DNA of 40,386 nucleotides from NCBI GenBank assembly GCA_021852275.1, contig JAJZNX010000097.1, forward strand, positions 1-40,386. Reading direction: 5' to 3'. Origin of the DNA: Planctomycetota bacterium. Its GTDB lineage: Bacteria > Planctomycetota > Phycisphaerae > WQYP01. Below, piece by piece: positions 1 to 40,386 of the stretch. The notes beneath the pieces are model-generated. The model did no database searches, was not told where the DNA came from, and saw only the letters and a program-made list of their open reading frames with translations. Both the position numbers and the translations under genes were made by a program. Position 1 is the first letter of the stretch. The number at the start of each line of letters is the position of its first letter.

Positions 1-127
1 CGATGAATTGAACCACACGCTCACGCGCGTATTCCATGATATGCAATCCACACCGGAGATAATCCGCCCCTACCTTCATCCATTTTTGTGACCACATCAT
101 GTCCCTTTAATTAAACGCTAATGTATA
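1..127. repeat. 127-bp terminal inverted repeat, left copy (identical to reverse complement of 40260-40386)
   Basis: Direct comparison: cgatgaattgaaccacacgctcacg...ttaaacgctaatgtata at the start equals the reverse complement of the window end; sequences diverge right after ...aatgtata. Confidence 0.95.
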
Positions 128-159
128 GCAGGCGGGACATGGGTGCGGATAACGGGGGC

Positions 160-197
160 GCGGGCTGGGGTCCGCGAGACGGGAGTTTGACGGTTAA
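160..197. repeat. REP-like dispersed repeat copy 1
   Basis: gcgggctggggtccgcgagacgggagtttgacggttaa; nearly identical (one mismatch seen) to 2563-2600; related copies near 35009 and 35211. Its terminal ttaa supplies the stop codon of the 194-712 ORF. Confidence 0.8.
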
Positions 198-712
198 TGG
201 TGGAGAAGTGCGGCCACGCGGATGACTAAGAAAATAGCCAGTGCCAATACGGCCAGCCCCACGAAAAGGCTTCGCCGGTGCCGGGCAGCTTTCTCAGCCC
301 GCCACCGCGTATCGAGTGCGTTCCACCGATTCTGGATGGATTCCATAGATTCGCCGGTCAGAATCGACTCCACTGCGCCCGCGGTCAGCAGCAATTTTTC
401 TTCCAACAGCGCCTTTTGCCTGCGAGTAAGTGAGCCGGATCGGTAGCGAAAGGCAGTTTGCCGGCGAGGCCAGGCCGATGCAGCAACCATCACCCGGCCA
501 CGATCAAAGCTCAGCAGGATGCGAAGCGGTCCGGTGCCGGTTCTGGCCGGCGGCGCATCCGGGAATATAAATTCCCGGCAGGCTTCGGCCGGCAGACTTT
601 TTCCGGCGATGGGCGCGACTTTGCTAAAACCAAGTGCGTAGAGCATCTGGGTGATGATCTCCAGGGCTTCCGGTGCATCGAGTGTTGTAACAAAGCTATG
701 TTCCACCAGCAT
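194..712 (-). CDS. Hypothetical protein with C-terminal transmembrane helix
   Basis: 172-aa ORF; C-terminal hydrophobic segment SLFVGLAVLALAIFLVIRVAALL; closely follows the CPBP gene on the same strand. Confidence 0.65.
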   Translation of the reverse strand: MLVEHSFVTTLDAPEALEIITQMLYALGFSKVAPIAGKSLPAEACREFIFPDAPPARTGTGPLRILLSFDRGRVMVAASAWPRRQTAFRYRSGSLTRRQKALLEEKLLLTAGAVESILTGESMESIQNRWNALDTRWRAEKAARHRRSLFVGLAVLALAIFLVIRVAALLHH

Positions 713-722
713 GGGTTATCCT

Positions 723-1559
723 CTAGAAATGGATGATCAAAATACACAAAAGATTATAGGTAAAATGCAGTAACATGCCGGGAAGCATAGACCCGGTACG
801 TACACGCAGATATCCCAGAACCAGGCCCAGCAGAAACAGGTAAGGAAACGCCGCCACAGTCAGATGCAAGGTCATGAACAGCAAAGCGCTGACGATAACG
901 GCGTCGCGGGGCGAAAGCGTTGATTGCAATGACGGCAAGATAATTCCACGAAAACCGAGTTCCTCAAAGACGGCCGGTTGAACGCAGTTGGCCAGAATGA
1001 TTGTGGTCCAGCCGAACCCGGCAGCCAGAAAAGGCCTGACCATGTGCAGTTCACGCACTCCTAGAAAGCGATGTTCCAGCGCCAGCATTCCCGAGGCTAT
1101 CAAAAACATGGTCAATGCCGCGCCAATGGCCGCAAAGAACCACGCGATGTTCACCCGCCGGGTCAGGCCAGCCAGCACTGTGCGGTACGTGGCCAGCGCG
1201 AAAAGGGAAATAATAACAGCGTCGGCAATTTCTAACCTGATAATATCGGAGGCTTCGCCAGCCCGGGTTACTCCGATGATCAAGGTAATTCCGCTGGCGG
1301 CCAGCAGCATAAAATAAAGGGCCAAGGCCGTGGTCATGTGCGATCGATCTTGAGCTTTAGATGCCGATGGCGAGGGTGCCGAAACACTCTGGCAAGTCGG
1401 GCAGCAAAGCCAAGATGGCTGCCATGCGGCACCGCATATCGGACAAAACTTTCGGGTTGCCGGGGTATCGCTATCCTCACCGGCCTCGCAGGCAGCAGGC
1501 TCCTGAGCCTCGCTGCCCGGCACTTCCGTATTGCTGCTGGATGATTCGGGTTGATCCAT
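723..1559 (-). CDS. Zinc-ribbon plus CPBP family intramembrane metalloprotease (Abi/CAAX-like)
   Basis: CPICGAAW..CCPTC zinc ribbon, then multiple TM segments with EELGFRG motif and later HLTVAAFPYLFLLGLVLGYLRVRTGSMLPGMLLHFTYN, typical of CPBP proteases. Start placed at internal MDQPESSSS. Confidence 0.85.
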   Translation of the reverse strand: MDQPESSSSNTEVPGSEAQEPAACEAGEDSDTPATRKFCPICGAAWQPSWLCCPTCQSVSAPSPSASKAQDRSHMTTALALYFMLLAASGITLIIGVTRAGEASDIIRLEIADAVIISLFALATYRTVLAGLTRRVNIAWFFAAIGAALTMFLIASGMLALEHRFLGVRELHMVRPFLAAGFGWTTIILANCVQPAVFEELGFRGIILPSLQSTLSPRDAVIVSALLFMTLHLTVAAFPYLFLLGLVLGYLRVRTGSMLPGMLLHFTYNLLCILIIHF

Positions 1560-1614
1560 TCTGCCTCGACAATTTCCGAACGCATTCATTCTATTACGGC
1601 TTTAGCCACCATGA

Positions 1615-2184
1615 TCACGGCTGGCCCTGCCGGCGAATGATCTGCCGGTATTTAACTCCTGCACCCACAGCACGGATCAGCGCTGCAGTTACAATAACCT
1701 TGATGATAATACCGTTGAGCAAACCGTTGGGGTGGGACTGGATATTTTTGAGGGCAACGATCATGTCCAGCATCCATAAGCTGACATAGAGCACCAGGCC
1801 CACGATGGCTGCCGGCAGAGGAGATTTTCGCGACCAGATGAAAAGGCCCCAGAAGATGACGGCGATTCCAAAGATGACCGCCACAGCAGCGTGCATCCGG
1901 GCCACTGGAATTTGACGGTCTTGGGAGAGAATGACATATTCCACAAAGCCAAAGATGGTCTGCACTACCGCTGCCAGCACCAAGGCTCCGGATGCGCGCC
2001 CAAGCTGCTTGCGCAGTTCGTCGGCCTGCAAGGCCACGCCGGCCGAGGTTGTGGCAAAGGCGCTTTCGGCAATCACCCGTGGCCCGCCGGCACCGGCTTG
2101 CGGCAGTGCCTTGCCACAGGATTCACAAAAAGCTCCGCCGACCACGACCGCTGCGCCACAATGAGGACAACTGGTGGAATCCAT
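1615..2184 (-). CDS. Zinc-ribbon membrane protein (about 4 TM), hypothetical
   Basis: MDSTSCPHCGAAVVVGGAFCESCGKALP zinc ribbon followed by several hydrophobic segments. Start chosen at internal Met next to the zinc ribbon. Confidence 0.75.
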   Translation of the reverse strand: MDSTSCPHCGAAVVVGGAFCESCGKALPQAGAGGPRVIAESAFATTSAGVALQADELRKQLGRASGALVLAAVVQTIFGFVEYVILSQDRQIPVARMHAAVAVIFGIAVIFWGLFIWSRKSPLPAAIVGLVLYVSLWMLDMIVALKNIQSHPNGLLNGIIIKVIVTAALIRAVGAGVKYRQIIRRQGQP

Positions 2185-2562
2185 ACACCTTCTCCTTAAA
2201 GTAAACGCCTGCGAATCCACATTTCGCTGTTCACCGACGGAACATCCATTGCATCCAAGCAACCACAAAATTCAGCCGCAGAGATGATGCTCCTGCCGTG
2301 ACGTTACAGCAATTCGGTACCTGTTGGCTGGCCCACTTCACCTGAGAACCGAACCGCAATGATTGTACACTGCACGTCCGAGGGTGCAAGAAAAAAAACC
2401 GGTACCTGGGATTGACGCGTCAAGTTATTGCCGGCTTGAGTACACGCCAGGGCCGCCGACGATGCTGCCTGCTCCACCGTAAGAGGCCGGGCAAAAATGG
2501 CTTTGCACCTTCCGGCGGGTCCTTTTGGCGGCTGGGCAAAACAGAGCAGGTGAACAGGAGGT

Positions 2563-2600
2563 GCGGGCTGGGGTCCGTGAGACGGGAGTTTGACGGTTAA
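2563..2600. repeat. REP-like dispersed repeat copy 2
   Basis: gcgggctggggtccgtgagacgggagtttgacggttaa, nearly identical to 160-197. Confidence 0.8.
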
Positions 2601-2610
2601 ACACGAAGAA

Positions 2611-2712
2611 GTGATCAGCATTCAGTGGTCAGCATTGAGCGGGCGGCGGTCAGCGTTCGGCAGGCAAGATGGCGGCGTTTCCACGACGGGCAGGATGCCC
2701 GCGGTCCCAGGG
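2611..2712. repeat. Short TCAGC-rich repeats followed by a GGCAGGATGCC-type hairpin repeat
   Basis: gtgatcagcattcagtggtcagcattgagc, then caggcaagatggcggcgtttccacgacgggcaggatgcccgcggtcccagg; cgggcaggatgcccg is a perfect 6-bp stem. Similar TCAGC-like words recur around 35079-35115 and 35316-35340. Confidence 0.55.
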
Positions 2713-2801
2713 ATTCCCGCACCGTATTCATATACCCTTTATTTCCTGATGGCCTCTAACTGCAATAACAGTGCTAAGGGCTGCGCCCTGATGGCTGTGA
2801 T

Positions 2802-5800
2802 TTATCGGTAAGCCCGGAGTACCGGAACCTTCAGCCATACAAAGCCGGCGGGGCTGTGGCCGACATTTTGCGTCGGCAGCAGGAGACGGAAGGGTGCCTT
2901 GAAACTGGGGTTGGCGTCGAAAAGCACAGCGTCGTAGATGGTCCGGCCGGGCTGGATTGTCCTGGTATTCCAAAGAAAACCACGCGGCTCGTCGGCCGCC
3001 TGAACAAACCTGACTATCTCAGCATCGCTGCCGCGTTTGCACACTATGGCAATGCCGCGATCCAGCAATCCGAAAGGAGCACCGGGTTGAAACTTCTTAG
3101 GCGTGCCACGCCAGGTTGTGAAGGCAACCGGCCGCTGCGACGTGTTCTTCACCGCCACCACGATAATCATCGCCTGGAGGAAAGAGCGTTGGCCATTGGC
3201 CGTTCTATAGTACGAAGTTACACCCTGGTTGCCCTTTACCCACACCTGGCAGGGTCCGATACGGGTTACCCGTGTTGCGCGGGGCGAGTTCAGGTGGCCC
3301 GGCAGTGCGGGCGGAAGCCGGGGAGATCGATGCCCATAATGGAAGATGTCTACAACATTGCTTGGTTGGCGCAGCCCGTTCTTCTGTTGTACAAATCCTC
3401 CGGCAAAGATCGCCTGGTTGCCTACGGCCGCTGCAGCCGGATTTTCACGTGCCTGCGACAGGTGGCTGACGGACCAATCGCCGGTCCTGGCATTGAAGAT
3501 GTCTACACTGTTGCCGGGGCGGGCGGTACCACCGGCGAACAGGGCGCAGTTGCCCACTGTGGCGGTGGCCGCCAAGTTGAAGGCAGAGTTGCAGCGGGCC
3601 ACGGAAAGCCGCGATACAGACCACGTTCCCGTGCGTGCGTCGAAAATATCGACACGATCTGTGGGAAAGGGACCTTCGCCGCCGGCAAAAAGGGCCTTAT
3701 CGCCCACGCTGGCGGCGATGATATCGTAACGGGCCAGCGACAACCGGGCTGTCGATTGACGTGCGCCGGTTGCATTAAAAATATCCACCATATTGCTTAG
3801 CATGGCGCTTGACCCGCCGGCAAACAGCGCATCATGCCCGGCCGCGGTTGCGGCGCAATTAGTCCGGGGCTGGGCGAGCCTGGCCACGGACCACCGGCCC
3901 GTGGTCGAATTGAAAATATCCACTGCATTGCTGGGCACCATACGCGGGAAACGACCGCCTGGAACCATGTTGGAGCCGCCGGCAAAAAGGACGCAATGCC
4001 CGGCCGTAGTGGTGGCAAAACCGCTTCTGTCTGCGGAGAGTCTGGCCTGCGACCACGTACGCTTCAGGGTATTGAAAATGTGCACCGTTTCTCTTTGTTG
4101 GGGGCCGCTTGCAGCAACAAGCAGCACATCGTGGCCCGCAGCCGCCATGACCGGCACCATATCTGCCGGGGACCTGGTGGCCCACCACCGGCCGGTTCTG
4201 CTGTCAAACAGATACAGAAACCCGCCGGTAAGAAAAACCGCATCACTGCCCACCGAAGCGCCCAACGCGTAGATGCTGACCGTGTAGGGCAGCGGAAGGG
4301 CATTGCTGGACCACCTGCCGGTATGGGCGTTGTAAATATCGACGTGACACGGAGCGTTAAACATGTTGGAGCCGCCGACATAAAATAAAGCATCATGTCC
4401 TGCGGTTACCGCAACCACGTGGTCACACGGCCTCGACAGTCTGGCCGTCGACCAGTAACCGGGCGCAGGCACACGCACAGGCTCCGGAACCACCAGTGCC
4501 GGGACCGGCTGCTGACGTATGTGCCAGGGAGCGGCCGGTGGTGTTACAGGTGGAAACGCAAGCGGCCTGGTGGGTGAAGCTCCGGGGGCAATACTGTGCC
4601 AGACCGTAGGGGTAACGGAAGATGAACTGCTTCCCTTCGATTGCGCGCTTTTACTGTGGGAGAATGCACTTGCGATGAGCGCCAGTGGAAGTCCCAGCAC
4701 GAGAACCAATATAAAGCTCCCCACCACTTCCAGCAGCAAGGCCAGAAAGGTTGTCAGGAAGCCGGCACCAAAGAGCTTCCTGACCAGCCAAAAATAAATA
4801 AGCGGCGGTGCAACCACCATCAACAGCAGGAGGATCACGCCCAAAACCCCATGCGACACCAGCGATCCGCTGCGCCCGTTGATAAAAACCACACCACCGA
4901 CGAGTACAGCCGCAACAATGACCAGAATAATGATGGCCACGTCCATGGCAATGGTGAGTACTGTCGCCTTGATCACCATGGTCTTGAAATCCCCATAATC
5001 GGCGTTGGGAGAAAGCGGCCTGAGCAGAACCAGACAGGCGATCAGCAGAAGTTCCCCGGCATACTGGCCGACGCTCAGGACACCCACGTACCCGCCGACC
5101 GCGTCCGGATGCGCCCAGATGTGGAGTTTCGGATTAAAAGCTGAGGTGAGGCCCAACACGATAAGCTGCAAAACCGCCAGAGCTACCAGGCATCCCAGCA
5201 TGGTGAGTATTGTGGCTAACCAATCTGGAGCAGTGGCGCGATCCTCGGGCCGGGAGGTTCGGCTGAACCCTGCGGGGTTTTGCCGGCGCGCACGTTCCGC
5301 CTGCCGGGCCTGCGCTGCCGCCTGCCGCTGTTCCCCACGGAATAAAAAACTTTCACACTCAGCGCAAATGTATTTTCCATCCCGGAACACCAACGGTGCA
5401 GTGGTATCCGACTGGCCGCAACGGCTGCAAAATTGTTCTTCAGATCTGGCGGCCGGCGGAGGAACTCCAGGAGCCACGGCCATCACGCCAGCATCGGCGA
5501 GTGAACCGGCCTCGATGGGGGCCAGCGGCTGCAAATCCGTCGGCAGCAAATCGACGAGTTGTGACAACTCGCCCTGCGGTGCCAGCGGCGACGTTTCCAG
5601 CGCTGCTGTCGGACTGGCCAGAGAACCACCGGTACCGTGCAAGTTTTTCCCTGTGATACGTGCGGCGTAGCACGATTCGCAATAATAGCGGCCTTGCGGA
5701 TCCTTGATGCGTTTTTGGCCGCGCAAATCTTTGCGGCAGACGATGCAGACCTTGGCTCCGGCTGCGGCCGCACCGTCATACGTATTCGTCGCTGCCCCGA

Positions 5801-5918
5801 CAGCAGGCACCTGCACCGGCTGCCGGCAGCGCGGGCAGCGTCCCCACGATCCCCGCGCCGATTCGGGCACCAGTGTTCTGGCACCACAACCCGGGCACGT
5901 TACCTCAAGGGCCATCAT
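2802..5918 (-). CDS. Triple zinc-ribbon, multi-TM, kelch-repeat protein with C-terminal DUF4352-like beta domain
   Basis: MALEVTCPGCG..CPRC; CIVCRKDLRGQKRIKDPQGRYYCESC; CSRCGQSD..CAEC; several TM segments; repeated kelch-type units (ALFAGGS..VDIFNA.TGRWS..RLS.AR); C-terminal VVAVKNTSQRPVAFTTWR..IQPGRTIYDAVLFDA..LLLP. Start at MMALEVTC overlaps the stop of the upstream gene. Confidence 0.85.
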   Translation of the reverse strand: MMALEVTCPGCGARTLVPESARGSWGRCPRCRQPVQVPAVGAATNTYDGAAAAGAKVCIVCRKDLRGQKRIKDPQGRYYCESCYAARITGKNLHGTGGSLASPTAALETSPLAPQGELSQLVDLLPTDLQPLAPIEAGSLADAGVMAVAPGVPPPAARSEEQFCSRCGQSDTTAPLVFRDGKYICAECESFLFRGEQRQAAAQARQAERARRQNPAGFSRTSRPEDRATAPDWLATILTMLGCLVALAVLQLIVLGLTSAFNPKLHIWAHPDAVGGYVGVLSVGQYAGELLLIACLVLLRPLSPNADYGDFKTMVIKATVLTIAMDVAIIILVIVAAVLVGGVVFINGRSGSLVSHGVLGVILLLLMVVAPPLIYFWLVRKLFGAGFLTTFLALLLEVVGSFILVLVLGLPLALIASAFSHSKSAQSKGSSSSSVTPTVWHSIAPGASPTRPLAFPPVTPPAAPWHIRQQPVPALVVPEPVRVPAPGYWSTARLSRPCDHVVAVTAGHDALFYVGGSNMFNAPCHVDIYNAHTGRWSSNALPLPYTVSIYALGASVGSDAVFLTGGFLYLFDSRTGRWWATRSPADMVPVMAAAGHDVLLVAASGPQQRETVHIFNTLKRTWSQARLSADRSGFATTTAGHCVLFAGGSNMVPGGRFPRMVPSNAVDIFNSTTGRWSVARLAQPRTNCAATAAGHDALFAGGSSAMLSNMVDIFNATGARQSTARLSLARYDIIAASVGDKALFAGGEGPFPTDRVDIFDARTGTWSVSRLSVARCNSAFNLAATATVGNCALFAGGTARPGNSVDIFNARTGDWSVSHLSQARENPAAAAVGNQAIFAGGFVQQKNGLRQPSNVVDIFHYGHRSPRLPPALPGHLNSPRATRVTRIGPCQVWVKGNQGVTSYYRTANGQRSFLQAMIIVVAVKNTSQRPVAFTTWRGTPKKFQPGAPFGLLDRGIAIVCKRGSDAEIVRFVQAADEPRGFLWNTRTIQPGRTIYDAVLFDANPSFKAPFRLLLPTQNVGHSPAGFVWLKVPVLRAYR

Positions 5919-7803
5919 GCACGCTCTCTTTTTTTGTCGAAGCGTTGGCCCGAGCGAAGTACCGCTGCGGCCAGGCAGAGTAATCAACAGTCGGTATGGG
6001 CAGTTGCACACGGGCTGTTCCCTGAACGCCCAGATTGGCCAGAGGCAGCGCAAGTTGCAACGGGGGGCGTGCGGCGTCGAAAAAGAGCGGATCGTAGATT
6101 GTCTGACCCGGGGCGATCACCTTCGCGCTCCAGACAAAGCCCCGCGGTTCTTCGCCAAAGCGCTTGAATCCCACCGCGGGAATAGCTTTACCCGCCGCGT
6201 ACAGCGTGGCAATACCGAACGCAGCAACGTTAAAAGTAACCCCAGGGCGCTTCAGCGCCGTGGTGATGAGTTGAATCCTGGCCGGCGTGGTCCGCCAAGT
6301 TTGAAACACAATCGGCCATCTCGACGTGTTCTTCACCGCCACCACCACAATCAGTCGCGCCGCAAGCGCACGTGGTCCGGCAACCGTCCGATAGGGGGCA
6401 ATACTCGCCTTGTTGTTGACGATCCAGACCAGCCGGCCGTTGAACAAACCATACGGCCCAGCCGGGTTTGCGACGGTATAATTTGCCGGTCGCGGCCAGA
6501 CGGGTGCTGGCTGGGGATCCGTGAAAGTACTGGTCGACGAGATCACCTGCTGAAATCTGGCCGGCGAAAGCCAAAACACTACGCCATCAGCAAAGGCAAC
6601 GTTGCCTCCATTCCCGTGATTGATGCCGGCACGCTCATAGGCGAGTACTTGGTTTTGATTATCAGCGTCGTACTGGTTGGCAGCGGCAAGTATGTAGTCG
6701 CAGTGGCCCTCAAGCCGCCGGGCCACCAGGGAAACGTCGGTCCGCTGTCCCGGTGTTAAGCCGGACAAGTCTGCGGCCTGGCGGCCGGAGTTGGGGTCAA
6801 TCAAATCCCGGGCCTTGAGCGTGCCCTCGGCCACAAGGACGGCAAAATTTGGCGGAAAGCGATTTTGATGGCCATGGGCATAGGCGGTGCAAGCCTGGCA
6901 AATGTTATGCAGGTGCAGCGAAGATTCGGCCCGACCGGCGAGAATGTGAGCCTGGGCGAAAGCTGGCAGCAATATCGCCACCAGCAGCAGCGGCAGCAGC
7001 AACGTGAAAAATCCACCGATGATCACGCCGGCAATGGCCAACCCGCGTGGAGCTTTGCGCAGACCGATGATGCTGAGGATTAAGCCCACCGGCGCGAGCA
7101 AAAACATCGTCAGCACTGAAACCAGTGAAATGATAAATCCAGCCAATCCGAAACCGTTGGTGCCGCTGCCGGCGGATTGGCGGTATTGCTGGTCGCGCAA
7201 GTCTGGGGGGGCTATGGCCCTATGATCCACCGGCACTACGCGGGAACGGCGGGAGCTACTGGCCACGGACTGGCGATGCAGACATTCCAGGCAAACCAAT
7301 TGACCATCACGTGAAAGCAGAGGTATGGCGGCGTTGCTTTGGCCACAAACGCTGCACGTCTGCGGGTCGGCGGCAGACGCAGAGGCTGTTTCACCAGCCT
7401 GTGGAACGGCTTGGGATTGTCTTTGAGGCTTCTGCGTGCCTGCCGCGGCCACTGCTCCGGGAGCCTGATCGCCAGAGGGTGCATCCATCGGCAACAGGCC
7501 GCCGGCAAACACATCCTGCCGAACCTGGGGAGAGCCGCCTGAAGTGCCCTGGGTTGCCGCATAGGGGTTTTGTCGCGCGGCGTAGCACGATTCGCAGTAA
7601 TAGAGGCCTTGCGGATCCTTGACGCGTTTTTGGCCGCGCAAATCCTTGCGGCAAGCAGTGCAAATTTTAGGAGTTGGGGCTGTGGCGGAAAAGGGGCCGG
7701 GAACCTCCAGCGGCTTATGACACCGCGGGCAGGCAATAGGCCTTCCTGCCGCCGCCTCTGGCAGCGAGACCTTGGTTCCACAACCCGGACAAGTTATGTC
7801 CAC
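5905..7803 (-). CDS. Triple zinc-ribbon, TM (DUF4190-like), H-X9-DG pseudopilin-like protein with C-terminal DUF4352-like beta domain
   Basis: CPGCG..CPRCHKPLEVPG; CTACRKDLRGQKRVKDPQGLYYCESC; CSVCGQSN..CLEC; hydrophobic region; NHGNGGNVAFADGVVFWLSP (H-X9-DG signature); C-terminal VVAVKNTSRWPIVFQTWR..IAPGQTIYDPLFFDA..LALPLANLG. Confidence 0.85.
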   Translation of the reverse strand: MDITCPGCGTKVSLPEAAAGRPIACPRCHKPLEVPGPFSATAPTPKICTACRKDLRGQKRVKDPQGLYYCESCYAARQNPYAATQGTSGGSPQVRQDVFAGGLLPMDAPSGDQAPGAVAAAGTQKPQRQSQAVPQAGETASASAADPQTCSVCGQSNAAIPLLSRDGQLVCLECLHRQSVASSSRRSRVVPVDHRAIAPPDLRDQQYRQSAGSGTNGFGLAGFIISLVSVLTMFLLAPVGLILSIIGLRKAPRGLAIAGVIIGGFFTLLLPLLLVAILLPAFAQAHILAGRAESSLHLHNICQACTAYAHGHQNRFPPNFAVLVAEGTLKARDLIDPNSGRQAADLSGLTPGQRTDVSLVARRLEGHCDYILAAANQYDADNQNQVLAYERAGINHGNGGNVAFADGVVFWLSPARFQQVISSTSTFTDPQPAPVWPRPANYTVANPAGPYGLFNGRLVWIVNNKASIAPYRTVAGPRALAARLIVVVAVKNTSRWPIVFQTWRTTPARIQLITTALKRPGVTFNVAAFGIATLYAAGKAIPAVGFKRFGEEPRGFVWSAKVIAPGQTIYDPLFFDAARPPLQLALPLANLGVQGTARVQLPIPTVDYSAWPQRYFARANASTKKESVHDGP

Positions 7804-8090
7804 AGCCGAACCTTTCCAGTAACCTTATAAACCCTTCCACCTACCTTGCGAAACGAGTGTATGTTAACCCTCTTCGGCGGTAGTGGCAATAATCCTGCCC
7901 CCCCGCATTGGCATTGAAGAACACATCAATAATCTGCCACCGGTTTTGCAAAGCCGCGGCAGATCACCGGCCGGCCTTTCCCTACAGAAAAAATTGTATC
8001 TATCCCCCCACCGGCAAGGTTGGTATATAATGACTGCGAGGCGTAGTCGGCGCTGACATAAATTGTTGCACCAATCGAAAGGCTCCGCTG

Positions 8091-9527
8091 GTGACTGCTA
8101 AACTCTGCCAACTTTGCTTATGGCCGTTGCGGCCCAGCCGTTGGAGTATTTTGTCTGGCCTGGCGGTCGGGTTGCTTTTGCTATCCGGATGCCAAAGCCG
8201 GTTACCGCTTAAACCCGCCGGGCCTGATACCGCCTTCAATATGCGTTACCAGTTCGGCACGCCCTTGAGCGGTCCCCAGGCAATGCACCGTAAACTCGCC
8301 GCGGCACCAGATTTAATGGTGCACGTGCAATTTATTAAACTAAATCAGTGGCCGAAGGTGCATTTATCATCCCTGGCCAGCCAAAGCACAATTACCATTA
8401 ACAACGCGGCCAGCCGGCCGACGATGGCTTTTCCGGCCTTGAGCATCGGGGCGCAGTTTGCCAATGTCAACAGCGTTGCCACCTGGGCGGCGCTTTTGCA
8501 TTCCGCCGGAGTAACGGCGACCCCATGCGGCCAAGGTTCCGCCGCCCTATGGCCGGGCGTAGCGGTAGCCATGCGTTTAACCGATGCGCACGGACTGAAG
8601 GTGCATGGTAAAAATATGCACCAACTGCTGGCTTTGTGGGTATGGCAGCCGCTGGCCGCAAAGGCAATGGCACCTGTGATGGCAGGGCTGGCTTTTGAGA
8701 TCAAGCGTTTCCAGAATTTAAGTACGCATCCTGTAGTTTCCGGCCAGATGCAGGTGGTGCCGGAAAGACTATTCACCGCTACAACTACGTACGCAGCCAT
8801 TTTGCCTTTTCATTTTCTTTCCGGCAAGAGCCGCGTGCTGGCTATTCTGATCACCATCCGTCCATGGACTCATTCGCTGCAAAACCTGGCCATCGCCAGG
8901 CAAAGCCGCCGGGGTATCGCGGCAGCGCAACATGTGCATCCTGCGGTGCAACTGTTGAATCGGCCGGATTTGATGGTGGCACTTGGCCACCTGGGCAAGC
9001 CGGGAGTAACCCGTGCATCTCTGGTGTATCTGGCCGGGCAAACGAGGGCCAGGTTGACACAGGATGTAGCCGTGGCAGCGCAGTCGCCGGTGCTGCAGGC
9101 GCTGGCCAAAGCCGTTACCGCCAATACTGTTCATGCGCAATTCATGACGGTGGCGCAGTTGGGATGGGCCTTGGACAAAACCACCTACCTGTTACTGTAT
9201 CAGATGCAAAAAACAAAACCACTGGGACTGCGGCTTAGCGTTGCTCTGGGATTGCATCTTGGGGAGGCAGCCTGGCACGTTTCTTCACTGGATGAAATTG
9301 CCCGTAATCTGGAGTCGCGTCGGGCTTACCGCCTGCGCATTATCAAGGAAAATTTGATGTATCTGGAAGATTCCTCGCCCGGGGCCCGTTTAACCGCGTT
9401 CAACTGGCTCAACCGGCGGCATCTGGCACCGGCTGGTTATAACCCGCTGGCCGGCAATCGGGCACGTAATTCAGCCTTGAATAAGGCGGAAAACAATGCC
9501 GCTTATCTGCGGAGGTTACAACAATGA
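8091..9527 (+). CDS. Hypothetical lipoprotein
   Basis: GTG start; signal with lipobox LLLLSGC; stop overlaps the ATG of the downstream AsmA-like gene (ATGA). Confidence 0.75.
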   Translation: MTAKLCQLCLWPLRPSRWSILSGLAVGLLLLSGCQSRLPLKPAGPDTAFNMRYQFGTPLSGPQAMHRKLAAAPDLMVHVQFIKLNQWPKVHLSSLASQSTITINNAASRPTMAFPALSIGAQFANVNSVATWAALLHSAGVTATPCGQGSAALWPGVAVAMRLTDAHGLKVHGKNMHQLLALWVWQPLAAKAMAPVMAGLAFEIKRFQNLSTHPVVSGQMQVVPERLFTATTTYAAILPFHFLSGKSRVLAILITIRPWTHSLQNLAIARQSRRGIAAAQHVHPAVQLLNRPDLMVALGHLGKPGVTRASLVYLAGQTRARLTQDVAVAAQSPVLQALAKAVTANTVHAQFMTVAQLGWALDKTTYLLLYQMQKTKPLGLRLSVALGLHLGEAAWHVSSLDEIARNLESRRAYRLRIIKENLMYLEDSSPGARLTAFNWLNRRHLAPAGYNPLAGNRARNSALNKAENNAAYLRRLQQ

Positions 9528-12500
9528 CCGAGGTACCCGTACCGGCCAATCCATCGCCGAGAGTTCCAGCCAGCGGTCCGCGGCCCAACCGCTGGGCGGT
9601 TATACGCCGCCGCGCCGTGTGGACCATTTTCAGCATGGCTGGAATTTTGCTGGTGCTGCGCATCGCCCTGATTTTTATCTTTCCAGCGGTGCTGGAACAT
9701 GTGCTGGGTTATTACCATCTCACCGCGGGTTATCAGGAAATAAAACTCGATGTACTGGGGGGTGATGCGGAAATATGGGGCCTTACCATACGTCCGATAC
9801 AGGGCGGAGCGAAGGTTATGCATATTGAGTATTGCCACGGCAATATCTCCATTGTTAATTTGTTTCGCGGCCGGCTGTATATCCGCCGGGCTGTAGCCGA
9901 TGGTGCAGACCTGTTTGTGCGCCGCCAGGCCGATGGAAATTGTCCCCTGCTAAATGCCCTTCTTTCCTCCGCCCGGCAGCAGGCCAAAGCACCGGCGGTA
10001 CACCCCCCCACTGCTACTTCCATCAGTCTGGCGGCACCCTTGCACATGGAGGCGTTTCGCCTGGAACATCTGCGGGTGCATCTGATAGATCACAGCGTTA
10101 CGCCGGTGGTGCGCCTGGCCATTACCATGAACGTGCGCGTTTCGCATCTGGGACAGCGGCACGGGGCCACGCAGTTTCGACTGGATCTCTGGTCGGCGGC
10201 GGTGGTGGATGTGCTGCACATGAGTGGAACACTGACCACCCATGCCAACAGCTTGCTGGCGCAATGCCATATTCTTATGCGCGGATTACATCTGCAGCCT
10301 ACCAGCGGCTATCTGGCGGCCTTGAATTTCCGGCCCGGCAAGGCCGGCCTATCTTTGCGTGGCCAGAGCACCCTGGCGTTACGAGTCATCCCCTCTAAAA
10401 CCTCCGCACAAGCCCTTGCGGCCGTGTTTACTCTGCGACAGGTGCAACTCAATTCTGGTGGACGGCCGGCATTAGGCCTGGACAATCTGGTAGCCCGGGG
10501 ACAACTGGCCCAACATCTGGCGGATATCCGCGACCTGACCATTTCCGGCTTAACGATTCATGCCGGTCGTGGCCAAAATGGCCTGTTCCACTTTGCCGGG
10601 CTGGAAGTGCTGCGGCGTATCGCCACGGCCGGAGGCACGCTGGTAAACCCCGCCAAACCACGCGTGGCAAGCCGTCAGGCTGGCAAGTCCAAGCTCCGGC
10701 AGATTCCGCATGCAATGCCGGAGACTGCCAGCCACCCTTATCAATATGCGATTGACCGGCTCAATATACATGGTTTCAAGGTGGTTTTTGATGATCAGGG
10801 CATAACACCCAACACTCATCTAAAACTTAACCTCAACACCCTTGAGGCCGTGAGCACCGGCGGCCTTCCCGGCACCGCTGGCGAAACCTTGATGATTTCC
10901 GGCTCCGGGGCTTTGCCGGGCATTGCCGCAGCCGTCAACATTTCCGGCGATATGAAGCCGTTTGCCCGCACGCGAACCCTTAAGCTGCACCTGGCGGCCA
11001 CCGCGATCACCGCCGGTGCCCTGGCTCCTTACCTGTCTGCGGCAGGGCTTAAGAGCGAACTTAAATCCGCCAGTTTCAACGCCGATTTTTCGGCCACGGC
11101 CACCACCGCCCCGGACGGCACCACGGCTGCTTCTTTTCATCTGGATCATTTGACGTATCGGGATGGTACTAACACGCTATGCGATTTTAAGCGCATTGAT
11201 ATTGACCGGGCACGCATTAATGCCGCCACGGGCAGATGGGAAATTGGTTCCTGCACGATCATCGGTCCGGCCTTTGATTTTTCCCGGACGCCCTCCGGGG
11301 TGTACACGGTGCTGGGAATGCAGATTCTCGGTTCTGGCACCCGGCAGCCGGCGCTGCCGCCAGCGGTGAAAGCCCCAACGCCACCACATGGAGGCGGGAC
11401 CATGAATCCGCCGCCACGCCTGCAGATCAACCATTTCCAGTGGTCTGGAATACGTATAGGGTTTGATGACCACCACGCCCGGCCCGCCACCCGCATCGGC
11501 ATCAGCCACGCCGGCCTGATGCTCCATAACTTCATGCTGGACCTGGCCGCCGGAAGCCCTGCCCGCCACCCCGGCCTGTTCAAAGCCTGGCTGGATGCAC
11601 CCGGGCTGATCCATCTGAACGCCGCGGGCAGCATTGGCCCCGGCAAAAACAGCCTGATCACGTCCATGCAGGTGCATGGTACGAATATCAACCTGCGTCC
11701 CTTAACGCCGTATCTCAAGGGGCTGGGAATTCTGCCGCAATTAACGCAAGGCACGCTGGCCGGCTCACTGGGGGCGAAAGTGGCATTGCACGGCGGCCGA
11801 CTGACTGGATCCGTGCAGGTGTCTGATCTGGCGCTGCGCCAAGCCGGGCAGGAATTGGCGGCGGTGCAGAAGTTTCAGGTATCCAACATTGCTGCTGCAC
11901 GGCATGATCTGACCATCCAGCGGGTGCGAATTGTCAAGCCGTTTTTACAGGTTACCCGCCTGACCACTGGCAATTTAAGCTTGTGTGGCATCAATTTGTT
12001 GCCCGTACCTGCCACCGCCCCGGCTGTGGCCATAGCCAATGCCCCTGTTGCCCCCCCGCCCACAACGCCGTTACGTGCAGCCATTGGCGATATATTACTC
12101 TCTGATGCCATCGTGCGGTGGATCGATCTAAAACCCGCCCAACCGGTGAATGTACGACTCCATATCGCGGCGGTGGTTACCAATGCCATACTGGGGCATC
12201 GCCACCCCGCCATGGGCACTGTGCAGGCGACACTTTCGGCCAAGGGTGTGGCCGGGGCCATGAACCTGGGAGGAACATTTGCCGTGCCGGTAAGCGGGCT
12301 AAGCGCCCATCTGCATCTGCTGGCCACCCGCCTGCAGGCCCAGGTCATAAATACGTATCTGCCGTCCGGTATCACCTTTGCCCCCAAAGACCAGAGCATT
12401 GCCGCGTTACTTCATATCCATCTGCAGCGAAGCCAGGACGGTTCTATCCGGGGCCAGGCCGGTATCAGCAATCTTCAGGTTAGGGCCGCTCCAGGTACTG

Positions 12501-14848
12501 CAGCGGCGCAAACACTGCTGTTTGCACCAGACCTGATGGTCAATTTCACACGTATTAATCCGGCTCGTCACCGCCTGGCTGTCAATGCGCTTCAGGCCCA
12601 TATCCAAACCATTTACCTGGCCCGCCGTGGACATTTCTGGTCCGTGTGCGGTTTGCATATCGGAGGGAAAGTCCGCACCAGGCCGCTTGCCCATGTAGCG
12701 GCCACAACCCCACATGTATTTTCCATTCTTCCTGCACAATTGCCGCTGATAACGTTGCAGCACCTGCAATGGCGTATGGATCATGTGGTGGTGGCGGGGT
12801 TGCTGCCGCACCGGCAAGCCTTGCAGATCAGCAACCTGAAGCTGCACAATACCGCGCCCGTGCTCTGTCTGGGCGAAGCACCCGCCCGCCAGCCGGCAGT
12901 GGCCCTGCAACTCACCGGCACACTCGACGGAATTGCCCGGCACGTAGCATTGGCTTTTCGCCTCAAGCCCTTTGCCAACCATCCTCGCGCGGCGGTGAAC
13001 ATGGCCATCACAGGTCTGCGCGGCCCGGGTTTGGCAGAAGCGGTGCCGGCCCTGCCGCGGTACTTTGCAGTAAAGGCCTTAAGAACAGGAACCTTGACGG
13101 CCAGTGCGTCCATATCGCTGCGGCTGGATCGGCGATCGCCGTTGGATTTTAATCTGGCGCAGCCATTTTCAGCCTCGGCAATAATCTCCGGAATTGCATT
13201 TCGCGACACCCCGCATGGGCCGGTGATGGCGGGCATTGAGAACATCAGCGCCGATAAAATAACCGTTGACCCGGCGCATTTTTCCATAGCCGTACCCATG
13301 CTGAATATACGTAAGCTGACCTTGCGCATCACGCATGATGCCACCGGTTTGGGCGTGGCCGGGCTGCCGCTCAATATGCAAAAGACACCGCCCCTGGTGG
13401 CAAACCATGTGCTGGCTCCGCGTGTGCATCCAGCATTACAGCCGGCCGGCACGCGCCCGTGGCAGCTTCTGATTCAACGAACGGTCATCAGCGGGATAGA
13501 TGCCCGATATATTGACCAGACCTGCACACCGCCAGTTGAAATTCCGCTGAATGGCCTGGAAGCCCAGATTTTTAACCTGGGGACAACTCCGCTGACTGCG
13601 CATATTCCCCTGCGATATAATCTCATCGCTTATGCCGGCGCAGTTGGCAATCCGACCATGGGCGTAAAAGTTCCGTCGACGACAACAAAACCGGTGGCCG
13701 GGAAAAGTATCGGGAAAATCACCCCGCCGCCACATGTGGCAAAAGCCAAGCCACTTTTTGCCCAGTTTTCATCCAATGGGCAAGTGTATCTGTATCCGCA
13801 TCTGCAGGGCTGGGCCAGAGCGGCGCTCAACGGAATGTCCCTGGCGGAGCTTGCGCCGCTGGCAAAAAAATATGGCGTTACCCTTGGCGGGGGCACACTG
13901 GACAATTCCAGCGACATCCGGTTCCATGCCGATCATCGCATGAATTTGCATACCAAGCTGGTGTTTTCCAACCTGAACCTCTCGGAACCGCCGCACGGCG
14001 CTTTGGCCAGGCTGCTGCATCTTCCAACGCCGGTGAATGTCGCTATTGCCGCTATTGAAGCACCGGATGGCTCGATTACCCTGCCACTTTCCGTGCCGAT
14101 CAGCGCCGGCCATATTTCGCAATCCGCCATTACCGGCCAGCTCATCGGCGATCTGGTCCAGGTGGTGGCAGTAGGCATTGCCAGTTCACCGCTTAAAGTT
14201 GCAGGAGGTCTGGCGTCACTGTTTGCCTCCGGTAAGCTGCAGGCCGTCAAAAAGCCTCCGATAGTATTACACTTCGCACCCGGATCCCCCACCATCACCA
14301 GCCGGGATTGGCTGGCAATAGGAGCGTTGGCCAGACAGTTGCGGCATCACAGCTCGTTACAGGTGGTGGTGCGGCAGCAAATATCTACTGCGGACATTGC
14401 GGTGGCGGCGAGCCGTGCCAATCCTACCAAACGGCAGTGCCTTGAGCTTATCGCCGCGTTGGAGGCGCAAGCCAATCGCCTGATGAGCCAGCGCCGGCAG
14501 CAACTGGGCCAATTGCGCGGGGAACTGGCTATTCGTCTTTCCGACAGTGCGATTCATCAGGGCACCGGCCGGCTTGCCCGGCTGGATACCCGGCTGGCCC
14601 ATGCCCGGATGGCTATCAACTACCTGGCGGATATGCTTGCGCCGGGAGCCGGCCGCGAGGCCTCCCGCCGCACGCGGGGCATGATGATCACCATCGCCCG
14701 CCGCCGACTCTTTGAAATCAAGGCGGCCTTGCTGGCTGCGGGCTTCGCCCATCCAAACCGCCGCGTGCATATCGTGTTCCCCCAATACCTGCCCGCCAAA
14801 TCAGACCGTGGCGGGCCCGCTACCATCGCCCTGGTGCGCACCCGATAG
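9524..14848 (+). CDS. Very large AsmA/DUF748-family envelope protein
   Basis: 1774 aa; single N-terminal TM; repetitive beta-rich architecture; C-terminal LPTPVNVAIAAIEAPDGSITLPLSVPI and an OmpA-like stretch FAPGSPTITSRDWLAIGALARQL, resembling DUF748 proteins. Confidence 0.8.
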   Translation: MTEVPVPANPSPRVPASGPRPNRWAVIRRRAVWTIFSMAGILLVLRIALIFIFPAVLEHVLGYYHLTAGYQEIKLDVLGGDAEIWGLTIRPIQGGAKVMHIEYCHGNISIVNLFRGRLYIRRAVADGADLFVRRQADGNCPLLNALLSSARQQAKAPAVHPPTATSISLAAPLHMEAFRLEHLRVHLIDHSVTPVVRLAITMNVRVSHLGQRHGATQFRLDLWSAAVVDVLHMSGTLTTHANSLLAQCHILMRGLHLQPTSGYLAALNFRPGKAGLSLRGQSTLALRVIPSKTSAQALAAVFTLRQVQLNSGGRPALGLDNLVARGQLAQHLADIRDLTISGLTIHAGRGQNGLFHFAGLEVLRRIATAGGTLVNPAKPRVASRQAGKSKLRQIPHAMPETASHPYQYAIDRLNIHGFKVVFDDQGITPNTHLKLNLNTLEAVSTGGLPGTAGETLMISGSGALPGIAAAVNISGDMKPFARTRTLKLHLAATAITAGALAPYLSAAGLKSELKSASFNADFSATATTAPDGTTAASFHLDHLTYRDGTNTLCDFKRIDIDRARINAATGRWEIGSCTIIGPAFDFSRTPSGVYTVLGMQILGSGTRQPALPPAVKAPTPPHGGGTMNPPPRLQINHFQWSGIRIGFDDHHARPATRIGISHAGLMLHNFMLDLAAGSPARHPGLFKAWLDAPGLIHLNAAGSIGPGKNSLITSMQVHGTNINLRPLTPYLKGLGILPQLTQGTLAGSLGAKVALHGGRLTGSVQVSDLALRQAGQELAAVQKFQVSNIAAARHDLTIQRVRIVKPFLQVTRLTTGNLSLCGINLLPVPATAPAVAIANAPVAPPPTTPLRAAIGDILLSDAIVRWIDLKPAQPVNVRLHIAAVVTNAILGHRHPAMGTVQATLSAKGVAGAMNLGGTFAVPVSGLSAHLHLLATRLQAQVINTYLPSGITFAPKDQSIAALLHIHLQRSQDGSIRGQAGISNLQVRAAPGTAAAQTLLFAPDLMVNFTRINPARHRLAVNALQAHIQTIYLARRGHFWSVCGLHIGGKVRTRPLAHVAATTPHVFSILPAQLPLITLQHLQWRMDHVVVAGLLPHRQALQISNLKLHNTAPVLCLGEAPARQPAVALQLTGTLDGIARHVALAFRLKPFANHPRAAVNMAITGLRGPGLAEAVPALPRYFAVKALRTGTLTASASISLRLDRRSPLDFNLAQPFSASAIISGIAFRDTPHGPVMAGIENISADKITVDPAHFSIAVPMLNIRKLTLRITHDATGLGVAGLPLNMQKTPPLVANHVLAPRVHPALQPAGTRPWQLLIQRTVISGIDARYIDQTCTPPVEIPLNGLEAQIFNLGTTPLTAHIPLRYNLIAYAGAVGNPTMGVKVPSTTTKPVAGKSIGKITPPPHVAKAKPLFAQFSSNGQVYLYPHLQGWARAALNGMSLAELAPLAKKYGVTLGGGTLDNSSDIRFHADHRMNLHTKLVFSNLNLSEPPHGALARLLHLPTPVNVAIAAIEAPDGSITLPLSVPISAGHISQSAITGQLIGDLVQVVAVGIASSPLKVAGGLASLFASGKLQAVKKPPIVLHFAPGSPTITSRDWLAIGALARQLRHHSSLQVVVRQQISTADIAVAASRANPTKRQCLELIAALEAQANRLMSQRRQQLGQLRGELAIRLSDSAIHQGTGRLARLDTRLAHARMAINYLADMLAPGAGREASRRTRGMMITIARRRLFEIKAALLAAGFAHPNRRVHIVFPQYLPAKSDRGGPATIALVRTR

Positions 14849-14849
14849 G

Positions 14850-14889
14850 TCCGGCGGCCTGCTTTTGGGGGAATGGGCCGGTTGCCGGA
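14850..14889. terminator. Possible bidirectional hairpin between convergent genes
   Basis: tccggcggcc...ggccggttgccgga forms an interrupted stem exactly between the convergent 14848 and 14891 gene ends; no clear U-tract. Confidence 0.3.
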
Positions 14890-14890
14890 T

Positions 14891-16897
14891 TCAGGGGTAA
14901 CAGCCATCCAGCACGATCATTGCGTGCCCCCGAATTTGCGGAATAGTTACATGCGTATAGCCGTTCTTATATGTATACTGTATTTTGGTTATTTCCGGAG
15001 CCAGGTAAACACCTGAAGGTCGACGCGAGGTTCGCAGTGCCATGGCCACATCCGTCAGAGGCACAATATCTTCGATGATATCCAACTGCGTCGTCCGGCG
15101 CTGGGCGCTATAGGCCAGCAGATGGACGATGGTTCGCATCGGCTGCTGTTGCCGGGTCAATGTGGCTTCCAGATAGCTCGGACCACCAACCGTAAGCAGA
15201 GGCCGCGGCAGAAGTTTCTGGAGCAGGCCCGCCACCAGTTCCCGGTACTGCAGGTTTCCATGGGCAGCATAACTGTTAAAAACAGGAAACGCGACGTAGG
15301 CCGTATGTGAGGTGGCCACAGCGGCGGCAAAACGCGACAGCACGGATCCCGGGGTCTGGGCATGAGACGAAAAATGCTGCCAGGTGCGGTCAAAATAAGG
15401 TTCCACCACCTGTGCTGCAACCTTACCCCGGCCTGCTGTCACCCGCACGCTGCGATCGTAAACGATATGATCCGTCTGTGCCAAAGCAGAGACAAATTTT
15501 TTGTCAGGCCTGAAATAAATGTTTTGAAACGGTGATGGGCCGCTGGCCGCTATACCCAATTCCGACAGCAGAACTTTGGTGCCCGCGGCGTTCAACCCGG
15601 CGTAGCCGCTGGCCAATATCTTTCCACCCGTATGCAGATAATGCTGCACTTTTTTTAATAACCTGGCATCTTCCAATGGTGCATCCGGCAGAATCAACAG
15701 ATCGTAGCGGTTGAAATCCGCTGTTTCATCGATCAGATCAAACTGGTGACGAAGCTGTGTGAGCATGCGCGTGGCACCCTCGGTGGAACGGCTGACGGGA
15801 TCGAGCACATTGATGGCCCCCGTGTTCACCTGAAAAAGTCCGATCTGTGATACGGGAGTCGCGCTTTGCAGCCATGGTTCACGCGCTTCCACCCGTCTAT
15901 AAGCCTTGGCGATGAGTTCGTAGGCTGCCGGATCCAGGCGGCCGCGCGGATGCAATTGATCACCAATAGAGCAGCGGGCACCGTGGGCAATCATCTGCGA
16001 GGTTTCGTATTCCAATGCGGCGTACGGTTTGAGACCTCCAAAATCTGCCCAGGATTTATGAAATCGAGCCGTCATCCCAAGGTAAGGCCTGGCAAAGTTG
16101 CGGGCAAAACGGACATTCATCGGAAAATACATGTAGCCCCAGCCACCCGTGGGCAGGGCTTCAATTTCTGCCTGCGTCTGGTATTGAACCTCCCGGGCCA
16201 AATTTGCAAATGGACGGGAATTAAAAAACACGCCCGCCGCCCCGGAGGCCGCCTTGACCTGATCGAAATAACGTTTCATGTAACGCAGCGATACCATTGT
16301 TGCATACCGGGCGCGATCCACTGCGCTTTGGGGGTTGATATTCTCCCGGACCATACCCGCCAACGCCCATGGTGAGACCGACGGTTGATCCCAGCACATA
16401 TCAAAAAACATACCGTCCACCGGGTGGAATAATTTGAGCACTTCCGCCGTCTGTTCATACAGGTAATCCTGATAGGGGCTGGACATATCCAGTATCTGCC
16501 AGCCCGCATCCAGCGGCTTGGCCCCCACATGCGATCCATCAGGATTTTTGGCGATCCATTCCGGATGAGTGTTGGCGGCGAATTCATCGCATTGCACACT
16601 CATATAAATGGGGGCCCGAATTCCTTCCCGGTGCAATGCCTCCACCTGACTCGAGAGAAGATCCAGATTTTTCTTAAGTCCCGGATGCCGCGCGGCATGA
16701 CCAGTATTGTAGTACAGATGGCCGTGGTGGCACTTGGCAAAAACCGTAACGGAGTTCACATGCGCCTGCTTCATGGTTTTAGCAAAAGTCTGCGGGTCAA
16801 AGTCTGTGCCCACATCCGGGATGGCCGGACCGGTATGAAAATCCAGATGGATTTGCCGATACGGCAGGGAAAATACCGTGTTATTGATTTTAGACAT
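14891..16897 (-). CDS. Hypothetical glycosyl hydrolase 6 (GHL6)-like / beta-galactosidase trimerisation-type protein
   Basis: IHLDFHTGPAIPDVGTDFDPQTFAKTMKQAHVNSVTVFAKCHHGHLYYNT, matching recalled GHL6 pattern; TIM-barrel-like N-terminal half. Start at MSKINNTVF. Confidence 0.75.
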   Translation of the reverse strand: MSKINNTVFSLPYRQIHLDFHTGPAIPDVGTDFDPQTFAKTMKQAHVNSVTVFAKCHHGHLYYNTGHAARHPGLKKNLDLLSSQVEALHREGIRAPIYMSVQCDEFAANTHPEWIAKNPDGSHVGAKPLDAGWQILDMSSPYQDYLYEQTAEVLKLFHPVDGMFFDMCWDQPSVSPWALAGMVRENINPQSAVDRARYATMVSLRYMKRYFDQVKAASGAAGVFFNSRPFANLAREVQYQTQAEIEALPTGGWGYMYFPMNVRFARNFARPYLGMTARFHKSWADFGGLKPYAALEYETSQMIAHGARCSIGDQLHPRGRLDPAAYELIAKAYRRVEAREPWLQSATPVSQIGLFQVNTGAINVLDPVSRSTEGATRMLTQLRHQFDLIDETADFNRYDLLILPDAPLEDARLLKKVQHYLHTGGKILASGYAGLNAAGTKVLLSELGIAASGPSPFQNIYFRPDKKFVSALAQTDHIVYDRSVRVTAGRGKVAAQVVEPYFDRTWQHFSSHAQTPGSVLSRFAAAVATSHTAYVAFPVFNSYAAHGNLQYRELVAGLLQKLLPRPLLTVGGPSYLEATLTRQQQPMRTIVHLLAYSAQRRTTQLDIIEDIVPLTDVAMALRTSRRPSGVYLAPEITKIQYTYKNGYTHVTIPQIRGHAMIVLDGCYP

Positions 16898-17234
16898 CGA
16901 TAGAACACCTTGAATAAAATTCCGCGGAAAGTATGGTCTGGATGATCCGACCGCCGGGACCGCATCTGCCAATGTCACAGCAGGGCGACCACAAGCAGCA
17001 TCCAAGCCGCACCCATGACCTGGACCAGTGCGGGGCTGATGCGGGCGGCTATTTTCCTCCCAACAGAATGAAGTATTGTATCATTTAGCCATGGACTGTC
17101 TCCATACTTCGGGCTTGAATTGCGGTAGAGCATTGAGCCGCCGATATTTTTGAACCCCCGCTGATAATCCGGTATGCTACATGCGATTCTACCCGGGTTG
17201 AAGATGGAGCACACCCCGCTTTGTTGGAGCATTT

Positions 17235-17792
17235 ATGCAGGTTGAGCAGACCGCCCGTTTACGTGCGTGTGCAGCAGCAACTCAGTTGGCCGACAAGGTG
17301 GCCCTGGCTTTGCGCCAGTGCATTGAGCTGTGCTGTCCAGCAGCTTTGGCGATCTGCGATGTAGAAAAACCGGATGAGCAGCAATGGCGGCTGCGCGTGT
17401 GCGTAAGTGATAAGTGGTCGCATGTGCATTTGCGGGTGGAGCAAGCCGAGACCGCCGACCCTGCCGCCATCCAAACCACGCTGGCCGCCAAGCTCAAAAG
17501 TTTCCTGGCAGTACAGCGACGCATTGCTTTTAAGATACGGCCGGGCACCTACCCCGGTGATTCGCTGACCAACCTGCGCTTAACCCTTAATACCATCCCT
17601 GGTATGGCCTCCAAAGGGCTTAAGCTGCAGACGGATGTCGAATTCATCCCATGCACGGCCGTGGTATCGGGTACGTGCTTCAAAATTAATGACTTTTTGC
17701 TGGAGGTTGAGGCCTCTGTGCGTGATGAAGTCGAAGCAGCCCTGGAACGCCAAGGCTTTGAAGTTGACAGTGTCAATCCCATCGGCATCTAA
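17235..17792 (+). CDS. Hypothetical protein
   Basis: 185-aa ORF on the strand opposite to its neighbours, no overlap with other genes; no family recognised. Confidence 0.6.
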   Translation: MQVEQTARLRACAAATQLADKVALALRQCIELCCPAALAICDVEKPDEQQWRLRVCVSDKWSHVHLRVEQAETADPAAIQTTLAAKLKSFLAVQRRIAFKIRPGTYPGDSLTNLRLTLNTIPGMASKGLKLQTDVEFIPCTAVVSGTCFKINDFLLEVEASVRDEVEAALERQGFEVDSVNPIGI

Positions 17793-17852
17793 ATGGCCGA
17801 CACCGGAAATCCAGCCGAAAGGCCTTCGCCAGCCATGCACAGGGCATCCCGA

Positions 17853-18530
17853 TTATCCGCGGGCCAGGGCTTTACCGGCTGTGGCCCACTTGAAGCCGCG
17901 CCGCATGATAGTCAGGTGCGGTTCGTCCGCAACAACTTTGGCGTCATGCCCCACGGAAGAATAAAACACCCGCCCCTTGCCGTGCATTTTGGTCCATACC
18001 ACGGGCATCTCGAAAGCCCCGTTAGCCAGGTGCGGGCCGGTGGTATTGGGCGCAGGCATGCGCGAAACGGCCAAGATTTTGATGCACGGGTCCACGTGCA
18101 TGTAGTACAGCTCGCTTAGCACATGAAAATCTCCCAAGCCGGTGGTGATTTCATGCTGGGTATCCCGAATGTTGACCGTGTAGGGTATCTGGTTGCCCGG
18201 ATGGGCGACAAACTGGCCGCCCACCATAAACTGCCAGCCGCAATCTTCGCGGAAAGCATCGCCCATGCCACCGTGGCAGCCGGCAATGCCCACACCGGAT
18301 TCCACCGCGGCGCTGACCGCCTGTGATTGCGGCCCGGTAATTTTGCCCATGGTCCATACCGGCACAATCAGATCCAACTTTTTGAGACGCTCTACATCAT
18401 TGAAGGCATCAAGCGTATCACTGACCTGCACATGAAAGCCCTCCTGGACCAGCACGCTGCGAAAAATTTCTCCAACTTCTTTCGGTTGGTGACCATCCCA
18501 GCCACCATGCACCACCAATGCTTCAAACAT
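17853..18530 (-). CDS. ThuA-like (trehalose utilisation) domain protein
   Basis: MFEALVVHGGWDGHQPKEVGEIFRSVLVQEGF...GIAGCHGGMGDAF...GQFVAHPG...PVVWTKMHGKGRVFYSSVGH. Confidence 0.85.
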   Translation of the reverse strand: MFEALVVHGGWDGHQPKEVGEIFRSVLVQEGFHVQVSDTLDAFNDVERLKKLDLIVPVWTMGKITGPQSQAVSAAVESGVGIAGCHGGMGDAFREDCGWQFMVGGQFVAHPGNQIPYTVNIRDTQHEITTGLGDFHVLSELYYMHVDPCIKILAVSRMPAPNTTGPHLANGAFEMPVVWTKMHGKGRVFYSSVGHDAKVVADEPHLTIMRRGFKWATAGKALARG

Positions 18531-18748
18531 GAAATGCTCCTAAAACAACCGACACAAAATCATAAGAAAACGCCATGAGAACGCAAGTCCATCGTCTGAG
18601 GCTATAGACGTTCCAACGTCGGGCGACAAAAAGCAGGCCGTGGCACCGGGTCTGCGGCCAAAGAGAGCCTGGCCAGAAAAAGCTTTCTTGCCAGATGGGG
18701 TCCCGCACCTTACAGTGAAGCAATGCAAACATAACCCACCGGGGGCGC

Positions 18749-20056
18749 ATGATGAATCCATCCAAATCAAAGCCCACCACTCCAGTGCCCACCGATACAC
18801 CGGCAAAAATCAGTACAAACTCCCATCAGATTCTGCGCAGGCTGGCAGGCCAACTGGCGTGCATCGCCATGACACCGGTTCATGCGGAAACATCGCGGCT
18901 GTGGACCAGACTCAATGATTTAAAGTCTGTACGTCCCATGGTCTGGATCAATGAGATTCCATGGCACGAGATGAATGTGAATGAAGAACTCACCCTCCAC
19001 TGCGACGAGCCATGGGCACAGCAGCAGGAATTTCGCATGCGGCGGCTTTTGTATCAATGGCAACATCTGCCGGCAGACATGATCATCCGTGATTATCTTC
19101 CCTGCCCGCTGGTGATTCAGAACACCGGCTTTGGGCTGGAAGAGGATGTGGATAGCATCAGCACGGATGCCGCCAACTCCATCATCAGCCGTCGCTTTCA
19201 CCGGCAGATCATCAACCCGAAGGATCTTGAGAAAATTAAGCCGGCGGTGGTACACCATGATGTGGCCGCCACGGAAGCCAACTACCAGCTCATGTGCGAA
19301 GTCTATGCCGGCATTATGCCGATACGTAAAGAAGGCATCAAGCACATCTGGTACACCCCCTGGGACAACCTGATCCGCTGGTGGGGTGTGCAGGATGCCA
19401 TGCTGGATCTGGTGGATCGTCCGGAAATGGTTAACGAGGCCGTGGCACGCTGCGCCGCTTCCATGCATGCCGGGCTGGATCAGATGATTGCCCAAAATCT
19501 GCTATCGTTGGGAACGGACAACACCCGCGTAGGCTCCGGAGGTTACGGCTACACCACGGCTTTGCCAGGGACGAATTTTGATGCTGCGCATGTACGGCCA
19601 ATAAACAATTGGGGCTGTTCCAACGCGCAGATATTCTCTGAAGTTTCACCGGAAATGCACTGGGAATTCGCCCTGCGACATGATATTCCGTGGCTCCAGC
19701 GCTGGGGGCTTAATTACTACGGCTGCTGCGAACCGTTGGATTTTAAGATCGACATCCTGCGCCGCATACCCCGGCTGCGCAAGATATCCATGAACTATCG
19801 TATTCGACTCAGCCGGGCGGTGGCCGTGGTGGGGACCGATTACGTGTTTAGTTACAAGCCCAACCCGGCACCACTGGCTGAGGACCGCTGGCGGCCGGAC
19901 GTCGTTCGCGACGAACTTCGCCAGGTACTGGAGCAGACTCGCGGTATGCACGTGGAAATTATCATGAAGGATATCTCCACTGTCCGCTACCAGCCTCACC
20001 GCCTGTGGGAATGGCAGCGTATCGCCATGGATATGGTTCGCCAGGCGGGATCGTAA
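18749..20056 (+). CDS. Uroporphyrinogen decarboxylase (URO-D)/methyltransferase-family protein
   Basis: Overall layout and motifs such as WGLNYYGCCEPLDFKIDILRRIPRLRKISM resemble URO-D-like proteins of environmental bacteria. Confidence 0.65.
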   Translation: MMNPSKSKPTTPVPTDTPAKISTNSHQILRRLAGQLACIAMTPVHAETSRLWTRLNDLKSVRPMVWINEIPWHEMNVNEELTLHCDEPWAQQQEFRMRRLLYQWQHLPADMIIRDYLPCPLVIQNTGFGLEEDVDSISTDAANSIISRRFHRQIINPKDLEKIKPAVVHHDVAATEANYQLMCEVYAGIMPIRKEGIKHIWYTPWDNLIRWWGVQDAMLDLVDRPEMVNEAVARCAASMHAGLDQMIAQNLLSLGTDNTRVGSGGYGYTTALPGTNFDAAHVRPINNWGCSNAQIFSEVSPEMHWEFALRHDIPWLQRWGLNYYGCCEPLDFKIDILRRIPRLRKISMNYRIRLSRAVAVVGTDYVFSYKPNPAPLAEDRWRPDVVRDELRQVLEQTRGMHVEIIMKDISTVRYQPHRLWEWQRIAMDMVRQAGS

Positions 20057-20257
20057 ACACTGCGGTCAAGCACCACCGTCGTCATGCGGTTAAGGGCCGC
20101 GCAAAAATAACTTCACACATTCCGACTGATTTGTTTGGCCGTGGGCGTCGTTGTTCGCTCCTTACAGACCCATTGGCAAGGTATGCGCGTCGCTTACGCC
20201 TCGCCGGCAGCCAAAACTCCTGCGCCGTAAAAAACGAATTTATTTTTGCGTGGCCCC

Positions 20258-21859
20258 TTAATCCAGGTTCATGGTCAGCAGGAATTCGCGGTTGGTGGTT
20301 TTTTTCTCCAGGCGATTTTTCAGCAGTTCCATCGCTTCAATGGGGTTCATATCGGAAAGCACTTTGCGCAGGCGATAAATCAGTTCCATTTCGCGTTTGT
20401 CCAGCAACAATTCTTCCTTGCGGGTTCCGCTGGCGGCGATGTTAATGGCCGGGTACGTACGGCGTTCCACCAGGCGGCGGTCCAGATGCAATTCGCTGTT
20501 GCCGGTGCCCTTGAATTCCTCAAAAATAACTTCGTCCATTTTGGAACCGGTATCGACCAGGGCGGTACCGATGATGGTCAGGGATCCGCCTTCTTCAATG
20601 TTGCGTGCGGCACCGAAGAAGCGCTTGGGCTTCTGGAGGGCGTTGGCATCCACACCACCGGAGAGAATTTTGCCGGAGTGCGGCACTTCCGTGTTGTAGG
20701 CCCGGGCCAGACGGGTGATGGAATCCAGCAGGATCACCACGTCGCGGCCATATTCCACCAGGCGTTTGGCCTTTTCAATGACCACTTCCGCAACGCTTAC
20801 GTGGCGGCTGGCGGGTTCGTCAAACGTGGAGCTGACTACTTCGGCCTTGGTGGCGCGCTGCATTTCGGTTACTTCTTCCGGACGTTCATCTATCAGCAGG
20901 ATGATCAGATAAACATCAGAATGATTGGTGGAAATGGCATTGGCCATTTTCTGCAGGAGCACGGTTTTGCCGGTGCGCGGCGGAGCGACAATTAACATGC
21001 GCTGCCCCTTGCCGATGGGCGTTACCAGATCGACAATGCGCATGTTGACTTCTTCCGGCACTGTTTCCAGGAAAAAGCGTTTGTTGGGATGCAGCGGTGT
21101 TAAGTCTTCAAAGTTGACCTTTTCGGTGAGCACATTGGGGTCTTCAAAGTTAATGGCCTCGACCCGCAGCAGTGCAAAATATCGCTCCGATTCCTTCGGA
21201 GGACGGATTTGGCCGGTGATGATGTTGCCATTGCGCAGGCCGAAACGGCGAATCTGCGACGGTGAAACATAAATATCATCGGGGCACGGCAGGTAGTTGT
21301 ATTCCGGAGAACGGAGAAACCCGAAACCGTCGGGCAGAATTTCCAGCACGCCCTCGCCCACCATCATGCCGTTATCGGTGATGCGTTTTTTGAGAATTTT
21401 GAAGATGAGTTCCTGTTTTTTCAGGCCGATGAATTCTTCAATCTCCTCTTTTTTACAGATCTCATGAAGCTCGGCCACGGTCATTTTCTGCAGGTCAATC
21501 AGGTGCAGTTCGCTGCGTTTGATCTGCTCATATTTTTCATGGGTTTCCTCATCCAGAAATTCGTCATCGTCATCAAGGCTCACACCGTCGCCGACAATAG
21601 CCGAGCCGATCATGGCGGACCCATCCAGAATTTTTTTAGCCGCCGGAGCGACATTGCCGTTGCTGTTGCTTTCGGCACCGGCCGCCGAATCGGGCACGCC
21701 GGCCGGCGAGTCTTGCTGTTCGCCGGATGCCCGCTGGCCGGCCTCGGGGCGGTTATCCGACGCGTTCGGAATTTCTTCCTGACTCAGGAGCGGATTCTCC
21801 GGCTCCACTACGGCGGTGTTGGCGTTGGGATGCTTTTTACTTTTGGTGCTGCGTGCCAT
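20258..21859 (-). CDS. rho: Transcription termination factor Rho
   Basis: [85 protein letters not shown]; full-length. Confidence 0.98.
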
Positions 21860-22273
21860 GATGGCGTACCTCCGATAGATAATTACATGTTGATTTGAAC
21901 CTGAATATTATGACGTACTTCTTTTTAGTGTTGAATTTCCGCAGGTCTCAGGGGCGTTGTTGGATATTTGGATGACTCAGAAGCACTGAATTTGCCGACC
22001 GGTGCCCGTCCGTCTGTTTCAGACGCCGCACAGGATAACCCCGGCCATTTTATTCGTCCAGCGACAAGTGCCGCATTCACCAGCTTTATCGTAATTCGAA
22101 AGTTTCCCTGTTTTTTCGTCTGGGCTGGTATGAAGGCTCTCGTCTGTGTCTCTTATCGGCCATACCGGGCAATTAATACAAAGTTTCTTACACAATCTAT
22201 CGCAAGCTCACGGCTGCCGGTCCAAGCCGCAGTCCATGTTAAACCAATGCCATGGCCGCTAATGCACGTTTCT

Positions 22274-22906
22274 TCAGCCTTTAGCTGAAAAATCCCGTAA
22301 AACCCAGGTAAGGATACTTCGGACCTGATTTACGCCGACGGCCACATCGCCATCGTTGTCTATATAATAATGCGCCATCTTTTCTTTTTTGTCAAGTGAC
22401 ATTTGCATCAACTCACGACGGGCCAGTTCGCCTGCATCCCAGCCGCGCTCCTTATTTAATCGATTGACTCTCGTTTGTATCGACGCTTTTACGAAAATTA
22501 TGGCGTTGCAAAGCGTATGCAGGCCACTTTCAATCAACAGTGGCGAATCCCATACAACGGCTGGGATATTGGAATCCAGCGCCGCCGTCGTCATTATTTC
22601 CTTTCGCAATTTTGCGACTTGCGGATGCAGCACGGCAGTTAGCCGGGCCATTTGGGCAGGATTGCTGAACACGATCCGGCCAACAGCCGCCCGATCTACC
22701 TGCGAGGTGCTTTTATCCAAAATGCTTTCGCCCCACCATTGTGCAAGCTGTTCTCTGACCGACGGCTGGTTTAGCGCCTGATGGGCCAGTTCGTCACTGT
22801 TGATGACCAGGCACCCCAACCGGCCAAACTCCCGGGCCATGAGGGTCTTGCCCGAACCTATTCCACCGGTCATGCCGATGATGGGTTTTGGATATACTGC
22901 GGTCAT
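22274..22906 (-). CDS. coaE: Dephospho-CoA kinase
   Basis: IGMTGGIGSGKTLMAREFGRLGCLVINSDELAHQAL; VVWDSPLLIESG. Confidence 0.95.
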   Translation of the reverse strand: MTAVYPKPIIGMTGGIGSGKTLMAREFGRLGCLVINSDELAHQALNQPSVREQLAQWWGESILDKSTSQVDRAAVGRIVFSNPAQMARLTAVLHPQVAKLRKEIMTTAALDSNIPAVVWDSPLLIESGLHTLCNAIIFVKASIQTRVNRLNKERGWDAGELARRELMQMSLDKKEKMAHYYIDNDGDVAVGVNQVRSILTWVLRDFSAKG

Positions 22907-24636
22907 TGATGGCCCATGATCTTGCCCCCCGGAAGGGCATAAAGCACCGCCACATCACCCTGTAGCGCATGACGGGAGCGGAAATATACCGCATGGCCAT
23001 GATCCTTCACCACTTGCAGCGATCCAATCCGCCGGGGAAACGATTGTCGGTCATGGCCCGGAAAAATCAGCGGCAGCACAAATGGTCGCTTGCCACATAG
23101 TTGCTCTATTTGTTTCACGTGAATGTGGTTGGCAGTGTAGTGCCGATACAAAAAACGCCGACCACTATAATAAGCAATCAGGCTAAGCCGGTCATCCACG
23201 CGCGGCACCACCACGCAAACGTTGGAAGTTGTACAGGTATTGATCCAGTTGGCAGCGTTGCGGAGGTAATGCAGACCACGCTGCGGCGCGTGGGTCAGGC
23301 TGATCAGGCCGGGCAGACAACCGAGAAAACCAATGATTAAACCAAAACCAACGGCCGCACGATCGCGGTACATTCCACCGCTGGCCGATGGATCCAAGCC
23401 GATTTCACGCCTTACCTTGGCGCACAAAAAGGCTGCCTGCGCCAAAGACAGTGCAAACAACGCCTCCAGCAAATACACCAGCACCAGCGCGTGTCGATTG
23501 GCCAAATAATGGGCAGTGCTTAACAGCCAGATCATCACCACCAGCCACAGCACAGCCCAGGATAAAACCAGCCCGCGCCACCGTCGCCGGCCCAGCAATA
23601 CGGGGTTGGCCAGTAATACACCAATCATGATGATGCCGGGAACCCAGCCAAAGGTCTCGGCAAGCTCCTGACTGATCTTAAACCATATCCCGCCACGCCA
23701 TGGTTCAAATGCGGCAATTTGTGGCGAGGTGATGCGTCCATCTGCTCCATTCAAGGCTCCAGTCGCAGGCCGCGAACCCACAATGGCTGCCGGCGGTGTA
23801 GCCACCAGATCATTGAGAACTGTGGCCTTTTTGCCGGTGAACTTGCCGATGGCCATCATGTACGGCGAACCGACCAGCACAAAGCCCAGCAGCATCAGCA
23901 GTCCGCAGGCCAATGCACAAGCCGGGCCGCGGCGCGGCGGCAACCGCCATTGCCACAGCCGAGTTAACGGCCAACCATGGTAAATCGCCAACGCCCCCCA
24001 GAAAATCAACACCGCCGCTATACCTTCGGGACGGGCCAGGTAACTAAGCCCGGCAATCATCCCGGCCACCAGCCACTTCCATCGGTGCCAGCGCAAGCCT
24101 GTCTGCATAGCCAAAAGAACAGCTCCCACCAGCAGGCTTAAAAATAACATGTCGGAAATACCATCAGCACCGTAGCCGGAGGTTTTTCGCCCCACGATCC
24201 ACAGCACCGCCGCTGCTGCAGCCGCCCACGACGGTGCCCCAAACCGCCGCGCCAGCCAAAACAGTTCCACCGCCAGGAAAGCCCCGGCCACCACGCCCAC
24301 CGCCTGCATGGCCGCAATCCAGGCCATACGCTGATTAGCCATCAGGTGGGAAAATATCGTCAGATAAACCGCGCCGCCTACCACTGCCTGCAGCGGGTGA
24401 TAGACATCCGTGCGCAGTGTATGAATGGGATGCACCGGCAGACTTTGGGCCATGACAATAAAACGCAGGCAATCGGAATTGACCACCGGCGTTACCCATG
24501 CCCGCTCCCAGCGCACTGCCAGAGCCAGCAGAAAAATCGCCGGCACCAGCCAGCGCCGGCGGTCCCATTTGCTTTCACCCTTGAATCTACGCATACCCAC
24601 CAACACGGACTCCACTGACAGATGAAATTCGACCAA
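22903..24636 (-). CDS. Glycosyltransferase family 39 / ArnT-like polytopic membrane protein
   Basis: Many TM segments; N-terminal RWERAWVTPVVNSDCLRFIVMAQSL; 4-bp ATGA overlap with coaE. Confidence 0.75.
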   Translation of the reverse strand: MVEFHLSVESVLVGMRRFKGESKWDRRRWLVPAIFLLALAVRWERAWVTPVVNSDCLRFIVMAQSLPVHPIHTLRTDVYHPLQAVVGGAVYLTIFSHLMANQRMAWIAAMQAVGVVAGAFLAVELFWLARRFGAPSWAAAAAAVLWIVGRKTSGYGADGISDMLFLSLLVGAVLLAMQTGLRWHRWKWLVAGMIAGLSYLARPEGIAAVLIFWGALAIYHGWPLTRLWQWRLPPRRGPACALACGLLMLLGFVLVGSPYMMAIGKFTGKKATVLNDLVATPPAAIVGSRPATGALNGADGRITSPQIAAFEPWRGGIWFKISQELAETFGWVPGIIMIGVLLANPVLLGRRRWRGLVLSWAVLWLVVMIWLLSTAHYLANRHALVLVYLLEALFALSLAQAAFLCAKVRREIGLDPSASGGMYRDRAAVGFGLIIGFLGCLPGLISLTHAPQRGLHYLRNAANWINTCTTSNVCVVVPRVDDRLSLIAYYSGRRFLYRHYTANHIHVKQIEQLCGKRPFVLPLIFPGHDRQSFPRRIGSLQVVKDHGHAVYFRSRHALQGDVAVLYALPGGKIMGHQ

Positions 24637-24816
24637 TACCCACAGCCCATGATAAGGCCTTCCCGGCTACGGTAAAGTCTACTGTGGCCATGGCTTGCCC
24701 GGACCGGGATTATCAAGCATGTTCGCATCGACGATTGCACGCTATACTCCACCGGCGTCGGCATGGTTGACCAGCGCGTCATCGGCGCTGCCAATGATTT
24801 TTCAGGAGCACTCTCA

Positions 24817-26418
24817 ATGTCTGTAAAATCCATCAAACGCCCCATGATGATTATTGTCCGTGATGGCTGGGGCGAAAACCCCCATCCGGAAATGGATCAA
24901 TGCAACGCCGTCAAGCTGGCCCGCCATCCCATTGATGATCAACTGATGCACGATTACCCCAATGTGCTCATCCACACCAGCGGAGAATGGGTGGGCCTTC
25001 CCGCTGGAGTCATGGGCAATAGCGAAGTGGGACATCAGAACATCGGAGCCGGACGCATTGTTGACCAGGAAACCATGCGCATCACCCGCAGAATTCGTAA
25101 CGGCAGCTTTTTTACCGCACCGGCCCTGACCGGTGCATTTGCCCATGCCACCAAAACCGGCGGGCAGGTGCATATTTTGGGGCTTTGTTCCGATGGCCGG
25201 GTGCATAGCGATCTGGAACACGCCTACGCCATTCTGGAGCTGGCCCGAAAGCTGAAATTTCCCGGCCAGCGGGTATTCGTTCATGCCATTACCGACGGCC
25301 GAGACACCCCGCCGCAAAGCGGTAAAGGTTTTTTAGCCGCCCTGGAAGCTAAAACCCGCGAATTCGGAATTGGCCGCATCGCCAGCGTGGTGGGCCGCTA
25401 TTACGCCATGGACCGCGATAACCGCTGGGATCGTGTGGAAAAAGCTTATGATCTATTGACCAGCCGCGCAGGTGCCCACTGGACCACCGCCCAGGAAGCT
25501 TTGGCCAACTACTATGCCAACGCCAGCGAACCTTCCCGGGCCGGTGATGAATTTGTACTGCCCAGCGTCATCGACGGCCCCGGCGATGGGGCCGTTAAGG
25601 ATGGAGATGCGGTGATTTTTTTCAATTATCGCGGCGACCGGCCACGTGAAATCACCAAGGCTTTTACGTATTCCGATGAACAATTTCGCCAGCAGCCCAA
25701 TGGCGGCTTTGCGCGAAAAGTTCGCCCGGCCAATTTGTATTTCGCCACCATGACGGCTTATGAAGAAGGGCTGCCGGTGCAGGTAATTTTTCCCAAGCCG
25801 GAAAAAATGAGCGCCATTTTGGGCATGTATCTGGCGGACGCGGGGTTAAGCCAGTTTCGCTCCGCCGAGACGGAAAAGTTTCCGCATGTTACCTTCTTTT
25901 TTAATGACTATCGCGAGCCACCGTTTACCCACGAGGACCGCAAAATGGCTCCCAGCCCCAAGGTGACCACGTACGACCAAAAACCGGAAATGAGCGCCGC
26001 CGAAGTAACAGAAATTATTTTAGCCGAGTTGGATCGCGGCACCCACGATTTTTACGTGCTCAATTTTGCCAATGGAGACATGGTGGGCCACACCGGCAAA
26101 CTGCCCGCCGCCATTACCGCCGTAGAAACGGTTGATCGATGCCTTGGCCGTGTGCTGGATAAACTTCGCAGTGTCGGCGGGGTGGCCATCGTTACCGCCG
26201 ACCATGGCAATTGCGAACAGATGTGGGATTTTGTTAATAATTGTCCACATACCAGCCACACCACCTATGATGTGCGGGCGATTGTGGTGGATGATCGCTT
26301 CAAGGGGACAAAACTTCGCCCGGGCGGATGCCTGGCCGACCTGGCTCCCACCGCTTTGGCCATGATGGGTCTGCCGCAACCACGCGACATGACCGGTCAA
26401 TCCCTGCTCAAGGCATAA
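24817..26418 (+). CDS. gpmI: 2,3-bisphosphoglycerate-independent phosphoglycerate mutase
   Basis: MIIVRDGWGENP; GNSEVGHQNIGAGRIVDQE; HAITDGRDTPP; VTADHGNCEQM. Start at MSVKSIKRP. Confidence 0.95.
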   Translation: MSVKSIKRPMMIIVRDGWGENPHPEMDQCNAVKLARHPIDDQLMHDYPNVLIHTSGEWVGLPAGVMGNSEVGHQNIGAGRIVDQETMRITRRIRNGSFFTAPALTGAFAHATKTGGQVHILGLCSDGRVHSDLEHAYAILELARKLKFPGQRVFVHAITDGRDTPPQSGKGFLAALEAKTREFGIGRIASVVGRYYAMDRDNRWDRVEKAYDLLTSRAGAHWTTAQEALANYYANASEPSRAGDEFVLPSVIDGPGDGAVKDGDAVIFFNYRGDRPREITKAFTYSDEQFRQQPNGGFARKVRPANLYFATMTAYEEGLPVQVIFPKPEKMSAILGMYLADAGLSQFRSAETEKFPHVTFFFNDYREPPFTHEDRKMAPSPKVTTYDQKPEMSAAEVTEIILAELDRGTHDFYVLNFANGDMVGHTGKLPAAITAVETVDRCLGRVLDKLRSVGGVAIVTADHGNCEQMWDFVNNCPHTSHTTYDVRAIVVDDRFKGTKLRPGGCLADLAPTALAMMGLPQPRDMTGQSLLKA

Positions 26419-26496
26419 GTATCGCCCCTTCCTTGCCCGGCTATCGATTTAAGCCCCAGGCCACGCACCAGGCCACAGTCTCGGAGTAACCGCTAT

Positions 26497-27600
26497 TTAC
26501 CCACGGGAAGTCCCTGCGGATATTAACGCCGTCCGTAATTCCCGAACCACAATATCGGCAGTATTTTCTTTTTCGCCGAAGAAGTTTTTGGTAAAACCCA
26601 GTGCCAATCCAATGGCAGGATCGGCGAAGCCGACCGAGCCACCATAACCGCTAAAACCAAAGGCGGCTGAGGTTGCACCGTAAATGGAATTTCCCCCACC
26701 CAGCCGATACCCCAGACCCCAATCTTTCGGCTGATCATCACCCTGGGCTAAAGGTGGGCGCTGCACCCGAGTGACCATGGCCACGCGGCTCGGCGGGAGC
26801 AACTCTACCCCGTCCACACCGCCGGGCAACAGTCCAGCGTAATGCCGGGCTATGGCATGGGCCGACATAATCGCGTTGCTGGCGGGAACGCATGCGCGGC
26901 GGGCTTCCGGTTGATTCATCCACGTAGACAATGGACAAAGCCAGTTGGGAATCGCCGGGTTTTCCACAATCGGCGGTTGCCATCCCGGTTCTTCCAGCGT
27001 CGCCACACGCGGCTCAACCGTAGCAGGAATGCCCATGTACATGTCGTCCATTTTCAGCGGTTGACAAACTTCCTCTCGAATTAACTGCCCAAAAGGCTTG
27101 CCGGTTACGCGACAAGCCACCTCTCCAAGAATCCATCCGCTGGTAATGGCGTGGTATTCAATACGTGTTCCGGGCGGCCATATTGGTGTCAATGCCGCCA
27201 CCGCCCGGCACATCGTTTCCCAGTTGTGCAAATCGGAAGTGCTTATGCCGGTGGGCATGTTCGGAATGCCTGCAGTGTGATACAACGCCTGGCCAATGGT
27301 GATGGCGGCTTTGCCATGGGCGGCAAATTCCGGCCACACCTGAGCGATGGGCTGATCATAGGACAGTTGGCCGCGCTGGGCCAAACGGTGAATCACTGTG
27401 GCCTGCATGGCCTTACCGGTGGAAAATACCGGAAACAAGGTGTCCGAAGAAACACGGTGGCCGCTGTGGGCATCAAGCGAGCCGGCTGATACATTGACCA
27501 ACAGCTTACCATTGACATAGGCAGCCAATTGCAGGCCGCGCTGTCCGCCGGTGGTCGTCAGCCGATTGAGCAGCAATTGCATCTGTTCCTGAATAGTCAT
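26497..27600 (-). CDS. Beta-lactamase-family serine hydrolase (class C/EstB-like)
   Basis: FPVFSTGKAMQATVIHRLAQRG (SxxK), YHAITSGWILGEV, GFSGYGGSVGFADP. Start at MTIQEQ. Confidence 0.88.
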   Translation of the reverse strand: MTIQEQMQLLLNRLTTTGGQRGLQLAAYVNGKLLVNVSAGSLDAHSGHRVSSDTLFPVFSTGKAMQATVIHRLAQRGQLSYDQPIAQVWPEFAAHGKAAITIGQALYHTAGIPNMPTGISTSDLHNWETMCRAVAALTPIWPPGTRIEYHAITSGWILGEVACRVTGKPFGQLIREEVCQPLKMDDMYMGIPATVEPRVATLEEPGWQPPIVENPAIPNWLCPLSTWMNQPEARRACVPASNAIMSAHAIARHYAGLLPGGVDGVELLPPSRVAMVTRVQRPPLAQGDDQPKDWGLGYRLGGGNSIYGATSAAFGFSGYGGSVGFADPAIGLALGFTKNFFGEKENTADIVVRELRTALISAGTSRG

Positions 27601-27818
27601 AATTTTCCTTTTTCTTGTCGGCCTTTGCGCAAGGCCTCGCCGCATGAAAGCACCTATCAACACCGTAGTGGGTCACCACGGCTCATGAGGCCTTAGTTGT
27701 ACGATAAAGCAGAAGTTTCTCAAGTGCAGAGGGCGGCCATCACCACTCCTGGGTTACAAGCTGCGCGTAACTTTATATAATTAAAGAAGGACAGACGTCA
27801 GGTACAGGGTATTAGATC

Positions 27819-28430
27819 ATGGCTCGCCGGGAATCCTCAACAACAAAAAAACGCCGTCGGTACAGTACAAACGCCGCGCCCGCTTTGGATGCCGCTCTGC
27901 CGATAGCGCCTCTGCGGCCCAACCCGGACGATCTGGAAATTGTTGTCTGGCCGGCACCGGTGCTCACCCATCGCGCTAAACCGGTGGAACAAATTGATGA
28001 CTGGCTGAAGCAGGTTGGCCGGCGCATGATCGAGCTGATGGAGCAGCACAAAGGCGTTGGACTGGCCGGGCCACAGGTGGGCCTGCCGCTACGCCTGTTT
28101 GTGATGGCCGAAACCGGCAAGGCCGCCGATGCCCGCATCATTATCAATCCCGTACTCGATCAACAGGAAGATTTTGAAGAAGCCGAGGAAGGATGTCTGT
28201 CCTTACCGGAAATCCGGGGTAAAATCACCCGCTACGTAAAATTGCGTATCCAGGGCCTGGATATCAGCGGCCAGCCCATCGTGCTGGAGTTGGAAGGTTT
28301 TCCCGCTCGCATTGTGCAGCATGAAACGGACCATCTCGATGGTGTACTTATTATTGACCGCATGACCCCGCTGGCCCGCCTGGCTCAGCGCAAAGCGCTC
28401 AAAGCCCTGGAAAACCAGGCCGCAACATAA
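27819..28430 (+). CDS. def: Peptide deformylase
   Basis: GVGLAGPQVG, EEGCLSLPEI, VQHETDHLDGVLIIDRM. Confidence 0.97.
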   Translation: MARRESSTTKKRRRYSTNAAPALDAALPIAPLRPNPDDLEIVVWPAPVLTHRAKPVEQIDDWLKQVGRRMIELMEQHKGVGLAGPQVGLPLRLFVMAETGKAADARIIINPVLDQQEDFEEAEEGCLSLPEIRGKITRYVKLRIQGLDISGQPIVLELEGFPARIVQHETDHLDGVLIIDRMTPLARLAQRKALKALENQAAT

Positions 28431-28503
28431 CGCACCTGCCCAACCCGGCACGTAGCATCAAGATCAATTGTACCGCCCGCCAGACCGGAAGTTCCGACAG
28501 CCC

Positions 28504-30114
28504 TTAATGACGCACCATTTGCGCAAATGCCCGCAGCTTATGGTAATCCCCCCGCCAGGTGGTATACATGTAACCTATGATGCCGTGCACCCGGGCGGCG
28601 GACTCCATCCACAAACGCAGATTAGCCAGTGGTGAATCGTAATAGCCGGCGATAATCTGGCGATAGCCGCGGGTGGCAAAAAACTTCAGCGAAGCATTGC
28701 GCCGGCCAAAGTTCCAGTTCATCACCACCACCTTGCGCGAAAGCCCGCGCCACGAACCTGCCAGAGATCCATGGACCAGGTAATAATGCCCGTGGGCATT
28801 GTGGTATGGATCAAACATATCCGACCAGATATACCCCTTCGCTGCGCCCAGCAGGCCGGTGCAATAGCCCACGCTTTGGGAAAGCATCTGCCCCGCCGAC
28901 GGATGCGGCCGCGATCCATTTTGTCCCCATCCCATGCAGCGGATTTCATCAAAACTCATCATGTAACCCTGCGGATGCAGCGCCGCTGTTACCTGGCGTA
29001 TTTCCTGCCGCAGCAGCGCTCTGGTCTGCGGGCAGCCCAGCGCTATGGATACCTGATCGCCATAAAATATCGGCGGATAATACCATGAAACCCGCACCAC
29101 TGTGCCGTCGGGCAGAGCCTTTAGAAAGTGAATGGATGGACACTTGTGCCACGGAGTGTATTGCCCGGCATACGGTGTGGTTCCAAGCAGCGGATCTTGA
29201 ATGGGCCGGTAATCTATCCCCGCTTTATAGCCCTGCACTACCGTGGGCGCTCCAGGCCGGCTTAGCACATTGACCAGTCCCGCCACGGCAATGTGCCAAT
29301 GACGCAACTCCAGCAAGCCTTTGGCCGGCCCCCACACGCCCAGGTACACATTCACGTGGTGGTAGGCCAGGGAATCAAAAACCACATCGTAACGCCGCCA
29401 TGGCTGGCTGGGCCGCACGCTCATACGCTGATATTGCAAAGACCTGTTGCCGCGTGCCAGCACCACAATACGTGGTCGTCCGGTATACCGCCGGGTGTGA
29501 ATATCCACCCGGATGTGATACGCATGAAATGGATGCACCTTAAGCTTAAAAACCATGCGGCTGTTGCCGCCGTTGTTGTGGATAGTCGCCACGTTGCCAT
29601 CCAGCCGCACGCTGGAATCATGCCATGCGGGCCGGGCGGAAAATCCAAACGCCGGATTTTGCCAAACACGTCCCACCCCGCCGCGTACGATGAATTTGAC
29701 ATGACGTACCGGCAGCCCCGCCGCCAGAGACGGATCATTGGACAGCAGGTCATTGGAATAACCAACCTGAAAAACATCCGGCACCATTGTCAGATGCAAC
29801 CGCCGGGCCAGGGCCTTCACCGTGGTCAGATGGGCCAGGTATCGCCGCCGGATGGAACCCAGCGATCCAAGCCGGGCGAACTTGGAATCGCACAGCAGCA
29901 CGTGGGAGTAACCGTCTGCCGCCGCCTTGCGCCATACGTGCTCCAGTGTGCGGACATTGGCTTTCACCAGCAGATTGGTGGAATAGTAAAACCACAACTG
30001 CGGGGCGGTCCGGCCCGCGGCTGCAGGCGTCAATACGGCCAACGCCAACAACCATAGTGCCGCGCGCACCGGCATTGTCGGCACTACCAACGATGGTCGG
30101 TTCTGTTTCATCAT
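28504..30114 (-). CDS. Secreted hypothetical protein, possible TIM-barrel glycosidase-like
   Basis: Signal peptide; YMMSFDEIRCMGWGQNG strand motif and a central beta-rich carbohydrate-binding-like insertion. Confidence 0.6.
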   Translation of the reverse strand: MMKQNRPSLVVPTMPVRAALWLLALAVLTPAAAGRTAPQLWFYYSTNLLVKANVRTLEHVWRKAAADGYSHVLLCDSKFARLGSLGSIRRRYLAHLTTVKALARRLHLTMVPDVFQVGYSNDLLSNDPSLAAGLPVRHVKFIVRGGVGRVWQNPAFGFSARPAWHDSSVRLDGNVATIHNNGGNSRMVFKLKVHPFHAYHIRVDIHTRRYTGRPRIVVLARGNRSLQYQRMSVRPSQPWRRYDVVFDSLAYHHVNVYLGVWGPAKGLLELRHWHIAVAGLVNVLSRPGAPTVVQGYKAGIDYRPIQDPLLGTTPYAGQYTPWHKCPSIHFLKALPDGTVVRVSWYYPPIFYGDQVSIALGCPQTRALLRQEIRQVTAALHPQGYMMSFDEIRCMGWGQNGSRPHPSAGQMLSQSVGYCTGLLGAAKGYIWSDMFDPYHNAHGHYYLVHGSLAGSWRGLSRKVVVMNWNFGRRNASLKFFATRGYRQIIAGYYDSPLANLRLWMESAARVHGIIGYMYTTWRGDYHKLRAFAQMVRH

Positions 30115-30200
30115 CAACTCCACCGCAACTCCGTCCCGGCTCCGGGGCCGCCGATTCCGCGGATCCCATCATATCCGAATCCCGATTACAATAAACGCCG

Positions 30201-31454
30201 ATGAACGTCGTGGATAAGGCCAGACAGGCGGCCATGGCCGTGGTTGATACTCTGCAAAAAGCGGGCTTTGAGGCTTATTTTGCCGGCGGATGCGTGCGCG
30301 ACGAACTCATGGGCCTGGCCCCCCAGGATTATGATGTGGCCACCTCCGCGCATCCGGAAGAAGTGCTGCGCCACTTTCCCAAAGCCCAAAAAGTTGGTGT
30401 GACTTTTGGCGTGGTGCTGGTTCGCCGGCGCGGGGCCGCCATTGAGGTGGCCACATTCCGCTCCGATGGCCAATACGACGATGGCCGCCGCCCCACCAGT
30501 GTTACTTTTTCCTCCGCCCAGCTTGACGCCCAGCGCCGCGATTTCACCTGCAATGGCTTGTTTTGTGACCCCATCCGGGGCACCATTCTGGATTTTGTCG
30601 GAGGCCGCGCAGATATTCAAGCCCGCTGTCTGCGGGCTATCGGCGATCCGGCCCGGCGGTTTGCCGAGGACCATCTGCGCATGCTGCGGGCCATTCGCTT
30701 TGCCGCCCGGCTGAATTTCCAGATTGAAACCTCCACGCTGGCAGCCATTTCCCGCCACGCCGCGGCCCTGGCCCATATCAGCCGGGAACGAATCGGGCAG
30801 GAAATGCGAATGATCCTGACGCATCCGTCGCGCCGGAGGGCGGCACAGTTGCTGCTGGCCACGGGCCTGCTTCAACCGGTATGGCCCTGGCCGCTGGAAC
30901 CGGCACACGTGCAGGCGGCCAAGCTCAGTTGGCTGGGCGGTTTACCGGAACAGACCGGCTTCGCCCTGGCTCTAACCGCTTTACTCTGCGATCTTTCTTC
31001 CACGCACAAGGCCCACACCATGCCGGAAGCGATGCAAAAATTGTGGGTGCTAAGTACGCAGGAAACCGCGGACCTGCGGTTTTTGCTTTCCCAGTTACCG
31101 GTGCTGCAAAATTGGAAAAGCCAGCGAGTGGCCGTGCTCAAGCGTATTCTGGCGGACAGCCGGGCGCAGGACCTGCTGGCCTTGTACCGGGCCGGCACCC
31201 CCGATGCCAACGCCATACAGGAATTGGAAGCCCGCGTGCGGGAACTAAGTGCTGCGCCGCTGGCCCCGGATCCTCTGGTTACCGGTGATGATCTGATAGC
31301 CATGGGCCAACGGCCCGGACCGAAGTTCCGGGCATGGTTGGAAGAGCTTTACAATCAGCAACTGGAAAATCAATTTCCAGATCGCACAGCGGCCCTGACC
31401 GCGGCGCGGCAACTGGTGCAGCAACATTCCCCGCCGCGCCCGCATGAGCGGTAA
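30201..31454 (+). CDS. CCA tRNA nucleotidyltransferase / poly(A) polymerase family
   Basis: GFEAYFAGGCVRDELMGLAPQDYDVATSAHPEEV; RRDFTCNGL; RFAEDHLRMLRAIRFAARL. Confidence 0.93.
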   Translation: MNVVDKARQAAMAVVDTLQKAGFEAYFAGGCVRDELMGLAPQDYDVATSAHPEEVLRHFPKAQKVGVTFGVVLVRRRGAAIEVATFRSDGQYDDGRRPTSVTFSSAQLDAQRRDFTCNGLFCDPIRGTILDFVGGRADIQARCLRAIGDPARRFAEDHLRMLRAIRFAARLNFQIETSTLAAISRHAAALAHISRERIGQEMRMILTHPSRRRAAQLLLATGLLQPVWPWPLEPAHVQAAKLSWLGGLPEQTGFALALTALLCDLSSTHKAHTMPEAMQKLWVLSTQETADLRFLLSQLPVLQNWKSQRVAVLKRILADSRAQDLLALYRAGTPDANAIQELEARVRELSAAPLAPDPLVTGDDLIAMGQRPGPKFRAWLEELYNQQLENQFPDRTAALTAARQLVQQHSPPRPHER

Positions 31455-31614
31455 GCACCGGTTGCGGATGTGGCCGACCGGGCTGATCTTTATCCGCTTT
31501 GCGATCCACAATCCATATCGCAATGGCCGCCAGCAGCACCAGCAACACCCATCCGGCCAGGCGGACGGCAAAAGATGCCTGCGGCGGACTTGGTGTTGCA
31601 GTATCCTCAGTCAT
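31279..31614 (-). CDS. Possible small single-TM protein antisense to the 3' end of the CCA-adding enzyme gene
   Basis: ORF with clean hydrophobic helix RLAGWVLLVLLAAIAIWIVDRK; overlaps the opposite-strand gene by ~176 bp, so uncertain. Confidence 0.3.
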   Translation of the reverse strand: MTEDTATPSPPQASFAVRLAGWVLLVLLAAIAIWIVDRKADKDQPGRPHPQPVLTAHAGAAGNVAAPVAAPRSGPLCDLEIDFPVADCKALPTMPGTSVRAVGPWLSDHHR

Positions 31615-31751
31615 CGAAGCTGGGTTCAATTTTGGCCTCTCTTTGCACATGTGCAGCTACCATTTAATGCCCTTCCATGGACACCACTGATTGTAGCCCC
31701 AAGTTCACCGGCAGGGCAATGGCCAAAAAAATAAATTCTCCGGTCAAAACG

Positions 31752-33341
31752 TTACCGGTTTGGCAACGTATGATGATGCACCGGCCGCAGGATTAACACC
31801 AGCGGCACGCAAACCAGACACAACAGCCCTAAAAACCGGAAATTTTCCACAAAAGCCCACAGGCTGGCCTGCTGGCGAAGGCTGTGATAAAGAATCGCCA
31901 AAACTTGATGATGCACATGGGTGGCCGGGCCGGTGTGCGCTAAAGCCGCCTGCAGGTGCTTGACGCTGTGCCGCCAGGCCGGGTTCAGCGGGGTAACGTT
32001 GGGCACCAGTTCGTTCTGCCACACCTGGCTGGTACGTGAAAGCATGGTGGTGGTGATGGAAATGCCGATCGCTCCGCCCAAATTGCGCATCAGGTTAAAA
32101 ATGCTCGTGGCATTGCCGATCTGATCATTACGCAGCGTGCTTACCGCAACAGTGGTCAGCGGAATAAACAGCAGACTGACGGCAAACCCGTTGACAATAA
32201 TAGGCCCCGTTACGCTGAACATGCCTACGTTCAAATTGATGGACCCCAGCAAATAGCTGGACCATGCCAGCGCCACAAGCGATGTGGCCATGAAAATGCG
32301 GTCATCCATTTTACCCATCAAGCGCCCGGCAATGAGCACCCCCACCACGGACCCGATACCACGCGGACTTACTGCCCATCCACTTTGAAAAGCGGAATAA
32401 CCCATCAGCGTCTGGAGAAACAGCGGCAACAAAGTGGTGGTGCTGTATAAAACCATGGCGGCGGCCATCATAATAGTGGTGGACGAACCGAAATTGCGAT
32501 TTTTCAGCACTCGCAGATCAATCAACGGATCGCGGGCGGTAAGCTCCCAGGCCACAAACGCCAGAAAGCCCACCACCGCAATGCCAATCATCCAGCGAAT
32601 CCAGACCGCCCCAAGCCAGTCCGCATCCTGCCCTTTATCCAGCACAATTTGCAGACAGGCCACCCACACCGACAGCAACACGAAACCGACGATATCCAGA
32701 GCGGTTTTGACGGCGTGACGGATGTACGGAGGATCTTCCACAAAAGCATCCACCAGCAGAAACGCCACCGCACCCACCGGGATATTGATATAAAACATCC
32801 ACCGCCAACTGTAAGAATCGGTCAGCCAGCCGCCCAGTGTGGGACCAATCACCGGGGCACAGATTACCCCCAATACGTAAAAAGCCATCGCTTTGCCGCG
32901 TTTGCGCACGGGAAAGCTTTCCAGCAAAATGGCCTGGGCGCTGGGCTGAAGCGCCCCACCGCCGATGCCCTGAACAATCAGGGCAAGAATGAGTGTTTCA
33001 ATATTCGGTGCCAGACCGGCGGCCAGTGAGCCGGCGACAAAAATGCCGATGCAGATGAGCAAAAAACGCTTGCGACCAAACGTGCGGCTGAACCAGGCGG
33101 TGGCGGTTAATACAATGGCATTGGAAATCAGGTAGCTGGTAAGTACCCAGGTGGCCTGGTGCGGCGTGATGGACATGCTGCCGGCGATATGCGGCAAGGC
33201 CACGTTGGCGATGGATGTATCCATCACTTCCATAAACGTGCCCAGCATCACCGCAAAAGCGATGAGCCATGGGTTGCTGCGCGGTACCCACGGCGTGCGT
33301 AAATCAGGCACGGCATCGGGTGCCGAATCAATGACTGCCAT
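31752..33341 (-). CDS. DHA2-family (EmrB/QacA) MFS drug transporter
   Basis: FMEVMDTSIANVALPHIAGSMSITPHQATWVLTSYLISNAIVLTATAWFSRTFGRKRFLL; ~14 TM; GGWLTDSYSWRWMFYINIPVG. Confidence 0.93.
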   Translation of the reverse strand: MAVIDSAPDAVPDLRTPWVPRSNPWLIAFAVMLGTFMEVMDTSIANVALPHIAGSMSITPHQATWVLTSYLISNAIVLTATAWFSRTFGRKRFLLICIGIFVAGSLAAGLAPNIETLILALIVQGIGGGALQPSAQAILLESFPVRKRGKAMAFYVLGVICAPVIGPTLGGWLTDSYSWRWMFYINIPVGAVAFLLVDAFVEDPPYIRHAVKTALDIVGFVLLSVWVACLQIVLDKGQDADWLGAVWIRWMIGIAVVGFLAFVAWELTARDPLIDLRVLKNRNFGSSTTIMMAAAMVLYSTTTLLPLFLQTLMGYSAFQSGWAVSPRGIGSVVGVLIAGRLMGKMDDRIFMATSLVALAWSSYLLGSINLNVGMFSVTGPIIVNGFAVSLLFIPLTTVAVSTLRNDQIGNATSIFNLMRNLGGAIGISITTTMLSRTSQVWQNELVPNVTPLNPAWRHSVKHLQAALAHTGPATHVHHQVLAILYHSLRQQASLWAFVENFRFLGLLCLVCVPLVLILRPVHHHTLPNR

Positions 33342-33459
33342 GGAATCTCCACCACATGCCCACGCCCCGTTTTTGGGCTGCGTGGCCGGTATTGCCGCGA
33401 ACCATGTTGAATTGTAGGCTGCACCAACATCAAAAGAAACTACCGCACCCGCCGGTCGA

Positions 33460-34974
33460 TTATTCACCCCAGATCAGTTCCGCCAGATTGGCGGTGCCGG
33501 CTTCCGCGGGCGTATCCACCTCAGCCGGGCCTTCTTTGACGACCATGGTAGAAGCGGAAGCCTCATCGGTGGTGCATGGCGCATCTGCGGCGGCCGGTGT
33601 GGGTGCGAGCGCTGGCCCGGCAGATTCGCTACGGTGGGCGGTAAGCCCGCGACCAAAGTCAACGCCGACAATCAAATATCGCAGGGCATCCATGGCATGG
33701 TCGTTGATCTGCACGGGCAATCTGGCCAGCCGGCCCTGGCCGCCGGGTTCGTAATGATATTCCGTCGCTTCATGGAGCAGATATACGCAGCAGTCATAAA
33801 TTTTCAGTTGGCGGTTTTGCAGGCGCTCCAGCACCTTGGAAATACCCAGGTCAACCGGCTTAACCGGTGCCGGCCGGGCCAGAATATCCCAGCGACGCAA
33901 TTGCTCAATCATTTCGGGCCGGGAGCTGTCACAAAAAAGCACCTCGATATTCCACCGTCTCACCAAGGCCTGAAGCCGCAGGCCCAGTTCCGCCGGCACC
34001 TGGCCGCTTTGGTAATATTCTTCCACCACATACAGGCAGTCATCTTCGCACAACACGCCCACCACGATGGCGGTTGGCTCATGAAAACCCCAGTCCACGC
34101 CGGCACAGACGCGCAAGGGCGGCAGCGGCGGTTTGTCATGGGTATCCGGCAGAACCAGTTCCGGCAGCATGGGGTACACCAGACCCTCCGGCGCAGCCCA
34201 CAGGCCATCGAGCAGGCGGCTGCGGGTTACGCCCGAAAGCCGGCCCAGCGTGGCCATGTACCTTTCACCCTCCGGAGTCCAGCGGCCATGGGCGTGGTCC
34301 CACAAAGATGGATTGTCCTGATGGCGACTGATCAGCCGCTGCATGGAACCCTCTGCGGCCCGGCGGTTGAGCCAATGGCCGGGATAACTGGGATTGCAAT
34401 CGGCAATGGCCTGCTGGAAGGGCATGCGGGCGTTGCGCAGACGGGACAGAAGTTTCTGCCAGTCTTCCAGCGTCAATTCCGTAGCTTCAAACGCGGCAAT
34501 GAGGTCGAACTCGGTGGACATGATGCGGTCCGGCTTATCCAGGGAACCGGTTACCAGTTCTGAGCGGTTACTGAACAGATAGGACTGCCGATACCGGCGC
34601 GAAGCTCCGCCGAGTACGGGATGGTTTTCCCAGAGGACTTTATCTTCCAGGGTTACCAGAACGGATTGGCTAAGGCTGGCCCGGGTTTTGCGGGCCAGCA
34701 GGGCGCGGATGCCGGCAAAACGCTGGGCACAGAGAAACACTTTTTCCAGCACGGCGCGGGTTTTACCGGTACCGGCCGGACCGACCAGCAAAATCTCCGG
34801 GACACGGGAATAAAACAACTGTTCCGCGGCCCCATACGGCCGGTAAGGCCGGTATTGTGCCGGAATACTGCCGGCAAGTTTTTTGATCTGGCGGGCCGCA
34901 CCGGCGGCATCCAGGGTGGTGAGGATTTCTGCAGCAACGGATGGAGCCGGACGGTCGGAACCTGATTTGACCAT
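33460..34974 (-). CDS. Phage terminase large subunit-like protein (ATPase plus nuclease)
   Basis: Walker A LLVGPAGTGKTRAVLEK; AGVDWGFHEPTAIVVG, EVLFCDSSRPEMI, INDHAMDALRYLIVG as RNase H-like nuclease motifs. Start at MVKSGSDRP. Confidence 0.85.
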   Translation of the reverse strand: MVKSGSDRPAPSVAAEILTTLDAAGAARQIKKLAGSIPAQYRPYRPYGAAEQLFYSRVPEILLVGPAGTGKTRAVLEKVFLCAQRFAGIRALLARKTRASLSQSVLVTLEDKVLWENHPVLGGASRRYRQSYLFSNRSELVTGSLDKPDRIMSTEFDLIAAFEATELTLEDWQKLLSRLRNARMPFQQAIADCNPSYPGHWLNRRAAEGSMQRLISRHQDNPSLWDHAHGRWTPEGERYMATLGRLSGVTRSRLLDGLWAAPEGLVYPMLPELVLPDTHDKPPLPPLRVCAGVDWGFHEPTAIVVGVLCEDDCLYVVEEYYQSGQVPAELGLRLQALVRRWNIEVLFCDSSRPEMIEQLRRWDILARPAPVKPVDLGISKVLERLQNRQLKIYDCCVYLLHEATEYHYEPGGQGRLARLPVQINDHAMDALRYLIVGVDFGRGLTAHRSESAGPALAPTPAAADAPCTTDEASASTMVVKEGPAEVDTPAEAGTANLAELIWGE

Positions 34975-34989
34975 AAGCAGATGTAGTTG

Positions 34990-35040
34990 GGATATGGGGC
35001 GGGATAACGCGGGCTGCGGCCCGCGGGACGGGAGTTGGGA
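34990..35040. repeat. REP-like dispersed repeat copy 3
   Basis: gatatggggcgggataacgcgggctgcggcccgcgggacgggagttggga; contains gcgggctgcggcccgc imperfect palindrome. Confidence 0.65.
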
Positions 35041-35210
35041 GTTGGGGGGCTCTTGGGACCGCGGGGATCCTGCCAGCAAATGCTGAATGCTGACTGTTGA
35101 TCGCTGACCGCCAGTTGGGAGATACGTGTTGTTGATGGAGCTATCAGCAGTTAACTGGCGGGGGCAAGATTGTCAATAACAACAATATCATCACAGTTTT
35201 TTTAAGCGGA

Positions 35211-35310
35211 AGGCGCGGGCGGCGGCCCGCAGACGTGGCGCGGCTACGCCGCGAGTCGGATGACAGGAGTTAGGAGTCTGACGATTCAACACGAAATAAT
35301 TCTTACCTAC
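35211..35310. repeat. REP-like dispersed repeat copy 4, with an extra hairpin inserted
   Basis: gcgggcggcggcccgc...cgcggctacgccgcg...gacaggagttaggagtctgacgattcaacacgaa; tail matches the gttaaacacgaag of copy 2. Confidence 0.55.
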
Positions 35311-35458
35311 AAGAAACAAAGCGGTCAGCGATCAGCGGGCACACTGACGCTGCACGTATTTACTGGTCAATGATCGCCGACGTTAAAATGTCGGTGGTCA
35401 GGCGGAACGGGCTGGCCTGCGCGGGGCAGGCGAGCTTTATTCGGGAGTCCCGCTGCAA

Positions 35459-35515
35459 GGTAGTAGGCGGGGCATGGGGAGGGATAAACGCAGGAGACAG
35501 AATGCAGGAGTAAAG
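35459..35515. repeat. REP-like dispersed repeat copy 5 (partial)
   Basis: ggtagtaggcggggcatggggagggataaacgcaggag resembles tagcaggcgggacatgggtgcggataacggg at 126-157. Confidence 0.5.
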
Positions 35516-35562
35516 AGGTCCCGATTGCTTCCTCCGTGCCGCATTGGGATTTCGCCATCCAA

Positions 35563-35670
35563 GGCTCGAGAGCGGTGCGGCCGGACCGCATCGTCATCGG
35601 CGAAGTCCGCGGCGGCGAAGCCCTGTCCATGCTCTAGACTTGGAACACCGGCCATCCCGGCGGCGTGGCC
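35563..35670 (+). pseudogene. Fragment of TrbB/VirB11-like conjugal transfer ATPase
   Basis: Plus-frame translation [31 protein letters not shown] matches the conserved TrbB/VirB11 RPDRI.(V/I)GEVRG.EAL..L.AW.TGHPGG block; in-frame TAG at 35635-35637. Confidence 0.8.
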
Positions 35671-35866
35671 ATATTACAAAATGCCAATGATTCTTCATGA
35701 AGCACCACGCCAGCAGCCGCAGCGGCACACAGGCATGGGCCTCCGTAAGCACCCATTCAAAGGCGGCATAATCCTCATCGTGACGGAACAATGCGATCCT
35801 TCTGGCCGCACGGTTCAGGATGTGGTAAATCTGCCCACCGGGGGTATTTCCTGGTTTGCGAGCCAT
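35651..35866 (-). pseudogene. Truncated REP-associated tyrosine transposase (RAYT, Y1/IS200-like)
   Basis: MARKPGNTPGGQIYHILNRAARRIALFRHDEDYAAFEWVLTEAHACVPLRLLAWCFMKNHWHFVIWPRRRDG; HUH motif (HWH) present, catalytic Tyr region missing. Confidence 0.85.
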
Positions 35867-35906
35867 ACCTGATCACCATCACCGGTTTGCACACCATGGT
35901 CAAATA

Positions 35907-35956
35907 CTAGCTGCGTCCCCGTTTCGCTCTCCTAGCTGCGTCCCCGTTTCGCTCTC
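35907..35956. repeat. 25-bp perfect tandem duplication
   Basis: ctagctgcgtccccgtttcgctctc x2, back to back. Confidence 0.95.
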
Positions 35957-36303
35957 CCGGGCGTCCGCGAAGCCACACCCCGCTAATTCCTGATCAATCC
36001 ATGATCCCATGCCGTTGACTCAGTTCGAGAGATTCAGGATGCCGTCCATGGCATCCACTTCTTACGCTTATCGGCAAGGCCGCACCTGATCGGCCAACAG
36101 CACCGGCGGCATGACACCTCGCCGGAATATTCCGCTCGTCACCCGTCGAAAATGTGGGGAATTAAAAGGTTTGTGGGACGGACACCAAAGTGCGAAAGTC
36201 GGGTTAGATTTTGCGCGTATGCCTCAAAAATTTTGTCGTCGGCATAGCCAGACAAGCCGCGTGGCCACGCCTGCAAAAATGGAACGTGCTGTTGTGGCTA
36301 CCG

Positions 36304-37329
36304 TTACTGGCGGGGAAGGTACAAAAGTATCGTGTACCATTCCTCCCCTGGTTGGGTGTCCGGAATATAAACGGTTTCCTCCCGCCGTCTGCGAGTCAAC
36401 GTTACTGGATCACGCGGTGCTAACCCCCGTTCGTTTCTGGACGGTGCGATATCGAGCACACGCATTTTGTAACCCAAGCTCGGCGCGAGGTGCAAAGGGA
36501 GAACATTCGACCGGTCTGGTCCTCTTGCTTGGTCTGGATGCCGCCAGCGTGGGAACCACGCGCGGCCGTTGACATATGTTTGGCGTCTGCCCCTGTAGAA
36601 TCCGGGCTTCTGCACAAATCCGCTCTGCCAATATATGCCTCGGCTTGTTATGTGCAGCGTAGTCTCGCCGTCGATGTAAGCCTCAACGGTAAAATGTTTC
36701 AAATAAGTGTTGGCCATATCCTGCTGGAGTTGTAGCCGAGCCTGTTTAAGCTGGGCCACTGCGGACACCACTGCGGAAGCATGGCCGGCCTTCATGGCGG
36801 TTTTAACCAGGACCTTTAATTGGGTGATCTTTTGCCGGTCCTTCTGAATCTGCCGGTTCTTCAACGCCGCCTGGACCTGGTGCCATTGAGCCAGCGCCGC
36901 GGCCACGGCCTTGTTGCGGGTCGATTCAAATTCCAGCAAGTCCGGGCTTAGGCCCATGGTAAAATTTGTCGGCTGAAAATATGGCGGGAACGGCGATTCC
37001 ATTTTCTCCTGGGTCAGTCGCCCCTGCACTACTTTCAACTGCCCTTCCGCCGCCACCACCGCATCCGCATCACCGGCCTTCATATCGGCCTTGACCGCAG
37101 CCTTGATCTGGGCTATTTCCGTCTTATCGGCAGCACATACTTTGCGCCAGGCTGCAGTCTTCTGCTGGCGGAGATTGGGTGCAGACATCGCCGACGAAGG
37201 GGCAGGCTGGGTGGCGGCCGGCTTTTGAGGTTGCGTGAGCAATAACTGTGCACAGCAATGCCCTGCCCCCAATCCGCAGAACACCACACCCATCATCGTC
37301 CATGCTATCTTATGCTGTTGCCGTACCAT
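36304..37329 (-). CDS. Hypothetical secreted protein with internal helical duplication
   Basis: Signal-like N-terminus (KIAWTMMGVVFCGLGAGHCCA); two related units IAQIKAAVKADMKAGDADAVVAAEGQLKVVQGRLTQ and ITQLKVLVKTAMKAGHASAVVSAVAQLKQARLQLQQ. Confidence 0.65.
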   Translation of the reverse strand: MVRQQHKIAWTMMGVVFCGLGAGHCCAQLLLTQPQKPAATQPAPSSAMSAPNLRQQKTAAWRKVCAADKTEIAQIKAAVKADMKAGDADAVVAAEGQLKVVQGRLTQEKMESPFPPYFQPTNFTMGLSPDLLEFESTRNKAVAAALAQWHQVQAALKNRQIQKDRQKITQLKVLVKTAMKAGHASAVVSAVAQLKQARLQLQQDMANTYLKHFTVEAYIDGETTLHITSRGIYWQSGFVQKPGFYRGRRQTYVNGRAWFPRWRHPDQARGPDRSNVLPLHLAPSLGYKMRVLDIAPSRNERGLAPRDPVTLTRRRREETVYIPDTQPGEEWYTILLYLPRQ

Positions 37330-37469
37330 GTTTTTGTTCCTTTTGGCTCCCTGACGTATTGCCACCACCGGAATGCCCGTGCCCAAAGCTGAAATACATA
37401 CCGACACACGTGTCATATCGAATATACAACGCGGTGCAGGATTGTCAATGACGTGGTTCGGCAGGCAGG

Positions 37470-38803
37470 CTGCCCATAAGCGTTAACTTAATAATTGTCG
37501 TTTGCGTCTCCGGAGGCTGTCTGCAAGACCAATGGTGATGCTCCGCCAGCGCTGCATCATCTCATTCAACCCCATGGGCGGGAGGATCGCCTTACATAAT
37601 ACGCGGTGGACGAATCTCGTTTCCCGCCAACGGCTCCGGCGATGTTTCCAATGGATATCCCCAGGGGGAAAAAGACTCGGCTTCGAGTTGTAAACGCTCC
37701 ACCAGCATGGCTACCAGCAGTTTGCCGGCAATCCAAGCCTTAGCGCTTGGCGGGTCACGCTTGGGAAGTTGCCCCAGCGACATGATGGACTTCATTCGCT
37801 TGAACACCAGTTCGATTTGCCAACGTAAGCGATAATCCATCATCACCCGGTCGGGAGGATGCGAGGCTTGGGGCAGGGTAGTGAAAACCATCACGTATGC
37901 CGCTAAGGCTAACGCTCTGGGCGACGCTTTGTGTTGATTGCGATGGGCAATACGATTGACCCTGCGACGGGCCCTTTCGACAGCCGCGCGGCTCCGCCGC
38001 AGAATCACCGCCCGCCCCGGGACCAAACGCCTACCGAAAGGCACCCATACCGGCACATCGGCACATTGCCCCGCACGCAATCCCCGCAGTTGTCGCAGCC
38101 AATGTATCTTCTGCCCGTGGCCATCAGATGCGGGCATCATCATGGGATTGAATCGCACCATGACATGTCCTCCGGCGTTGACCACGTGATGAATACCGCG
38201 GGCGCGACCATAGGCCCGGTCTCCGGTCATCACGGTGTTGGGATGCACCTGAAAATGACGAAACGTTTCACCTGCCTTCAGGTCGGTCAGGCCAAATTCA
38301 ACGCAATCCAGTGTGCCAACATCGACGGCCCAGTGAACACACCATTGGCTGCCAGTCGCCCCCTGCTCCACCACCAGCGTTGCATCCGTGGCGATCATGC
38401 GCAAAGATGGAGCCGCCTCGGATATGTCGGCATGGCGTTGCTGCCAGAATTCACGGGCTATCCAAGTCAGCCAAGGGCCAGCGACGCGCAGACGCTTGAA
38501 CAGCGCCACGCGAGAGAATTGGCCAAGCCCAGCCTCACGAGCCCGCATGGCGGTCTCCGCCAAGGAGCAGCCTTCCGCCAGATACAACAGTAAACACCGT
38601 AGCAGATTTCCGGCATCCTGCACGCCGCGACGCCGGCGCAAAGCTCCCAATGTATAGGCCTGAGACCGCCAGCCCGCAGGCAAAAGACGCTCCAGGACCG
38701 CCCAATCGTCTAATCCATGACGTTTCGACTTTTCATTTTTCATTATGGGATTTTAGCGCACGCAGACAAAATTGTCAATTATTAAGTTAACGCTTATGGG
38801 CAG
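37470..38803 (-). mobile_element. IS4-family-like insertion sequence (~1.33 kb) with ~28-bp inverted repeats
   Basis: Left ctgcccataagcgttaacttaataattg; right caattattaagttaacgcttatgggcag (exact reverse complement), flanking a DDE transposase. Confidence 0.92.
37592..38743 (-). CDS. IS4-family-like DDE transposase
   Basis: ATDATL, MTGDRAYGRA, YRLRWQIELVFKRMKSIMSLGQLPKRDP (Y-(2)-R-(3)-E-(6)-K type signature). Confidence 0.9.
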   Translation of the reverse strand: MKNEKSKRHGLDDWAVLERLLPAGWRSQAYTLGALRRRRGVQDAGNLLRCLLLYLAEGCSLAETAMRAREAGLGQFSRVALFKRLRVAGPWLTWIAREFWQQRHADISEAAPSLRMIATDATLVVEQGATGSQWCVHWAVDVGTLDCVEFGLTDLKAGETFRHFQVHPNTVMTGDRAYGRARGIHHVVNAGGHVMVRFNPMMMPASDGHGQKIHWLRQLRGLRAGQCADVPVWVPFGRRLVPGRAVILRRSRAAVERARRRVNRIAHRNQHKASPRALALAAYVMVFTTLPQASHPPDRVMMDYRLRWQIELVFKRMKSIMSLGQLPKRDPPSAKAWIAGKLLVAMLVERLQLEAESFSPWGYPLETSPEPLAGNEIRPPRIM

Positions 38804-38831
38804 GGGGCGTGGCAATTTTTCCGGGCAGGGT

Positions 38832-40266
38832 CTAATTGTTATGTAACATGGCGATTTTCCAGTATTGAGGCCACTGATTGCTCTGTTCCATGGCTTCTAA
38901 CGCCATGACGGCTTCGGCGTTGTCCGCGTCCCATCGCATGCCCGATCCGCGCACGCGATCAGAGAGCACACGGCACTGGCTTTCCATCGGGCCACTGCCG
39001 ATCTGCCAGCCCTTGGCGATGAACTCCGGATACCGGATCATTTCCCGCCGATCGGATACATAGGCAAGCATCCGATCAACCTCTTTGCGTTTAACGCCGC
39101 GGGTTTCTTTCCGCAGTTCCAGCAGGTCATTCCAAATGCGTTCGTAGCCCTCATGCTTGACGTTGTGCAGAATCTCTCCAACCCATTTTTCGCCCAACGG
39201 ATTCTTCTCTCCGAATACAGTGTTCTTGGTTTTATGCACGTTCTGCCCAAGATGGTAAAAGTCCAAGCCTACCGCGCTGGTATTCAGCCGCCGGTCGAGT
39301 TGTCGGATGATCCAAGGCCCACCATCCACATTACCGCCCCGCTCTTCCGCGCGGTGGAACTCCAGATTCTCCGCGTCACGTCGCATCCGTCGCCCCAAGT
39401 CATCGCAGTTCCCCTGAGTTATCGAGGTTTGGCGGCATTTCATATCTTCACTGTAAAAGGTCACCGCCTTGATCTCTTTCCATCGCTGATCCGAGCCTCG
39501 CTTCCGCCGCCCCAAGGGACGTGCCTTTTTTCCCCGTTTTTGCCGCTTTTCACGCACCTTACCCCTACGCCTGTTCTTTTCATCATCCGTTATCAATGAC
39601 ACCAAATACGCATCGGCACCTACATAGACACGCCGCACACTACGCCCGTCAGGCGCGGTAACACGGCAATCTTCCACGGTCCAGGCAGGGCGTAATGCTT
39701 CTGACTCCGCCAATGCCAAAGCACGCTTGCCCTCCGCTTCCACCACTTGGCGTAACAGTTCTCCGCTCACACGCACCTGCCCTACCTCCGCCAAGGTTTC
39801 CGCCGCCTTGTCAAAACTGCGCGCATCGGCATTCTGGCGACAACATAACATCTGCAGCCCCAAACTGATCGTCGCCTCTGCCTTGTCCAAGAGTTGGTCC
39901 ATGGGCGTACAAGTTCCAACATCCTTGATCTGCCACCGCCGACGCTTCAACTCCACGCGGCCATTGGCCGTGGCCGTACTGCGGTTCTCAAGACCCTTGT
40001 TCCGCAAGCGTTTGCCCGTCGCTGCATCCACCGGGGGAAAAAGCGGCTTGCGCCGCATCCGTCCGCATCTGCAAAGCCTTTTCGTAGGCCTTGCGGCGAA
40101 ACACCGCAAACACATCTCGAACCTGCATCTCGCTGCCATTAATCCACGCCCCAGCCGGTGCCTTGTTCACCGCTTCGGCAACCTCCCGTAGCATGGTCTG
40201 CGTCATCTCCCGCATCTCCTCAATGTACGTGTCTACCTTGATCACTGAACTGCCATCCATATACAT
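38832..40266 (-). CDS. ISKra4-family-like transposase, split into two overlapping frames (39988-40266 and 38832-40139)
   Basis: C-terminal GWQIGSGPMESQCRVLSDRVRGSGMRWDADNAEAVMAL is ISKra4-like; N-terminal part lies in a second frame (MYMDGSSVIKVDTYIEEMREM...), overlapping around a gctttttcccccgg run (minus strand). Confidence 0.8.
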
Positions 40267-40386
40267 TAGCGTTTAATTAAAGGGACATGATGTGGTCACA
40301 AAAATGGATGAAGGTAGGGGCGGATTATCTCCGGTGTGGATTGCATATCATGGAATACGCGCGTGAGCGTGTGGTTCAATTCATCG
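40260..40386. repeat. 127-bp terminal inverted repeat, right copy
   Basis: Reverse complement of 1-127; here it is the region immediately upstream of (and including the first codons of) the ISKra4-like transposase ORF. Confidence 0.95.

Follow-up and report, generated by a model that had tools for sequence, protein, structure and literature searches.

Tandem zinc-ribbon membrane paralogues with homologous ends and unrelated middle modules in a Planctomycetota bacterium

The window analysed here, a stretch of 40,386 nucleotides from a Planctomycetota genome assembly that is 82% complete, contains two minus-strand open reading frames arranged head to tail, with a 14-nt overlap between the start of paralogue A and the end of paralogue B (Table 1). 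Paralogue B consists of three zinc ribbons, a DUF4190-like hairpin followed by a transmembrane (TM) segment, a pseudopilin-like H-X9-DG domain and a C-terminal domain. In paralogue A, the three zinc ribbons are followed by five TM segments, a proline-rich linker, eight kelch repeats and a C-terminal domain. The pair belongs to a run of zinc-ribbon membrane genes that was observed only in the window species and its sister species. The neighbouring gene for a small zinc-ribbon and TM protein is present in only two of 28 genomes of the family (G000 and G004).

Table 1. Features of the gene pair and its surroundings, in coordinates of the window.
Feature	Coordinates	Strand	Remarks
Paralogue B (P0002)	5905..7803	minus	632 aa, GTG start
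B, zinc ribbon 1	7720..7791	minus	C5, C8, C25, C28; sequence and alignment
B, zinc ribbon 2	7573..7662	minus	CxxC-x18-CxxC, LIM-half-like; partner of the high-identity tract
B, zinc ribbon 3	7282..7356	minus	sequence and alignment
B, membrane part	6964..7158	minus	hairpin at residues ~216-248 and TM 256-280; DUF4190-like, below cutoff
B, pseudopilin-like domain	6565..6987	minus	residues 273-413; H-X9-DG at 6583-6618
B, C-terminal domain	5980..6438	minus	residues ~456-608
Paralogue A (P0001)	2802..5918	minus	1038 aa
A, zinc ribbon 1	5826..5897	minus	sequence and alignment
A, zinc ribbon 2	5659..5748	minus	88.9% DNA identity to 7573-7662
A, zinc ribbon 3	5355..5429	minus	sequence and alignment
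A, 5-TM region	4671..5210	minus	residues 237-416
A, kelch repeats (n=8)	3339..4466	minus	residues ~485-860
A, C-terminal domain	2811..3266	minus	residues ~885-1036
2,131-bp block	2397..4527	none	kelch, C-terminal domain and part of the intergenic stretch; absent in G004
Neighbouring zinc ribbon and TM protein	1615..2184	minus	189 aa from ATG
Neighbouring zinc ribbon and CPBP (Rce1-like) intramembrane protease	723..1589	minus	profile search

According to BLASTP, the N-termini of the two proteins are homologous (195 columns, 42% identity, E 1e-34) and so are their C-termini (151 columns, 39%, E 4e-28), with no significant alignment of the middles between these two ends. The preliminary description of the locus had pictured shared ends around swapped middles, a picture that these alignments bear out, as they do its triple zinc-ribbon N-terminus, each copy carrying three CxxC...CxxC ribbons. 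The ends are not identical, however, as had been claimed: per aligned residue, they agree at 48.8% in the N-terminus and 42.6% in the C-terminus. A common membrane/adaptor scaffold had also been proposed, but the membrane segments (five TM segments versus a hairpin and one TM segment) fall in the non-shared middle; because they are not detectably homologous and form part of what was exchanged, a common membrane scaffold is wrong as stated. What both paralogues seem to retain is a zinc-ribbon end and a C-terminal domain, predicted from hydropathy to be cytoplasmic and extracytoplasmic, respectively.

The kelch run noticed earlier in one of the proteins comprises eight repeats and was confirmed by searches with three Pfam families (PF01344, PF13418 and PF13964) at their curated cutoffs, in which paralogue A scored 39.0 bits against Kelch_1 (PF01344; cutoff 20.1, E 5.6e-10), 30.7 bits against Kelch_4 (cutoff 21.6) and 29.7 bits against Kelch_6 (cutoff 25.3). 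The family's other kelch proteins related to it are secreted, lipoproteins or PEP-CTERM-like, in keeping with a position of this part of paralogue A outside the cytoplasm. A foreign origin of the kelch block finds no signal in its composition, as its GC content and codon usage match the neighbourhood. The H-X9-DG motif recognized in the other protein is indeed there, at residues 396-407 of 632 and thus internal rather than C-terminal; the profile for H-X9-DG-CTERM (TIGR04294) scored 15.4 bits, below its cutoff of 19, and the pseudopilin-like domain was also found at the C-end of large DUF3352-like proteins. Further profiles stayed below their cutoffs as well: DUF4190 (PF13828) reached 19 bits in paralogue B (cutoff 35), and the LIM domain (PF00412) 16.5 and 11.8 bits (cutoff 22.9), with only its second half matched. 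Hydropathy profiles display five TM segments in paralogue A and a hairpin plus one TM segment in paralogue B. Each protein thus crosses the membrane an odd number of times, and its K/R-rich loops lie on the side of the N-terminus, so that both are probably oriented N-in/C-out. The 5-TM region of paralogue A has a convincing match only in the sister genome G004 (85%).

The C-terminal domain appears to be an unnamed Planctomycetota module with a weak likeness to DUF4352 (PF11611). This likeness had been put forward in the preliminary description and finds weak support: four of 15 relatives match DUF4352, all below threshold (best E 0.0004), but neither window protein does. Shared with the Planctomycetota proteins that have only a linker before the domain (L101 and others, see below) is the motif N.S...Y..W ... 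PG..i.D.l.F ... L.LP..N.G. Using a profile that was widened stepwise before the genome searches, the domain was detected at E <= 1e-4 in at least 19 genomes of the class (397 searched) and at least 13 of the phylum sample (294 genomes), both counts being minimum values, as scoring was confined to the best candidates in each genome. In a profile-profile comparison by hhalign, the local group matched a group of nine distant members, from which the window proteins had been left out, with 97.9% probability and an E of 3.4e-13. Searches of PDB sequences with the domain profiles gave no match up to E 1 and chance matches only up to E 5, and NCBIfam yielded only unrelated sub-threshold matches to the domain. 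AlphaFold models were of very low confidence, with a mean pLDDT of 38.8 for the C-terminal domain, modelled mostly as strands, and 35.2 for residues 204-632 of paralogue B.

Most of the distant members begin with a zinc ribbon, a GYF_2 domain or no recognised module, followed by TM segments, a linker and the C-terminal domain, and both window proteins fit this Planctomycetota class of zinc ribbon, TM and C-terminal domain proteins (profile A5) by their homologous domain, three ribbons and TM segments. A relative in another genome (L093 in G020) combines the same N-terminal ribbons with one TM segment and the C-terminal domain. Among the proteins read, a large module between membrane part and C-terminal domain occurs only in the two window proteins and in the G004 orthologue of paralogue B; a plain linker is the norm for proteins with this domain, and the inserted kelch and pseudopilin-like modules are the unusual part. 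The N-terminal ribbon, for its part, is elsewhere joined to RDD, rhomboid, GTPase-like and other multi-TM parts. Many different middles thus accompany either end, and since such alternatives are common among homologues, the modular reading withstands the objection, raised along with it, that they might never occur.

The closest comparison is offered by the sister species G004, a Planctomycetota MAG whose contig JAJYDW010000032.1 has the same gene order as the window. There, the orthologue of paralogue B is full length and 81% identical, whereas the orthologue of paralogue A matches at 83% identity over residues 2-472 and stops there, without kelch repeats and C-terminal domain. At the DNA level, G004 has 113 unrelated bp in place of the 2,131-bp block of the window (Table 1), and the sequences on either side are colinear and 87-88% identical. 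From this alignment, kelch repeats and C-terminal domain appear to have been gained or lost as one block since the two species split. Because no convincing match to the 5-TM region exists outside these two species, gain and loss are indistinguishable: the gene was not found in any other genome searched, the entire cassette is missing at the adjacent lipoprotein/DUF748 locus in five genomes from other genera, and the contig of the same-genus genome G003 ends too soon. Direct repeats were considered as a vehicle for the block and dismissed, as TRF shows no array there and the repeats seen are the kelch blades and the paralogue pairs.

The most conspicuous similarity of the N-termini, RKDLRGQKR(V/I)KDPQG.YYCESCYAAR, corresponds to a single 90-nt tract over zinc ribbon 2. 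In this tract the paralogues, at 88.9% DNA identity, are as similar as the orthologues of the two species (86.7-87.8%), whereas in the remainder of the N-terminal region identity is 44-55% between paralogues and ~90% between orthologues. Where the window paralogues encode the same residue, they use the same codon at 22 of 26 positions within the tract, as compared to 52 of 117 elsewhere (Fisher 1.8e-4); for G004 the corresponding counts are 19 of 27 and 20 of 60. As the tract had been picked from the data, a permutation test that scans for the best stretch of 26 positions was added, and the observed values were reached in 128 of 20,000 shuffles for the window and 251 of 20,000 for G004, two tests that are not independent because the species share history. 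Short-tract gene conversion of ribbon 2 would be the simplest reading of this pattern. In each genome, strong DNA matches to the tract are confined to the two paralogues of the species, and the idea that ribbon 2 might be a mobile DNA module of wider distribution was dropped.

In trees of both ends, paralogues A and B are each other's closest relatives (support 94/92 for the N-terminus and 96/99 for the C-terminus), although this support is moderate, with short N-terminal rows and some long branches. Their joint placement at either end favours tandem duplication with later exchange of the middles. Between orthologues, however, the C-terminal domain is less conserved (70% identity) than the N-terminus (86%), yet between paralogues divergence is nearly the same at the two ends (43% and 49% identity, respectively), which hints at a later sharing of the C-terminal domain. 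We keep both readings, with duplication plus exchange somewhat ahead. The modular domain replacement originally proposed thus stands in part: it is in line with the sister relation of the ends, the many middles of relatives and the sister species without the block, but replacement within one ancestor and separate arrival of the C-terminal domain can both account for the data, the indel in the sister species being compatible with either.

The locus might best be explained by a duplication that produced tandem paralogues of a modular Planctomycetota layout, in which cytoplasmic zinc ribbons would be tied via the inner membrane to an extracytoplasmic, beta-rich C-terminal domain. The regions between the ends would afterwards have diverged by module exchange, giving one copy its DUF4190-like membrane part and pseudopilin-like domain and the other its 5-TM part and kelch propeller. 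Paralogue A would have gained or lost kelch repeats and C-terminal domain as a unit once the two species had separated, and short-tract gene conversion would have kept ribbon 2 alike between the copies. In the envelope, the kelch or pseudopilin-like module together with the C-terminal domain might bind a ligand or partner, a contact that the zinc ribbons could relay or anchor inside. Taken as a whole, this combination of tandem duplication with module exchange, block indel, ribbon 2 conversion and envelope binding has, in our view, slightly better than even chances of being correct.

A different history would have two adjacent zinc-ribbon membrane genes each receive the C-terminal domain independently, paralogue A recently and in the form of a kelch-plus-domain block, with the N-termini partly maintained by gene conversion. 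Such separate fusions would agree with the shortened paralogue A of G004, with a protein of the family that unites zinc ribbon, DUF4190 and the same pseudopilin-like domain but has no C-terminal domain (L090), and with a zinc-ribbon and multi-TM protein lacking kelch and C-terminal domain (L082), although its TM part shows no detectable match; the conversion signal in ribbon 2 and a paralogue-to-orthologue divergence ratio that is lower at the C-end than at the N-end point the same way. Two independent donors, however, would not be expected to supply C-terminal domains that, among those known, are most closely related to each other. The composition of the kelch block gives no sign of a foreign origin, and no donor of kelch plus C-terminal domain was found; we regard this history as unlikely. 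Duplication with exchange is, on the other hand, compatible with a deletion in the sister species, which concerns direction only: the ancestral paralogue A would have been full length and G004 would have lost kelch and C-terminal domain. With an old duplication one would expect the two copies to be sisters at both ends, as they are in the trees, and the 1038-aa paralogue A is in frame without stops, but the filler in G004 is unrelated and offers neither a clean junction nor a recognisable remnant; we rate the deletion at just under an even chance.

Since both genomes are metagenome-assembled or incomplete and the G004 contig has a coverage of 3.9, a chimeric metagenome-assembled contig could also account for the presence of the kelch block in the window or for the lack of it in G004. 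The clean reading frames in both species, the colinear flanks on both sides of the block and its inconspicuous GC content and codon usage make such an artefact very unlikely. Even less credible is that the middle of paralogue B is a working type IV pseudopilin which is processed into a pilus or a type II-like secretion machine. The H-X9-DG motif and an 'AILLPAFAQA...' helix do resemble planctomycete pseudopilins, but this helix is preceded by three ribbons and a membrane hairpin, the class III signal peptide motif G[FMYWL][TS][LIV][IVL]E is absent throughout paralogue B, and the sub-cutoff TIGR04294 score and the occurrence of the same domain at the C-end of DUF3352-like proteins likewise speak against it.

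As for function, a role in a pilus is unlikely because the prepilin signal is missing. Each paralogue could instead span the envelope and act in binding or sensing, with the inserted module determining its target, and serve in signalling or scaffolding, an assignment by analogy that is plausible but falls somewhat short of probable. It is a long shot that the locus is an actively diversifying envelope-receptor cassette, in which the cytoplasmic and C-terminal interaction ends would be shared, extracytoplasmic binding modules would be exchanged as blocks between close species and ribbon conversion would keep the copies compatible.

The gene pair alone opens no new mechanism. It does place a C-terminal domain of the Planctomycetota that lacks annotation in a recognisable layout (zinc ribbon inside, membrane, domain outside), and a family model of this domain would annotate uncharacterised membrane proteins of the phylum. 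In addition, the two species provide a clean example of an entire extracytoplasmic block that came or went within one reading frame. The literature search found nothing relevant on this combination of modules. Out of the ordinary are the kelch and pseudopilin-like inserts, the block that distinguishes the two species, the apparent conversion of ribbon 2 and the series of zinc-ribbon membrane genes.

Among known systems, layouts of zinc ribbon, TM and extracellular ligand-DUF have been published, with DUF4352 in comparable contexts (PMC3924330). The window proteins have the overall logic of an intracellular zinc ribbon joined to an extracellular DUF in common with that class, but their domains fall short of DUF4352 and they carry three ribbons and large inserted modules. 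From modular type IV pilins such as PilB of Streptococcus sanguinis (PMC8179133), paralogue B differs by the lack of a class III signal peptide, its multi-pass anchor and its N-terminal zinc ribbons. Two proteins of 1306-1308 aa from the same family (L085 and L086) also have the C-terminal domain together with a beta-propeller in a single membrane-anchored chain; their order, however, is zinc ribbon, TM, domain and propeller, and the propeller that follows the domain is WD40-like and not kelch. Also close are the unnamed Planctomycetota proteins with a zinc ribbon or GYF_2 domain, TM part, linker and domain (for example L101, L103, L106, L109 and L117), which have the same homologous C-terminal domain, a cytoplasmic-type N-terminal module and a membrane part, but only a linker before the domain where the window proteins have a kelch run or a pseudopilin-like insert. 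The pair is a modest, lineage-specific variant of this modular layout, which is common in the phylum, rather than a new kind of system.

The pseudopilin-like H-X9-DG-type domain, which lies in the middle of the 632-aa paralogue, is an independent mobile module. Several large secreted proteins end in the same domain (L018, L020, L021, L022, L024, L032, L036, L040, and L087), the last of which additionally has a weak match to DUF3352.

In the window, each of four consecutive genes encodes zinc ribbons at its start and membrane segments after them, and a gene for a 478-aa lipoprotein-like product, without a match in Pfam or NCBIfam, adjoins a 1774-aa DUF748/AsmA-type gene; this pair is kept across several genera within the family. 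Pieces of about 50 residues of the C-terminal domain occur at loci L083 and L084 (genomes G011 and G018), whose reading frames have no match outside the piece, and are possibly decayed or frameshifted copies.

Coordinates of the features discussed
Feature	Location	Positions	Strand
Zinc-ribbon run: two paralogues, 189-aa protein, CPBP (Rce1-like) intramembrane protease	window	723-7803	-
Lipoprotein-like and DUF748/AsmA-type pair	window	8091-14848	+
Frame with C-terminal domain piece	L083	5628-6593	-
Frame with C-terminal domain piece	L084	6076-6657	+
Large kelch protein	L088, own genome, contig C96	1712-5848	-

The large protein L088 combines an N-terminal LEPR-type motif with kelch repeats and appears to contain a peptidase domain as well; L067 in genome G011 resembles it. 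The kelch proteins L053 and L056, which finish C-terminally in a PEP-CTERM-like tail (VPEPATLGLLLLGGLALLRNRRR), are secreted relatives of the kelch part of the 1038-aa paralogue.
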